A stretch of 64,000 nt of DNA from Gemmatimonadota bacterium (GTDB taxonomy: Bacteria > Gemmatimonadota > Gemmatimonadetes > Longimicrobiales > Gaopeijiaceae). The position numbers were made by a program, and so were the translations under genes. Position 1 is the first letter of the stretch; the number at the start of each line of letters is the position of its first letter. The notes beneath the pieces were generated by a model. It was not told where the DNA came from. It saw only the letters and a program-made list of their open reading frames with translations, and made no database searches. This document shows positions 1-64,000 of this stretch, piece by piece. The DNA lies in NCBI GenBank assembly GCA_029863645.1, contig JAOTVA010000001.1, positions 1-64,000 on the forward strand, written 5' to 3'.

Positions 1-1338
1 GAGAGCCTGTCCGTGATATCCAACTCAGCCTGGAGGAAGGCGCCCAAGCTGCGCAGCTGGGCATCGGGGATGGACGGCGCGTCATCGACGAACACCATGG
101 CCGGAGGTGGGCCGAAGCCGGTGAGCGTCGTCGTGTCATTGTCCGTGCCCGTGACCTCGTCCTGGAAGCCGTCGAACCCGTAGGTCAGAAGCACCTCATT
201 CGCGACGAGCTTACGCGCCTCCGCCCGGAAGCCATACGTGCGGATGTCGGTGAAGTTGTGGTTGTCGAGCGAGACCGTAGCGCCTGGACCGGCCGGAAAG
301 TCAGCGTCGAAGAAGAGGCCGCGCTCGTTGTCCTGGCCATACGCGATCAGGCTGAGTCGATTCGCGAGCGCGAAGTCCAATTCCTGGGACGTGACCCCGG
401 CGGTGAGCTTCGTGAAGCGCTGCATCGGGTAGGTGATGTCGATCTCTTCGCTTCCCGGCGAATAGTCGTCGGGGTGGACGAAGCCGAATCCGCTGTCGTC
501 CGACCGGTAGTGCTCCACCTTTCCGAATGCGCTGAGGGTCGGACTGAAGTCCCAGCCAAAGCGCGCGTCAAGATTCGTATCCTCGACGCCGGAGTGAATC
601 ACCGCTGCGTCGCTCGCGAGGGTGATGTCACCGAAGTCTCCAGACGGGGCCTCGTACGAGCCGACCGTCCGCCAAGAGCCCCCGGTGAGTAGGGAGAACT
701 TTCCGACCCGCCCCTGGGCCCGCCCGGAGATGCGGCTCTGCTCCCCGGCCGATCCGAAGAGGTACGACCCGGAACCGGCGAAGCCCTCTTGGGTCGGGAC
801 CTTGGTCACGATGTTGATGACGCCCCCGATCGCGTCGGACCCGTAGAGCACCGACGCCGGACCACGCACGATCTCTACCTGCTCGATGGCGCCGACATCG
901 ACGATGGCCGGCAGCTCACCGAAGTCGTTCTTGCGTCGCGTGTTGTTCATGCGGAGGCCGTCGTTCAGCAGGAGGATACGCTGCCCTCCCTGACCGCGAA
1001 TCTGTGGACGTACCTGGCTGATGCCCACGCCGGTCACATCGAGCCCCGGCTGGGTCCGGAACAGATCCGAGACCGAGTTCGGCATTTGCTCGATCAGGTC
1101 CCGGCGCTGCAGGACCAACGCAGGCCGGGGCGTGTCGGACAGCGCCCGAGGACCCCGGGTAGCAGTCACGACAACCGGATCGACGGCATAGACCGTGTCA
1201 CCAGGGGCCTGCCCCTGCACGGCAGGCGCACCGGCGCTCCACAGAACGCCGACCACGGCCAGCGTCATCACGTTCGTGGGCCACCGAGCGACAGCTGCGA
1301 GGGACTTAGAAGGGGTCGGACGGGTCTCCGGGGACATC
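1..1338 (-). CDS. TonB-dependent outer-membrane receptor, N-terminal part (runs off the window edge)
   Basis: Minus-strand translation from ATG at 1338: signal-like N-terminus, VDPVVVTATRG TonB-box-like segment, plug motif EQVEIVRGPASVLYGSDAIGGVINIVT. Not in ORF track because it has no stop inside the window. Confidence 0.9.
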
Positions 1339-1499
1339 AGCGGATCTCCAAATGAAGCGTGGGCGTGGGCTTGCCCCAAAGGTCGACGAAGCGGAGAGGA
1401 AGCTAGGGGGCGCCTAGGACCCGGGTAATTCGGAGATGTACGCCGCCGGCATCGGTGAAATCACCTAGGCGTACGAGGCCGCCCACGGGCTCGCCGGGG

Positions 1500-2159
1500 T
1501 TACTCCTGGTCCAGCCCCTGCTCTACGACGAAGCGTGTGAGGCCCGCCACGCTGCGGATGCGGAGCTTCGCCATGACGCGCTCCCGGTGTGTTTCCACGG
1601 TGCGGGGCGAGATGCCGAGCTCCTCCGCGATACCCCGGTTCGTGTGACCGCGCGCCACTTGGACGAGCACTTCGACCTCTCTCGGGGTCAGGGAGTCGAT
1701 GCGGCTGCGGCGCTGCTCCTCTTCGAGCTCTTTGCGGAGTCCCACGCTGAGCTGGTGCGTCACACGGCCGCTGAAGTACTCGCGGCCCTCGTAGACCGCC
1801 GTGACCGCAGCCCGCAGCTCGGCAGGGGCCATGTCCTTGAGGACGTAGCCGTCTGCGCCGGCGCGCACCGCCTCGAGCACGTACTCGGGTTCGTCGTGCA
1901 TCGACAGGATCAGCACGCGCACACCCGACCCCCCGTCGCGCAGTTCTTTCGCCACTTCGAGCCCGGTCTTACCCGGCATCGTGACGTCGAGGACCACCAC
2001 GTCGGGCTGGTGCTCCGCCGTGAGCGCGAGAGCTTCCAACCCGTCCCCGGCTTCGGCAACGACCTCGAGGCCTTCAACCTCCTCGAGCACGGCCCGAATC
2101 CCCTGACGGACCACCGCGTGGTCGTCCGCAATGATGACCCGCAGGCCGTCCTCACTCAC
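1500..2159 (-). CDS. NarL/LuxR-family response regulator
   Basis: REC start RVIIADDHAVVRQGIRAVL, DVVVLDVTMPGKTGLEV; C-terminal LuxR HTH LTPREVEVLVQVARGHTNRGIAEELGISPRTVETHRERVMAKL. Confidence 0.95.
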   Translation of the reverse strand: MSEDGLRVIIADDHAVVRQGIRAVLEEVEGLEVVAEAGDGLEALALTAEHQPDVVVLDVTMPGKTGLEVAKELRDGGSGVRVLILSMHDEPEYVLEAVRAGADGYVLKDMAPAELRAAVTAVYEGREYFSGRVTHQLSVGLRKELEEEQRRSRIDSLTPREVEVLVQVARGHTNRGIAEELGISPRTVETHRERVMAKLRIRSVAGLTRFVVEQGLDQE

Positions 2160-3940
2160 GTCGATACCTCCTGGGGAAGACGGCTGTGGAGCGGGATCCG
2201 CACCTTGACCTGTGCGCCCCCGCCTTGGTCGTTCTCGAGGACGAGATCACCCCCGAGGGCCGTGATCCGTTCCCGAATCCCGGCGAGGCCGCCGCGAGAG
2301 CGCAGGCGCAGCGCGGTGTCTTCGGGGAAGCCCGGGCCATCGTCCGTGACGGTCAGGGAAGCCGAGTCCGGGCTGGCCTCCAACCGAACGCCCACCGTTC
2401 GACAGGCGCCGTGGCGGGCCGCATTCGCCAGCGCCTCCTGCAGGCACCGATAAAGGGCAACCTCAGCATCGGCCGCGAGCCCCTCGATGGCGTCGGGCGC
2501 CTCGAACGAGATCTGAAACGTGTCGCCCTCCTGGAAGTCGCGCGCCAGCGCACGGAGCGCGGGGAGCAAGCCGAGGTCGTCCAACGCCATGGGGCGCAGG
2601 TTCCGAGTCACGCTGCGGATACTCTTGATGCCCTCCCCGACGAGCGTCTTGGCTCGCTCGAGCGCAGGCGCGAGCGAGGAATCGCTCCGCTCCTCGATGA
2701 GGCCGAGCTGCAGATTGAGCGCCGCGAGCACTTGGGCGGTCTCGTCGTGCAGCTCTCTCCACAAACGATTCCGCTCCTCTTCGTGCTGGTGGACCATCCT
2801 CGCCTGGAGACGCTCCAGCTCTTGCGTACGCGCCTCGAGGTTCCGCCGCAGGTCTTCGTTCGCGAGCGCCGCGCCCACCTGTTGGCCGAACGCGAGCAAG
2901 AATCGGTTGTCGAGCACGGTGAACGGGTCTCGCGCCTCGCCCACCACCACGAGCGCGCCGACGACCTCGTCCTCGCCGATGACGGGCAGTGCCGCCGTAT
3001 AGGCGTGGTGGCTCCCGCGTCGAGGACCGTCCCGAGGTGGACCGGTCTCGACCTGCGGCACAGAGGAACGAACCACGCCCCGGGCAGCGCGGCTCGCCGC
3101 CTCCGGCGGGCCCTCGAACGGCCACAGCGCTGCGATCCCGGAGCCTTGGACGAACGCTCCCCCCTTGGCGGTCGTCAGCCAGAGCGCCGACCCGTGGACA
3201 CCCCGCAGGGCCAGCGCCCTGCGGAGCATCGACTCGGCCATGGTCTCCTCATGGCCAGGCCTCGGTTGGAGCTCGCCGGAAAGCGCCGTGAGCGTTCGCA
3301 ATCCCTGATCGAGGTCTTCGAGCACGAGGAAGAGGATCCCGAGGCCCATCCCGATCTCGAAGACGATGTCGAGGTAGTAGCCCCACGGTGTCCACGCTCC
3401 CTGAGCACGCAGGAGCGGATAGTCGAGGTGGTGAAGCGCCCACAGCGCCAGCACCGCGACGAGGAAGCGGGCGGCGGGCGAGCGTACGAGGCGGTCGTAG
3501 CGGAAGAACGCCCACGCCGTCCAGGCGGTCGTCAGGCTGAGGAAGGCCACCATCGGCGCAGCCGCCCACAAGAAGCTGTCGAGCATGTAGATCGCAACGT
3601 AGGACCACACGACCGGGAACGCGGCGATCGCCAGGTAGCCGCCCTTCCAGGCAATCCTCTGCGAGAAGACCAGGGCGGCCCACAGGAGCGCTAGTGCGGT
3701 CCAGCCCGTCGTCACCTGGTGCCAGAACAGCCAACCGGAGGCTCCGGTGTGGAGAAAGGTGACGATCGCCCCCAGCCGAAGCGCGTAGACGCCCCAAGCG
3801 ATGGCCCACAGGCCGAAGTACTGCTTGCGATACCGGCGATGCAGTACGGCACACAGCAGCAGAAGTCCGAGCGTGACGCCGAGCTGCAAATAGGCCGCTG
3901 CCAACTCGGTCTGCGCCTGGGTGGGTACCGTCAGGTCCAT
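2156..3940 (-). CDS. Membrane sensor histidine kinase (multi-TM, GAF, HisKA_3, HATPase), partner of 1500-2159
   Basis: Hydrophobic N-terminus, GAF-like middle, ELHDETAQVLAALNLQLGLIEE H-box, DDGPGFPED and GGLAGIRERITALGGDL. 4-nt overlap with the regulator. ATG at 3940 preferred over the track start 4060. Confidence 0.93.
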   Translation of the reverse strand: MDLTVPTQAQTELAAAYLQLGVTLGLLLLCAVLHRRYRKQYFGLWAIAWGVYALRLGAIVTFLHTGASGWLFWHQVTTGWTALALLWAALVFSQRIAWKGGYLAIAAFPVVWSYVAIYMLDSFLWAAAPMVAFLSLTTAWTAWAFFRYDRLVRSPAARFLVAVLALWALHHLDYPLLRAQGAWTPWGYYLDIVFEIGMGLGILFLVLEDLDQGLRTLTALSGELQPRPGHEETMAESMLRRALALRGVHGSALWLTTAKGGAFVQGSGIAALWPFEGPPEAASRAARGVVRSSVPQVETGPPRDGPRRGSHHAYTAALPVIGEDEVVGALVVVGEARDPFTVLDNRFLLAFGQQVGAALANEDLRRNLEARTQELERLQARMVHQHEEERNRLWRELHDETAQVLAALNLQLGLIEERSDSSLAPALERAKTLVGEGIKSIRSVTRNLRPMALDDLGLLPALRALARDFQEGDTFQISFEAPDAIEGLAADAEVALYRCLQEALANAARHGACRTVGVRLEASPDSASLTVTDDGPGFPEDTALRLRSRGGLAGIRERITALGGDLVLENDQGGGAQVKVRIPLHSRLPQEVST

Positions 3941-4120
3941 GCGGGAAGATCCGCCGGCCCTCGCGCTCCGGCAATGCACGCCGAGCTGAAGGGCAGAGCC
4001 CGTCATCGCGCACCGTCTTGCCCGGTTGGCGACTCCGCCGGACATTGCACGCTCGTCCACGCACCAGCCTGCCGGCTCGGACGAGCGGCGGCGAACGACT
4101 CAAAAGCAGGAGCAGCTACA

Positions 4121-4798
4121 GTGAAGAAGGCACTCGCGATCCTAGCGGCACTCTGTCTCGTCTCGGCCGTCCCCGTCGCGGCTCAATCCGACGACATGAG
4201 TTTCTTCATCACCAGCGTCGGATCCCTCGACGGGGCCAACCTCGGCGGGCTCGCCGGCGCGGATCAGCTGTGTGAGGACCTCGCCTACGCCGTCGGCGCA
4301 GGGAACAAGGTTTGGCGCGCCTACCTGAGCCAGATGGCCAGGGGAGGCCAGCCGGCCGTGAACGCCCGCGACCGCATCGGCGCGGGTCCATGGGTCAATT
4401 ACTACGGTGACGTGATCGCGCAGGATGTGACCGCCCTGCACTCGCCTGCCGCGAACCTGTCCAAATCGTCGATCCTCACCGAAAGAGGTTCGGTGGTGAA
4501 CGGCCGGGGTGACACGCCGAACACGCACGACATCCTCACCGGTTCGAACCTCGACGGGACGGTGTATACCGGAGAAGGCGCGACGGCGTGCAACAATTGG
4601 ACGACCAACGGCGCGGGCAGCGCACGCGTGGGCCACTTCGACCGGACGGGCGGCGGTGAGAACCCGACGTCCTGGAACTCGGCCCACAACTCGAGCGGGT
4701 GCAGCCAGGCCAACCTCCGGGCCACGGGCGGAAACGGCTACTTCTTCTGCTTCTCGGCGGGCGATGATCCGGCGCAGCAGGAAGAGGAACAGCAGTAG
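4121..4798 (+). CDS. Secreted protein with 'NLGGLxGAD' C-type-lectin/DUF1554-like domain, copy 1
   Basis: GTG start after AGGAG; signal peptide MKKALAILAALCLVSAVPVAAQ; SFFITSVGSLDGANLGGLAGADQLCEDL, NARDRIGAGPW, VNGRGDTPNTHDILTGSN, NPTSWNSAH, SGCSQANLRATGGNGYFFCF. Confidence 0.8.
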   Translation: MKKALAILAALCLVSAVPVAAQSDDMSFFITSVGSLDGANLGGLAGADQLCEDLAYAVGAGNKVWRAYLSQMARGGQPAVNARDRIGAGPWVNYYGDVIAQDVTALHSPAANLSKSSILTERGSVVNGRGDTPNTHDILTGSNLDGTVYTGEGATACNNWTTNGAGSARVGHFDRTGGGENPTSWNSAHNSSGCSQANLRATGGNGYFFCFSAGDDPAQQEEEQQ

Positions 4799-4849
4799 GG
4801 CCTCGAGGAGTAGTAGCCAGGTGCTATCGACCCGAAATAGGAGCAGGAT

Positions 4850-5524
4850 GTGAAGAAGGCATTGGTGATGCTCGCAGCCCTCGCACTCGTTGCGGCAGCC
4901 CCTGCGGCCGCCCAGGCGAACAACATGAGCTTCTTCATCACGAGCTCACCGCGCGATGGCGGAAATCTCGGGGGTCTCGACGGAGCCGACAGGCACTGTC
5001 AGAACCTTGCATACGCGCAGGGCTTCGGAGACACGGAATGGCGCGCTTACTTGAGCGCCATGGCCCGCGACGGGCAGCCCGCCGTGAACGCGCGGGACCG
5101 CATCGGGACCGGCCCCTGGTACAACTTCCGCGGCGAGCTCATCGCACAAGACGTCACGCAGCTGCACGCGGAGGGTGTGAACATCCGCAAGGAAACGGTG
5201 ATCACCGAGCGCGGCGGGATGGTCAACGGACGCGGCGACACACCCAACCAGCACGACATCCTCACAGGTTCGAACCTCGACGGCACGGTCTTTACCGGCG
5301 AGGGCGCGACCGCGTGCAGCAACTGGACGAGCAATGCCGACGGCGTCGGCAGCGCCCGGGTGGGGCATTTCGACCGAGAGGGCGGGGGACAGAATCCGAC
5401 GTCTTGGAACTCGGCCCACGACTCGCGCGGTTGTAGCCAGGCGAACCTCGTGGCAACCGGAGGCAACGGGTACTTCTACTGCTTCGCGTTCGCGGGCAAC
5501 GCCCCCGGCGGCCAGGAGGATTAG
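4850..5524 (+). CDS. Secreted protein with 'NLGGLxGAD' C-type-lectin/DUF1554-like domain, copy 2
   Basis: GTG start; high similarity along the whole length to 4121-4798. Confidence 0.8.
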   Translation: MKKALVMLAALALVAAAPAAAQANNMSFFITSSPRDGGNLGGLDGADRHCQNLAYAQGFGDTEWRAYLSAMARDGQPAVNARDRIGTGPWYNFRGELIAQDVTQLHAEGVNIRKETVITERGGMVNGRGDTPNQHDILTGSNLDGTVFTGEGATACSNWTSNADGVGSARVGHFDREGGGQNPTSWNSAHDSRGCSQANLVATGGNGYFYCFAFAGNAPGGQED

Positions 5525-5546
5525 GAGGGACCGCAGCAGCGCTCAC

Positions 5547-6608
5547 ATGAGAAGACGCACCGCAATCATCGGGGCCCTCCTCGCGGGGGCCCCGTTTGCG
5601 CACACAGCCTGTATCGCTCAGGAGGCGCCCAGGATGGAGCCGTGGGGCATCACCGCGGTCGAAGGACTGGAGATCGGTCACCATACGCTGACCGCGCGAC
5701 CCACTGGCTGCACGGTCGTACTCGCGAGAGCCGGAGCAGTCGGTGGTGTCGATGTGCGTGGAGGCGCCCCGGGGACGCTCCAGACGGACGTGCTGGATCC
5801 CGTGAAGTCTCCCAACACACCGGTCCACGCGATCATGCTGTCGGGCGGCTCTGCGTTCGGGCTCTCCACCGCGTCGGGTGTCATGCGCTATCTGGACGAG
5901 AACGACGTCGGCTTCAGGGTCGGCGAGAAGATCGTGCCCATCGTGCCAGGGGCGATCATCTACGACCTGGGACTGGAAGGCAGCGAGCGTATTCGCCCGG
6001 GAGCTGAATGCGGATACACTGCGTCTTCTTCTGCGTCGACGCACGCTCCCGCTGAGGGCTCGGTCGGGGCCGGAGCGGGGGCGACGATAGGCAAATTCGC
6101 CCAGGGCGGGACGCCGATGAGAGGGGGCTTCGGTACGGCCTCGATCACCCTCGCCAGCGGCCTCACCGTGGCGGCTGCGGTAGTTGTGAACGCGGTCGGG
6201 GATGTGGTCGATCCCGCCACCGGGAAGATCGTCGCCGGGGCCCTGGGCGCAGACGGTGCTTTCGTGGACGCGCGCCGGCTCCTGCGCGAGGGGCAGCCTC
6301 TCGGAGGGGTCCCGGGCGCCAATACCACGATCGGCGTGGTCGCCACCAATGCGCAGTTGACCAAGGCCGAAGCCACGAAGATGGCTGAGATGGCCCAAGA
6401 CGGTCTCGCACGCACGATCTACCCTGCGCACACGGTGCGTGACGGTGACACCGTCTTCTCGCTCGCCACGGGTACCCTGGAGGGAACGGCCGACGTCACC
6501 GTGATCGGCGCGCTCGCCGCGGACGTGATGGCCGAAGCGATCCTCCGGGCGGTGCGACTCGCCGACGGCCTGCCCGGGATTCCCGCCGTCTCGGATCTGG
6601 GGAACTAG
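5547..6608 (+). CDS. P1 family peptidase (DmpA/L-aminopeptidase, S58-like), secreted
   Basis: TARPTGCTVVLARAGAVGGVDVRGGAPGTLQTDVLDPVKSPNTPVHAIMLSGGSAFGLSTASGVMRYLDE; GxGATIGKF; TTIGVVATNA. Confidence 0.92.
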   Translation: MRRRTAIIGALLAGAPFAHTACIAQEAPRMEPWGITAVEGLEIGHHTLTARPTGCTVVLARAGAVGGVDVRGGAPGTLQTDVLDPVKSPNTPVHAIMLSGGSAFGLSTASGVMRYLDENDVGFRVGEKIVPIVPGAIIYDLGLEGSERIRPGAECGYTASSSASTHAPAEGSVGAGAGATIGKFAQGGTPMRGGFGTASITLASGLTVAAAVVVNAVGDVVDPATGKIVAGALGADGAFVDARRLLREGQPLGGVPGANTTIGVVATNAQLTKAEATKMAEMAQDGLARTIYPAHTVRDGDTVFSLATGTLEGTADVTVIGALAADVMAEAILRAVRLADGLPGIPAVSDLGN

Positions 6609-6636
6609 CGGGCCCACCGGGGCCCCGCTCGGAGCT

Positions 6637-8037
6637 GTGGCGCTCCAACTCGGCGTCGTCCTCGGCTACTCGGCCGCCCTCGTGGCGCTGGGCTTCCTTC
6701 TGTCGAAGAGGGTGGCCGGCACCGCGAGCTTCTTCGTGGCGGATCGCCGCCTGGGACCAGGCCTGCTCTTTTCGACCGTCCTGGCCGCCAACATCGGAGC
6801 AGGCTCGATCATCGGGGCCTCCGGCCTCGGATACACGGACGGCCTGTCGGCATGGTGGTGGGTGGGGTCGGCAGGCATCGGTTCGCTGCTTCTCGCGTTC
6901 TGGATTGGACCGAGAATCTGGCGTGTGGCCACGCAGAACGGTCTCTATACGGCTGGCGACTACCTGGAGCTCCGCTATGGGAGTTCCGTCCGCGCGACGA
7001 TCGCGACGCTGCTGTGGTTTCTGACCCTGATTATCCTCGCGGTTCAGCTCATCGCGATGTCGGAGATCCTGGAATGGGTCCTCGGCACGCCGCGTGGGGT
7101 CGGTGCGTTGATCGGCGGCCTCGTGATGACCGCGTACTTCGCGGCAGGAGGCCTGCTCTCGTCGGCGTGGGTCAACATGGTGCAGCTGTGTGTCCTGCTC
7201 GTCGGCTTCGCGATCGGTGTGCCCCTGGCGATCTCGCAGGCCGGTGGCTGGGAAATGATCCTGGCAGCGCAGCCCCTCAGTCCCGAGCGTTCGAACGTCT
7301 TCTTCGGCCCGGGATCGGGCATCGTATTGGTCGCGCTCCTCGTCCCCGCGTTCATCGTCTCACCGGGACTCCTTCAGAAGGCCTATGGGGCCAGAGACGA
7401 GCGTGCCGTGAGAATCGGCATCGGCCTGCAGGGTCTCGTGCTGCTCTTGTTCGCCTTTGCGCCCCCGATCATCGGGATGATCGCCCACGTCTACGATTCC
7501 GGGCTCGCGAACCCCGACTTCGCGGTGCCGCTGGTGCTCACCGAGGGCCTGCCTCCGGTCATCGGGGCACTGGGCCTCGCGGCCGTCTTCTCGGCGGAAC
7601 TCAGCTCGGCCGATGCGGTCCTGTTCATGCTGTCCACGTCCCTCTCGAAGGACCTCTACAAGCGCTATGCGGCGCCCGAGGCCACCGACGCACAGGTGCT
7701 GCGGGTAGCACGGCTCGCGGCCGTCTTCGGGGGTGTCTTGGGTGTCTTGCTCGCGATCGTGATTCCCACGGTGATCGATGCGCTCCAGGTCTTCTACGCG
7801 GTGCTCGGCGTTAGCCTGTTCGTGCCGATCGTCGCGGGCCTGCACTCCCGCCGTCCAGGCGTCCCCGAAGCGCTCGCGTCGATCGGCGTGGGAACCTCCG
7901 TCCTGTTCTATAGCCGTCTCGCCGAGTTGACCGGTGCCCCCACCCTGCTGCGGCCCACTCTGGTCGTTCCCGCCGCCCTGGTGTCGTCCGGGGTGGCCTT
8001 CGCGGTCGTGTTCCTGGTGCGGCGAGCGCTCAAATAG
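6637..8037 (+). CDS. Sodium:solute symporter (SSS family)
   Basis: About 12 hydrophobic segments; [62 protein letters not shown]. Confidence 0.92.
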
Positions 8038-8137
8038 TCACGCCGTGACTTTGGCGCCGCCTCTCCTTCACAATCCGGTCTCGATCCCACAGACTGTAGG
8101 CGAGCCAAGCGCCAACCCTGTCCAGAGAGCCGGCCAC

Positions 8138-9031
8138 GTGAGCACCTTCGACGATCAACTCGAGAAGATGAAGAACGACAGTGGTTTCATCGCTGCCTTG
8201 GATCAAAGCGGCGGGAGCACGCCCAAGGCCCTGAAGTCCTACGGCATCGGCGACGACGCGTGGTCCACCGAGGAGGAGATGTTCGACAGGGTTCACGAGA
8301 TGCGCACCCGCATCATCACGAGCCCGTCCTTCGACGGCGACCGCATCCTCGGGGCGATCCTCTTCGAGGGCACGATGGACCGCGCGATCGGAGGCGTCCC
8401 GACGGCCGAATATCTGTGGACGGTGAAGCGCGTCGTTCCCTTCCTCAAGGTCGACAAGGGCCTCGCCGACGTGGCGGACGGGGTCCAGCTCATGAAGCCA
8501 ATCCCCGGTTTGGACGATCTGCTCGCGCGGGCGCGTTCGAAGGGCGTGTTCGGGACCAAGATGCGTTCCGTCATCAAGCAGGCGAACGCCAAAGGCATCG
8601 CCGCCATCGTCGATCAGCAGTTCGAGGTCGGCAAGCAGATCTGGGCGCACGGGCTCGTCCCGATTCTCGAGCCCGAAATCGACATCCACTGCCCCGACAA
8701 AGCGAAGGCCGAGGCGCTGCTCGAGGCGGGAATCCGCGAGAAGCTGGACCAGCTCGGAGCCGATGACGTGGTCATGCTCAAGCTGACCCTGCCGGAAGCC
8801 GACAACCTGTACAAGGCGTGCCTCGAACACCCCCGCGTCGTCCGGGTCGTCGCCCTGTCCGGCGGGTACAGCCGGGACGAAGCGAACACCCGTCTCGCAC
8901 GCAATAATGGCGTCGTAGCGAGCTTTTCTCGCGCGCTGGTAGAGGGCTTGGTGGCGCAGCACTCGGACGAGGAATTCAACAATGGCCTCGACCGGGCGAT
9001 CGAGAGCATCTACCAAGCCTCGACGACCTAG
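8138..9031 (+). CDS. Class I fructose-bisphosphate aldolase
   Basis: [86 protein letters not shown]. Confidence 0.92.
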
Positions 9032-9043
9032 GCGACCCCGCCC

Positions 9044-9508
9044 TCAGCCTAGATCGAGCGTGTATTCGGTGGTGATCTCGATTGCGCTGCCGATGCTTCG
9101 GTAGACTGGGCACTTGTCCGCGTGGAAGCTGTGCACGCGGTCGATGACCTCGCGGTCGGCCTTCACCGCCTGGACGTTGTAGGTCACGTGGATCCGGCGG
9201 ATGACGAGTACGCCATCGTCTTTCTCGACTTCGCCGCGCACCTGCGCAGTCAGCGCTCCGTCGCTCGCATTGATCCCGCGCGCCTCCAGCGCGCCTCCGA
9301 AGGTACCCGTTAGTCAGCCGCCGGCAGCCGCCATGACGTAGTCGAGGGTGGTGGCGATCTCACGCTCGGGCTCGACGCCGTAGTGCTCCGCGATGGCACC
9401 GTGCACGCCGAACTCGACGGGACCCTCGTGGCCGGGCAACCACGCGTTCCTATGGGGGCCCTTGGTGCGCTCGATGCGAATGTTGGCGGTGTAGACGACG
9501 TCGGACAT
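9044..9508 (-). CDS. OsmC-family peroxiredoxin-like protein with in-frame TGA at the catalytic Cys position; candidate selenoprotein
   Basis: One frame, 155 codons, interrupted only by TGA at 9314-9316: MSDVVYTANIRIERTKG...TLDYVMAAAGG-U-LTGTFGGALEARGI...FHADKCPVYRSIGSAIEITTEYTLDLG. Track shows it as two ORFs (9314-9508 and 9044-9241). GAGGAGG SD before the ATG. Confidence 0.82.
9278..9313 (-). promoter_or_regulatory. Candidate bacterial SECIS element
   Basis: Minus strand after TGA: CUAACGGGUACCUUCGGAG-GCGCGC-UGGAG-GCGCGC; 6-bp all-GC stem, 5-nt loop with G at second position, loop 25 nt after UGA. Confidence 0.6.
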
Positions 9509-9580
9509 ATGCCTCCTCGGCTGGTTGCTCGGATTGTGACCCCATAGGGTCGCGATGGCAAACCGGGTATGCGGCCGGCG

Positions 9581-11539
9581 CTAGTCTTTGAGAGCGTCCA
9601 GAGCCCGCTCGACTTTCTCCCAAGCCTCTGTGGTTCGCTCGATCTCACTCGTGAGCGTGACCCGCTCGGCGACCAAGGCCGTCACCTGCTCCGGCGGGGT
9701 CTCGTCGTAGTAGCCGGGCCTACCGAAGGCGGCCTCGATGTCCGCGACCCGCCGCTCCGCTGTGTCCAAGCATACCATCAGTTCATCGCGACGCCTCTCC
9801 AGCTTCTTGCGCTCCTTGGCGGTGCTCGCCGGTTTCTGCGCGGCTGCGGGTTTCTGAGGGGCCTTCGCGCCCTTCCGCTCTTTGCGCTTCTCTCGCTTCG
9901 CCTTGAGCACGACCCGATCAGCGTCGAGGTGGTCGTCGCCCGAAAAGTGCACGTACTCCTCGTACGTCCCGAGATAGTCCGTAATCCCGTCCGGTTTGAT
10001 CTCCACGATGCGGGTCGCGAGCAGGCTCACGAACCAGCGATCGTGGGAGACCAGGATCAAGGTGCCCTCGAACCGCTTCAGGCCTTCCACGAGCGCCTCG
10101 ATCGCCTCGAGGTCGAGATGGTTCGTCGGCTCGTCCAGGACGAGCACGTTGGGCTGCTCGAGGGCCAGCCGGGCGAAGGCAAGCCGGGCGGCCTCGCCCC
10201 CCGACAGCGCGCTGAGCCGCTTCTCCCCGTCGTCTCCGGAAAAGAGCATCATGCCGAGCTGGCCCCTGACGAAGCCTCGGTCCTTGCCCGGACAGAAACT
10301 CCACAGCCACGCCTCGATGGTCGGGTTCTGGCTCGTTTGAGCCGACTCTTCCAGCTCTTCCCTGATGTCCTGCGCGAAGTATCCGGGATGCGTCTCGTAA
10401 CCCCACGTGGCGCTTCCCTTGTCCGCCTCCAGCCTCCCGACCAAGATCTTGAGCAGCGTCGACTTGCCGATGCCGTTCGGGCCCATGATCGCGATCCGAT
10501 CGCCCCGGCGAATCGAAAGATCGACCCCGTGCAGAACCGTCTTGTCGCCGAAGCTCTTCCGCACCCCATCGATCTCGAGCACATCGCGCCCGCTGGGACG
10601 GCGTTGCTCAAACCGGAACTTGGGGTATCTGCGGGAGCTACCTGGCAGGGCTTCGAGCTCGTTCGCCTTCTTCTCGATGAACCTGAGCTTGCTCTGGGCC
10701 TGGCGAGCCTTGCTCGCCTTCGCCTTGAACCGGTCGACGAAGTCCTGGTGATGAGCGATTTCCCGCTCGCGCTGGCCGATCTCCTTCTCGCGCCGCGCGC
10801 GCTCTGTGGCCTTCTGCTCCAGGAAGCGTGTGTAGTTGCCTCGGTAGGCCGTGACAGTCCCGTAATCCACATCGAGAATGCGGGTGGCCACATTGTCCAG
10901 GAAGCGGTGGTCGTGGGAAATCACCACAGCGGGACCGGAAAAAGCCTCCAGGAACTTCTCCAGCCAGCGGATGGAGAGGATGTCGAGGTGGTTCGTGGGC
11001 TCGTCCAGCAGCAGCGCATCGGGCGACGACGCCAGCACCTGGGCCAACAGCACCCTCAGCTTGAATCCTCCTGAGAGCGTCGAGAGCTGATGTCGGTGGA
11101 GTTCGTCAGGGAGGCCTAGGCCTTCGAGGATCAGCGCCGCTCGGGCCTCGGCGGCGTATCCGTCGTGCATCTGCACGATCTCTTCCAGAACGCCAAACCG
11201 ATCGGCGTCGAAACCGGCTTCCCCGCGGGCCAGCAGGGCCTCCTTTTCGGTCATCGCCTCCCACAGCTCGCGGTTGCCCATCAGGGCCACGCTCAGGATC
11301 TCCTCGTCCTCGTGGAGGAACTGGTCCTGACGCAGGACGCCAAGGCGGCACCCTTTCGGGAGCTGCACCGAGCCTTCCGTCGGCGGCGCCTCGCCGGCGA
11401 GGACGTTCAGCAGCGTCGTCTTCCCGGAACCGTTCGCACCGACGAGCCCATAGCGCTCACCTGGATTGAGCTGGAGCGAGGCGCCCGCGAAGAGCGTTCG
11501 GTCGCCAAACGACATGGCGAGATTGGAGGCGGAGATCAT
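9581..11539 (-). CDS. ABC-F family ATP-binding protein (Uup/EttA-like)
   Basis: Two ATPase domains: GANGSGKTTLLNVLAGE / LSGGFKLRVLLAQVLASSPDALLLDEPTNHLD and GPNGIGKSTLLKILVG / LSGGEAARLAFARLALEQPNVLVLDEPTNHLD; coiled C-terminus. Confidence 0.97.
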   Translation of the reverse strand: MISASNLAMSFGDRTLFAGASLQLNPGERYGLVGANGSGKTTLLNVLAGEAPPTEGSVQLPKGCRLGVLRQDQFLHEDEEILSVALMGNRELWEAMTEKEALLARGEAGFDADRFGVLEEIVQMHDGYAAEARAALILEGLGLPDELHRHQLSTLSGGFKLRVLLAQVLASSPDALLLDEPTNHLDILSIRWLEKFLEAFSGPAVVISHDHRFLDNVATRILDVDYGTVTAYRGNYTRFLEQKATERARREKEIGQREREIAHHQDFVDRFKAKASKARQAQSKLRFIEKKANELEALPGSSRRYPKFRFEQRRPSGRDVLEIDGVRKSFGDKTVLHGVDLSIRRGDRIAIMGPNGIGKSTLLKILVGRLEADKGSATWGYETHPGYFAQDIREELEESAQTSQNPTIEAWLWSFCPGKDRGFVRGQLGMMLFSGDDGEKRLSALSGGEAARLAFARLALEQPNVLVLDEPTNHLDLEAIEALVEGLKRFEGTLILVSHDRWFVSLLATRIVEIKPDGITDYLGTYEEYVHFSGDDHLDADRVVLKAKREKRKERKGAKAPQKPAAAQKPASTAKERKKLERRRDELMVCLDTAERRVADIEAAFGRPGYYDETPPEQVTALVAERVTLTSEIERTTEAWEKVERALDALKD

Positions 11540-11581
11540 GGGGGGAGAATGTAGCGAAGAGTCGCCCGCCTCCGGATCCGC

Positions 11582-12154
11582 TCAGAAGCCACCCACAGAA
11601 ATCGAGCCCGTTACACCGAGGAGATCCGGGCTCACCACAGGCCGTATGGACACGGTGGACCCGCCGGGCCCATGGACCGATAGCGGCTCCCATACCTCGT
11701 GCCTGGTCGCGAGTCCGACGATCACGCCGATCGGCACGCCGATGAGGGCGCCGGCGGCGGTCCCCCATTGGGCGGCCTCGCCCCTCGACGCCGGATGCAG
11801 GAAGCACGCAAGGAAGCCCGTCTCGCGGCAGGGCTTCCATGTGACGGCACCCATAACTCCGCCGATCGCGGCGCCAGCCCCGACGGAGATGAAGAGGTTC
11901 CTCGCGAATCGCCGCTCTGTCCCGAGGCTTCGCTCGAGACTTTCGATCTGATCCCGAGATACGACATGTCCGGAGCGATCCTGCGTCGCGAGGCGTACCT
12001 CTTCTGCCGAGATGGCGGAAACGACCCCGATCACGACGGCACCCTCGGCCTCCCGGAACCGTATTCGGTCGCCAGGGCTCAGCACGGTCTGAGCGTGGCT
12101 CGCGGCGGGAAGGACGGCCCCGAGCAATGTCAGTAGGGTGATCAAGCGGATCAT
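11582..12154 (-). CDS. Hypothetical exported protein with glycine-rich hydrophobic segments
   Basis: Signal peptide MIRLITLLTLLGAVLPAASHAQ; GAGAAIGGVMGAV and AAGALIGVPIGVIVGLA. Confidence 0.6.
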   Translation of the reverse strand: MIRLITLLTLLGAVLPAASHAQTVLSPGDRIRFREAEGAVVIGVVSAISAEEVRLATQDRSGHVVSRDQIESLERSLGTERRFARNLFISVGAGAAIGGVMGAVTWKPCRETGFLACFLHPASRGEAAQWGTAAGALIGVPIGVIVGLATRHEVWEPLSVHGPGGSTVSIRPVVSPDLLGVTGSISVGGF

Positions 12155-12240
12155 GGCTGCCCCCTCGGTTGATGATCTCTTGATGCGTGCCGGAGCTCTT
12201 CCGACACACACCAAGGTCGGGGGCCGCGCCTCCGAGAGAG

Positions 12241-12258
12241 ATACGTCGGGCGACGTAT
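12241..12258. promoter_or_regulatory. 18-bp inverted repeat ATACGTCG-GG-CGACGTAT, candidate operator
   Basis: Perfect 8-bp arms with 2-bp spacer, 87 bp upstream of the start of 11582-12154 (minus). Confidence 0.4.
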
Positions 12259-12397
12259 GAGACCGGCCGTGTGCACGTATGCGGCGCTGCTTTCACATGA
12301 AACACATCGGCTTCAGCAGAACCCTAGAAAGCACTTGAACCCACCCATAAGTCCTGCTTCTTCTTGCTCGGTGATGTGTGATGCATGATGTTACTCC

Positions 12398-12628
12398 ATG
12401 CGCACCACACTGAACATCGACGACGACGTGCTCCGCGCGGCCAAGGAAATCGCGCGGCTCCGAGGCAACACGGCGGGGGCCATCCTGTCCGAGCTCGCTC
12501 GCGAAGGCCTGGAGGGGAAGCGGCAGACCTCCTCGATCGAGGTGCGCAACGGAGTGCCCCTCCTCCCCAGCCGCCCCGGGACGGGGATCGTGACACCGGA
12601 AGCCGTCCGCGACCTCGACGCCCCGTGA
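12398..12628 (+). CDS. VapB-like ribbon-helix-helix antitoxin
   Basis: MRTTLNIDDDVLRAAKEIARLRGNTAGAILSELAREGLEG; immediately upstream of a PIN-domain gene. Confidence 0.85.
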   Translation: MRTTLNIDDDVLRAAKEIARLRGNTAGAILSELAREGLEGKRQTSSIEVRNGVPLLPSRPGTGIVTPEAVRDLDAP

Positions 12629-13098
12629 TCGCGCTCCTCGACGTGGACGTGCTTGTCGCGCTCTTCGACCCCGCACACCTGCACCACGAGCAGGCGCACA
12701 CCTGGTTCGGCGCCAACCGGGGGTCGGGATGGGCCACCTGCCCTATCACCGAGAACGGGTTCGCTCGGGTCGTGTCCCATCCGGGCTACCCGGGGCGCCG
12801 CGTCGCGGTCTCGGACGCCCTCGAGCGACTGGGAACCTTCGCCGAGAGCGACGATCACCACTTCTGGCCGGATTCGACGTCGCTCCGGCGTCGCTCCCGA
12901 GTCGATACGAGTCTTCTGGACGGCCAGGACGGCATCAGGAGCGCCTACTTGCTGCTCCTGGCTGTAGAAAACCAAGGGCGGCTCGCCACATTCGACGCCG
13001 AAGTACCCCTCGGGGCCGTGCCGCAGGCCACCCCGGACCAGGTCGTCGTTCTGGCTACACCGGACTCGGAGGGTCAGGGTTTCGATGGAGCCAAGTAA
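12625..13098 (+). CDS. VapC-like PIN-domain toxin
   Basis: GTG start in a GTGA overlap with vapB; VIALLDVDVLVALFDPAHLHHEQAHTWF, WATCPITENGFARVVS. Confidence 0.85.
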   Translation: MIALLDVDVLVALFDPAHLHHEQAHTWFGANRGSGWATCPITENGFARVVSHPGYPGRRVAVSDALERLGTFAESDDHHFWPDSTSLRRRSRVDTSLLDGQDGIRSAYLLLLAVENQGRLATFDAEVPLGAVPQATPDQVVVLATPDSEGQGFDGAK

Positions 13099-13119
13099 GT
13101 GGTATTTTACCTACTACTT
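13093..13119. promoter_or_regulatory. 27-bp dyad operator AAGTA-N3-GGTA-TTT-TACC-N3-TACTT
   Basis: AAGTA/TACTT and GGTA/TACC are perfect symmetric arm pairs; 16 bp upstream of the Rrf2/NsrR-like ATG and overlapping the vapC stop. Confidence 0.6.
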
Positions 13120-13135
13120 TTGCCAAAAGGGGGCT

Positions 13136-13570
13136 ATGAGACTCACCCGCTTCTCCGATATCGGCCTTCGGGCGCTCATGTACCTCGGCGCACATCGTGG
13201 GCGCCTCGTGCCGACTCAGGAGATCTCGGAACGACTCAACGTCTCCAGGGACCATCTCATGAAGAGCCTCCAGGCCCTCGATGCCATGGGGCTCGTCGCA
13301 GCCACCAGAGGCCGTGGTGGAGGGTTCTCCCTAAGGAGCGAGGGATCGTCGATCCGCCTGGGAGACCTCGTACGGTCCCTCGAGCCGAGCCTCGCCCTCG
13401 CCGAATGCTTCGAGGCCGTGTCCACGTGTCCACTCACGGGCGACTGTCGGCTGTCGGGCGTCCTCGCTGAGGCCCAGCGCGGGTTCTTCGACATCCTGGA
13501 CCGATACACGGTGGGCGACCTGGTGCAGGCGGACAGGCCCCGTCTCGTGCAGCTCGGGGCAGCGTCATGA
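13136..13570 (+). CDS. Rrf2-family transcriptional regulator, NsrR-like
   Basis: MRLTRFSDIGLRALMYLGAHRG..., TRGRGGGFSL, and the Fe-S cysteine pattern ECFEAVSTCPLTGDCRLSGVL. Confidence 0.88.
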   Translation: MRLTRFSDIGLRALMYLGAHRGRLVPTQEISERLNVSRDHLMKSLQALDAMGLVAATRGRGGGFSLRSEGSSIRLGDLVRSLEPSLALAECFEAVSTCPLTGDCRLSGVLAEAQRGFFDILDRYTVGDLVQADRPRLVQLGAAS

Positions 13571-13959
13571 TGCCCCGCATCACGGAACAGGAGATTCGCG
13601 ACCTCGTCTTCGCCTTCTACGAGCGCGTCCGTGAGGACGAGCGTCTCGGGCCGGTGTTCGAGCGCAGCCTCGAGGGGCGGTGGCCAGCCCATCTCGAGAA
13701 GATGTGCGACTTCTGGTCGAGCATCCTGCTGGCAACGGGTCGTTTCCAGGGCGACCCGGTGCGGGCGCACGTCGAGGTGGCTGGAATCCGCCCGGAGCAT
13801 TTCGACCGATGGATCGAGCTATTCGGGCAGACTGCGGCCATCACGCTCCGGCCGGAAACAGCGACGGACATCGTGGGTCGAGCGGCCCGAATTCGGGTCG
13901 CCCTCGAGCATGCAGCCTGCTCCGGGCTTCAAGGGCCGGAGGTGCCCTCGGGGCCCTGA
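13567..13959 (+). CDS. Truncated haemoglobin, group III-like
   Basis: ITEQEIRDLVFAFYERVREDERLGPVFE, KMCDFWSSILLATGRFQGDPVRAHVEV; ATGA overlap with the NsrR-like gene. Confidence 0.82.
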   Translation: MMPRITEQEIRDLVFAFYERVREDERLGPVFERSLEGRWPAHLEKMCDFWSSILLATGRFQGDPVRAHVEVAGIRPEHFDRWIELFGQTAAITLRPETATDIVGRAARIRVALEHAACSGLQGPEVPSGP

Positions 13960-14048
13960 GCGGCTGAAGTAGTCCACGCCACACAGTGCTGTATTTGCTT
14001 CGGCCCCACTTTCGGTATATGTTCGGTTTCCACGCATGGAGAACCCCG

Positions 14049-17000
14049 GTGCCGATCCCCTATGTCGAGTTGCATTGCCATTCCGGCTTCTCCTTCCTGG
14101 ATGGTGCCTCCCATCCAGAGGAGCTGGTGCTGCGCGCGAAGGAGCTCGGCTACCCCGCCCTGGCACTCACGGATCACAACGGGCTCTACGGCTCGATGGA
14201 GTTCGCCCGGGCGGCCCGTGAAGCGAACCTCCAGCCCATCACCGGAGCCGAGGTAACCCTCAGAGAGTGCTTTTCCGGAGTCGAGGAACCAGAAGGGGGA
14301 TATCATGTTACGCTCCTTGCAGAAACACCTCAGGGCTATGCCAATCTGAGCCGTCTCCTGACCGAAGCCCACATGGGATCGGAGCGTACGGACCCCCGGC
14401 TCCCCCTCGATTCGCTGCTCGAGCTCACCGAAGGGCTGATCCTCCTGACGGGATGTCGCAAGAGCCCCGTCGCATCAGCGCTGGACTCCTCGGTGGCCGA
14501 CGCCGAGGCGTTCACAAAACGGCTCGTATCGGCCTTCGGCCCTGGAAACGTCTTCGCGGAGCTGCAAGACAATGCAGTCAAAGGGGATACGGCCCGCAAT
14601 AAGGCGCTTGCGCGCCTCGCGGGCCGTCTTGGGCTCGGCGTCGTCGCCACGGGAAACGTCCACTACCACCGCCCCGAGCGGCACCGGCTCCAGGATGTGC
14701 TCGTCTCGATCCGGAACCGCACGACGCTCGACGGCGCACACGGCGCCAGGAGGGCCAATAGGCTCTTTCACCTGGCTCCACCCTGGGAGATGCGCCATCG
14801 CTTCCAGAGCCGACCTGAAGCGCTCACGAACACGCTCCTGATCGCAGAGCGGTGCGCCGCCTTCGACCTGACGGAGGATCTGGGCTACGAGTTCCCGGAT
14901 TTCCAGGGCTCGGAGCGCGGGAGCGCGCTCGAAACGCTCGCCGCCATCTGTTTGGCGAAGATCAGCGAGCTCTACGAGCCGGGCAGCACCCAGGAGCGCG
15001 ATGCCGAGGAACGGCTCCACACCGAGCTGAGCCTGGTGGACCTACACGGCCTGGCGGGCTTCTTCCTCGTCTACCGCGACATTATGGACCTCGCCACGCA
15101 AGTCGCTCGTGAGGTCAGAGGAGACGCCCCCAGGGCCCGCTCCGGCCTCCCCCCGGGTCGTGGGCGGGGCTCGTCGGTCTCCTCCATCATCTGCTACCTC
15201 ATCGGGCTCTCGCATATCGACCCGGTGAAGAACAACCTGTTTCTGGGCCGTTTTCTCAACGAAGCGCTACGCAGCGTCCCGGACATCGACCTCGATTTCC
15301 CTAGAAACATCCGCGAGCAGCTGATCCTCAGGGTCTACGAGAAGTATGGATCAGAGCACACGGCCCTCGTCTGCACCTTCCCCACCTACCGGCTCAAATC
15401 GGCGGTGCGAGAGATCGGCAAGGCCCTGGAGCTGCCCCTTGGAGAGCTCGAGAAGCTCTCCAAGCTCGCCGAGCACCGTTCGGCCTCAGGTCTCGCGGAC
15501 GAGATCGCCTCGCTGCCCGAATTCAAGGGCCGCGCGGACGCCAGGCTCTGGAGACTCCTGGGTGAGCTGGCCGAGGAGGTCGCGGGGCTGCCCCGCCACA
15601 TCTCCCAGCATGTCGGCGGCATGATCATCTCGAGCCGGCCCCTGGTCGAGATCGTCCCGTTGGAGCCCGCGGCCTGGGAGGGCCGGGTGCTCTGCCAGTG
15701 GGACAAGGACTCGTGCGAGGACGCGGGCTTCATCAAGATCGACTTCCTGGCGCTCGGCATGCTCTCGCTCGTCGAGGACACGGTCGACCTGATCGCCGAG
15801 CGGGCAGGGGCACCCACCGGAGGTGGGTCCGAAGGTGGGGGGGCACCCGCCGGGGGCACCCACCGGGGGCACCCACCGCAGGTGGGTCGGGTCGGGTCGG
15901 ACGCCCCCGACCTGTCGCGCATCGACTTCGAGGACGAGGCGCTCTACGACCGGATCTGCTCGGGGGACACCGTGGGGCTCTTCCAGATCGAGAGCCGCGC
16001 CCAGATCCAGATGCTCCGGCGCACCCGTCCACGGAACCTCGATGACCTTGCCGTGCAGGTCGCGATCGTGCGTCCCGGACCCATCGTGGGAGGCGCCGTG
16101 AACCCCTATGTGCGCCGACGCGAGATGCTGAGAGAAACACCTGATTACCAGATCCCCTATCCTCATCCATTACTTGAAGAAGCACTGGGTGAGACGTTGG
16201 GGGTCATCATCTTCCAGGACCAAGTCCTCAAGGTGTGCCAGGCGCTGGCGAACTTCTCGGACGGCCAGGCGGAGTCGCTCCGGCGGGCCATGAGCCGCAA
16301 GCGCTCGAAGGAGGCGTTGGCTGCCCACTGGGAGGAGTTCCGAGAGGGTGCGACAGCTAATGGTGTCGACGAGACGACGGCCCGGGAAATCTTCGCCCAG
16401 GTGACCGCGTTCTCCGAGTTTGGCTTCCCCAAGTCGCACGCGTCGGCCTTCGCGCTCCTGGCGTACCAGTCGGCCTGGCTCCGTCATTATTACCCGGTCG
16501 AATTCTATGTCGGGCTCTTCAACAACCAACCCATGGGCTTCTACTCACTGGATGCCTTGGGCCGAGACGCCCGCAGGCACGGGCTCAAGACCCTCTTGCC
16601 CGACGTAAATCGAAGTGAGGTGAACTGCACGGCCGAGGGGACCGATCTGCGCATCGGATTGGGCTTCGTGCGCGGGTGGGGCACCGACATCGCCGAAAAG
16701 GTCATCGTGGAGCGTCGGAAGCACGGCGCCTACCGCTCCCTGGCTGACTTCCTCCGTCGTACCCCGGCGGCACTCAAGCGTCCGGCCGTGGAAAACCTCA
16801 TCTGGGTCGGTGGATTCGCGGGATTCGGGCTCACGCGGCGCGAATTGCTCTGGCAGACGGGCCTCTGGTTGGGCCCCGAGACCGACGAAGAGCGCAGCGG
16901 GGGCCGGGAAGACCATGCCCAGACCGAGCTGGCCCTGGAGGACCCCTATGCGGGACTCTCCTTCCCCGACCTCGGGGCCACGGACCGGATGATCGCGGAG

Positions 17001-17600
17001 TATCGGATGCTCCGCTTCTCGGCCGAGCTCCATCCGCTCACGCTTCTCCAGGGGGCGATGCCCTCCGGAACCGTCCAATCCGACCGGCTCCCACACCTCC
17101 GACAAGGCAGCACAGTGCGCGTGGCAGGCCTGGTGACGACGCGTCAGCGGCCTCAGACCGCGAAAGGCTATGTCTTTGTGTTGATGGAGGATGAGAGCGG
17201 TCCCATCAACGTGATCGTGAAGCCTGACATCTACAAACGAGACCGTTCCGCAGTACGGATGGAGCCCTTCCTCACCGTGCGCGGGAAGCTGCAAAAGGAC
17301 GGATCGACACTCAACGTTATCGCCTACGAGGTCGAGGCGTTACGCGTGCCTGGAGCTCCCATGCGCCGGAGGGGCGTGGCACGCACCGAGGTCGGCTCGA
17401 AATCCTATACGACGGCCGGTCGCCGAACTGCCGTCGCGGTCCGCGAGGGCCCCGACGACTCCGAGGACTTCTCCGAGCTGCAGGGATCACTTCCCGATAC
17501 CGGGGAGTATTGGGCCGACCCGGAGCGGACATCGCCCAGTGCGTTTCGCTACCTGACGGCACTCCGGCAGAGTCCACCGGGCATCAAGAGCTTCGGTTAA
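14049..17600 (+). CDS. dnaE2: Error-prone DNA polymerase DnaE2
   Basis: PHP start VELHCHSGFSFLDGASHPEELVLRAKELGYPALALTDHNGLYG; GRGSSVSSIICYLIGLSHIDP; RRAMSRKRSKEA; GFPKSHASAFALLAYQSAWLRHYYPVEFY. GTG at 14049 or ATG at 14019 possible. Confidence 0.95.
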   Translation: MPIPYVELHCHSGFSFLDGASHPEELVLRAKELGYPALALTDHNGLYGSMEFARAAREANLQPITGAEVTLRECFSGVEEPEGGYHVTLLAETPQGYANLSRLLTEAHMGSERTDPRLPLDSLLELTEGLILLTGCRKSPVASALDSSVADAEAFTKRLVSAFGPGNVFAELQDNAVKGDTARNKALARLAGRLGLGVVATGNVHYHRPERHRLQDVLVSIRNRTTLDGAHGARRANRLFHLAPPWEMRHRFQSRPEALTNTLLIAERCAAFDLTEDLGYEFPDFQGSERGSALETLAAICLAKISELYEPGSTQERDAEERLHTELSLVDLHGLAGFFLVYRDIMDLATQVAREVRGDAPRARSGLPPGRGRGSSVSSIICYLIGLSHIDPVKNNLFLGRFLNEALRSVPDIDLDFPRNIREQLILRVYEKYGSEHTALVCTFPTYRLKSAVREIGKALELPLGELEKLSKLAEHRSASGLADEIASLPEFKGRADARLWRLLGELAEEVAGLPRHISQHVGGMIISSRPLVEIVPLEPAAWEGRVLCQWDKDSCEDAGFIKIDFLALGMLSLVEDTVDLIAERAGAPTGGGSEGGGAPAGGTHRGHPPQVGRVGSDAPDLSRIDFEDEALYDRICSGDTVGLFQIESRAQIQMLRRTRPRNLDDLAVQVAIVRPGPIVGGAVNPYVRRREMLRETPDYQIPYPHPLLEEALGETLGVIIFQDQVLKVCQALANFSDGQAESLRRAMSRKRSKEALAAHWEEFREGATANGVDETTAREIFAQVTAFSEFGFPKSHASAFALLAYQSAWLRHYYPVEFYVGLFNNQPMGFYSLDALGRDARRHGLKTLLPDVNRSEVNCTAEGTDLRIGLGFVRGWGTDIAEKVIVERRKHGAYRSLADFLRRTPAALKRPAVENLIWVGGFAGFGLTRRELLWQTGLWLGPETDEERSGGREDHAQTELALEDPYAGLSFPDLGATDRMIAEYRMLRFSAELHPLTLLQGAMPSGTVQSDRLPHLRQGSTVRVAGLVTTRQRPQTAKGYVFVLMEDESGPINVIVKPDIYKRDRSAVRMEPFLTVRGKLQKDGSTLNVIAYEVEALRVPGAPMRRRGVARTEVGSKSYTTAGRRTAVAVREGPDDSEDFSELQGSLPDTGEYWADPERTSPSAFRYLTALRQSPPGIKSFG
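15810..15900. repeat. GC-rich repeat insertion with two 7-3-7 hairpins inside dnaE2
   Basis: ACCCACC-GGA-GGTGGGT (15812-15828) and ACCCACC-GCA-GGTGGGT (15871-15887), plus intervening GGGGGCACCC copies; encodes low-complexity GAPTGGGSEGGGAPAGGTHRGHPP. Confidence 0.8.
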
Positions 17601-17675
17601 AGCCCGAGGCGCAGCCTCGGTATGAAGCCCGCGGCGGAGCCGCGGTATGAAGCCCGCGGCGGAGCCGCGGTATGA
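17601..17675. repeat. Three tandem 25-bp hairpin repeats directly after dnaE2
   Basis: AGC-CCGAGGC-GCA-GCCTCGG-TATGA... then two identical copies of AGCCCGCGGCGGAGCCGCGGTATGA. Confidence 0.95.
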
Positions 17676-17710
17676 AGCTCCACATCTACCTCCGACCGTA
17701 ACGAACTGCC

Positions 17711-18109
17711 ATGAAGAAAGTTACACCGCTCATAACTGTCGATCGCATCGAGCCCTGCCTGCCCTTCTGGACCGAGAAGATGGGGTTCGAGGTGACCGCG
17801 ACGGTTCCCCACGGAGAGGCCCTCGGCTTCGCCATGCTCCACAAGGGCGGCGTCGACCTGATGTACCAGAGCCAGTCGAGCGTGGATGCCGATCTGGGCG
17901 AGTCCGGGGCCCCCGCAGGCCTCGGCCAGGAGATGGCGAGCGGCACCTCGACGCTGTTCATCGAGGTGGAGGGGCTCGATGAGGTCATCGCTGCACTCGG
18001 CGACACCGACGTGCTCGTGCCCCGCCGACAGACCTTCTACGGTATGGACGAGATCTTCGTGCGGCTGCCGTGTGGGACGGTCGTGGGATTCGCGGCCAAA
18101 GCGGAGTAG
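17711..18109 (+). CDS. VOC (glyoxalase/bleomycin-resistance) family protein
   Basis: KVTPLITVDRIEPCLPFWTEKMGFEVTATVPHGEALGFAMLHKGGVDLMYQ; GMDEIFVRLPCGTVVGFA. Confidence 0.85.
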   Translation: MKKVTPLITVDRIEPCLPFWTEKMGFEVTATVPHGEALGFAMLHKGGVDLMYQSQSSVDADLGESGAPAGLGQEMASGTSTLFIEVEGLDEVIAALGDTDVLVPRRQTFYGMDEIFVRLPCGTVVGFAAKAE

Positions 18110-18128
18110 AGCCAGACGTCCGCGGCAG

Positions 18129-20129
18129 TCAGCCCCTAGGCCAGAAGTTGTTGCCCCGGTCCACGTCGGGTGAAAAGCCCGTTGGGTCGAGCTCGACCCG
18201 GGTGACTCGCCCCGCATCCGCAGGAACCTCGATCTCGAACGTCGTGTTGCCCGCGAGCCAGTGCTCCACCCCGATGTCGTGCTGGAGGGAGACCCCCGTC
18301 GAGGTGCGGATGCGCACGTGCACCGGGAAGGGCGCGTTGCCGCGGTCTTCGATCACCACCGTCTGGCCACCCCCTGCCGCTACCCCGACCGACCGCACCG
18401 CGTGGTCCACGGTCCACGTCTCGTAGTAGAAGGCGCTCCAGAACCAATCGAGGTCCTCACCAACGAAACGCTCGAAGGTGGCGAAGAAATCCCAGGGTGT
18501 GGGGTGCTTGTAGGCCCACTCCGAGATGAATGCCTTGTACGCGTCCTGGAAGAGCACACTCCCGATTACCTCGCGGAGCGCGACCAGGAGGGTCGCGGGC
18601 TTGCGGTACGACGCGATCGACCTGCCGGGTCCAGGCTCGTAGTAGTCGGAGTGGCGCATCAGGCTCTGCTCCTGACGACCCGCCGCCACCTCGAGGTACT
18701 GCCTGGCCTCTACACGCCGGTGGTCGACTCCGGGCCAAAGCTCCATCCGGCTCTCGTTCTCCAAGAAGTCCGTGGACCCCTCGTCCATCCAGGCGTAGCG
18801 GCGCTCGTTGGTGCCTACGATCATCGGAATCCACATGTGGCCGAGCTCGTGTGCCGTCACGCTGTAGAGCGCCTGCGCGTCCGTGCCCTCATACGACGAC
18901 ATGAGCGTCATCATCGGGAACTCCATGCCGCCCTCGATGATGTCTTCGCCTTCGACGGACGTCATATGGGGCCATGGATACGGTAAGCCCGTGTAGACCG
19001 AGTGGAATTCGATCGCCTGCTTCGCGTAGAGCCACTCTTCGGCCCACAAAGGCGCGCGATCCTCGCGCCAGAAGGAGTGGATCAGCACCCGGTCCTCCTC
19101 GCCATCGTCGTCGCGGTCGGGCACGACGGCCGAGGTCGCGTCCCACCGTTGGGTGTTCGACGTCGTCCACGCGAAGTCGCGAACCCGTTGCGCGGTAAAC
19201 CGATAGGTCAGCGAACCCTCTGGGGCGTCGGCAGTTACGGTGCCCGCATCTCGATCTCCCTGACCCGCGATCGTCACGAGGGTGTCGGCCGTGGCCGCAG
19301 CCTCCAATAGCTCGATCGTGAGCGCGGAAAAGACCTCGCTGGGATTCTCCAGCGCGCCGGTCGCCATCACGGTCCAGTCCTCAGGGACTGTGATGGCCAC
19401 GGTGTAGTCGGCGAAGTCGTCGTAGAACTCGCCGGTGCCGAGGAACGGCTCCGCGTCGAAGGCCCCGCCTCGGAGGTCGTCCAGCACCGCCATCTTCGGG
19501 AACCAGTACGCGATCATGTACATCTCTCGATTCGAATGGCCCATCCGCTCGCCGATGCCCTGCTGAGGCACCGTGAACGACCAATCGATCTCGAGCGTCA
19601 ACGTGTCCCCGCTGGACACGGGCGACGGAGGCCGGATCTGCATGACCGCGCCGTCTACCGAATAAGCGGGACCGTCGGAGACCGGGCCTGCCTCGAGCTC
19701 CCTGCCCCCGGCAACGACCCGACTCAGCGTGATGCCGTCCGTCACTTCTGCGGTCCGGTTTCTGAGCGCACCTGCCTGGTGGAAGTTCTGATGCAGATGG
19801 AGCCACACGGTGCCCAGGGTCAGCGGCGCATTGTTGGCGTAGGCGATACGAGCGGTGCCACTGAGTTCCCCGGTCTCCGGGTCGAGCGTGGCCTCGATGT
19901 CATACGACGTGCCCTGTTGCCAGTACCCCGCTCCCGGACTGCCCAGCGTGCTCCTCCACCCCCGGTCGAGGGCCTGAGCGTAGCCCGGTGGGGGCGAAAC
20001 AGCGGCCGGGACGGCTCGCCCGACGACCTGACCCTGCGCTGCCGCTGCCGAAGTCCACCCGATGGAACCAGCCAGAGCGATGAACGCCGTACAGGTGATC
20101 CGGACGCCCGCGCGGGGTGAACGCATCAT
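18129..20129 (-). CDS. M1-family metallopeptidase, secreted
   Basis: VTAHELGHMWIPMIVGTNERRYAWMDEGSTDFLENE (HExxH-x18-E), GGMEFPMM. Start at ATG 20129 gives a signal peptide. Confidence 0.92.
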   Translation of the reverse strand: MMRSPRAGVRITCTAFIALAGSIGWTSAAAAQGQVVGRAVPAAVSPPPGYAQALDRGWRSTLGSPGAGYWQQGTSYDIEATLDPETGELSGTARIAYANNAPLTLGTVWLHLHQNFHQAGALRNRTAEVTDGITLSRVVAGGRELEAGPVSDGPAYSVDGAVMQIRPPSPVSSGDTLTLEIDWSFTVPQQGIGERMGHSNREMYMIAYWFPKMAVLDDLRGGAFDAEPFLGTGEFYDDFADYTVAITVPEDWTVMATGALENPSEVFSALTIELLEAAATADTLVTIAGQGDRDAGTVTADAPEGSLTYRFTAQRVRDFAWTTSNTQRWDATSAVVPDRDDDGEEDRVLIHSFWREDRAPLWAEEWLYAKQAIEFHSVYTGLPYPWPHMTSVEGEDIIEGGMEFPMMTLMSSYEGTDAQALYSVTAHELGHMWIPMIVGTNERRYAWMDEGSTDFLENESRMELWPGVDHRRVEARQYLEVAAGRQEQSLMRHSDYYEPGPGRSIASYRKPATLLVALREVIGSVLFQDAYKAFISEWAYKHPTPWDFFATFERFVGEDLDWFWSAFYYETWTVDHAVRSVGVAAGGGQTVVIEDRGNAPFPVHVRIRTSTGVSLQHDIGVEHWLAGNTTFEIEVPADAGRVTRVELDPTGFSPDVDRGNNFWPRG

Positions 20130-20208
20130 GAATCTCTCCTCATCTCGAAGTACCTCCGCCCGCGTCCCTCGCCGTATGGGACGCGCCAACCTCACGAATG
20201 TGCACACT

Positions 20209-20228
20209 GGCGCTTCTCAAGAAGCGCC
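20209..20228 (-). terminator. Hairpin just after gltA (no clear U tract)
   Basis: GGCGCTTC-TCAA-GAAGCGCC, 8 bp below the gltA stop. Confidence 0.5.
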
Positions 20229-20235
20229 GGACCGC

Positions 20236-21540
20236 TCACTCGCGATCGCTGATCGACACGAAGTCGCGCGCGTCCTGGCCTTCATAGATCTGCCGCGGTC
20301 TCGCGATGCGCTGCTCGGAGTCCTGGAGCATCTCATCCCATTGCGCGAGCCAACCGACCGCCCGCGGAATCGCGAACAACACAGGAAACATCTCCACCGG
20401 GAAGCCCATCGCCTGATAGATGATGCCGGAGTAGAAGTCCACGTTCGGATAGAGATTCCGCTCGACGAAGTACTCCTCGTTGAGCGCGATCTTCTCCAGC
20501 TCCAACGCTATGTCCAGCAGCGGGTTGCGGCCCGTTACTTCGAACACCTCGTCGGCGGTTCGCTTGATGATGCTGGCGCGCGGATCGTACGCTTTGTAGA
20601 CGCGATGCCCGAAGCCCATCAAGCGCTCTTCCTTGCGCTTCACACCTTCCAAGAAGGCCGGGATCTGGTCCACGGATCCGATGCGGTTGAGCATTCTCAA
20701 GACCGCTTCGTTCGCACCTCCGTGCAGTGGACCGTACAGGGCGGACATGGCCCCCGACAGGGCGCAGTAGGGATCGGCCCGGGATGAGCCGATCACCCGC
20801 ATGGCCGTCGTCGAACAGTTCTGCTCGTGGTCAGCGTGGAGGATGAACAGCACGTCCAGCGCGCGCTCCAGCACCGGATTCGGCTTGTACTCCTTGGTGC
20901 CGATTTTGAAGAGCATGCTCAGGAAGTTGGCCGTGTACGAAAGCTCGTTCTCCGGGTACACCAGCGGCAGCCCGCGATGGTGCCGGTACGAGTAGGCCGC
21001 CAGGGTCGGGAGCTTCGCGACCAGACGGATCGTCTGGATCCATCGAGCCATGGGGTCGTCGAGGTCCTTGGCGTCCGGATAGAAGGTCGACAGCGCGGCG
21101 ACCATGCTCGTCACCATACCCATGGCGTGGGCGTCATACCGGAAGGCGCCGACCAGCTCCGTCATGTTCTCGTGCACATAGGTGTGGAACGTCACCTGGT
21201 GCACGAAGTCGTCCAGCTCCGCTTGACTCGGGAGCTCCCCCTTCAGGATCAGATAGGCGACCTCGAGGTGAGAGCTACGCTCGGCGAGCTGCTCGATCGG
21301 GTAGCCGCGGTACCGCAGAATCCCCTGATCGCCATCGATGAAGGTGATGGTGCTGCGCGTCGAGGCGGTGTTCGTAAACGCGGGATCGTACGCCATCATC
21401 CCGAAATCGCCTTCATCCACCTTGATCTGGCGGAGATCCATGGCGCGGATCACGTCACCGTCGAGGATGTCGACCTCGTAGTCGCGCCCCGTGCGGTTGT
21501 CGCGAATCGTAAGGGTGTTCTTGCCGTCGTCTCCCATCAA
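20236..21540 (-). CDS. gltA: Citrate synthase
   Basis: GDQGILRYRGYPIEQLAERSSHLEVAYLILKGELP; LHADHEQNCSTTAMRVIGSSRADPYCALSGAMSALYGPLHGGANEAV; GFGHRVYKAYDPRA. Confidence 0.97.
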   Translation of the reverse strand: MMGDDGKNTLTIRDNRTGRDYEVDILDGDVIRAMDLRQIKVDEGDFGMMAYDPAFTNTASTRSTITFIDGDQGILRYRGYPIEQLAERSSHLEVAYLILKGELPSQAELDDFVHQVTFHTYVHENMTELVGAFRYDAHAMGMVTSMVAALSTFYPDAKDLDDPMARWIQTIRLVAKLPTLAAYSYRHHRGLPLVYPENELSYTANFLSMLFKIGTKEYKPNPVLERALDVLFILHADHEQNCSTTAMRVIGSSRADPYCALSGAMSALYGPLHGGANEAVLRMLNRIGSVDQIPAFLEGVKRKEERLMGFGHRVYKAYDPRASIIKRTADEVFEVTGRNPLLDIALELEKIALNEEYFVERNLYPNVDFYSGIIYQAMGFPVEMFPVLFAIPRAVGWLAQWDEMLQDSEQRIARPRQIYEGQDARDFVSISDRE

Positions 21541-21681
21541 ACTCCCTCTCCCAAAAGCAGGTCAAACGCCGTGGACGGACATGCGTGTAGTCGAGCGCAC
21601 AAGTATACCGAGGAGCGGGGCGGCTCCCAAGACAGGCGAAGCCTCGCGACATATGCGTCCCCGCTTCGCTAGAATGTCCGC

Positions 21682-23385
21682 ATGAAGACCATCGGCTCCC
21701 AGCTCGCCGCAGTCACCACAGGCGTCAACCTACGACGCCAACTGGCTCCATTCCTGAAGTACCTCGCCTTCATGGTGGCGGTGGTCTTCCTCTATGGATG
21801 GCTGTTCCACGTGATCATGGCGTGGGAGGGGCAGGAGCATACGTGGTTCACCGGGATCTACTGGACGCTCACCGTCATGAGCACCCTAGGGTTCGGAGAC
21901 ATCACGTTCCACACGGATTTGGGCAGGGCGTTCAGCACGCTGGTCATGCTGACCGGGGTGATCATGATGCTCGTCATCCTGCCGTTCCTGTTCATCCGCC
22001 TTGTGTATGCCCCCTGGCTCGACCAACGGGCGCGCGACCGGGTCCGTGCGCTGCGGTCCGTACCCCCTCATGTGTCCGGCCACGTCTTGATCTGTGCGGA
22101 AGATCCCATTTCGAGGGGGCTCATCGTGAGGCTCGCGCTGGCGGGCGTCCCCGCCTACCTCATCGTGCCCGATCCCGACCGCGCGGTCTTCTTGCAGGAC
22201 GAGGGAGTACCCGTCGTCTGCGGCGAGGTCGACGCCGTCGAAACGTACCGGGCCGGCGGCGTCCAGAGGGCCAGACTCGTCCTGGCCAATTCTTCTGACA
22301 TGGAGAACTCGAACATCGTCCTAACCGTTCGAGAGCTTTCCGAAGACGTTCCCATCGCCGCTGTCGCGGAGGTCGAGGACTCGATCGACGTGCTGGAGCT
22401 CAGCGGAGCAACCCACGTCCTCCCGCTCAAGCAGCGGTTGGGTGAACACCTCGCCAACCGAGTGAGCGCGGGCAGTGCGCATGCCAACGTGATTGGTCAG
22501 TTTCACGATCTCCTGCTTGTCGAGTTCCCGGTGCACAACACGCCGTTGCAGAACCGGACCGTCCGAGACACGCGCCTTCGGGAGTTCACAGGGGTGACCG
22601 TAGTGGGCGTGTGGGAGCACGGCAGGCTCCTGCCAGTGCACCCCGACCTCGAGCTCTCGCCCATGTGCATTCCTGTGGCGATTGGTACGCAAGCTCAGAT
22701 CGACGAGCTGAACGAGATCCTGGTGATCTACGACGCGAACCCCAACCCGGTCCTGATCATCGGTGGGGGGAAGGTCGGACGCTCGGCGGCTCGAGCACTG
22801 AAACGACGGGGCGTTCCGGTCCACATCGTCGAGCGTAACCCCGCGCTCGAGGCCAAGATCACCGGAATTCCGGACAAGCTGTTCATCGGGGACGCCGCGG
22901 ACCGCCATGTGCTCGACGACGCAGGAATCGCGAACGCGCCGTCGATCCTCCTGACGACGCACGACGACGCGATGAACGTGTACCTGAGTGTCTATTGCCG
23001 CCGCCTCAATCCCGAAGCCCGCATCCTCACTCGGGTAACGCACGAACGAAATATCGAGGCCATCCAACGGGCGGGCTCGGACTTCGTCCTCAGCTACGCC
23101 GCCTTCGGGGTCCAGACCGTCGTTTCGATCGTGCGCGGACGCGAGCTCGTCGTGCTGGGAGAGGGCGTCAACCTCTTCTATATCCCTCTGCCAAAGTCGC
23201 TCGCCGACAAGACCTTGGCAGAGGCCGCCATCTCGGAGCGAACCGGATTGAACGTCATCGCGCTGCAGCAAGACGACGCAGTCCAAACAGACCTGAAGTC
23301 GGACCTCCGGCTACCCCGTGGCTGCGAGCTCGTCGTGCTAGGGAGCACTGAGCAACGCGAACGATTCAGGGAGACGTTCCACTAG
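21682..23385 (+). CDS. Potassium channel/TrkA-N (two RCK domains) protein
   Basis: Pore TVMSTLGFGDITFHTDLGRAFS; N-domains HVLICAEDPISRGLIVRLA and VLIIGGGKVGRSAARALKRRGVPVHIVER; C-terminal TrkA-C. Confidence 0.93.
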   Translation: MKTIGSQLAAVTTGVNLRRQLAPFLKYLAFMVAVVFLYGWLFHVIMAWEGQEHTWFTGIYWTLTVMSTLGFGDITFHTDLGRAFSTLVMLTGVIMMLVILPFLFIRLVYAPWLDQRARDRVRALRSVPPHVSGHVLICAEDPISRGLIVRLALAGVPAYLIVPDPDRAVFLQDEGVPVVCGEVDAVETYRAGGVQRARLVLANSSDMENSNIVLTVRELSEDVPIAAVAEVEDSIDVLELSGATHVLPLKQRLGEHLANRVSAGSAHANVIGQFHDLLLVEFPVHNTPLQNRTVRDTRLREFTGVTVVGVWEHGRLLPVHPDLELSPMCIPVAIGTQAQIDELNEILVIYDANPNPVLIIGGGKVGRSAARALKRRGVPVHIVERNPALEAKITGIPDKLFIGDAADRHVLDDAGIANAPSILLTTHDDAMNVYLSVYCRRLNPEARILTRVTHERNIEAIQRAGSDFVLSYAAFGVQTVVSIVRGRELVVLGEGVNLFYIPLPKSLADKTLAEAAISERTGLNVIALQQDDAVQTDLKSDLRLPRGCELVVLGSTEQRERFRETFH

Positions 23386-23501
23386 CCGTTCCCGCACGGT
23401 CGTCGATAGCCCGAGGGGCGGGTACCCCGCCCCCGGGCCAGCGAACATGAAGTCGCCCGGATCCCCCGCCCGCGCGTCGAGCGTGCAGACGGCGAGGAGC
23501 A

Positions 23502-23584
23502 TGCCGGGGGCGGGAGTCGAACCCGCACGCCCTTGCGGACAGCGGCTTTTGAGGCCGCCGCGTCTACCGTTCCGCCACCCCGGC
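23502..23584 (-). tRNA. tRNA-Leu (CAA)
   Basis: GCCGGGGTGGCGGAACGGTAGACGCGGCGGCCTCAAAAGCCGC...GCGGGTTCGACTCCCGCCCCCGGCA: 7-bp acceptor, anticodon stem GCGGC/GCCGC with loop CTCAAAA, long variable arm, T-arm GCGGG-TTCGACT-CCCGC. Confidence 0.93.
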
Positions 23585-23590
23585 TGGGTG
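23544..23590. repeat. 47-bp direct repeat, tRNA-side copy (att-like)
   Basis: GGCTTTTGAGGCCGCCGCGTCTACCGTTCCGCCACCCCGGCTGGGTG, identical to 25677-25723; covers the tRNA-Leu 5' half and anticodon loop. Confidence 0.9.
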
Positions 23591-23691
23591 TTACTGCTGT
23601 AAGGGTTTAGCCCCTGCGCTCCCTCTACCATCGTGCCCTCGGGTAACGTCCCGGGTAACGAACGGGTAGCGAGAAAGGCCGCCGCGTCATA

Positions 23692-23850
23692 CTAGGCACT
23701 CTCCGCTCGGCGCGCAGCCAGTTCCAGCAATTCGGTCCTGCGGTACTCCACAACCGGGCTCCGGTGCCGCACGTTCAGCAGGTGCCCGTAGGTCTTCTCA
23801 ATCAGGCTCAGCGACGAGTGACCCAGCACCTGCATCACCGTGTAGGGCTG
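23692..23850 (-). pseudogene. Tyrosine recombinase (integrase) C-terminal remnant
   Basis: VMQVLGHSSLSLIEKTYGHLL matches the LGHSS...TYxHL C-terminal active-site box; upstream codons of the track ORF (to 24072) do not look like integrase. Confidence 0.75.
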
Positions 23851-24025
23851 ACCGGTGCTCCATGGTTTGGCGCCGCTCGCGGGCATCCTCCGACACGGCC
23901 TGGGAAGGTTCGCCCGACTGAGGTCACCGCGTCGTTGCGGTAGCGTACAGTGCGGTGTTCCGTCCGCGCCCGCATTGGACCTGCCCGTAAGCGGCAATGT
24001 TCCACACGATCTTCGGAGGCTCGCC

Positions 24026-24913
24026 ATGATCCGGGAATCACGAATTGCGTGGGCGGCGGCGGCCGCCCTCACACTGCTGGCTACAGCCCCGGCTTCTGCT
24101 CAGAACGTCGAAGACGTGCTGGGTCGATACACGGGGGGGAACGCGGATGGGTTCCTCCAGCCACTCGCCGATGTGCTCGGTGCTTCTCTGGGCAGCGGTT
24201 GGGCTCGCTCGGCCGACATCCAGCCGGGTCTTCATATCCGACTGTCGGCGATCGCCGCAGGCGCACCGATCTCCGATAACGCCCGTACCTTCATGGGCAC
24301 GACCGAGTCCTTTTCACCAGTGACGACCATCGAAGCGCCCACGGTCTTCGGCTCCACCGAAACCGTTGCGGTCTCGGGCCAGGGCGGCACGACCTACCGT
24401 TTCCCCGGCGGCATCGATGCCACTCTGATGGGTACGGTGGCTCCACAGCTTACCGTCGGCAGCGTGGCCGGTACGGAAGCGATGGTTCGCTGGCTCTCCA
24501 TCGACATCGACGAGGACTTCGGAAGCGTGTCGCTGCTCGGTTTGGGCGTGCTCCACGACATCGACCAGTATCTGGGGCAGAGCCTGCCCGTCGAGCTGGC
24601 AGCGGGTGTCTACTGGCAGTCGTTCGACATCGGCGACGTCGTCCAGTCGTCCACGATCAGCGCGATGGTACACGCGAGCAAATCATTTAACGTGCTGACT
24701 GTGTTCGGGGGCCTCGGATACGAGACATCGTCTACGGACATCTCGTATACACCTGAGGGCGAGACGACTGTGATCGACGTCTCACTGGACGGGGCGAACT
24801 CCATCCGGGCCACCGGGGGAGTCGCACTCCGACTCTTCGTGGTCGGGGTCTTCGCCGACTACACGATCGCTTCGCAGAACACGTTCACCCTAGGCCTGGA
24901 GCTGGGACGATGA
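24026..24913 (+). CDS. Secreted/outer-membrane protein resembling DUF6588-type families
   Basis: Signal peptide ...AWAAAAALTLLATAPASAQ; amphipathic beta-like pattern ending FADYTIASQNTFTLGLELGR. Confidence 0.65.
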   Translation: MIRESRIAWAAAAALTLLATAPASAQNVEDVLGRYTGGNADGFLQPLADVLGASLGSGWARSADIQPGLHIRLSAIAAGAPISDNARTFMGTTESFSPVTTIEAPTVFGSTETVAVSGQGGTTYRFPGGIDATLMGTVAPQLTVGSVAGTEAMVRWLSIDIDEDFGSVSLLGLGVLHDIDQYLGQSLPVELAAGVYWQSFDIGDVVQSSTISAMVHASKSFNVLTVFGGLGYETSSTDISYTPEGETTVIDVSLDGANSIRATGGVALRLFVVGVFADYTIASQNTFTLGLELGR

Positions 24914-25551
24914 GCACCAATACGACCCGGATTCGCCGGCTCCGCTCGGCTGGGCGTCTCGTGACGTTTGCGGCCGCTGCGGTTGCGATGGGTGCATGCG
25001 ACGGCCGGTGGCTGTTCGCGACGGCCGAGTTCGATCGCACCTTCGACTTCACCTTCGACTCTAACAGCGGCCTGATCGAGACCGCATCCCTCACACGATC
25101 CGACGTTGAGGGCGATTTGGACATACCGGACGACGCACGCCTCGACTTCGTCGATATCCAGCGGGTGAGCTTGAGTCTGTCTCCCGGCACGGGAAATGAA
25201 TCGAGCGCGGCGACACTCAGGTTCGTCTATTTGGCGCAGGGCTTCTCCGGTGATGTCGACATCACCGTCACAGACATCGCGAGCGAGCCCATCGACGATC
25301 TGGTCGCGAGTGCGCTGCGCGCCGTTGAGGGAGACCTAAAGGCGATGCTCGAAAACGATCCGGGGGCGCCCGCCCAGGTCACGTTCGAAGGCCAGATCTC
25401 CAACGTCGCCCCGAGCGCGTCTCGACTTGTTCTCGACGCTACTCTCGAGGTCAAAATGACCGCCACGTATGCCACGTGTGTGGAGATCGGATTCTTGGGA
25501 TTCGGTGCGACTGCCGAGTGCATCTCGTCCGGGAGCCCCTTCGGTCCCTAG
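24910..25551 (+). CDS. Putative lipoprotein/exported protein
   Basis: Lipobox-like VTFAAAAVAMGACDGR; ATGA overlap with the upstream gene. Confidence 0.65.
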   Translation: MSTNTTRIRRLRSAGRLVTFAAAAVAMGACDGRWLFATAEFDRTFDFTFDSNSGLIETASLTRSDVEGDLDIPDDARLDFVDIQRVSLSLSPGTGNESSAATLRFVYLAQGFSGDVDITVTDIASEPIDDLVASALRAVEGDLKAMLENDPGAPAQVTFEGQISNVAPSASRLVLDATLEVKMTATYATCVEIGFLGFGATAECISSGSPFGP

Positions 25552-25676
25552 GCGCGAGGGTGCACCTCTGCGAGGTGGGCCCCGCGGGCGGGCCTGCCTC
25601 CCACCGCTGGCACGCGAGCGATCAGTCGACGTGGGCGAGTAACCGGGAGGCGGCGCCCTGGAGGAACCTGCGGCTA

Positions 25677-25723
25677 GGCTTTTGAGGCCGCCGCGTCTAC
25701 CGTTCCGCCACCCCGGCTGGGTG
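25677..25723. repeat. 47-bp direct repeat, distal copy (partial tRNA-Leu, att-like)
   Basis: Exact copy of 23544-23590; flanks differ on both sides. Confidence 0.9.
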
Positions 25724-25772
25724 ATCTAGCTGTGGATTATCGCTTCCGTGCCTTCGTCGAACCGCGTGGCAA

Positions 25773-28421
25773 TCAGACCCGATCGAGCCGCGCTCGCTCG
25801 CGGCGTCGTCGCTTCACGGGCCGCTGAGGAGGACGTTCTCTGAGCAGATGCTCCAAGTCGGTCGCGGGCATCGGGCGGGCGAACAGGAATCCCTGGACCT
25901 CATCGCACCCGAGCTCCACCAAGCGTTCGCGCTGCTGCTCGGTTTCAACGCCTTCACCAATGGACTCCAGGTTCATGGCTTGGCACATCATGATCACTGC
26001 TGTGGTGATCGAGAGCGCCTCAGCGTTGGTGGCTAGATCCTGGATGAACGACCGGTCGATCTTCACAGCGTCGAGAGGAAGCTGGCGGACGTAGCTCAAG
26101 GAAGAGTAGCCGGTCCCGAAGTCATCGAGCGCGATCCTGAAGCCGTGATCCGACAATCGGCCGAGTAGGCCCAGCGCTTCCTCGGGATTTCGGATGACGG
26201 CGCTCTCGGTCACCTCAAATTCGATCAACGTCGGATCGACCTCGGCGGTGAGGTCGAGAATGCGCTCCACGATGCCTGGCAAGAGCTGCTGCGGCGACAC
26301 GTTGACCGAGACGCGGAGATTCTTCAGTGCGAGCGATCGCCACCTGAGGAGGTCAGCCACAGTCGCTTGCAGGCACCAGTCGCCCAGGAGCTGGATCAGG
26401 CCCACGTCTTCGGCAATGGGAACGAACTCCCCCGGGGACACCGGACCCAGCTCGTCGCTAGTCCACCGGACCAGAGCCTCTACGGCGACGACCGTCCCTG
26501 ACTCTGGTCGGACGCGGGGCTGGTAATGCATCTCCAGCTCACCACGTTCGATTGCGCGACGCAGAAGACTGGCCACGCGGAGCCGCCGAGCCTCCCGCTC
26601 GTGGATCGCCTCATCATAGAAGTGATATGGATCGGGGATCGATCGGCCGGCTTGGAGTGCGGCCTTCCCAGATCGCAGGAGCGCGTCGACCGTGGTCGCG
26701 TCGTCGGGGAAGACACTGATGCCGATCGAAGTCGACACGGATATCTCGCGACCGTCGATTAGGTAAGGCTCTTCGATCGCACGGGCGACCGACTCGGCGA
26801 GGGACGCGGCCTCGTCCCGGCTCATGACCGAATCGATCGCCGCGAACTCGTCGTTGCCAAAGCGCACGGCGGAGTAGGAGCTCGGATCGCGCCTCCTTCG
26901 TCGATCAGGACGCCTTGGCACACCCAGCGTAGCGACCAACCTCCGCGCAACCTCGATCAGCACCTCGTCAGCGACCTGGTGCCCCAAGGCGCCCTCGACG
27001 CTCGCGAACCCCTCGAGTCCGATGAGTAGCACGGCCAACGCCGACTCCTCTCGCTCCGCCTGCTTGAGCTGTACGCCGAGGCGCTCGAGGAGGTACTGCC
27101 GGTTACCCAGTCCAGTCACTGAATCGTGCAAAGAGAGATACTGGATCTGACGCGCGGAATTCCATCGCTCCGTAACGTCTTGGGCAGAGGCCTCGACCCG
27201 CGCCGGATCATCGCCAGACCGACGATGCTGTCCGCGGAGGTGCAGGATCCTGTCCGTACCATCGTGGAGGGGTACGCGCACGTCCGCACGAAAAGCACCG
27301 TTGCGGGCGCGGACGCGTTCCATGCCACTGATCAACTTGCTACGATCGTCGGGGTGGATCTTCCCGAGCACGTCGTCGACTCCGATGTGACTCGCCCGTT
27401 CGAGCTCGAATAGCCGTCGAAAGTCGGTTCCGGCATCGATTGCGGTCGTCTCCAGGTCGAACGACCAGTTTGTGAAACGCGCGAGGCGCTGAGCCCGGAC
27501 CAATCGGGCATCACTGTCCTTCAGTCGGGCCAGCATGCCGCCGAACGCGCGGCTGAGGTCGCCCAACTCATCGTGCCGGTCAACGGCGAAGTGGACGTCC
27601 AGTGAGTCCTCGCCGACGCGTTCGGCCGCGCGCTTCATCTCCTTGATGGGCCCGGCGAAGCTATGCGCCAGAAATGTGCCGGTTAGAACCGCCAGCAGGA
27701 GTGCCGCCAACCCGGCGAAGACCAGATTCCGCCGCGCACGGGAAATCGCCCGCTGCTCAGTCTCATAGGTGGTCGACACCTGGACGTTCGCTCCGGCGAA
27801 TGCCCGTACGACGGAAACGAGCGTGTCGGAGGACAGGGGCTCGGTGACGCCGAAAGTGGCGCGTACGCCCAGCACATCCGACCACCCTTCGAGGATGTCC
27901 GCACCCACCGGCTCGACCGCCACGAGGTATCCGACGAGGTCGTCGCCCGTACGCAGTGGGATTGCGGCCGCCGCGTAGAGGATCTCGCGGGCCGCGATGT
28001 ATGTGGGAGCGCTGACAAGCACCCGCTCAGCGGCGAGCCGCTCGAGTTCTTCGTCGCCTGCCAACGCGACGAGCTCACCCTCCGGTGACCGGAATGCCAC
28101 GGCTGATGAGCCTTGACGCTCGACGAGGCTCTCGGCGTGGTAGGCGAGCGTCCGGCGATCGCCGGCCTCGAGGTTCGCGCGAAACTCCGGGGTGGTGCTG
28201 ATCGCGACGTAACGTGCGGCCATGGCCGCCTGGTGATCGTCCATCAGGCGGTCGGCCGCCACTGCGGCTCGAGTCAGGCGATCGTTTGCGGCTTCGCGAA
28301 GATCGGCGCTGAGCGTACGATCTTGAATGACGAGAGCGAGGATCGTAGAAATGGCCGCAAGGCCGCCCATCAGCACGATGAGCTGGGCAAAGACGCCGAA
28401 CCGGACCTTCGGTACCGTCAC
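25773..28421 (-). CDS. Composite GGDEF/EAL protein with extracytoplasmic sensor, HAMP and PAS
   Basis: HAMP-like SFAGPIKEMKRAAERVGEDSLDV; GGDEF-type RFGNDEFAAID; EAL motifs VEALVRW, VNVSPQQ, DDFGTGYSSLSYVRQLPLDAVKIDRSFIQDL. Confidence 0.93.
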   Translation of the reverse strand: MTVPKVRFGVFAQLIVLMGGLAAISTILALVIQDRTLSADLREAANDRLTRAAVAADRLMDDHQAAMAARYVAISTTPEFRANLEAGDRRTLAYHAESLVERQGSSAVAFRSPEGELVALAGDEELERLAAERVLVSAPTYIAAREILYAAAAIPLRTGDDLVGYLVAVEPVGADILEGWSDVLGVRATFGVTEPLSSDTLVSVVRAFAGANVQVSTTYETEQRAISRARRNLVFAGLAALLLAVLTGTFLAHSFAGPIKEMKRAAERVGEDSLDVHFAVDRHDELGDLSRAFGGMLARLKDSDARLVRAQRLARFTNWSFDLETTAIDAGTDFRRLFELERASHIGVDDVLGKIHPDDRSKLISGMERVRARNGAFRADVRVPLHDGTDRILHLRGQHRRSGDDPARVEASAQDVTERWNSARQIQYLSLHDSVTGLGNRQYLLERLGVQLKQAEREESALAVLLIGLEGFASVEGALGHQVADEVLIEVARRLVATLGVPRRPDRRRRRDPSSYSAVRFGNDEFAAIDSVMSRDEAASLAESVARAIEEPYLIDGREISVSTSIGISVFPDDATTVDALLRSGKAALQAGRSIPDPYHFYDEAIHEREARRLRVASLLRRAIERGELEMHYQPRVRPESGTVVAVEALVRWTSDELGPVSPGEFVPIAEDVGLIQLLGDWCLQATVADLLRWRSLALKNLRVSVNVSPQQLLPGIVERILDLTAEVDPTLIEFEVTESAVIRNPEEALGLLGRLSDHGFRIALDDFGTGYSSLSYVRQLPLDAVKIDRSFIQDLATNAEALSITTAVIMMCQAMNLESIGEGVETEQQRERLVELGCDEVQGFLFARPMPATDLEHLLRERPPQRPVKRRRRERARLDRV

Positions 28422-29116
28422 CGGCGGATCAGGTCAGGGTCGAGCCAGATGGTCTCGACCGAGGAGCCACCCGATGTCACTTCCAACGTGCGCACGGGAC
28501 CCTGCAACCTCGGGCTCCAGATCGAAAGCCGGTATGAGCCGTCCGAGAGCGGTCCCACGTAGTATCGGCGCCTCTCGTCCAGCACTGAGAAGAAGACTCC
28601 GGTCGTCGCGAGAATCGTGAAGTTTTCATCCGGGTGTAAGGAGCAGAAGAACTGCACCTCGCCGGTGTAGTTAATCTGCTGCGGTGCCGAAGAATCTCCC
28701 GGGCCCACCGGGATCTGGAGGTCCGGGCCGAGGTCGGCCGAGAAGAGGCGATGGCTCACGGCTCCTTCGTTCGCGAAAACGATGAAGTCACCATCGCCTA
28801 TGGCCACGAAGCCCGGATCGAAGTTGTCGGTACCCGAGGTGACGCGAAACTGCTGCGTCGGCCGGGTCCGTGCCTTTGTAGGATCGACCGGCTCCAACAT
28901 CACGACCACGGGTCCGATTGCGGTGTCGGGGGCCTGGCGCTCCAGGAACTGCAGGGTGCCGGTAACGGCTCCTGTGGGTAGAGTGGCGCCGGACCGCGCG
29001 CACGCAGCAACCGCGATAGTGACGATCAGTGTCGCCAGGCGGATCCGACCCCGACCCGCGTCTATGGGTTTCCGGCTCATATGCCTCGATGGCCATGTCA
29101 GGGGTGGACATCCCAC
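28418..29116 (-). CDS. Exported cupredoxin-like protein
   Basis: VFANEGAVSHRLFSADLG...INYTGEVQFFCSLHPDENFTILAT (plastocyanin-like H...C..H); GTGA overlap with the GGDEF/EAL gene. Confidence 0.72.
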   Translation of the reverse strand: MGCPPLTWPSRHMSRKPIDAGRGRIRLATLIVTIAVAACARSGATLPTGAVTGTLQFLERQAPDTAIGPVVVMLEPVDPTKARTRPTQQFRVTSGTDNFDPGFVAIGDGDFIVFANEGAVSHRLFSADLGPDLQIPVGPGDSSAPQQINYTGEVQFFCSLHPDENFTILATTGVFFSVLDERRRYYVGPLSDGSYRLSIWSPRLQGPVRTLEVTSGGSSVETIWLDPDLIRR

Positions 29117-29410
29117 GCTTTAGCGAGGTGGCGGGCACCCCTAACGCCACATTCAAGACTGCTACGGCGTAGGTGGAGTAGCAAGCATTTCAGCTGCGCC
29201 CGCATCCCGGCAGCGGTTCCACTCTAGAGACTCGCTCGCGGGTCTTCTGAGGCCGCCGCCCCGGACCCCGGAATCTCCCCACCGATTCACGTGGCGTTCC
29301 CCTGACAGCCCTCCCCGGCATCCATCGGTAACGTGTGAGACCAGGCGCCTCAGCTCACCTACGTGGCTGGGGCCATGAACACGAGGGCGACCTCGTGCGG
29401 AGATCTGACG

Positions 29411-29833
29411 ATGCCCTACTCGATCCGTGGGATTCAGTACTACCGAATCACCGTCGCCGACCAGCCCGATGAAGCGTTCCAGCTCCTTTCGGATCTGGCG
29501 GATTTCGGCGTCAACCTATTGGCTTTCACGGCGGTGCCGTCGGGTCCCGACCACGTTCAGTTCACGCTCTTTCCGGCGGATCCGTCACGGCTCGAGGCGG
29601 AGTCCCGGCGGGCCGGCCTGGTGCTTGACGGACCCCATGCAGCGATCCTGATCCAGGGGGACGACGAGCTGGGTGCGCTCGCGAATGTGCACCGCCGCTT
29701 GGCCAACGCATCGGTCGCAATCTACGCGTCGAGTGGCATTGCCGACGGGCGCGGTTCCTTTGGGTACGTTATCTACGTGCGGGAGGACCAGGTCGACCGG
29801 GCCATGTCAGCGCTGGAGACCAGCACGAGCTGA
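29411..29833 (+). CDS. ACT-domain-like small protein
   Basis: ITVADQPDEAFQLLSDLADFGVNLLAFTAVPSGPDHVQFTLFP...LANVHRRLANASVAIYASSGIADGRGSFGYVIYV. Confidence 0.7.
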   Translation: MPYSIRGIQYYRITVADQPDEAFQLLSDLADFGVNLLAFTAVPSGPDHVQFTLFPADPSRLEAESRRAGLVLDGPHAAILIQGDDELGALANVHRRLANASVAIYASSGIADGRGSFGYVIYVREDQVDRAMSALETSTS

Positions 29834-30012
29834 TGTGGAGAGCCAGGGCTTCGGTCCCGACATCCCCGTCGCGACGAACGATACCCGGGGGGGGCCGCCA
29901 ACAGAATCGGCGCGTGGAGCTCAAGAGGATCGACTGAGATCTTCATTGTTTCTATTCGACGCGCGATCGTGGGCGGGCGAGACTCCCTATTCGGGATCGC
30001 CCCCGCACCTGG

Positions 30013-31332
30013 TTATCCATCCCCTTCTGTAATGCGGTACTCCTGGATCTTTCGCCAAAGGGTCGTCCTGCCCATCCCCAGGATCTCAGCTGCTCGCACC
30101 CGTACACCACCAGCTTCGCGCAGAGCGCTCAGGATCTTGTCTCTCTCGTCCTCAACCGAACCAGCTTGTCTGTAGCGCGGGTCCGTCGCAGTCGCGGCGT
30201 CACGTACCTCTTCGGGAAGGTGGTGGGCTTGAATCACGCCCTGGCCCGCGCGGATCGACGCGCTCTCGAGCGCGGCGTGGAGCTGGCGCACATTGCCTGG
30301 CCAGCGGCTGGTAAGAAGCGTACGCATGGCGAGGGACGAGACGTCGGCTGAGCCCCGTCTTCCCATCGACCTGAGGGCGCGGTCGATTAACAGGGCAACG
30401 TCGCCGGGCCGGTCGCGAAGCGGCGGCATGCGGATGTGAAAGACGTTGATACGGAAGAATAGGTCCTCTCGGAAGCGACCTCCGTCCACCTCCTGTTGCA
30501 GATCCCGATTCGTCGCTGCGATCAGACGGATATCCACAGGCTGCGGTCGGTGACTGCCTAGCGGTACGACCTCACGCTCCTGCAGAACCCGAAGGAGACG
30601 CTGCTGGACCGCCGGCGACACGTCACCAATCTCATCCAACAGCAGTGTGCCCTTGTGGGCCGCCCGGATCAGCCCCTCACGGTCCTGCAGTGCCCCGGTG
30701 AACGCGCCTCTTATGTGGCCGAAAAGCTCTGACTCCAACAGGCCCTCCGACAGAGCCGCGCAGTTCACGGCCACAAACTTCCCCCCCGCTCGCGGGGAGA
30801 GGCGGTGCACTGCGCTGGCGGCGAGCTCCTTGCCCGTGCCTGTCTCACCGGTAATGAGGACGGTTGCGTCCGAACCGGCCACCTGGCGGATCTCATTTCG
30901 CACGGCCTCCATGACGGAGGAGCGCCCGAGCAGTCCCTCTACCGGCTCAGCCGACGTCCCGCTGGGCCTACGCTCCAGAAGGTCGCGAACGCGCGACAGA
31001 AGGACTTCGGGCTCCACCGGTTTGGTCACGAAGTCATCGACGCCCGAGTGAAGCGCCTTCACGGCGGAGTCCACCGACCCGAAGCCAGAAATCATCAAGA
31101 TGGGCACGGACTCCCCGCGCTTGCGCAGCACTTCGGCCAGTGAGATCCCGTCCACCCCAGGCATCCGCAGATCCAGCAGAATCAGGTCGTATGCGGCGCC
31201 CCCGAGAGCCGTCACCGCATCGGAGGCGTTCTCGACCGCGGTCACATCGAACGCTTCGTCACGCAGGATAGCCGCCGTCGAGAGGCGAAACGCATGATCG
31301 TCGTCGACGAGTAGGATGCGCGCGCTCATCAT
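30013..31332 (-). CDS. NtrC-family sigma-54-dependent response regulator
   Basis: REC; Walker A ITGETGTGKELAA; ESELFGHIRGAFTGA (sigma-54 contact GAFTGA); C-terminal Fis-type HTH. Confidence 0.96.
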   Translation of the reverse strand: MMSARILLVDDDHAFRLSTAAILRDEAFDVTAVENASDAVTALGGAAYDLILLDLRMPGVDGISLAEVLRKRGESVPILMISGFGSVDSAVKALHSGVDDFVTKPVEPEVLLSRVRDLLERRPSGTSAEPVEGLLGRSSVMEAVRNEIRQVAGSDATVLITGETGTGKELAASAVHRLSPRAGGKFVAVNCAALSEGLLESELFGHIRGAFTGALQDREGLIRAAHKGTLLLDEIGDVSPAVQQRLLRVLQEREVVPLGSHRPQPVDIRLIAATNRDLQQEVDGGRFREDLFFRINVFHIRMPPLRDRPGDVALLIDRALRSMGRRGSADVSSLAMRTLLTSRWPGNVRQLHAALESASIRAGQGVIQAHHLPEEVRDAATATDPRYRQAGSVEDERDKILSALREAGGVRVRAAEILGMGRTTLWRKIQEYRITEGDG

Positions 31333-33062
31333 GCCGCCGCCGGCAGAATCACGGTGAACCGGGTCCCGGGTGCGTCAGTCCGGTTAGCCGCCTCGAGCGC
31401 TCCTCCGGCAGCGCGGACCAGGCTCTCCGCCGTGTAGAGCCCCAGGCCGACACCATGCACGGCCTCCTTCGTCGTGAAGAACGGATCGAAGATGCGATCC
31501 GCGATCTCGTCGGGAACTCCCGTGCCCCGATCCAGCACGTCGATGCGGACTTGGCCCAACGCTTCGTCCCGTGAGGCGACGATTTCGATGGAACCCTCTG
31601 AGCCGCCGGCCTCGCGCGCGTTCAGAAGCAGGTTGAGCAATACTTGCTTCAGAGCCTCCCGCGGCATGCGAACCGCCAGGTCCCCCGACACCGCCAGGCC
31701 GATCTGGTCACGATGAGAGGAGCCGGCGCTCAGGAGCTGGACCGTCTCGCCGGCGACCTCTCCCGCGTCGCATGGCCCGCTCTCCTGCTCCGGTCTGGGC
31801 CTGTGCAGATCCAGCATGCCCTCGGCGAGTTCGTGCATACGCAGCAATTCCGACACGGCCATGTCGGCAAACTCACGCGCCTCGCCTTGTAGGTTCCCCT
31901 GACGCCGAACGACCTCTAAGCAATTCCGCACGCTCGCCACCGGATTGCGGATCTCGTGGGCCAGCTGCGCCAGGAGGCGGCCGGACGTCGCCAACCGCTC
32001 CCGATGCACCACTTCAGCCTGAAGTGCCACGAGCCGCGCCTGTCGGTCTTCGAGCTCACTGTTCGCGTGCTCGAGGTCGGAGAGTCGGGCGGCCAACGTT
32101 TCGCGCATGGCGGCGAACGCTTCGGATAGTCGCTGCACCTCGATCAGTGACGAACTCTGAAGGGGCACTTCGGCTCGACCCTCCGCGAAGCCTTCTGAGG
32201 CATCGGCGAGCTCCGATACCGGACGCGAAAGTCGGTGGGCGAAAAGCGCACCCACGAGGAGCGCGAACAAGAACGCGCCCGCGGTGCTCACGAGCGCCGT
32301 CCGCTCCAGGTCGGGCAAGACCGCCAACTCCTGCTCCAGGTCTCGAATGAAGATCACTCGTCCGTAATCAAGCGGTGCCGCCGTCACGAGAAGGCGGGCC
32401 TCGCGGGGGCCGAGAATTTCTTCGACCGTCCCTGGTGTGGCTCCTGCGGCGCGCGCCGCGACGGCCGCCACCTCATCGTCGACCGTCGAAGCCGTCACGT
32501 TCCCACGGGCGTCCAGAACGACCACGCCCGACCGCGTGAGCGCGGCAAGCTCTACCGCCTCCGCCTCCGCGAAGGGAGTGCTGCCACCGACCGCCCCTAG
32601 CCAACCGTTTCCCTGCCCCACAGGCGCAAGCGCCACCAGATGCAGTCCGTCCTGAAAGGGCACCACCGAAACTGGCATCTCCCCCCGACGGGTCGCGTCG
32701 AGCAGGTCCTGCGGCATCGCGCCTGGACCGAGGACCGTTCGGCCATCTGGTTGGACGAGGATGGGCCGCTCCAAGACTTCCTGGCTGGCGGCGGTGAGCA
32801 TGCGCGACGCACCGGGCATGTCCCGGGCCTGAAGGGCTTGAGCCAGGCCCGGCATCGCAGCATAGTCACGAGCGTGCATCATGCGCATCACCCGTTCGGA
32901 GGCGAGCCGGTCCTCCAGGATCATGGGCGCCGAATTCAACTCCTGACGCACGCCGTCTACGAGTGCCACACCGAGCCGTCTTTCCAAGAGGAGCCCCGCT
33001 GGCACGATCCCGACGACTAGCACCGACATCATGAGAAGGACGAGCGCGTGGCTGAGTTTCAT
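31329..33062 (-). CDS. Sensor histidine kinase (periplasmic sensor, HAMP, HisKA, HATPase)
   Basis: RLLAQLAHEIRNPVASVRNCLEVV, LLNLLLNAREA, DRGTGVPDEIADRIFDPFFTTKEAVHGVGLGL; ATGA overlap with the NtrC-type regulator. Confidence 0.95.
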   Translation of the reverse strand: MKLSHALVLLMMSVLVVGIVPAGLLLERRLGVALVDGVRQELNSAPMILEDRLASERVMRMMHARDYAAMPGLAQALQARDMPGASRMLTAASQEVLERPILVQPDGRTVLGPGAMPQDLLDATRRGEMPVSVVPFQDGLHLVALAPVGQGNGWLGAVGGSTPFAEAEAVELAALTRSGVVVLDARGNVTASTVDDEVAAVAARAAGATPGTVEEILGPREARLLVTAAPLDYGRVIFIRDLEQELAVLPDLERTALVSTAGAFLFALLVGALFAHRLSRPVSELADASEGFAEGRAEVPLQSSSLIEVQRLSEAFAAMRETLAARLSDLEHANSELEDRQARLVALQAEVVHRERLATSGRLLAQLAHEIRNPVASVRNCLEVVRRQGNLQGEAREFADMAVSELLRMHELAEGMLDLHRPRPEQESGPCDAGEVAGETVQLLSAGSSHRDQIGLAVSGDLAVRMPREALKQVLLNLLLNAREAGGSEGSIEIVASRDEALGQVRIDVLDRGTGVPDEIADRIFDPFFTTKEAVHGVGLGLYTAESLVRAAGGALEAANRTDAPGTRFTVILPAAA

Positions 33063-33138
33063 AACATCGGGGCTCGCGAGTAGGGTCGCGTCGAAAGCTC
33101 GGCGCGCCGCCGAAGGGCGGCAACTCCAGGGCGAACGA

Positions 33139-33167
33139 CCCCCATCCGGCGCTCCTTCGGATGGGGG
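33139..33167 (-). terminator. Hairpin terminator-like structure after the spondin-domain gene
   Basis: CCCCCATCCG-GCGCTCCTT-CGGATGGGGG, 10-bp perfect stem. Confidence 0.55.
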
Positions 33168-33188
33168 CCTGCCCGAATAACGACCCCT

Positions 33189-33944
33189 CTACTGGATTCT
33201 TGTAACGATCACCCGCGCCACGGGGTCCATCCATCCGTGAACATCGGGGAGGAGGTCGGCGTCGCCATCGATCCCCGCGTGATGATGAATGACTCCGCCC
33301 TCAGACAGAAGCGGATTACTCGCGCCGGTTCCTGCATCCCCTGAATCGACGCCGGTGAGCGGACCGCATGGAGGCACCAGATCTTCGAAGTCCTCGGTGT
33401 TGATCTCTGTGCCCGCATCGTAGCCGTTGGTGTCGACACTCACGCTCTCGCCGACGTCCTTGGGGAGACGCAGGCCGTCGATCCCCGTGAATCCGTCATT
33501 GGTGCAGATGAGCATCGAAGCGAATGAGAAGAACTTCGCCCCACGGCTGGTCTCGATGGTGAAGGTGCGCTCCTCGCCCGGTAGGAGCGGCGGAAAGTCA
33601 GCCACGGCCACCACGACGTCGTTGGCGTGCTGGGACTCACCAAGCGCCTCAAGCATCGGCGCGAGGTTGCCGTTCTCCGCGATCTCCTGGATGCCGAGGC
33701 TGGCAGGGTCGCCCACATGGAAGACGTGGATGGACGGCCGGTGCGTCACCGCGAGGGGCGGCGTCATCGGTTGCCCTTCGGTCAGGTTGGTGATCTCAAC
33801 CTCGTAGAGGGCCGCGCCGGCCGGCCCGGTAGACGACGCCGAAGCAAATTGTGGATCGACGGTCGGGTCGAGAGGTTGGCCAGATTCGTCGCAGGCCGAG
33901 AGGGCGACGGCGGCCAACAGCGCGACGTACGATGGTCTCATCAT
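33189..33944 (-). CDS. Secreted/lipoprotein with spondin-N-like domain
   Basis: Lipobox LLAAVALSACDES; YEVEITNLTEGQPMTPPLAVTHRPSIHVFHVGDPAS, LAPMLEAL, FSFASMLICTNDGFTGIDGLRLP. Confidence 0.82.
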   Translation of the reverse strand: MMRPSYVALLAAVALSACDESGQPLDPTVDPQFASASSTGPAGAALYEVEITNLTEGQPMTPPLAVTHRPSIHVFHVGDPASLGIQEIAENGNLAPMLEALGESQHANDVVVAVADFPPLLPGEERTFTIETSRGAKFFSFASMLICTNDGFTGIDGLRLPKDVGESVSVDTNGYDAGTEINTEDFEDLVPPCGPLTGVDSGDAGTGASNPLLSEGGVIHHHAGIDGDADLLPDVHGWMDPVARVIVTRIQ

Positions 33945-34247
33945 GATGCTCCTAGGTGGTAAGGAAGGATGCCGCCTAGTAGGAGCAACGTCGGGGCCAC
34001 CTGAGCCAGCCAGTACGACGCGCTCCTAACCCATTGTCACTGTGCATGTTGTCGGATTCCGCGGTGCGATGGGACTCAGGCCAGGAACGTTTCGAGGAAC
34101 GCTTGGAACTGTTTCTGTGACGTTCGCCCCGGGCGGATGAGCCGCCGCCCTCTCCGCTCCAAGAGTTACCCATTTTGTTCACCAAACACTTAAGTGTATA
34201 CTAAATTATGTGTGATACCAACGCTTCTGGCCCCAAAATGTCCATTA

Positions 34248-34281
34248 TTGCTATTACTTAAGTAAGCGCTTATATATTTGC
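34248..34281 (+). promoter_or_regulatory. AT-rich sigma-70-type promoter with nested palindromes (leaderless start)
   Basis: -35-like TTGCTA (34248-34253), 17-bp spacer with TACTTAAGTA (34255-34264) and TAAGCGCTTA (34263-34272), -10-like TATATA (34271-34276), ATG at 34282; another ACTTAAGT at 34188-34195. Confidence 0.5.
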
Positions 34282-36234
34282 ATGTCCCAAACGCCGCTTT
34301 CTGACCCCCTTCGCACGGCCATGGAGCCGCGTCGGCTTCAGATCCTCGAGCTCATCTGGGATCGTGAGCTCAGCGTCAACGAAATCGCATCCCACCTCCC
34401 CATCAGCGTGGCCGCGGTCTCCCAACACCTGTCAAAGCTCCGGGCCGCGGACCTCGTCGCGGGTCGCCCAGAGGGTCGGCGGCGCTATTACAGGGCAAAG
34501 AAGGGAGCCATGGGACGACTCGCGGGCGTCCTGCAGTCGTCTTGGGGCGACGATCCGGAGCCCGAGGTCGCCGCTCCGGCCGCGGTGGCACCTCCCCCCG
34601 CGGCCATCCCCTCCCCGCCTCCACCCCGCCTCGACCCTGCTCCGAGCACGAAGCCTCGCACACAGAACGGCTCGCCCACCACGCTCGACGAGATGGCGTC
34701 CTGGTACCGCCAAGGTCTGCACGCCCGTGTAGTGGCACTCGAAAAAGCGCGTGCCGCCCTCAGTGCGGGGACGGAAGGCGCCGCGAAGTCCATTCGGCGC
34801 ATCGCGCGGTCTCTCACGAGACCGGCGATCTCGGAACGCTTCCCAGAAGTCGGTGTCACGGCGCGAACCGTAGCGGAGCAGGGAGACGACGACACCGCGG
34901 AGGGGGTCGACCGCCTGATCGGCGTGCTACGACAAGCAGCCACGCTCGACGACGACGACGTGGTGAAGATCCTCGTCGTGGAGGACAGTCGCGTGGAGGC
35001 GCTCCTTCACCGGTCGATCGTCAGCGGCCCCAATCGCGAGGTCCTCATGGCCGAGACCGCGGAGCAGGCACAGGCGATCCTCGACGCTCAAGATGTGGAT
35101 CTGATCTTGCTGGACCTCACGCTGCCTGGTGTGGACGGTCGCGATCTACTGATCGAGCTAGGGCGCCGGCCACGCACGGCCTCGATTCCCGTGATCTTGC
35201 TTACCAGCAGAATAGACGCTCAGGCGCGAACGGAGTCGATGGCTTTGGGGGCAGACGCCTACTACGCCAAGCCCGTCGACAAGGCCGTCCTCACCACCGC
35301 GGTCTCGATGATGTTGGAGAGATCTGCCGAGGCGCGTCAGTTGGGTCGGAGAGACCCGCTCAGCGGCCTCAGAAACCGGGCGGTCTTTCTCGACGACGTT
35401 CGCCAGCTCTCGGCAACGGCGACCCGCGCGCAGGTGGACGTGTCCCTGGCGATCCTGGAGATCGAGCGCTTGGGCGCGATGAATGACTTCCACGGCAGTG
35501 ATGTCGGGGACGCCTTGGTGCGTGCGGTGGCGGAAAGCCTTAAGACGACCTTCCGAGACTCTGACCTGGTCGCGAGATGGGGCGGAGCCAAGTTCGCGGT
35601 GCTGTTGGCGAATACCGGCCCAGAGAACGGCGCTGTGGCACTGAAAAAGCTCCGTGAGTCCACCGCCAAGGTGTCCGTCGCACTCCCGGACGGAACCGTT
35701 CTTGTGCCGACGTGGCACGCCGGTGTGTCGGCGGTCGGAGGGCCGGTGAGCGTCGATGACGCGGTGGCACATGCGACGAGACGGCTACAGATGGCACGTC
35801 GGGGCGGCGAGGGCCGCATCGTTTCCACTGACGCGGCCGTGACGAGAGGTGTGCGGACGGTACTTCTCATCGAGGACGATGAAATTCTCGCCGACCTGAT
35901 CGAGCATCGACTGGGAAGGGCGGACTTCCAAGTGACCCGTTTCGGAGACGGAGCCGAAGCCCTCGCGGCGATGGCCGGAATCGACGCGTCAGCGGTCATC
36001 CTCGACACCATGCTCCCGGGGGCCGAGGGATTCGAGGTGCTCAGGCGACTCAAGGAATCACCGTCGTTCGCCGGTGTGCCCGTAATCGTCCTCACCTTCG
36101 GAGGCGAACAGGACGCGGCGCGGGCCTTCAAACTCGGGGCGAGTGATTCCATAGCCAAACCCTTCTCCGTGGAGGAACTCGTGGCTCGAGTATCGCGGCT
36201 CGTCGCGGCCTTCGAGGAGGGTCCGATTCGATGA
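34282..36234 (+). CDS. Multidomain regulator: ArsR-type HTH, Pro-rich linker/helical domain, REC, degenerate GGDEF, REC
   Basis: HTH EPRRLQILELIWDRELSVNEIASHLPISVAAVSQHLSKLRAADLVAGRPEGRRRYYRA; REC1 DLILLDLTLPGVDGRDLL; GGDEF position reads RWGGAKFAVLLA; REC2 TVLLIEDDEILADLIEHRL...ILDTMLPGAEG. Confidence 0.88.
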   Translation: MSQTPLSDPLRTAMEPRRLQILELIWDRELSVNEIASHLPISVAAVSQHLSKLRAADLVAGRPEGRRRYYRAKKGAMGRLAGVLQSSWGDDPEPEVAAPAAVAPPPAAIPSPPPPRLDPAPSTKPRTQNGSPTTLDEMASWYRQGLHARVVALEKARAALSAGTEGAAKSIRRIARSLTRPAISERFPEVGVTARTVAEQGDDDTAEGVDRLIGVLRQAATLDDDDVVKILVVEDSRVEALLHRSIVSGPNREVLMAETAEQAQAILDAQDVDLILLDLTLPGVDGRDLLIELGRRPRTASIPVILLTSRIDAQARTESMALGADAYYAKPVDKAVLTTAVSMMLERSAEARQLGRRDPLSGLRNRAVFLDDVRQLSATATRAQVDVSLAILEIERLGAMNDFHGSDVGDALVRAVAESLKTTFRDSDLVARWGGAKFAVLLANTGPENGAVALKKLRESTAKVSVALPDGTVLVPTWHAGVSAVGGPVSVDDAVAHATRRLQMARRGGEGRIVSTDAAVTRGVRTVLLIEDDEILADLIEHRLGRADFQVTRFGDGAEALAAMAGIDASAVILDTMLPGAEGFEVLRRLKESPSFAGVPVIVLTFGGEQDAARAFKLGASDSIAKPFSVEELVARVSRLVAAFEEGPIR

Positions 36235-37328
36235 GCGGCTGGTTCGAGTTCCTTATTGGGCGGCCGGCCGACCAGCTTCTCTCCCTGGGAGAGGTCCTCG
36301 TCATCCTCCTGGTCGCGACGACGATGGTCGTGCTCGTCACGCTCGTCCTCGCGTGCGGAGCGTTGCTACTTCGACGACGCACCGTTTCGGCGCGAAGCGC
36401 GATGACCGTGAGGCACGGGGGCTGGCAGCGCTCTCTGCAGGCGGTCCTCTACGATGGCGCCTCAGCGGAGGACCTGACGGGGAGCATCGCACCCGCGAGC
36501 GGAACCGACTTCCTGAACTTTTTGCTCCTGTACGTCCGACGCCTGGATGGGTCGGAGCGGGAGCAGATTTGCGCGCTTGCTGAGCCCCACCTGCCGCGAA
36601 TGGTCACACTTCTCACCCATCGGGCGGCGGGCCGGCGTATGCGCGCCGTGCAGACCCTGGGGGAACTCGGCCTCCCCGGCTACGGCGATCAGGTCATCGC
36701 GGCCCTCGACGATCCGTCGCCCCTCGTTGCCATGGTTGCGGCGAGCACGCTCGCGCGAGCCGAGACACCGGAGTACGCCGGCGCGGTGCTTGCGCACTTG
36801 GACCGATTCGCGCATTGGAGGCAAGACTTCCTCTCGGCAATGCTGGCGTCCATGGGGATTGGGGCCGCATCAGCGCTTCGGCACGCACTGGCCGACGACG
36901 ACGCCACATCGAGGATCCGAGCCGTAGCCGCCGACGCCCTCGCGGCCCTGAGCGACCCGTTGGCCGCCGACCCGGCCGCGGAAGTCCTCGGCTCGAGTGA
37001 CGACATCGAGCTGCGGGCAGCCGCGTTGCGTCTGTTGGCAAGTGTCGGGCGGGCCAAGCACCTGTCTGTCGTGCGAGAGCACGCGGCTGCCGAGGAGCTT
37101 CCCGTGCGTTTGGCGGCGATCCGAGCTCTGGGGCGCTTCGGAGAGCGGACCGACCTGCCACCCCTAGAGGAGGCCGCCAGGGAAGCCCCTTCGCCATGGG
37201 TAGCCATCGCGGCTGCCCGAGCGCTCAAGGAAGGTGGGGGTGTCGAGGCTCTCGAAGCGCTGGCGGGCTCCCAGCACCCTAGGTCGGCATTGGGCCTCCA
37301 AGTAATCTCGGAGTCGAGATCATGGTGA
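36231..37328 (+). CDS. Membrane-anchored HEAT-repeat protein
   Basis: N-terminal TM VILLVATTMVVLVTLVLACGALLL followed by HEAT-like repeats; ATGA overlap with upstream gene. Confidence 0.82.
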   Translation: MSGWFEFLIGRPADQLLSLGEVLVILLVATTMVVLVTLVLACGALLLRRRTVSARSAMTVRHGGWQRSLQAVLYDGASAEDLTGSIAPASGTDFLNFLLLYVRRLDGSEREQICALAEPHLPRMVTLLTHRAAGRRMRAVQTLGELGLPGYGDQVIAALDDPSPLVAMVAASTLARAETPEYAGAVLAHLDRFAHWRQDFLSAMLASMGIGAASALRHALADDDATSRIRAVAADALAALSDPLAADPAAEVLGSSDDIELRAAALRLLASVGRAKHLSVVREHAAAEELPVRLAAIRALGRFGERTDLPPLEEAAREAPSPWVAIAAARALKEGGGVEALEALAGSQHPRSALGLQVISESRSW

Positions 37329-38761
37329 GCATCGGCCTCGCCCTACTCGCGACGATCAATGGACTGGTTCTCGTCTATTTCCTCGCCATCAACCTCGTCT
37401 ACATCCTAACGAGCGTGCGAGCGCTCCAGGTGATCTGGCAGTACCGGCAACGCTTGCAGGCGTTTAACCTGCTCGATCCTTCACGCGCACGGGCCTCCCC
37501 TCCGATCACCGTCCTCGCCCCGGCCTACAATGAGGAGCTCACCTGCGTGGAGTCGGTGCGCTCGCTGCTCACGCTCGACTATCCCCGTCACGAGATCATC
37601 GTCATCAACGATGGCTCCACCGACGGCACGATCCAGCAACTCATGTCCGCGTTCGAGCTTGCACCCAGGCCCCGGCTCGCGACAGCCGAGATCCCTGCAG
37701 CCAGGGTTCGTCAGGTGTACCAGAGCCGAGCCTACCCGAACCTGTGGGTGGTGGACAAGGAGAATGGCGGCAAGGCCGATGCCTTGAACGCGGGCGTGAA
37801 CTACTGCAACACGCCGCTGCTCTGCGCGGTCGACGCGGACACCCTGCTCGAGAGGGATGCACTTACGCGCATCGTTAGACCGTTCCTGGAGGACTCCCGC
37901 ACCGTTGCAGTGGGCGGAAAGATTAGAGTCATCAATGACTGCACCGTGCGCTCCGGCATTGTCACGCAGGCGAAGCTCCCTAAGAACTTTCTGGCTGCGA
38001 TCCAGACGGTCGAGTACCTGAGGGCATTCTTGGTCGGCCGGGTGGGCTGGGCTGCTCTGAACGCCTCCCTCGTCATCTCGGGGGCGTTCGGACTCTTCCA
38101 CAGGGGGTCGGTCGTGGACGCGGGGGGTTATGGCAGCAAGCGCACCACGGGGGAGACCGTCGGAGAGGATATGGAGCTGGTGGTGCGCATGAAGCGTCTT
38201 TTCACGGACTGGGGGCGTCCCTGTAAGATCGACTTCGTTCCAGACTCCGTGGCATGGACCGAGGTTCCCGAGTCGTATCGCGTCCTTGGCAGACAGCGGG
38301 ATCGTTGGCAGCGCGGCTTGATCGAGAGCCTCACCCGCCACCGCACCATGCTGTTCAATCCCCGGTACGGGCCCACCGGGATGTTCGCGTTTCCGGTCTT
38401 CTTCTTTCTGGAGGGGCTCGGCCCGGTCATCGAGCTCACCGGCTATGTCGGATTTTCGATCGCCGTGTACTCGGGGCAGGCATCCGGTGCCTATGTGATC
38501 GGGTTCTTCTTCCTGGCGTTTGCGCTCGGCGTCGGGCTTTCCGCGGTTGCCGTGCTCATCGAGGAGGTCGCGTTCGGCCGCTACGGCCGTATCACCGACG
38601 TCTTCAAGATGTTCGTGCTGGCCGCGGTCGAGAACTTCGGTTTTCGGCAGCTCAACACGTACTGGCGGGCTCGGGGGCTACTTCACACCCTCACGGGCAA
38701 GAAAGCTTGGGGCAAGATGGAGCGTAAGGGGTTCCGCGCCGCCGCCGACACATCGTCGTGA
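37322..38761 (+). CDS. Processive family-2 glycosyltransferase (PgaC/BcsA-like), membrane
   Basis: APAYNEELTCVESVRSLLTLDYPRHEIIVINDGSTDGT, NGGKADALNAG, AVDADTLLERDAL, GEDMELVVRM, QRDRWQRGL; C-terminal TM segments. Confidence 0.93.
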   Translation: MVSIGLALLATINGLVLVYFLAINLVYILTSVRALQVIWQYRQRLQAFNLLDPSRARASPPITVLAPAYNEELTCVESVRSLLTLDYPRHEIIVINDGSTDGTIQQLMSAFELAPRPRLATAEIPAARVRQVYQSRAYPNLWVVDKENGGKADALNAGVNYCNTPLLCAVDADTLLERDALTRIVRPFLEDSRTVAVGGKIRVINDCTVRSGIVTQAKLPKNFLAAIQTVEYLRAFLVGRVGWAALNASLVISGAFGLFHRGSVVDAGGYGSKRTTGETVGEDMELVVRMKRLFTDWGRPCKIDFVPDSVAWTEVPESYRVLGRQRDRWQRGLIESLTRHRTMLFNPRYGPTGMFAFPVFFFLEGLGPVIELTGYVGFSIAVYSGQASGAYVIGFFFLAFALGVGLSAVAVLIEEVAFGRYGRITDVFKMFVLAAVENFGFRQLNTYWRARGLLHTLTGKKAWGKMERKGFRAAADTSS

Positions 38762-38837
38762 TTCTTCGGATGCACCGCACGACGTAGCGGCTTGACACCG
38801 CGGGGGTCTCCCGGCCAGTAGTGGTCCCCATCCGGGC

Positions 38838-39275
38838 GTGGGCCTGCCCGCTCCCGCCCTCCATCGCCCCGGAGTCACCTTGGTCATCTACGGCGTTGCG
38901 CTCCTCGCAGGGTGCTTTCTCTCGGGTGTCTTCTTGGGCGATCTCCTGGGCGTAGTCCTCGGCGTTCAGGCGAACGTCGGTGGCGTAGGGATCGCGATGC
39001 TCTTTCTGATTCTGATCTCCGACCGCTTGATCAAACAGGGGAGACTCAAGCCGGTAACGCGCCAGGGCGTAGTGTTCTGGAGCGCGATCTACATCCCGGT
39101 CATCGTGGCGATGGCAGCACGCCAGAACGTGGTGACCGCGCTCGATGGTGGCCTGATGGCGTTTCTCGCGGGTGCGCTTGCGGTGGTGGCGTCCTTCCTC
39201 CTCGTGCCTGTAATCAGCCGCATCGGCGAACCGGGTGAGGCGCTACCGCCGCTGGGTCCGGGGGACGAAGGATGA
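38838..39275 (+). CDS. madL: Malonate transporter subunit MadL-like (start uncertain)
   Basis: VIYGVALLAGCFLSGVFLGDLLGVVLGVQANVGGVGIAMLFLILISD; followed by MadM with ATGA overlap. Confidence 0.82.
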   Translation: MGLPAPALHRPGVTLVIYGVALLAGCFLSGVFLGDLLGVVLGVQANVGGVGIAMLFLILISDRLIKQGRLKPVTRQGVVFWSAIYIPVIVAMAARQNVVTALDGGLMAFLAGALAVVASFLLVPVISRIGEPGEALPPLGPGDEG

Positions 39276-40042
39276 ACGCCTTCGACACGTTGTCCGACGT
39301 CCTCATCGAGAACGGCCTCATCACGGCGTTCGCGTTCGTGGGGATCGTGATCTGGTTGTCCTATTGGGTCTCCGACAAGCTCACGGGAGGACGGATCCAC
39401 GGGTCGGCGATCGCCATCCTCACGGGGCTCGTGTTGGCCTGGGTGGGTGGCGTCGTCACGGGCGGCTCGGCGGGGCTCGCCGACGTCTCCATGCTGACCG
39501 GGATCGGGGTGATGGGTGGGGGCATGCTTCGCGACTTTACGATCGTGGCCACCGCCTTCGGCGTGAACTTCGACGAGATCCGCCGTGCCGGTACGGGCGC
39601 CATCGTGTCGCTCGTAGCCGGCGTCCTCGGGTCCTTCGTGGTGGGCGGGCTGGTCGCCTACGCCTTTGGGTACACCGACGCGGTCAGCATCACCACCATC
39701 GGCGCGGGCGCCGCGACGTACATCGTCGGTCCAGTCACCGGCTCGGCACTCGGCGCTACCTCAGAGGTCATTGCGCTCTCGATCGCCGCCGGCCTCGTGA
39801 AGTCGATGATCGTGATGACGGGCACGCCCTTCGTAGCCAAGCGAATCGGGCTTAACAACGCGAAGTCCGCCATGGTTTTCGGGGGGCTCATGGGCACGAC
39901 GTCGGGTGTGGCCGGCGGCCTGGCGGCCACGGATAAGCGGCTCGTCCCCTACGGCGCTATGACGGCGACGTTCTATACGGGCCTCGGAGCCCTCTTGGGG
40001 CCCTCCGTCTTTTACTTCGCCGTGCGGGCCCTGGTCGAGTAA
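39272..40042 (+). CDS. madM: Malonate transporter subunit MadM-like
   Basis: SYWVSDKLTGGRIHGSAIAILTGLVLAWVGG, FGVNFDEIRRAGTGAIVSL, SMIVMTGTPFVAKRIGLNNAKSAMVFGGLMGTTSGV. Confidence 0.85.
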   Translation: MNAFDTLSDVLIENGLITAFAFVGIVIWLSYWVSDKLTGGRIHGSAIAILTGLVLAWVGGVVTGGSAGLADVSMLTGIGVMGGGMLRDFTIVATAFGVNFDEIRRAGTGAIVSLVAGVLGSFVVGGLVAYAFGYTDAVSITTIGAGAATYIVGPVTGSALGATSEVIALSIAAGLVKSMIVMTGTPFVAKRIGLNNAKSAMVFGGLMGTTSGVAGGLAATDKRLVPYGAMTATFYTGLGALLGPSVFYFAVRALVE

Positions 40043-40057
40043 GCCCTCGTGGTGCGT

Positions 40058-40231
40058 TCAGTCCTTCAGGAACGTGTTGTTCACCAGGTCATACTGAACG
40101 CCTCTAAGTCGCCTTACACCGGCCGCTGTCTTCTTGTAGACCGTCTTGAGGGGTGCCTCGGCCTCCTTCTCGTCCTTCCAGAAGTAAGGCGACGCACTGC
40201 CGTCGGGCCGTACGATCTTCACTCGGGCCAT
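40058..40231 (-). CDS. Small conserved-looking 57-aa basic protein
   Basis: MARVKIVRPDGSASPYFWKDEKEAEAPLKTVYKKTAAGVRRLRGVQYDLVNNTFLKD. Confidence 0.55.
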   Translation of the reverse strand: MARVKIVRPDGSASPYFWKDEKEAEAPLKTVYKKTAAGVRRLRGVQYDLVNNTFLKD

Positions 40232-40486
40232 AGTCCGCGCTCCTTGCAGGGGTAGTCGGAGCCGAAGCACGCGGGGCCTACAGATCCGTGGTGAGCTACT
40301 CATATCATACCCGCGAACAGCAAACCGGGTCCCCACTAACGCGCTATCAGGCCTTCCACTACCTTTGTTCTGCGGGATCTTACCTCGAGCCTCGGTTCCG
40401 GGGCTCAACCTGCTTCAACTCTGCGCCAGCCTTCTCGAGCCGGGACTTCCGGCCGGCCTGCTCGGTGCCTCCGTAACGGATACTCA

Positions 40487-41785
40487 TTGCCTTTTCTTGC
40501 TCTTAAGTTGCACCCGACCCTCATCCGAGGCGTCGAGGATCTGGGCTTCACACGCCCGACACCTATTCAATCCGAGGCCATCCCACACGCGCTCCAAGGC
40601 CGTGACCTACTCGCCTGCGCTGAGACCGGGAGCGGTAAAACCGCGGCCTTCCTCTTACCTATTCTTCATCAGCTCATCGACCGCCCACGTGGTACGACCC
40701 GCGCGCTGGTCATCGCACCGACCCGGGAGCTGGCGCTCCAGATTGTCGATGACTTGAAAGGCCTGGCACGCCACACGGGCCTCGAGGCCGCTGCGGTCCA
40801 CGGCGGAGTCGGCATGCGCCCTCAGGAGCAGGCTTTCCGAAAGGGGGCCGATGTCATCGTCGCCACCCCTGGCCGGCTACTCGACCACTTCCAATACGGG
40901 TACGCCGCGCTCAGTGGCGTGGAGTATCTGGTCTTGGACGAAGCGGATCGCATGCTGGACATGGGCTTCCTGCCCGACATTCGGCGCGTGCTCGCCCACA
41001 TACCGAAGCCGAAACAAACGCTCTTCTTCAGCGCGACGATGCCCGCGCAGATCGAAGCGCTGACACGCGAGATCCTCACGCGACCGGCCAAAGTCGCCTT
41101 GCAGAGTCGCGCCGCGCCGGCCGAGGGCGTGGTCCACGCCTTGTATCCGGTGCCGGCCTCGCTCAAGGGTCAGCTCCTCGTCGAGTTGCTCAAGAGCGGA
41201 AGCATGGAGCAGGCCTTGGTGTTCACGCGTACGAAGCACCGGGCCGATCGTCTGGCCAAGTTGCTGAATCGCCAGGGTGTGACCGCGGACCGCATTCATG
41301 GCAACCGGTCGCAGCCTCAGCGCACCAAGGCGCTCGCGGGCTTCAAGGCCGGGGACTTCCGGGTGCTTGTTGCGACGGACATCGCGGCGCGCGGCATCGA
41401 TGTCGAGGCGCTGGGCCACGTCGTGAACTTCGACGTGCCCGCGGTCCCGGACGACTACATCCATCGAGTCGGACGGACGGCCCGGGCGGAAGCCACGGGA
41501 GAAGCGTTCACGCTGGTGACACCCGAGGACGAAGGGGACGTCAAGCGTATCGAGCGTGCGATCGGGTCGAAGCTTCCACGGAAGCGCCTCGAGGGCTTCG
41601 GTTATGACGCTGCACCGGACGCACCGCTCGAGGTGCCGCGCGGCGAGCGCATCGCCGCGATCCGCGCACAGAGGGCCAAGGGCCGAGCCCGCGCGGCCGA
41701 GAAGAACAACGCGGCGAAGAAGCCGGGCGACGGCAACGCGAGGAAGGGTCCGCGGCGCCGCAGCTTTGGCGGTCGCGGCCGCTAG
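40487..41785 (+). CDS. DEAD-box RNA helicase (RhlE-like)
   Basis: TPIQSEAIPHALQGRDLLACAETGSGKTAAFLLPIL, PTRELALQ, VLDEADRMLDMGF, SATMP, HRVGRTAR; basic C-terminus. TTG start. Confidence 0.95.
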   Translation: MPFLALKLHPTLIRGVEDLGFTRPTPIQSEAIPHALQGRDLLACAETGSGKTAAFLLPILHQLIDRPRGTTRALVIAPTRELALQIVDDLKGLARHTGLEAAAVHGGVGMRPQEQAFRKGADVIVATPGRLLDHFQYGYAALSGVEYLVLDEADRMLDMGFLPDIRRVLAHIPKPKQTLFFSATMPAQIEALTREILTRPAKVALQSRAAPAEGVVHALYPVPASLKGQLLVELLKSGSMEQALVFTRTKHRADRLAKLLNRQGVTADRIHGNRSQPQRTKALAGFKAGDFRVLVATDIAARGIDVEALGHVVNFDVPAVPDDYIHRVGRTARAEATGEAFTLVTPEDEGDVKRIERAIGSKLPRKRLEGFGYDAAPDAPLEVPRGERIAAIRAQRAKGRARAAEKNNAAKKPGDGNARKGPRRRSFGGRGR

Positions 41786-41831
41786 CCGACAGCCCCGGGG
41801 TCACCTATCGGTGGCTCCGGGGGCACGGTCC

Positions 41832-42935
41832 CTAGACCGTGTTGATCAATCCGCGGATCGTGGCAAGCATCCGGACCCCTTCGCGCGCCCGTTCTAACAT
41901 CTCGGTGGGCGGTGCGCGGTCCGCACTATGACTGAACAGTCCGGTGACGCTGAGCGCTTTCCTAGCCTCGTTGGGGAGGCCGGCCATGAGCCTCATCCCT
42001 TCCGTGAAAGGAATGAGGCGGTCACCGCGTCCGTGGATCAGGCGGGTCGGTACCGCTACCCGAGCCAGCTCACGAGCCGGCTCTAGGAGAGGCTCGACCC
42101 GACGACACGCTGCGGCCAGTTGACGCGCCATACCAAGGCGCTCTTCGCTCGAGGGCCGAACGACTCCGGTCGGGGTGGCGAACAGGTCGAATAGGTGCCG
42201 ACGGCACTGCGGGAGCGCATCTCGGAGCTGGCGGATCATCACATCATGATGTGGGTCCCACGCCGCGACGCGACGCGTGCTCGCTGCGGCCGCGAGCTCC
42301 ATGAGGGACGCGGCTACATCCGTCGCATCCTCGAAGCCCTCGACGTTCGTCAGGTGGTTGCCCCCGACGACCCAGCCCCCATAGGGGTCCGGTAACAACG
42401 AATAATCGGTGCCCTCCCACTCGTGGTCGCCAGTGAGTTGGCAGACGAGCGTCCGCTCCAGGCAGCAGTAGCCACCGAAAAGCACGATGCCGGCCACGCG
42501 GTCGGACAGGTCCTCGCGGGTTGCAGCGAGGGCGACTTGTGGGGCACCGAACGAGAAGCCGATGAGCCCAACCTTGCCGCTGCGCACCTCCAGGCGGGTC
42601 TCCAGTACCTCAAGACAGCCCTCGATCGTAGGAGCGGCCACGTCGGGCACCACCGACAGCTGACGCCATTCGGGAATCTCGGGGACCAACACCGCGGCAC
42701 CACTCGACGCCAGCGCTCGGGCAAAGCGCACCAGCTGAGGGTGATGGCGCCCCATCTTAGAGACGCCGCCCACGGCGATCCATCCGGGTAGAGACCCTCG
42801 GCTGGCTCGCGGCAGTAGGAGTGTCCCTTGGAGGGGCACCCCGTCCCGCTTGAACTCGACGTCCTCAGCGACTACGTCGGCGTCGCCCTTCCAGCTACGG
42901 GCATACCGCAAAGTTCGAAGAGCGCCGCGTATCAC
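41832..42935 (-). CDS. Alpha/beta hydrolase
   Basis: GLIGFSFGAPQVALAAT nucleophile elbow (GFSFGA), IHGRGDRLIPFTEGMRL. Confidence 0.72.
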   Translation of the reverse strand: MIRGALRTLRYARSWKGDADVVAEDVEFKRDGVPLQGTLLLPRASRGSLPGWIAVGGVSKMGRHHPQLVRFARALASSGAAVLVPEIPEWRQLSVVPDVAAPTIEGCLEVLETRLEVRSGKVGLIGFSFGAPQVALAATREDLSDRVAGIVLFGGYCCLERTLVCQLTGDHEWEGTDYSLLPDPYGGWVVGGNHLTNVEGFEDATDVAASLMELAAAASTRRVAAWDPHHDVMIRQLRDALPQCRRHLFDLFATPTGVVRPSSEERLGMARQLAAACRRVEPLLEPARELARVAVPTRLIHGRGDRLIPFTEGMRLMAGLPNEARKALSVTGLFSHSADRAPPTEMLERAREGVRMLATIRGLINTV

Positions 42936-42983
42936 CCGGTTTCTACATCCTACCCCGAGAAGACGAATGCAGACTACGCGCGT

Positions 42984-43253
42984 TCATGAGCCACTTGCGT
43001 CAGTCTGCACGAGCACATTGGAGGAAGAGGCGAAGAAAGGCTTGTCCCGGTCGTCCACTTTGAGCTCTAGGAGCCGGCTGCCGTCGCTCGTCTTTCCCAA
43101 AACGCCGACGACTTCGCCCTGGCCCTCGACACAGAGCACAATGTCGCCGACTGCGGGCACGGTTTCTGGGTCGGAATGCCAACCACCGGGCTCGTCGAGC
43201 GACGAGACGCGAAGGCTATCTCTGCTCACTCGGCCGACGCTTTTCGACAACAA
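42984..43253 (-). CDS. Hypothetical protein downstream of infA
   Basis: Compact 89-aa ORF, same strand, 2-nt gap to infA. Confidence 0.4.
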   Translation of the reverse strand: MLSKSVGRVSRDSLRVSSLDEPGGWHSDPETVPAVGDIVLCVEGQGEVVGVLGKTSDGSRLLELKVDDRDKPFFASSSNVLVQTDASGS

Positions 43254-43255
43254 AG

Positions 43256-43519
43256 CTAGCGCCTCCGCCGGACTGGACGTTTAACAGGCGGGGGGCTCCC
43301 CACTTTGTGGCGGTACGTGATGCGGCCACGGTTCAGGTCGTACGGTGAAAGCTCCAGCGTCACCATGTCCCCAACCAGGACGCGGATGCGGAACTTGGAC
43401 ATCCGACCGGCGAGGTACGCGAGCACCACGTGGTCATTCTGCAGCTGGACCCTGAAATTTCGATCGGGAAGTACTTCCGTCACGAGCCCCTCGACTTCGA
43501 TCGCCTGCTCCTTCGCCAT
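43256..43519 (-). CDS. infA: Translation initiation factor IF-1
   Basis: [72 protein letters not shown]. Confidence 0.95.
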
Positions 43520-43675
43520 CTGACCTCCCAATCTTGGATCCGAAAAACAAGAAACGCCGACGGGAGCACCGCGGGAGCGCTCGCTGCCAGCGTTTTATTT
43601 GCGAATACCTTTTCTCGCCGTCCCTAAGCCTAGCGGAAATCGGCGGTTTGCGTCAGTCCTGGCGCGGATGGGCAA

Positions 43676-43715
43676 CAAAAAAGCATGCCGCCCCGGGGTT
43701 ACCGGGGCGGCATGC
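43676..43715 (-). terminator. Rho-independent terminator of cspA
   Basis: 14-bp perfect stem GCATGCCGCCCCGG-loop-CCGGGGCGGCATGC followed on the minus strand by TTTTTT. Confidence 0.92.
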
Positions 43716-43741
43716 GAAACCGATCGGAAATCGGCTGGGTG

Positions 43742-43948
43742 TCAGGCTACGACGACGTTCTCCGCCGCCGGGCCCTTCGCTCCCTGCACCACGTCGAACT
43801 CGACCTTGGCGCCCTCAGCGAGGGTCTTGAAGCCCTCGGCCTGAATGGCACTGTGATGGACGAAGCAGTCCTTGCTGCCGTCCTCCGGCGTGATGAAGCC
43901 GAAACCCTTCTGATCGTTGAACCACTTTACTGTTCCCTTGGTACGCAT
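43742..43948 (-). CDS. cspA: Cold-shock protein
   Basis: [68 protein letters not shown]. Confidence 0.97.
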
Positions 43949-44153
43949 CGATGCGCTCCTTGGATGTGCGAGTCGGAGCCACGATGACGCGTACTTGCCG
44001 ACTGCTGTACTGCGCGGAATGCTTCCGCGCGAGAGTGACCACCTTGGCCACAAAGCAAATGCGGCGATCCCCGAAATGAGACCACCGCCTTCATTCGAAT
44101 CGTAGGCCCCACTTTGGGGCCGTGCGAAAGAGTCGCATGAGGGCGGCAGGCTG

Positions 44154-44351
44154 TCAACGCCATTTTGTGTCTTCCGCCGTGGCGATCACAAGGGCCGCCA
44201 ACTCAGCCCAGCGGACCGGGGTGGGTTGCAGCTCCTCGAGGATCTCGTCAGCGGTGGGACCGGTGAACTGTCCGCGGTGCGGTTTCTTTGCGTCGAGGTA
44301 CGCCTCAACAGCGCGCCGGACGACTGGGCGCTCCTCGATTGTCAACTCCAT
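44154..44351 (-). CDS. Hypothetical 65-aa protein
   Basis: [65 protein letters not shown]. Confidence 0.4.
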
Positions 44352-44429
44352 GGAACCAATCTAACCGGAGATGCACCAACTAGGGTTTCCGCTTCGCCGC
44401 AACCCATTCGACCGCGCCCGAAAGCCACA

Positions 44430-44690
44430 TCAGGGCGACGGTAACGCCAACGCGACCAGCTCCGGAGCCTGCCCGCGGGCGCCGACGGAGAGCACGACGA
44501 ACTGGCGGCCGCCCACCTCGTATGTGATCGGATGCCCATTCTGGGTCCCGGGCAGCTCGATCTCGCGCAGGACTTCACCGGTCGCCTTGTCGATAGCGCG
44601 TAGGACAGGATCGCCACCCCACCCTTCGCCTGCAAAGAGCAGCGTGCTGGTTACGAGCGTGGTGGGTCGGGCGCATCCGCTTGTATCCGG
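44430..44690 (-). pseudogene. C-terminal fragment of a PQQ-dependent dehydrogenase
   Basis: Minus-strand frame reads TTLVTSTLLFAGEGWGGDPVLRAIDKATGEVLREIELPGTQNGHPITYEVGGRQFVVLSVGARGQAPELVALALPSP-stop; no intact upstream gene. Confidence 0.6.
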
Positions 44691-44869
44691 TCAACCCGTC
44701 GGGGTGCGTCGGTCCGGTCATTCTGCCGACGCCGCTGGGGACGAACAAGCCCGTCCCGGCGCCGTGTCGCCCTCCCCGCCTTGGATTTCTGACGTCACTT
44801 GACGTATTCTGATGGGCGCGCAGATCGGCCGTATCAGGACCCGGGCCCTTAGGACAGGAGCAACCCATC

Positions 44870-46216
44870 ATGAGACCCCATTTCGTCCCCAGGGCACTCT
44901 CAACGGCGTTGTCGGCGTCGGCGTTGGTTCTCGCCGTGGGTGCGTTGAACGAGGTCGCCGCCCAAGACGCTCCGACCTTCAGCGCCGACGTGGCTCCGAT
45001 CCTCTTCGAGAACTGCGTGCGTTGCCATCAACCCGACGGCATCGGACCCATGTCGCTCCTGTCGTACCAGGAGGCCCGTCGCTACGCGAGCCGGATCCGT
45101 CAGAAGGTCGAGAGCGGGGAGATGCCGCCCTGGCACTTGGACAAGACGGTCGGCATTCAAGCCTACAAGAACGACATCTCGCTTTCCGCCCGGCAGATCC
45201 AGACGATCGTCCGTTGGGCGGACGCGGGCGCACCCGAGGGAGATCCCTCGGTCCTGCCGCCCGCACCGGACATCCCCGACGGCCGTGACTTCGTACTCAC
45301 GGGCGAGCTGGGGCCACCCGACTTCGTCATCCAGTCCACGCCCTATACGGTGCAGGCCAACGCCCAAGACCAATGGTGGAGCCCGAACGTCTCGTTCGAA
45401 GGCGTCATCGACCAGCCCCGCTACGTCCGTGCGACCGAGATGAAGGGCAGCTACCCGAACGGAGCGAAGGTCCTTCATCACGGACACGTAACGCTGTCGA
45501 TGGTGGATGAGCAGGGCCGCCGCAGCTCCCGGCCGCTCGGCCGCCAGGGCGTCGGCAAGGGCGGAGATCTATTCCCGGAGAATACGGGGATGCTCATCCA
45601 GCCGGAGGGTCAGGTGAACTGGAACCTGCACTACTTCCCCATCGCCGAAGTCGTCGAGGACGAGCAGGCCATCGCGGGCGTCTGGCTCTACCCAGAGGGC
45701 TACGTGCCGGAATACGAGACCATCGGCGAGCAGCGGTTCACGGCTGACATGGGCGGCGACATGCCCTGGGCCGGCGACATCGTCCTGCCACCCCATTCGG
45801 TGAAGGTGCAGCAAGGCGTGCACGTCATGGACCGCCCGGTCATGGTGAGCAGCTTCCGTCCCCACATGCACATGAGAGGCCGCGAGCAGTCAGTCGAGGC
45901 GATCTATCCCGACGGTCGCCGCGAGATGCTGGGGAAGGTCGACAACTACAGTCACTTCTGGCAGATATCCTACGCTTTTGAAGATCAGGTCGCGCCTCTC
46001 CTGCCGAAGGGCACCGTCTTGCTGATCACCACGGTGTGGGACAACACCGCCGCCAACCCCATCAACCCGGATCCGAGGCAGTGGGTCGTGTTCGGCCAGA
46101 GGGGCGTGGACGAGATGTCTCACGTGTGGTTGGGCATGACCTATCTGACCGACGAGCAGTTCGAGCGTCTCTCGGCCGAACGTACACGTATGGCTGCCGC
46201 GGAGGACGGAGGCTGA
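44870..46216 (+). CDS. Secreted cytochrome-c plus copper type II monooxygenase-like protein
   Basis: Signal peptide; FENCVRCHQPDGIGPMSLLSYQEAR (CxxCH); HHGHVTLS and SSFRPHMHMRGREQSVEAIYPDG copper-monooxygenase-like His motifs. Confidence 0.78.
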   Translation: MRPHFVPRALSTALSASALVLAVGALNEVAAQDAPTFSADVAPILFENCVRCHQPDGIGPMSLLSYQEARRYASRIRQKVESGEMPPWHLDKTVGIQAYKNDISLSARQIQTIVRWADAGAPEGDPSVLPPAPDIPDGRDFVLTGELGPPDFVIQSTPYTVQANAQDQWWSPNVSFEGVIDQPRYVRATEMKGSYPNGAKVLHHGHVTLSMVDEQGRRSSRPLGRQGVGKGGDLFPENTGMLIQPEGQVNWNLHYFPIAEVVEDEQAIAGVWLYPEGYVPEYETIGEQRFTADMGGDMPWAGDIVLPPHSVKVQQGVHVMDRPVMVSSFRPHMHMRGREQSVEAIYPDGRREMLGKVDNYSHFWQISYAFEDQVAPLLPKGTVLLITTVWDNTAANPINPDPRQWVVFGQRGVDEMSHVWLGMTYLTDEQFERLSAERTRMAAAEDGG

Positions 46217-47079
46217 TTCGCACCGGCATCGTTGCTGCCGCGGCCCTGGCCGCGCTGGCCGCTGCGGATCCATCGATCGTCGCAGGGCAGGCCGTCCGAA
46301 GCAGCAGCCCGTTGAACGAGGCCGCGCTACGCCCGCGGGGCCAGAACGTGATTCCCGTCTACGACGGTTGGTTCGAGAACGCGGACGGCAGCTACACGTT
46401 CTGCTTCGGCTACTTCAACATGAATACCGAGGAAGCGCTCGACGTCCCGCTCGGACCCGGCAACCGGGTCGAGCCGGCCCGCTTCGATGGACGACAGCCG
46501 ACCCACTTCGATCCCGTTCCTGATCCGGGGCTCACCTCGAAGTACCGACACCACTGGTGCGTCTTCACCGTGGAGGTGCCCGCAGACTTCGGGATGGCTG
46601 ATGTGGTGTGGACCTTAGCCACGCAGGACGACACGCTGTCCGTGCCGGCCTCCCTCATTCCCGCCTATATCCTCGACGAGGTCGAGTCCCCGGCCCGTTT
46701 CGCGGTGGCACCCTTCCTGAGGCTCGAGGAGGACGGTGCACGTATCCAAGGGCGGAGAGGATTACGTTCGGGTCCCCGTAGCGTGAGGGTCAATGAGCCG
46801 CTCCAGGTGCGCGCTTGGATCGAGCATGGCGAGCCGGGCACCTGGCTCGGATGGACGAAGCATCAGGGTCCCGGCTCGGTAACGTTCACGTCGGAGGAGA
46901 TCCGCGTCGACGCCCCCACGGGGGTCGCCACGACGTCGGTAACGTTCGACCGCGCGGGTAGGTACGTCCTACGCGTTCAGGCCATAAACGACATCGAGAA
47001 CACCCGCAATCCTACGTACGGCTTCGAGTTCCACTGCTGCTGGACGAACGGGTACGTCGTCGTGGACGTGGTGGACTGA
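46213..47079 (+). CDS. Secreted hypothetical protein coupled to 44870-46216 (start uncertain, possibly CTG)
   Basis: Signal-like IRTGIVAAAALAALAAADPSIVAGQ directly after the upstream stop; conserved-looking YTFCFGYFNMNTEE and FHCCWTNGYVVVDVVD. Confidence 0.7.
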   Translation: MIRTGIVAAAALAALAAADPSIVAGQAVRSSSPLNEAALRPRGQNVIPVYDGWFENADGSYTFCFGYFNMNTEEALDVPLGPGNRVEPARFDGRQPTHFDPVPDPGLTSKYRHHWCVFTVEVPADFGMADVVWTLATQDDTLSVPASLIPAYILDEVESPARFAVAPFLRLEEDGARIQGRRGLRSGPRSVRVNEPLQVRAWIEHGEPGTWLGWTKHQGPGSVTFTSEEIRVDAPTGVATTSVTFDRAGRYVLRVQAINDIENTRNPTYGFEFHCCWTNGYVVVDVVD

Positions 47080-47086
47080 CGCCTGA

Positions 47087-49252
47087 TCAGTTCGCCAGCG
47101 GATCGGGCCTCAGCTGGAACTTGATCACCTTGCTCGTGGTCCCCTCGCCTCCCTCCATGTGGAAGGGTGCTCGCGTGCTCACGGTCGTCCACACGCCCCT
47201 GCCCTTCCAGCCCGCATCGGGGTCGTCGATCCGTCCGTCCATCCACTTGGTGTAAAAGCCGAGCGGGTACGGCACGCGTAGGACGACCCATTGGCCGTCG
47301 TTCCAGACGAGCAGGCCTTCCGAAGCGTTGCCCGTGTTGATCGGCACGTTCTCGCCCAGGCCGAGGGCGCCCCACCAATCCACCCAGGTGTAATAGCTCG
47401 CCTCGGCGCTGCCGGGAGTATCGACGCCTCCGATCTGTGGAAGCGGCTCCGTGTGGAAGGTCCACCCTTCCGGGCAGTGCTGGCCGGTCGCGTCAGGCCC
47501 GTTCAACGGCCCTCTGCACTGGCTTCTGTCGAACCGGCCCAGATGTCCACTGGCCAGCGCCACCCACGCGACGCCGTTGCGGTCCACGTCCATCCCACGT
47601 GGGGAGAAGCCTTCTACCGGATCTCCGTCGGGCCCCAAGGGAAGCTCGTAGTACTCCGCGAGCGCGGTCTCTTCGGGCCGATCGCCCGGATCTAAACGGA
47701 CAACCGCACCTGGATATCCCAGGGATGACGCCCACACCGATCCGTCCGGAGCTGGCGCGACCGCGTAGAAGCCTGCGTTGATTCGCCGGTCCATCGCGGG
47801 GTTCGCCGGATCACGCGGCTCGACGTACGCGTCTCGGATCCCGTTTCCGTTCGTGTCCAGAATCAACGGCGTCCACCCCTGTGACGCCTCCTCGTCTCCG
47901 GTCTCCAGGTACATGCGCGTATTCAGCCAGCCGACCGCCTGTCCGCCGCCGCTCGTCCAAAGCGTGTTGTCCTCGTCCATCGCGAACATGAGGTGGTGCG
48001 TGCCGAAGCAGGTGCTGATGTGCTTGTACTCCTGCGTTCGCGGGTCGTATACGCCCAGGTGTCGGCCCGCAGCTTCGAGCGGAAATAGTCTGGCCGAAGG
48101 GTGACTCGAGCCCTCGCGGCAGAAGGCGGGATTTTCGCGATCACGCACGCGCGCGGTCAGCCAGACGCGACCTTCGCCGTCCAGCATGGGGTTGTGGACG
48201 TTCGCCTTGCTGTCCCAGATCGGCTCGTCTCCGAAGTACGGGGACGGTGCGGCCATGGCCTGCTCCGAGGCCGGGGAAATCGAAGGGTCCCGCACGGTGA
48301 GCGGGATCTGCGAGGCAGTGTTCGTGCGGGGGTCGAGGACCGGGGTGTAGTCGGCGCTGAGCTCCAGGGCGCCGTAGACGGGACCGTACGCGTTGACGGT
48401 GGGGTCCCGGCGGTCCGTGGACACTACGTCGTGCAAATAGGCAGTGGGGTCCGCCCAGTCCCAAACAGTGATCACGACGTTGCGTTCGATCCCCTGCGGA
48501 CGCGGCGGAGCTGGGGGAACCGCCCCGGCTTCGATTCGGTCGGTCCAGCTGGCGAACATCTCGAGGGCCCGTCGGGTGCCCAGCTGACCGATGCCGTTCA
48601 TCATCTGCGTGCCGGCCTGACCGGAGAGCACCCGTCGCTCCCAGGCCTCGACGGAGGATTCGAGGTGGCCGATCGCGTCGGGGATCTGGCGCGTACCTAG
48701 CGTCCCGAGTTGGTGGCACGCCGTGCAGGTGCCGGACTTCATACGGCGAAGCCAGTCGGCCTGCGTGGGAACGTCCGGTGAGATGCCGTTGCCCAAGGCT
48801 CCCGTGCCTGGAAACTCGTCCGCCTCTGGAACCTCGATCAGCGACAGCCAGTAGCCCGCGGGATAGTAGTGCGCCGCAGCGACGGCGTCGGGCGCCGGCA
48901 CGGCGGTCAGGTCCACGGTGCTCCCCGGACCGGCGTCGGTCTTCGGTGAGTCCACCAGCCCATACCCACGCACCCACACGCTGTACCGCGCGTCCGGGAG
49001 ATCCGGCAGCAGATATCGGCCGTCGTCGTCCGTCACGACGATGCGCGCGAACGCGGTCGGCAAATCGTCTGTTTCGGCGATGACCCAGACGCCCGCTTCG
49101 GGACCGGCCGGGCCGTTCACGACGCCGGAGATGTCGGCGCCGCTTGCGGTAGACTCGGTCCCCGAGCAGGCGACGGTCCACGCGCTCAGGAGCACCACGG
49201 CGGCGGTTACACCGCGAAACCTCGGGGGCGTACTCGGGCGCATGGACCTCAT
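47087..49252 (-). CDS. Lipoprotein with carboxypeptidase-regulatory-like domain, haem motif and propeller-like (Vgb lyase-type) region
   Basis: Lipobox SAWTVACSG; GVWVIAETDDLPTAFARIVVTDDDGRYLLPDLPDARYSVWVRGYG; CTACHQLGT; repeated VWASSLGYPGAVVRLDPG-type strands. Confidence 0.78.
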   Translation of the reverse strand: MRSMRPSTPPRFRGVTAAVVLLSAWTVACSGTESTASGADISGVVNGPAGPEAGVWVIAETDDLPTAFARIVVTDDDGRYLLPDLPDARYSVWVRGYGLVDSPKTDAGPGSTVDLTAVPAPDAVAAAHYYPAGYWLSLIEVPEADEFPGTGALGNGISPDVPTQADWLRRMKSGTCTACHQLGTLGTRQIPDAIGHLESSVEAWERRVLSGQAGTQMMNGIGQLGTRRALEMFASWTDRIEAGAVPPAPPRPQGIERNVVITVWDWADPTAYLHDVVSTDRRDPTVNAYGPVYGALELSADYTPVLDPRTNTASQIPLTVRDPSISPASEQAMAAPSPYFGDEPIWDSKANVHNPMLDGEGRVWLTARVRDRENPAFCREGSSHPSARLFPLEAAGRHLGVYDPRTQEYKHISTCFGTHHLMFAMDEDNTLWTSGGGQAVGWLNTRMYLETGDEEASQGWTPLILDTNGNGIRDAYVEPRDPANPAMDRRINAGFYAVAPAPDGSVWASSLGYPGAVVRLDPGDRPEETALAEYYELPLGPDGDPVEGFSPRGMDVDRNGVAWVALASGHLGRFDRSQCRGPLNGPDATGQHCPEGWTFHTEPLPQIGGVDTPGSAEASYYTWVDWWGALGLGENVPINTGNASEGLLVWNDGQWVVLRVPYPLGFYTKWMDGRIDDPDAGWKGRGVWTTVSTRAPFHMEGGEGTTSKVIKFQLRPDPLAN

Positions 49253-49414
49253 GGCTCGCTCCAGTCTGGGACCTTCCGACTCCTTCCTTCGAGCGTGAAC
49301 ATCCGACCGGGGAATTCCTGGGGCAAGGGACGGGCACCACCTGACACGGCACCCCGCTTGCGACATCATTAGGGTCTCGACACGCCCAGACCGCACGTCT
49401 CGACAGGAGCCACC

Positions 49415-52216
49415 GTGGCGGACCACAACCGCGACCCCTTCGGCGCCCGAACAACCGTCGACCTTCCCGAAGGAACGACGTCCTTTTACCGCCTCGCTCG
49501 GCTTGAGGAGGAAGGGGTGGTCGATGCGCTCGACCGGCTTCCCTTCTCCATCCGCATCTTGCTCGAGAATGCGCTGCGCCACGCAGGGGGTGCGTACGTC
49601 TCGCCCGACCACGTAAAGGCGGTCGCGCAGTGGAGCCCGACGAACTCGGGAGCCGACGTCCCCTTCATGCCGTCACGCGTCGTGCTGCAGGACTTCACGG
49701 GCGTGCCGGCCGTGGTCGACCTGGCCGCAATGAGGGACGGCTTGAAGGCCCTGGGAGGCGACCCGGCCCGCATCAATCCGGTCGTCCCAGCCGACCTGGT
49801 CATCGACCACTCCGTGCAGGTCGACTATTTCGGCTTCGAGGATGCGTTCCGGCTCAATGTCGAGAGGGAGTTCGAGCGGAACCGGGAGCGCTACGCCTTG
49901 CTGCGTTGGGCCGGGGAAGCGTTCAACAACTTTTCGGTCGTGCCGCCCGGGACGGGCATCGTGCACCAGGTGAATCTCGAGTACCTGGCCGCGGTCATCC
50001 ATCGCCGTGAGCACGACGGCAGCTTCCTGGCATACCCGGACACACTAGTCGGCACCGACTCCCACACGACCATGATCAACGGGCTCGGCGTGGTCGGGTG
50101 GGGCGTCGGCGGGATCGAGGCGGAGGCGGTCGTCTTGGGCCAGCCTTACTACATGCTGCTTCCCGAGGTCGTGGGCATGAAGCTCCACGGCACGCTACCG
50201 GAAGGCGCCACCGCCACCGATCTGGTGCTACGCGTGACGGAGATGCTGCGGAAGCACGGCGTGGTCGGTCGTTTCGTCGAGTACTACGGCGCGGGCCTCA
50301 GTCACCTCACGCTTCCAGACAAGGCGACGCTCGCCAACATGTCGCCTGAGTACGGTGCGACCATCGGCTTCTTCCCGGTCGACGCGCAGGCGCTGAAGTA
50401 TCTGCGGGGCACGGGCCGGCCGGAGGCGATGGTGCAGCGCGTTGAACGCATCACCAAGGAGCTCGGGCTCTTCCGCACCGACGAGACCCCGGACCCAGAG
50501 TACACATCCGTGCTCGAGCTGGACCTGAGCACGGTCGAGCCCAGCCTGGCCGGGCCGAAGCGGCCGCAGGACCGGATCCGCTTGGCGGACATGCGCAGAC
50601 AGTGGGACAAGGATCTCCCCGGACTGGTCCCGGCGGGCTTCACCCTGCCGCCACCGGCTGTGGCAGCGGGCGAGGGGGAGCCTCGTACCGGCGAGAGCTG
50701 GGCCGGCGAAGGCGGAAGTGCAACCGTGAAGGTCTCCGCGCCGAGCCGTTGTGTGATCGTCGACTGTGATGGCGTGAAGGGCGAGATCGGTGACGGCACG
50801 GTCGTCATTGCCGCAATCACGAGCTGCACGAACACGTCGAATCCTTCGGTCATGGTCGCTGCCGGCCTCCTGGCCAGAAACGCGGTTGCGCGAGGTCTCC
50901 AGGTCAAACCGTGGGTGAAGACGTCCATGGCGCCGGGAAGTCAGGTCGTCACCGACTATCTCACCAAGGCCAATCTCCTCGCGCCGCTCGAAGAGTTGCA
51001 CTTCAACGTGGTCGGGTACGGCTGCACGACGTGCATCGGCAATAGCGGTCCCCTCCCGGAGAACGTTCACAAGGCAGTCGAGGAGAACGGACTGGTCGTC
51101 GCCGCGGTGCTCTCGGGGAACCGCAACTTCGAAGCCCGCATCCACCCCCTCGTGCGTGGAAACTATCTCGCCTCGCCGCCGCTCGTTGTGGCCTACGCGC
51201 TCGCGGGCCGCGTAGACATCGATCTCTACAACGAGCCCTTGGGGCACGACCGGCTCGGAGCACCTGTGTTCCTCGCGGACCTGTGGCCGGCTCCGGCCGA
51301 GGTGCGCGACACCGTCGCTTCCGCGCTCGAGCCGGAGATGTTCACGACCCGGTACAAGGTCGTGGGCACGGGAGATGAGAACTGGCAGGCGCTGCCGATT
51401 CCCGCTGAGAGCAGCCTGTACGAATGGGCCGAGGATTCGACCTACGTGCGTCGGCCTCCCTTCTTCGAAGGGATGAGCATCGACGTGCCCGCGGGATCCG
51501 ACGTCCATGGAGCGCGCGTGATGGCGCTCTTGGGGCAGTCGGTGACGACGGACCACATCTCACCGGCGGGCGCGATCCCCAAGGCCGAACCGGCGGCGCG
51601 CTACCTGAAGGAGCACGGCGTCGAGGTGAAGGACTTCAACACCTTCGGCTCACGGCGAGGCAACCACGAAGTCATGATGCGCGGAACGTTCGGTAACGTG
51701 CGCATCAAGAACCTACTCTTGGACGGCTCCGAAGGTGGGCACACGGTCTACTTCCCGACCGGTGAAGAAATGTCGATCTACGACGCGGCGATGCGCTACC
51801 AGGCCGATGGCACGCCGCTCATCGTGATCGCCGGAGGCGAATACGGGACAGGCAGCTCCAGAGACTGGGCCGCGAAAGGCACGATCCTCCTCGGTGTGCG
51901 AGCCGTCATCGCCGAGAGCTACGAGCGTATTCATCGCAGCAACCTGGTCGGCATGGGTGTGCTCCCGCTCGAGTTCCAGAAGGGAGACACCCCGAAGAGC
52001 TTGGGGCTGACGGGACGCGAGACCTTCGACATCGTCGGGGTCGAGGATGGATTGCAGCCCAGCTGCACCGTGAACGTGACTGCGACTGCCGAGGACGGCA
52101 CCGAGACGCGCTTCGAGGCAAACGTGCGACTCGATTCGGACATCGACGTCGAGTACTACCTCAACGGGGGCATTCTCCAGACGGTGCTTCGCAAGATGGC
52201 CCTCGGGGAGATGTAA
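49415..52216 (+). CDS. acnA: Aconitate hydratase A
   Basis: [120 protein letters not shown]. Confidence 0.97.
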
Positions 52217-52234
52217 CTCGGAGCTGCCGACCTC

Positions 52235-52870
52235 CTACTCCTCCGAACCCTCCCTTCGGAGTGACACGGGGGGTCCGAGGACCTCGCGAAAGACGAAGGC
52301 TTGCCGGAGGGCGTGTCGACCCGCACGCAGCTGATGGCGTATGGCGAGCACGTCCGCGCTCGACCGTACTGCCAACGGGTCCATGCCGTCTTGTTCGGAC
52401 CTCGCGCGGCTCGACGGGTCTGTCCCGTAGCCTGCGTGAGCCCTGTGTACTCGGTGAGTCTCCACGGGCCGCGCCGGTATCGACTCCACCTTCACCGGCG
52501 CTGGTGCCGGCCTCGTCGGGGCCGGCACCTTGCTCCGCGCCAGCCCTGCGATCTCCTCCCATATGTCAGTCGGGATCATCCCCTCTGAACCCTCTGCGTC
52601 GCTCTTGGCCTCTTCGAGCCACGACTCGTCATGCGACGGATCCGCGTCGTAGGTAGGCTGGGATTCGTAGGTGCGCTGGGACTCATACGTGCCTTGTGGC
52701 ACATGCGTCGCCTCGGTGTCGTACCTCGGCACTGCACGTTGCCTTTCCTTCCGCTTCGGCACCGTGGCCTCGGGCGCGCCCCCCTGCTGCTGCTTCTTCT
52801 TACGGCTTCGCGCGACCGAGTCGATGATCGAAAAGAAGATGATCACCGCGAAGAAGATGAGCTCTTCCAT
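52235..52870 (-). CDS. Hypothetical membrane-anchored protein with Tyr/Glu-rich repeats
   Basis: MEELIFFAVIIFFSIIDSVARSRKKKQQQ then QGTYESQRTYESQPTYDADP; 6 bp from floA stop. Confidence 0.55.
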   Translation of the reverse strand: MEELIFFAVIIFFSIIDSVARSRKKKQQQGGAPEATVPKRKERQRAVPRYDTEATHVPQGTYESQRTYESQPTYDADPSHDESWLEEAKSDAEGSEGMIPTDIWEEIAGLARSKVPAPTRPAPAPVKVESIPARPVETHRVHRAHAGYGTDPSSRARSEQDGMDPLAVRSSADVLAIRHQLRAGRHALRQAFVFREVLGPPVSLRREGSEE

Positions 52871-52876
52871 GCTGCG

Positions 52877-53860
52877 CTACTCGAGCGGACCTGAAGTGGT
52901 CTCGTCCGGACCAGCGATCGCGGTACGCATCCCCGTGTCCGCCTCGATGTTCCGATAGCGCATGTAGTCCATGATGCCCATATGGCCCAGTCGGAACGCC
53001 TCTGCGATCGCGAGCGGCACCTGGGCCTCCGCCTTTACGACCTCGGCCTGCATCTCACCCACCAAGGCCTTCATTTCCTGCTCCTTCGCGACGGCCATGG
53101 CGCGCCGCTCCTCCGCCCGGGCCTGCGCCACCCGCTTGTCGGCCTCAGCCTGATCCGTTTGGAGCTCGGCCCCGATGTTCTTGCCCACGTCCACGTCCGC
53201 GATGTCGATCGAGAGGATCTCGAAAGCCGTGCCGGAGTCGAGACCCTTGCCGAGGACCGTCTTGGAAATGCCGTCTGGGTTCTCGAGCACGGCCTTGTGA
53301 GAGTCCGCAGACCCGATCGTCGACACGATGCCCTCACCTACCCGCGCAAGGATGGTCTCCTCCCCCGCACCACCGACCAGACGGTTGATGTTCGCGCGAA
53401 CCGTCACGCGAGCGATGGCGATGAGCTGGATGCCGTCCTTGGCCATCGCAGCGACCTTCGGCGTGTTGATCACCTTGGGATTCACCGAGATCTGAACCGC
53501 CTCGAACACGTCGCGACCCGCCAGGTCGATCGCCGCGGCCTGGTTGAAGGCGAGCTCGATGCTTGCCTTGTCGGCGCTGATGAGCGCTCCCACGACCCGG
53601 TCGACTCGGCCACCGGCCAGGTAATGCGCCTCGAGCTGGTTGATGTCCAGATCGAGTCCGGCCTTGGTGGCATTGATAAGCGGTCGCACGATGGCCGCGG
53701 GCGAGACCTTCCTCAGCCGCATGCCCACGAGCGTGCCGATGCCGACCTGCACCCCCGCCGACAATGCCTCGATCCAGAGGCGGACGGGAATCATGTACAG
53801 GACCGAGATGATGACGACGATCAATGCGATAGGTATGAACAGCGCGAGTGCTTCTTGCAT
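52877..53860 (-). CDS. floA: Flotillin-like protein FloA
   Basis: [46 protein letters not shown]...[54 protein letters not shown]. Confidence 0.95.
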
Positions 53861-53901
53861 GCGTCAGGCCCCGAGCGGTTGGAAGTGTTGGACGGTTCGT
53901 G

Positions 53902-55257
53902 TCACGCCTTCTGGGCCGGCTGTTCGCTCACCGGGCGGACGATGTGACGGTATCCCTCTGCGCTGATGATCCGGATCGGCGTGCCTTCCGTGATCCATTC
54001 CGACTCGGAGACTACGTCGATTCGCTCCTCGCCGAAAAGGCCTGTGCCGGAAGGGCGCAGATCGGTAATGGCCTTTCCGAGCACCCCGACCAGATCCTTT
54101 CGGGACTCGGCAGACTCGTATCCTATCGACCTTGCGGTTCTCTGGAGGAGGAAGATCCCGCTCTTCGCTAGCCGAGAGCTTCCGGGCAACGAACGGATCA
54201 TGACCCAGGCTGAGACGGCGATCAACAGGACCGTGGTACTCAAGACCAGACCTGCCCGCGTGAAGTCGGTGGACGTCGGCAGCGAGCCCATCAGGCTCAG
54301 GTAGAGGCCCGCGGTGATTCCGAGCCCGCCGATGATGCCGAAGAGGCCGAACCCTGGAACGAGGAGCACTTCAACGCCAATGAGCGCGAGCCCAACCCCG
54401 AAGATGAGCAGGTCTTCCAAGCCGGCCAGGCCCACGATGAGGTGGGAGCCGAAGAACAGCGACAACGAAAGGATCCCGGCGGCGCCCGCCAACCCGAACG
54501 AGGCTGTCTTTATCTCGGTGAGGAGACCCAAGAAGCCCAGCGTGAGTAGGAACGGCGCCACCACAGGATTGGAGAAGAAGCGGACGACACCTTCCGCCCA
54601 GTTCGTCTCGACCGTCACGACCTGCGCAGCCGACACGTCCAGGAACGCCAGGAGAGCCGCGAGGTCCTCTATCTCCGTGGCATATCCGACCTCGACGGCT
54701 TCTTCGGTCGTGAGTGTGAGTAGCTTGCCCGCCTCAATGACCCCGTCGATCGCGATATCCTCGTCGACCATCGCGGCCGCGATCTCGGGATCGACACCGT
54801 GTGCCTCAGCGAGGGCGCGCATCTCGCTGCGCATGGCAGAAACGATCTTCTCCGACCCCTTCACCCCAGCCCCGTCCACCGGGGTTGCGGCACCGATGAC
54901 AGAAGCCGGCCGCATGTAGATTCCATCCGTCGACAGCGCGATCAACGCGCCCGCCGAGAACGCTCTCCGGTTCACGAGCGTGTAGACCGGCAAGCCGGCA
55001 TCCCCGATCGCATCGGCGATCCGTTCGGCGGCGTCCACGCGGCCGCCCGGCGTATCCATGTCGATCACTACGAAGTGGGCCCCCGCCGCCAAAGCTTCGT
55101 CCAGACTGCGTTCGATGAACGGAGCCAGACCCAGCTCGACCACGCCGGTCAATGGAACGCGGTAGACTGTGCCTTGGGCTTGGACTGCCAGGGGCAGCGC
55201 GAGCAAGGCGACGAGCGCGAAAACCGCTCGGTAGTCGGCCCGGAGGGAGCAGGTCAT
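53902..55257 (-). CDS. NfeD-family membrane-bound ClpP-class serine protease
   Basis: VVIDMDTPGGRVDAAERIADAI, NRRAFSAGALIALSTDGIYM; TM cluster and C-terminal OB-like domain; adjacent to floA as in the known floA-nfeD arrangement. Confidence 0.92.
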   Translation of the reverse strand: MTCSLRADYRAVFALVALLALPLAVQAQGTVYRVPLTGVVELGLAPFIERSLDEALAAGAHFVVIDMDTPGGRVDAAERIADAIGDAGLPVYTLVNRRAFSAGALIALSTDGIYMRPASVIGAATPVDGAGVKGSEKIVSAMRSEMRALAEAHGVDPEIAAAMVDEDIAIDGVIEAGKLLTLTTEEAVEVGYATEIEDLAALLAFLDVSAAQVVTVETNWAEGVVRFFSNPVVAPFLLTLGFLGLLTEIKTASFGLAGAAGILSLSLFFGSHLIVGLAGLEDLLIFGVGLALIGVEVLLVPGFGLFGIIGGLGITAGLYLSLMGSLPTSTDFTRAGLVLSTTVLLIAVSAWVMIRSLPGSSRLAKSGIFLLQRTARSIGYESAESRKDLVGVLGKAITDLRPSGTGLFGEERIDVVSESEWITEGTPIRIISAEGYRHIVRPVSEQPAQKA

Positions 55258-55525
55258 GAGGTCCTTCCTCCGTGAGGTATCCATCGTGTATAAGGTACCC
55301 TGTGTAGTCCCCCACACAACGTGGCGAGGTCCTAGTCCCGCCAGGGTAGACGAGCTTCACATACAGTCTACGTAGGAACGCCGGGAAGACTTCATCCTCG
55401 CGCCGAAGCCGAGGAACTCCCATCCTTGCGCGTGTATACGGGGCCTCTCGCCGGGGGCTGCGACTGGCCTGGCGGGACCACTCTCCCAAGGACATCCCGG
55501 AGTCGCTACGTGTCGGAAACGACCA

Positions 55526-56722
55526 ATGCGTGAGGCGTGGATCGTGGACGGCGTGAGGACGCCGATCGGGCGGCATGGCGGCTCCCTGGCGTCCATCCGG
55601 CCCGACGACCTGGCGTCCGTGACCATCCAGGCCCTCGTAGAGCGGACGGGGATCGATCCCGCGACCATCGACGATGTCCTGTTCGGCTGCACGAACCAGG
55701 CCGGAGAGGACAACCGAAACCTGGCCCGCATGGCCCTCCTCCGCGCCGGCCTGCCCGTCTCCGTTCCCGGACAGACCGTGAATCGCCTCTGCGGATCGGG
55801 CATGCAGGCCGTGCTGTCCGCCTTCCACGCGATCGCGGCGGGCGAAGGCGACGTCTTCATCGCGGGGGGTGCGGAGAGCATGAGTCGCGCCCCGTATGTG
55901 ATGCTCAAGCCATCGGCCGGCTACGCACGAGGAAACCCGGAGGTCGCCGACACCGTGCTGGGATGGCGCTTCCCCAACCCCGCGTTCGCTCCGGAATGGA
56001 CGATCGGGATGGGAGAGACCGCCGAGGTCATCGCGAAGGAGTTCGGCGTAACGCGTGAGGCTCAGGACGCTTATGCGGCCGTGAGTCAGGCTAGAGCGGG
56101 GGCGGCGATCGAAGCCGGCCGCTTTCTCGATGAGCTCGCGCCCGTCCCGGTGCCGCAACGAAAGGGTGACCCGATTCTTGTCGCAGCCGATGAGCACCCA
56201 CGACCGGACACCACGGCGGAGTCTCTGGCCCGTCTCCGCCCCGTCTTCAAGAAGGATGGCACGGTCACGGCAGGCAACTCATCGGGGATCAACGACGGTG
56301 CGGCCGCGCTCTTGGTGGTTTCGTCTGAGAGCGGCCGAGAGTTGGGGCTGGAGCCGATCGCACGCGTGGTGGCCGGTGCGGTTGCCGGCGTGGAACCGCA
56401 CCGAATGGGCATCGGGCCGGTGGATGCCACCAAGACCGTCCTCGCTCGCGCGGAGTGGGCTGCGGGAGACCTCGACCTCGTGGAACTGAACGAGGCGTTC
56501 GCCGCTCAGGCGCTCCCCTGCATCGCGGAAATCGGCCTCGATCCGGAAATGGTCAACGTGAACGGGGGAGCCATCGCCCTGGGCCATCCCGTTGGATGCT
56601 CCGGTGCGCGTATCGTCGTCACGCTGCTGCACGAGATGAAGAGGCGCGGGGACAGGCGCGGCCTGGCCACGATGTGCATCGGTGTTGGACAGGGCATCGC
56701 TACTCTACTGGAGCTGTCATGA
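55526..56722 (+). CDS. Acetyl-CoA acyltransferase (thiolase)
   Basis: NRLCGSGMQAVLSAFHAI, GGAESMSRAPYV, ELNEAFAAQALPC, VNGGAIALGHPVGCSGARI, CIGVGQGIA. Confidence 0.96.
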   Translation: MREAWIVDGVRTPIGRHGGSLASIRPDDLASVTIQALVERTGIDPATIDDVLFGCTNQAGEDNRNLARMALLRAGLPVSVPGQTVNRLCGSGMQAVLSAFHAIAAGEGDVFIAGGAESMSRAPYVMLKPSAGYARGNPEVADTVLGWRFPNPAFAPEWTIGMGETAEVIAKEFGVTREAQDAYAAVSQARAGAAIEAGRFLDELAPVPVPQRKGDPILVAADEHPRPDTTAESLARLRPVFKKDGTVTAGNSSGINDGAAALLVVSSESGRELGLEPIARVVAGAVAGVEPHRMGIGPVDATKTVLARAEWAAGDLDLVELNEAFAAQALPCIAEIGLDPEMVNVNGGAIALGHPVGCSGARIVVTLLHEMKRRGDRRGLATMCIGVGQGIATLLELS

Positions 56723-57021
56723 CCGCCGACCGTCTGGAGGAGCTCCGCACCGCGATCGAGGCTCTCGATCGTGAGTTGGTGACGCTCATCGGGCGGCGGC
56801 GCGAGCTGGTCATGGAGATCGGGAGTGCCAAGGCGGAACTCGGTCGACCCGTCCTCGACCCGCCGCAGGAGGCCAAGGTGGTTCGCCGGGCGGCTGAAAT
56901 CGCCCGCGAGCTGGGTGTCGATGAGGAACTGACGCGTGATGTCATCTGGCGCATCATCGCGGCTGCCAGAGATGCGCAGGAAGGCCGAACCCGCTGGGGT
57001 CCAGTCAAGGACGACGTATAG
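56719..57021 (+). CDS. Chorismate mutase, AroQ type
   Basis: RLEELRTAIEALDRELVTLIGRRRELVMEIGSAKAELGRPVLDPPQEAKVVRRA; ATGA overlap with thiolase. Confidence 0.88.
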   Translation: MTADRLEELRTAIEALDRELVTLIGRRRELVMEIGSAKAELGRPVLDPPQEAKVVRRAAEIARELGVDEELTRDVIWRIIAAARDAQEGRTRWGPVKDDV

Positions 57022-57029
57022 CTGGGCTG

Positions 57030-58049
57030 CTAGTCGGCCCTGTGCGCCGACGGCCCCTGCGCCATGACGGCCATAACCATCGGGATGCCCCCTACAGGAA
57101 CCCGCACGCCGTAGATCTCCCCAGGGGGTGTCGTTCCCCGGATCAAGTGCGGGTTCAGGTCGCGCACGATGCCAATGTCGACGTTCAAAGACTCAGCAAC
57201 GGTGGTGAGCGGCGTTCTGCCCGGCACGAAGACCATGTCAAACTCATACGGCGCGACATCAAGACGTCCCAAGCCCGCAGCGTCTGCATCATTGGCCAAG
57301 ATCGTCGCGGCGACGATGCGCGGCACGTAATCGCGCGTCTCCCGCGGCAGATAGCGTAGAACCTCCCAGTAGATGTCTTCGTCTCCGGTGCGTCCGTCTG
57401 CATGCCGGTGGAGAATGCGCTCAAGTCGTCCAGGACCCGCGTTGAATGCGGCGGCAGCCAGGTACCAGGAACCGAACCGCGCACGCAGCCACTGGAGGTA
57501 GTCGAGGGCAGCGTCCGTCGCGCGAACCGGGTCCCGTCGTTCATCGACGTGCTCGTCGACGCGTAGCCCCATCTGGCGTGCGGTGGGGCCCATGAATTGC
57601 CAGAGCCCGACCGCCGAGACGCGTGACTCCGCGATTGTCGAAAGACCCGACTCCATCATGGCCAGATAGAGGAGGTCTTCGGGCATGTTGCGTTCTCGCA
57701 GCTTACCGCGAATGAGTCCCTCGAACACACCGCGCTGTTCGAGGAGCTCCTCGAACTCGGCCCGGCGCGTCGTCTGGAACTGCTCGATCCAATGCTCGAC
57801 GGACTCGTTGACGTCCAGGGGAATCGAGGGAGACGACGCGGGACCGAAGGCCTGGCCCCCTATCCTCGTCACCTCTTCCAACGCGTCTTCGGCCAGCCAG
57901 GCTGGCAGCGTCAGCGCGAGTGGAACTAGCAGTAGCGCGATTGCCCACTTGCGGCGGTTCGCCGTAAACGGCGGGTCCAACGCGGGCTCGCTCGACAAGC
58001 CCGATCTATCGACACGAGTACTGGACTCGCGAAGGTCATTGGTAGACAT
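57030..58049 (-). CDS. Lytic transglycosylase (MltD/SLT-like)
   Basis: MPEDLLYLAMMESGLSTIAESRVSAVGLWQFMGPTARQMGLRVDEHVDERRDPVRATDAALDYL, LAAAAFNAGPGRL. Confidence 0.93.
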   Translation of the reverse strand: MSTNDLRESSTRVDRSGLSSEPALDPPFTANRRKWAIALLLVPLALTLPAWLAEDALEEVTRIGGQAFGPASSPSIPLDVNESVEHWIEQFQTTRRAEFEELLEQRGVFEGLIRGKLRERNMPEDLLYLAMMESGLSTIAESRVSAVGLWQFMGPTARQMGLRVDEHVDERRDPVRATDAALDYLQWLRARFGSWYLAAAAFNAGPGRLERILHRHADGRTGDEDIYWEVLRYLPRETRDYVPRIVAATILANDADAAGLGRLDVAPYEFDMVFVPGRTPLTTVAESLNVDIGIVRDLNPHLIRGTTPPGEIYGVRVPVGGIPMVMAVMAQGPSAHRAD

Positions 58050-58215
58050 GGTCCACCTCCTTCTTTCGTCTCTGAACCCCTTACGACTGGGGGGCCTCCA
58101 GGTTGCACCGTCGGCATCCTGAAAGGGGGGCCATGACGAAGTTCTTTCCTATGCGAAGAGGTCCGGCCGGCGAGCCATTGGCTGCAGGTCCGGACCCCGA
58201 GTCCAATTCAGCGAA

Positions 58216-58470
58216 CTACTCGGCAGGATATACCGAGACGACGTTTCGCGCGCGCATGCGCTCGAACTTGACCACACCATCGATCAGAGAAAAAAGCGTG
58301 TCGTCCTTGCCACGGCCGACGTTACGCCCGGGGTGAATCCGCGTGCCACGCTGCCGTACGACGATGCCGCCCGCGGTAATCGGCTGGCCACCGAACCGCT
58401 TCACGCCGAGACGGCAGGGATTGCTGTCCCGTCCGTTGCGACTCGAGCCACCTGCTTTCTTGTGTGCCAT
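58216..58470 (-). CDS. rpmA: 50S ribosomal protein L27
   Basis: [60 protein letters not shown]. Confidence 0.98.
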
Positions 58471-58507
58471 GGTCTACCCGTCCACTCGGATCCGATGGAG
58501 CCCGCCG

Positions 58508-58825
58508 TCAGGCGAGCGCCACCTCGTCGACCCGAATCTCCGTGAAATCCTGTCGATGCCCCTGCTTCTTGCGATACCCCTTACGGCGCTTCCGCTTGAA
58601 CACGATGATCTTGTCGCCGCGTCCGTGGCGGAGGACTTCGGCCTTCACCGACGCCCCGTCGAGCGTGGGGGTGCCAACCTGAACTTTCTCCTCGCCGTCA
58701 CCGGCAAGGAGAACTTGATCGAACACGATAGAATCACCGGGCTCGACGTCTAGGCTGGGGATGCGGATGCGAGTGCCGGGCTCAGCCCGAAACTGCTTAC
58801 CGCCGGTCCGAAAAACCGCGTACAT
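58508..58825 (-). CDS. rplU: 50S ribosomal protein L21
   Basis: MYAVFRTGGKQFRAEPGTRIRIPSLDVEPGDSIVFDQVLL...RKGYRKKQGHRQDFTEIRV. Confidence 0.97.
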   Translation of the reverse strand: MYAVFRTGGKQFRAEPGTRIRIPSLDVEPGDSIVFDQVLLAGDGEEKVQVGTPTLDGASVKAEVLRHGRGDKIIVFKRKRRKGYRKKQGHRQDFTEIRVDEVALA

Positions 58826-58919
58826 GCTGGGCTTCTTCGAGGTTCTTGGGGATCCGAACTACGCTTCTATAGCCCGTAAGTGTCGAGCAAGTTCCCGCAT
58901 CCGTCAAGGCGTTCTTCAC

Positions 58920-60590
58920 TCATGCGGCCACGTACTTATCGGTCACATCGGTCTCGGCTGGCCCCGAAAGCAAACGGAATTCGTCCAAGCGCATGAGCGG
59001 GTCGTCGCGCATGTCGAGATCGAGGCGCGTTCTGCTCCTGAGGCGCTTCAGTAGGCCCGGCTCCTCTTCGATCACGCGCAGGGCGACCTCCGGGTGAACG
59101 CGCACCACGATGCGCTTCTCTTCCTTGGAAGCGGCCGCCCTTCCCAGACTCCGTTCGATGCGGCGAACCACGGTCGCGGGCGTGTAGACGCGACCGATGC
59201 CGCCACACGACGTACAGATGTGCGTCAACGCATTGAACAGCGAAGGCCGAATGCGCTGACGCGTCATCTCGACCAGGCCCAGATTCGACACCTCGAAGGC
59301 CTTCGTCCGGGCCCGGTCCCGCCCCAGGTGCGTCCGAAGCTCGCGGATCACCTTCTCACGGTTCTCCTGTGACTCCATATCGATGAAGTCCACGACGATG
59401 ATGCCACCGATGTCACGGAGCCGCAGCTGCTTCGTGATCGTGCGCGCCGCCTCGAGGTTGGTGCGGAGGATCGTCTGCTCGGGGTCCTTCTTGCCCTTAC
59501 CGGTGAACTTGCCCGTGTTCACGTCGATCGAAACGAGCGCCTCGGTCGGGTCGATGACGATGTGGCCACCCGATTTGAGCCGCACCGTCCTTTGGAACGC
59601 CTTCTGGATCTCCTCCTCGACGCCGTACTTGTCGAAGAGTGACACGGGCCCGTCATAAAGGTGCACCCGGTCGAGGAGGTCCGGATCGACGCTGCGTACG
59701 TAGTCGACCACCTCGTTGTAGATGGCCTTCGAATCGACACGCAGCGCGTCGAACTTATCGCTGAAGAGATCGCGGATGACGCCGCTGATGAGCTTGGCCT
59801 CGCCATGCACCAAGGCAGGTGCGGAGCGCGACGACGCATTCTGCTGGATCTTCTTCCAACGCTCGTGCAGGCGCTGAAACTCCTTCTGGAGTGTCTGCTC
59901 GTTGACCTCTTCACTGACCGTCCGAACGATGATCCCACCGCTGTTCTCGGGCAGCACGCCCTTCGCGAGCTTGCGCAGCTTGGAACGCTGGTCCCGCCCC
60001 TCGATCTTGCGGCTCACCCCAACGCGCGAGGAGTGCGGCATGTAGACAAGGAAACGTCCGGGAAGCGAGACCTCGGCGGTGAGGCGTGGCCCCTTGGTCC
60101 CGATGGCCTCCTTCGTCACCTGCACGAGGATCGTCTGGCCCTTCTGCAGGTGCTCCTGGATGGGCGGCAGCTTTCGCGACCGACGAGGCCCCCGGCCCCC
60201 GCGGCCGTTCCCGTTTCCTTCGTCGTCGTCCCCGTCTTCGTCCCCGAAGTTCAGGTCCCCGACGTGAAGGAAGCCCGCCTTCCCTGTGCCTAGATCGACG
60301 AAGGCCGCCTGAATACCAGGCAGAACGGCATCGACTCGCCCGAGAAAGATGTCTCCGAGAAGCCGGTTCTGATCCGGCCGGTCGAACATCACCTCTGCGA
60401 GCTCGTTTTCTTCTAGCAGTGCCACCCAGGTTTCCTGGTGCGTGGCACTTACGAGGATTTCTCTCCTCAATTCGTTCTCCGATGTCGAGTCGATCGCTCG
60501 TCCCTCACCGGCCCCTGGTGCGTCCCGGATCTGCTCGGCGCCAACGGCGTCCCGGGCAAGTCTGGCGACCAGCAGGAGCAGGTGATCCAC
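58920..60590 (-). CDS. rng: Ribonuclease G/E family (start uncertain; TTG at 60470 plausible)
   Basis: ILVSATHQETWVALLEENELAEVMFDRPDQNRLLGDIFLGRVDAVLPGIQAAFVDLGTGKAGFLH; EALVSIDVNTGKFTG; DIGGIIVVDFIDM; CTSCGGIG. Confidence 0.95.
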   Translation of the reverse strand: MDHLLLLVARLARDAVGAEQIRDAPGAGEGRAIDSTSENELRREILVSATHQETWVALLEENELAEVMFDRPDQNRLLGDIFLGRVDAVLPGIQAAFVDLGTGKAGFLHVGDLNFGDEDGDDDEGNGNGRGGRGPRRSRKLPPIQEHLQKGQTILVQVTKEAIGTKGPRLTAEVSLPGRFLVYMPHSSRVGVSRKIEGRDQRSKLRKLAKGVLPENSGGIIVRTVSEEVNEQTLQKEFQRLHERWKKIQQNASSRSAPALVHGEAKLISGVIRDLFSDKFDALRVDSKAIYNEVVDYVRSVDPDLLDRVHLYDGPVSLFDKYGVEEEIQKAFQRTVRLKSGGHIVIDPTEALVSIDVNTGKFTGKGKKDPEQTILRTNLEAARTITKQLRLRDIGGIIVVDFIDMESQENREKVIRELRTHLGRDRARTKAFEVSNLGLVEMTRQRIRPSLFNALTHICTSCGGIGRVYTPATVVRRIERSLGRAAASKEEKRIVVRVHPEVALRVIEEEPGLLKRLRSRTRLDLDMRDDPLMRLDEFRLLSGPAETDVTDKYVAA

Positions 60591-60725
60591 GGGGGCGGTG
60601 AAGCGCGCGTTTGCCTGCTGTGTGTCCGCTCATGCCGCGGACGTGCGCTCACCTACCGCGATGGATCGACTTTTTTCAGGATGTGATAGCCACTGGGGCT
60701 AGGGTTCCAAAGGTCAATCGCGCTT

Positions 60726-62207
60726 CTACGAAAATCGCTGGGTGCATCGGTCGCAGTTACCGCATCGCGCCGGGGCCTTCTCTCCGAAGTATCCCAGAAG
60801 CGCTTGTCGACGGCACCCACGGCCCCGCGCATAGCGCTGTACCGCGTCCACTCCTCTCAATGCATGGCCCCTGAGTCGGTTCGCCAAAGCGAGGTCCAGC
60901 CGGCGCCGCACAAAAAGTCTTCCGGCTTGAGACCCTGCAGCAGCCGCGCCGGTTCCCCTGGGCTCCGTGCTGCCCGGGACATCGCGGACCGCCCCCACCC
61001 TCTCGAGCGCTGCAAGGCCCCCAACCCCGGTTCCGGCCAGCCACTCCTCAAACAGAGACGCATAGGCCGGGTGAGCCCCGGGGTCTATGCGCACGAGGCT
61101 GTCCCGACCCGCGAGCCCGCGGAGTCGACGGTGGAGCTTACGAAGCGCCCATGTCGAGGGGTGAGTCCGGTCCACGAAGGAAACGGCGAGACGTCGGTCC
61201 GCCCTGTCGTGGAAGGCCACACAACTCGCCGGCGATTCGTCCCGGCCGGCCCGGCCGGCCTCCTGATAGTAGGACTCGAGGGTCCCCGGAAGGTGGATGT
61301 GCACCACTGAGCGGACGTCGGCCTTGTCGATGCCCATACCGAACGCGTTGGTGGCCACCACCACCCGGCACCGCCCTTCCATGAAGGCCGCTTGGACCCG
61401 CGAACGCTCCGGGCCAGGCAAACCAGCGTGGTACGCCTCGGTGGAGAGGCCACGGCCAGCTAATCCGTCCCGCACGAGCTCGACGGCGCGACGCGTCGGC
61501 GCGTAGACGATGGCAGGCCCAGGAGACCGTCTGAGAAGTCGGTACGTGCGGACCGTTCGTGCCGACAAGGCCCCTCCCTGCAGGACCGACCAGGCGAGGT
61601 TGGGCCGGTCGAAGGAGCGCACCACCTCGAGCGGCCGCCAGAGCGACAGGCTCGCCGTCACGTCCTCGCGCACCGCCCGTGTGGCCGTGGCGGTCAGGGC
61701 CAGTGTCGGACAGCCGAGTTCGCCTCCGATCGACCCGATGCGACGATACGCGGGACGGAAGTCGTGGCCCCACTCCGAGATGCAGTGTGCTTCGTCAACG
61801 GCCAAGAGCCGCACGTCCATCCCTCTGACGGCGCGCCTGAATCCGTCCAGCTCCAAGCGTTCCGGTGCGACGAAAAGCATGTCGAGGCATCCGGCTCGCG
61901 CTCGCTCGAGCACCACTCTCTTTGCGCCGGTCCCCTGGGTGGCGCTCATGTAGTCAGCCCGTAGCCCGACAGCCCGGGCGCGACCGACCTGATCCTCCAT
62001 GAGCGAGACCAGCGGTGTGACGACGAGCGTAAGTCCGCCCAGCGCCAGCGCCGGGACCTGATAACAGACGCTCTTACCACCGCCCGTCGGCAGCACTCCC
62101 AGGGCGTCTCTCCCGCGGAGCACCGCTCGTATGAGCTCTTCTTGACCCGGACGGAAGCTTGAGTGGCCGAGATGGCGGTGCAGGAGCGCAATGGGGTCGT
62201 GGGTCAC
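60726..62207 (-). CDS. RecQ-family DNA helicase, short form without HRDC
   Basis: SSFRPGQEELIRAVLRGRDALGVLPTGGGKSVCYQVPAL, DEAHCISEWGHDFRPAY, ATNAFGMGIDKADVRSVVH, QEAGRAGRDESPA; C-terminal CGNCDRC. Confidence 0.94.
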   Translation of the reverse strand: MTHDPIALLHRHLGHSSFRPGQEELIRAVLRGRDALGVLPTGGGKSVCYQVPALALGGLTLVVTPLVSLMEDQVGRARAVGLRADYMSATQGTGAKRVVLERARAGCLDMLFVAPERLELDGFRRAVRGMDVRLLAVDEAHCISEWGHDFRPAYRRIGSIGGELGCPTLALTATATRAVREDVTASLSLWRPLEVVRSFDRPNLAWSVLQGGALSARTVRTYRLLRRSPGPAIVYAPTRRAVELVRDGLAGRGLSTEAYHAGLPGPERSRVQAAFMEGRCRVVVATNAFGMGIDKADVRSVVHIHLPGTLESYYQEAGRAGRDESPASCVAFHDRADRRLAVSFVDRTHPSTWALRKLHRRLRGLAGRDSLVRIDPGAHPAYASLFEEWLAGTGVGGLAALERVGAVRDVPGSTEPRGTGAAAAGSQAGRLFVRRRLDLALANRLRGHALRGVDAVQRYARGRGCRRQALLGYFGEKAPARCGNCDRCTQRFS

Positions 62208-62262
62208 CCACTCAGCGTGGTTCTTCTCCTGGGACCCGGCGATAGCGGGTCCGGCCCGCCGC

Positions 62263-62469
62263 TCACCCTTCTTCGGTTGTCTCCGAGTCTTCCGCGTGGG
62301 AAGGGAGGAACCTCAAGGAGAGGGCGCTCACGAGAATGAGGATCGCTGCACCCGTCACCCAGCGTCGCTCCGTGTAGATGCCAGCGAGCGCCACGACCGC
62401 AGCGACGCTGAATAGACGCACCTTCCACTCGAGGTACTTTCCCGCTGTGCGTTCCCGGTCGAGGAGCAT
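62263..62469 (-). CDS. Small hypothetical membrane protein
   Basis: Two hydrophobic segments FSVAAVVALAGIY and GAAILILVSALSLRFL. Confidence 0.45.
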   Translation of the reverse strand: MLLDRERTAGKYLEWKVRLFSVAAVVALAGIYTERRWVTGAAILILVSALSLRFLPSHAEDSETTEEG

Positions 62470-62480
62470 GGCGGCCCCCG

Positions 62481-64000
62481 CTAACGGAGCTGAAACGGCC
62501 CCAGGTGCGGGCCTGGGTTGCGTAGCGCGGCCCGCAGGAGCAAGCCGAGCGCAGCCCGGAGCTCTTCGGGCAGCAAGATCTCGTCGACGAAGCCCCGGGC
62601 GGCCGCATATCGTGCATCGAGCCGGACCTCTTGATCGTCCCCCGACCCCGCGGTCGGCCCGAGCACCTCGTCGGCGAGGCCCATTCGCCCCGTTGGGAGT
62701 GAGACGATGAAGGTCGGGTCGAAGCCCTGACCGGCCATCGCGTAATAGCCGGCGCCCGATGCGTGGTTGAGCGTCAGCACGATCTTCGGCACGGTCGACG
62801 TCGCCATCGCCTCTACGAACTCGGCCCCGGCCCGCAGAATTCCCTCGTGCTCGGCCTCTGGCCCGACCATGAAGCCCGACACGTCTTGCACGAACAAGAG
62901 CGGCGTACCGTGCCGGTTCATGGTCTCGATGAAGTACGCGACCTTGCGCGCACTTTCGGCGTAGACGAGCCCACCGAAGTGAGGTGTCCCATCGCTTCCG
63001 GGCCGAAACATGCCCCGCGCGTTCGCAATCACCCCGACGCGGACCCCTTCGAGAAAGCTCGTCCCACAGATGATCTCCCGCGCGTGATCGGCCTGAAACT
63101 CCTCGAGCGAATCACGGTCGAGCAGGCAGTCCAACACGGCGCGCACGTCATAGGGCTGCCGGTGGTCATCGGGAACGAGGTCGTACAGATCGTAGGAGAG
63201 CCGGAGCGGCGGCGCGGGGACGCGCGAGTCCTCCGATTCGTCCCGCGGGGGTAACTCGCCAACCAGCCCTCTGAGCCGCTGGATGCACTCCTGGTCGTTC
63301 CCCACCTTGTAGTGGGCCACGGCGCTGACCTCCGTGTGCACCTGGGCTCCGCCAAGCTCTTCGGACGTCACGCTCCGCCCCGTCGCTCCCTCCACGAGGC
63401 TCGGAGGCGCAAGCGCCAAGAACGATGTGCCCTCCACCATGACGATCACGTCCGCCAGTGCCGGCAGGTATGCGGCGCTCCCGACGCAGGGTCCCAAGAC
63501 CCCGGCGAACTGAGGCGTCGCAAGATGCCGACGCATCACCGCCGCGTAGTAGAGGATCCGCCCCACTCCGTACTGCCCGGGAAAGACGTCGGCCTGCACG
63601 GGAACCGCGCCGTCGGAATCGACGAGGTATAGGATCGGGATGCGGCATCGCATGGCCACCTCCTGCGCGCGCAGAATCTTGCCGACGGTCTCCGGCCACC
63701 AGGCGCCTCCTTCGACCGTCGCGTCGTTGGCGACGATGACCGCCTCCCTGCCGTGCACTCTGCCCACGCACGTGATGACACCTGCAGCTGGAGCCTTGCC
63801 GTCGTAGAGGTCGTGCGCGACGAGCATTCCTATCTCCACCACCGGCTCGCTCGGGTCCAGGAGAAGACTGACGCGTTCCCTGGCCGTCAGCTTGCCTGCG
63901 GTGTGCTGCGCGTCGATCCGCTCGGCGCCGCCCCCTTGGCGAGCCAGCTCGCGAAGCGCCTTCACCGCATTCGATAGCTCGCCCAGACGACCCGTCGAGC
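62481..64000 (-). CDS. Acyl-CoA carboxylase carboxyltransferase (beta) subunit; N-terminus probably beyond window edge
   Basis: KLTARERVSLLLDPSEPVVEIGM, VVGRVHGREAVIVANDATVEGGAWW, GPEAEHEGILRAGAEFVEAMATSTVPKIVLTLNHASGAGYYAMAG; frame stays open to 64000. Confidence 0.9.
   Translation of the reverse strand, partial: STGRLGELSNAVKALRELARQGGGAERIDAQHTAGKLTARERVSLLLDPSEPVVEIGMLVAHDLYDGKAPAAGVITCVGRVHGREAVIVANDATVEGGAWWPETVGKILRAQEVAMRCRIPILYLVDSDGAVPVQADVFPGQYGVGRILYYAAVMRRHLATPQFAGVLGPCVGSAAYLPALADVIVMVEGTSFLALAPPSLVEGATGRSVTSEELGGAQVHTEVSAVAHYKVGNDQECIQRLRGLVGELPPRDESEDSRVPAPPLRLSYDLYDLVPDDHRQPYDVRAVLDCLLDRDSLEEFQADHAREIICGTSFLEGVRVGVIANARGMFRPGSDGTPHFGGLVYAESARKVAYFIETMNRHGTPLLFVQDVSGFMVGPEAEHEGILRAGAEFVEAMATSTVPKIVLTLNHASGAGYYAMAGQGFDPTFIVSLPTGRMGLADEVLGPTAGSGDDQEVRLDARYAAARGFVDEILLPEELRAALGLLLRAALRNPGPHLGPFQLR

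Follow-up and report, generated by a model that had tools for sequence, protein, structure and literature searches.

A decayed tyrosine-integrase element at tRNA-Leu(CAA) in a Gemmatimonadota bacterium: probable replacement of the 5' half of a tRNA gene

Background

How does a tRNA gene come to have a second copy of its 5' half, without its 3' half, some 2 kb away? The question is raised by the tRNA-Leu(CAA) gene in a 64-kb stretch of the genome of a Gemmatimonadota bacterium. The whole stretch is referred to here as the window, and the genome containing it as G000. An earlier note on the window described the locus as a mini genomic island bounded by an exact 47-bp repeat, and pointed out that this repeat comes from the 5' half of the tRNA gene in place of the usual 3' half.

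Use of the 5' half is indeed rare, although it has already been described. In Islander 159 of 3919 islands (approximately 4%) carry a 5' fragment, versus 3760 that carry a 3' fragment (PMC4383910). In S. meliloti 5'-half use amounts to 9 of 88 (PMC11476347). In Archaea, pTN3 employs 41 bp from the 5' half of tRNA-Leu(CAA), and the tRNA is thereby parted from its promoter (PMC5495485, PMC8371274).

Here we describe the locus as, very probably, the remains of a decayed tyrosine-integrase element whose attP carried the tRNA 5' half. On inserting into tRNA-Leu(CAA) at its anticodon loop, the element would have displaced the native 5' half. The locus provides a well-resolved bacterial case of the rare 5'-half mode, with insertion-free relatives, probable tandem insertions and a probable attP in a free phage.

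Results and discussion

The repeat and the tRNA gene

The intact tRNA-Leu(CAA) gene, which would be a reconstituted one, lies at 23502-23584 on the minus strand (ARAGORN; Rfam RF00005, 58.6 bits), and its locus, beside citrate synthase, is conserved in the family. The proximal copy of the repeat (23544-23590, minus strand) is a putative att site. Read on the tRNA strand, it consists of the 6-bp flank CACCCA followed by tRNA positions 1-41, and it ends in the stem 3 nt beyond the anticodon loop. The distal copy (25677-25723, minus strand), with the same tRNA half and the same 6-bp flank, is identical to the proximal one over all 47 bp. The exact repeat reported earlier is thus real. A search of the 3.9-Mb assembly that tolerated up to 3 mismatches gave only these two copies of the 47-mer, and chance cannot account for a 47-bp exact match within 2.1 kb. 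On the flank side the similarity of the two copies extends to 57 bp at 93%. The shared CACCCA and this further similarity mean that the repeated block is not limited to the tRNA.

Rfam recognises a single tRNA in 23300-25900 and gives no tRNA match to the distal copy. Over the 60 bases past the distal half, the resemblance to the tRNA 3' half does not exceed that of shuffled sequence (p = 0.30). The distal copy is therefore taken to be a displaced half and not a decayed second tRNA gene. A complete tRNA gene stands at one end and a fragment of the same orientation at the other, which is the arrangement of a tDNA island. The fragment conforms to the anticodon-centred 5'-fragment kind, being an upstream 5' half with its limit at the anticodon loop, and this holds in five genomes. 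The distal flank, TCACCCA, resembles the native flank of two relatives of the same genus (G001 and G002). This makes the polarity of the event likely but does not prove it, because the proximal copy also ends in CACCCA. With this polarity, positions 23544-23584 of the tRNA gene would come from the element.

The integrase remnant and the contents of the island

Outward from the 5' end of the tRNA the order is approximately 50 bp of flank, arm-like repeats, an integrase tail, a DUF6588 gene, a lipoprotein gene and the distal half. The tail (23692-23850, minus strand) reads toward the tRNA 5' end, and part of it carries LGHSSLSLIEKTYGHL. It is the C-terminal remnant of a tyrosine integrase, holding only the last ~50 codons (about 23695-23847); the remainder of its 126-aa ORF is not integrase. 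The remnant is 76% identical to the tail in G003 and 69% to a query based on G024, and by itself it gave no match in Pfam, NCBIfam or PHROG. Of the catalytic set R, H-x-x-R, H and Y the window copy retains only LGH...Y. A near-full copy in G034 has an upstream stop and retains R, HTFRHT, GH and Y; it is 59% identical to a full-length relative on viral contig L236, which matches PF00589 (E 2.4e-16). Since the integrase of the window is truncated, the relic cannot move by itself, and excision or a circular form is neither expected nor seen. The integrase remnant of the earlier note is therefore real, and so probably is the insertion behind its mini genomic island, but what remains is a relic that has lost its mobility, not a functional island.

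Between the tail and the tRNA are the direct repeats CTACCCG, GTTACCC and GTTACCC (23641-23670, minus strand), which resemble a P' arm and are putative integrase arm sites. The GTTACCC pair is the sole one of its kind in the 64-kb window, with 0 in 100 shuffles, and the proximal repeats are conserved in G003, G024 and G077. At its distal end the island in the window lacks the paired arm repeats that are present at the distal ends of other genomes. Putative arm-type sites are thus found on the P' side only in the window and on both sides in G024, G033, G034 and G077. Because these paired repeats are missing, the distal end of the island is considered either eroded or differently formed.

The stretch between the arm-like repeats and the proximal repeat (23591-23640, minus strand) is matched in position, by alignment, to the TAAGTT and TTAGATT motifs of G003, G034 and G077. 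It may represent an element-borne 5' flank of the tRNA and a putative promoter region. A scan for sigma-70 promoters upstream of tRNA-Leu(CAA) returned none.

The two exported-protein genes noted earlier between the copies are real ORFs. The first (24026-24913, plus strand) encodes an exported DUF6588 (PF20230) protein with a family match of E 6e-48. The second (24910-25551, plus strand) encodes a putative lipoprotein with a lipobox, for which the family search gave no match. Neither gene has a DNA-level match in four genomes of the same genus, and the DUF6588 homologs within the family are at most 37% identical; both are accordingly regarded as accessory, and they would have been cargo of the element.

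The same locus in relatives

The tRNA-Leu(CAA)-citrate synthase locus is conserved across the family. Genes for citrate synthase and for an M1-type peptidase are close to the tRNA gene in G001-G004 and, in other genera, in G009, G010, G012, G022, G024 and G077, and on these neighbours the loci were taken as orthologous. Three genomes of the same genus (G001, G002 and G004) have a single 5' half next to citrate synthase, with no integrase tail and no island. These are the empty sites that the earlier note had proposed to look for. The tail is likewise absent before tRNA-Leu(CAA) in G009, G010, G012 and G022. The alternative of a stable core locus failed, as the island is core DNA in no relative examined. 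The same integrase tail and arm repeats are found at the locus in G003, of the same genus, and in G024 and G077, of another.

The nearest relative by TrkA is G001 (81% identical). It has a single copy of the repeat, and its next conserved gene upstream is an ACT-domain gene, which is located at 29363 in the window. As an empty site, G001 is not entirely clean, because it also differs from G000 by a block beyond the island. The EAL/GGDEF and cupredoxin-like genes beside the island (window 25773-29116) are relocated in G001 (G001:C75, 74% DNA identity), so that in one lineage a second rearrangement parts the tRNA from the ACT-domain gene. A further TrkA/ion-channel protein is encoded in G000 itself (G000:C22:17332-19029), 67% identical to the one at 21682-23385 of the window.

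Displaced 5' halves and a phage attP

The search for the repeat beside other integrases, which had also been proposed, showed that in other genomes, too, the 5' half stands next to relatives of this integrase. A second 5' half, which begins at tRNA position 1 and extends through the anticodon loop plus 0-3 nt, is present in G000, G024, G033, G034 and G077, with the displaced half and the tRNA on separate contigs in the last four. A weak match to the 5' half was found in G029. The distance from the integrase C-terminus to the tRNA 5' end is 96-112 bp where measured directly (G000, G077, G033 and G034), and the tail and tRNA have the same layout in G003 and G024. Arm-like repeats are found on the integrase side in all six of these genomes. 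Paired repeats that resemble them lie ~110 bp past the displaced half in G024, G077, G033 and both G034 copies. The sequence of the arm repeats varies with the type of integrase (GTTACCC, GTCACC or GTTACCG). To judge from their sequence, the integrase-side and distal repeats around the displaced halves have the layout of a putative lambda-like attP with two arms.

In G024:C49 a second integrase tail is followed by arms, a lone 5' half and the next arms, an order that probably reflects two insertions in tandem. Two tRNA-Leu 5' halves of the same orientation lie 10.5 kb apart in G034:C37 (L166 5949 and 16486). Both have similar upstream flanks and paired arm repeats, and no tRNA was found in the stretch; the pair is probably a tandem array of old insertions.

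Three viral contigs of one phage (L237-L239) carry an identical 41-bp 5' half of tRNA-Leu(CAA) directly after the integrase gene (L237 4718-4750, L238 4680-4712, L239 12026-12058). Their integrase belongs to PHROG_1 and has no detectable similarity to the window-type integrase represented by the L236 relative. On its sequence and position, this half is probably an attP of the predicted form beside a different integrase.

Proposed mechanism and alternatives

The proposed mobile element, whose tyrosine integrase would be of the PF00589/PHROG_1 type, would have recombined with tRNA-Leu(CAA) at the anticodon loop. Its attP, situated beside the 3' end of the integrase gene, would have consisted of this tRNA's 5' half and upstream DNA. 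A crossover in the anticodon loop would have joined the 5' half of the element to the chromosomal 3' half, giving the intact tRNA at 23502-23584. The native 5' half, with its native upstream flank, would have been displaced to the far end at 25677-25723, 2 kb away. Most of the integrase gene and the distal arm repeats would since have been lost by decay, leaving 2.1 kb with two accessory genes. This reading is built on the repeat and its limits, the integrase tail, the proximal arm repeats, the insertion-free relatives and the same geometry in other genomes. It also implies that the tRNA may now be transcribed from an element-derived flank. Should that flank drive transcription of the tRNA, the gene would owe its promoter to a dead mobile element, and such a donation, if true, would explain why just the integrase tail, arms and flank have survived in four genomes.

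A tandem duplication of tRNA-Leu, with one copy decayed and unrelated genes between, would likewise set a half-gene copy beside a whole one, and the similarity of the flanks past the tRNA (57 bp at 93%) would suit it. This candidate, which the earlier note had named as a decayed second tRNA-Leu gene, was rejected. It is contradicted by the lack of similarity to the 3' half after the distal copy (p = 0.30) and by the one tRNA that Rfam finds. Moreover, the distal copy keeps 41 tRNA bases without a mismatch and nothing of the remainder, the break falls at the anticodon loop in five genomes and the integrase tail adjoins the repeat, all of which render a duplication extremely improbable. An assembly artefact, with two assembly pieces joined at the repeat, has to be considered for G000, whose assembly is fragmented (269 contigs, 85.8% complete), and repeats are typical break points. 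However, the GC content, which does not set the island apart, is uniform over the junctions, and in G001, as well, the ACT-domain gene (past the island in the window) lies close to the citrate synthase and TrkA genes (before it in the window). A false join is in our judgement highly improbable.

The insertion could instead have been made by a different 5'-half integrase, like that of phage L237-L239, at a locus that already held the integrase tail of an older event. An unrelated phage integrase bears exactly this attP half, tandem events seem to occur at the locus (G024), and the distal end of the island is without paired arm repeats. Yet the tRNA side is directly occupied by the integrase tail and the GTTACCC arms, which is what the maker of the current junction would be expected to leave, and the phage integrase has left no trace in G000. 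We consider such a succession of events unlikely, and prefer insertion of the element to which the tail belonged.

Comparison with known systems

Like the 5'-fragment islands of Islander (PMC4383910), the island in the window has a whole tRNA at one end and a same-orientation 5' fragment upstream with its limit at the anticodon loop; a tyrosine integrase, in the window a remnant, and probable tandem arrays are further common features. It differs in that the element is decayed and the integrase is a C-terminal tail only, for which reason the island would probably fail the integrase filter of the Islander pipeline. The pTN3-type integrases of Thermococcus (PMC5495485, PMC8371274) have in common with it the tRNA-Leu (CAA) target, 41 shared bp, the restored 5' half and a tRNA separated from its original promoter. 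They are archaeal and suicidal (integration disrupts the integrase gene), whereas in the window the attP would lie outside the integrase gene and arm-type repeats flank the site. Phage Omega also has a tyrosine integrase and a tRNA-Leu-CAA target, with a 44-bp core (PMC10865867). It acts in the canonical 3'-half mode, restoring the 3' half and keeping the host promoter, in contrast to the window where the 5' half and flank would come from the element. With 5'-half use known from Islander, S. meliloti and pTN3, the element in the window is regarded as a decayed member of a known minority kind.

Which tRNA half the integrase family restores

The less usual feature is that the attP carries either tRNA half within one integrase clade. 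Integrases of this family adjoin tRNA genes in both orientations. In a tree of 32 sampled members, with many rows short and most forks unresolved, 14 point toward the tRNA 5' end and 18 toward the 3' end, with ~5 orientation changes. Close relatives are opposed at tRNA-Leu, where the integrase of G034 reads into the 5' end and that of G313 faces the 3' end. Viral contig L236 carries, in reverse, a tRNA-Leu 3' half that begins at the anticodon loop.

A sample of the order had suggested that tRNA-Leu members are always of the 5' type and those at other isotypes of the 3' type. This rule was broken by a wider sample, in which integrases at tRNAs for Thr, Arg, Gly and Ile point to the 5' end and one at a Leu tRNA faces the 3' end. 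Only tRNA-Leu yielded displaced halves; none turned up for the non-Leu 5' cases in the stretches examined, so that the latter are read from adjacency. By adjacency, the 5' mode would seem to be common in the phylum.

It is possible, and we propose it tentatively, that in Gemmatimonadota one integrase family repeatedly switches between the 3' and the 5' half that it restores, with 5' use far above the 4% of Islander (159/3919). Repeated half-switching and frequent 5' use would mean that elements repeatedly swap the promoter of tRNA genes. If this is true, a decayed remnant would be retained as the promoter carrier of its tRNA gene. A clade that mixes 5' and 3' use makes the change of restored half by an integrase a directly testable question.

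A different arrangement was observed in L133 (G022:C37), where two complete tRNA-Gly(CCC) genes (4710-4783 and 8247-8320), 3.5 kb apart, enclose an integrase fragment. This may be an island bearing a complete copy of the tRNA.
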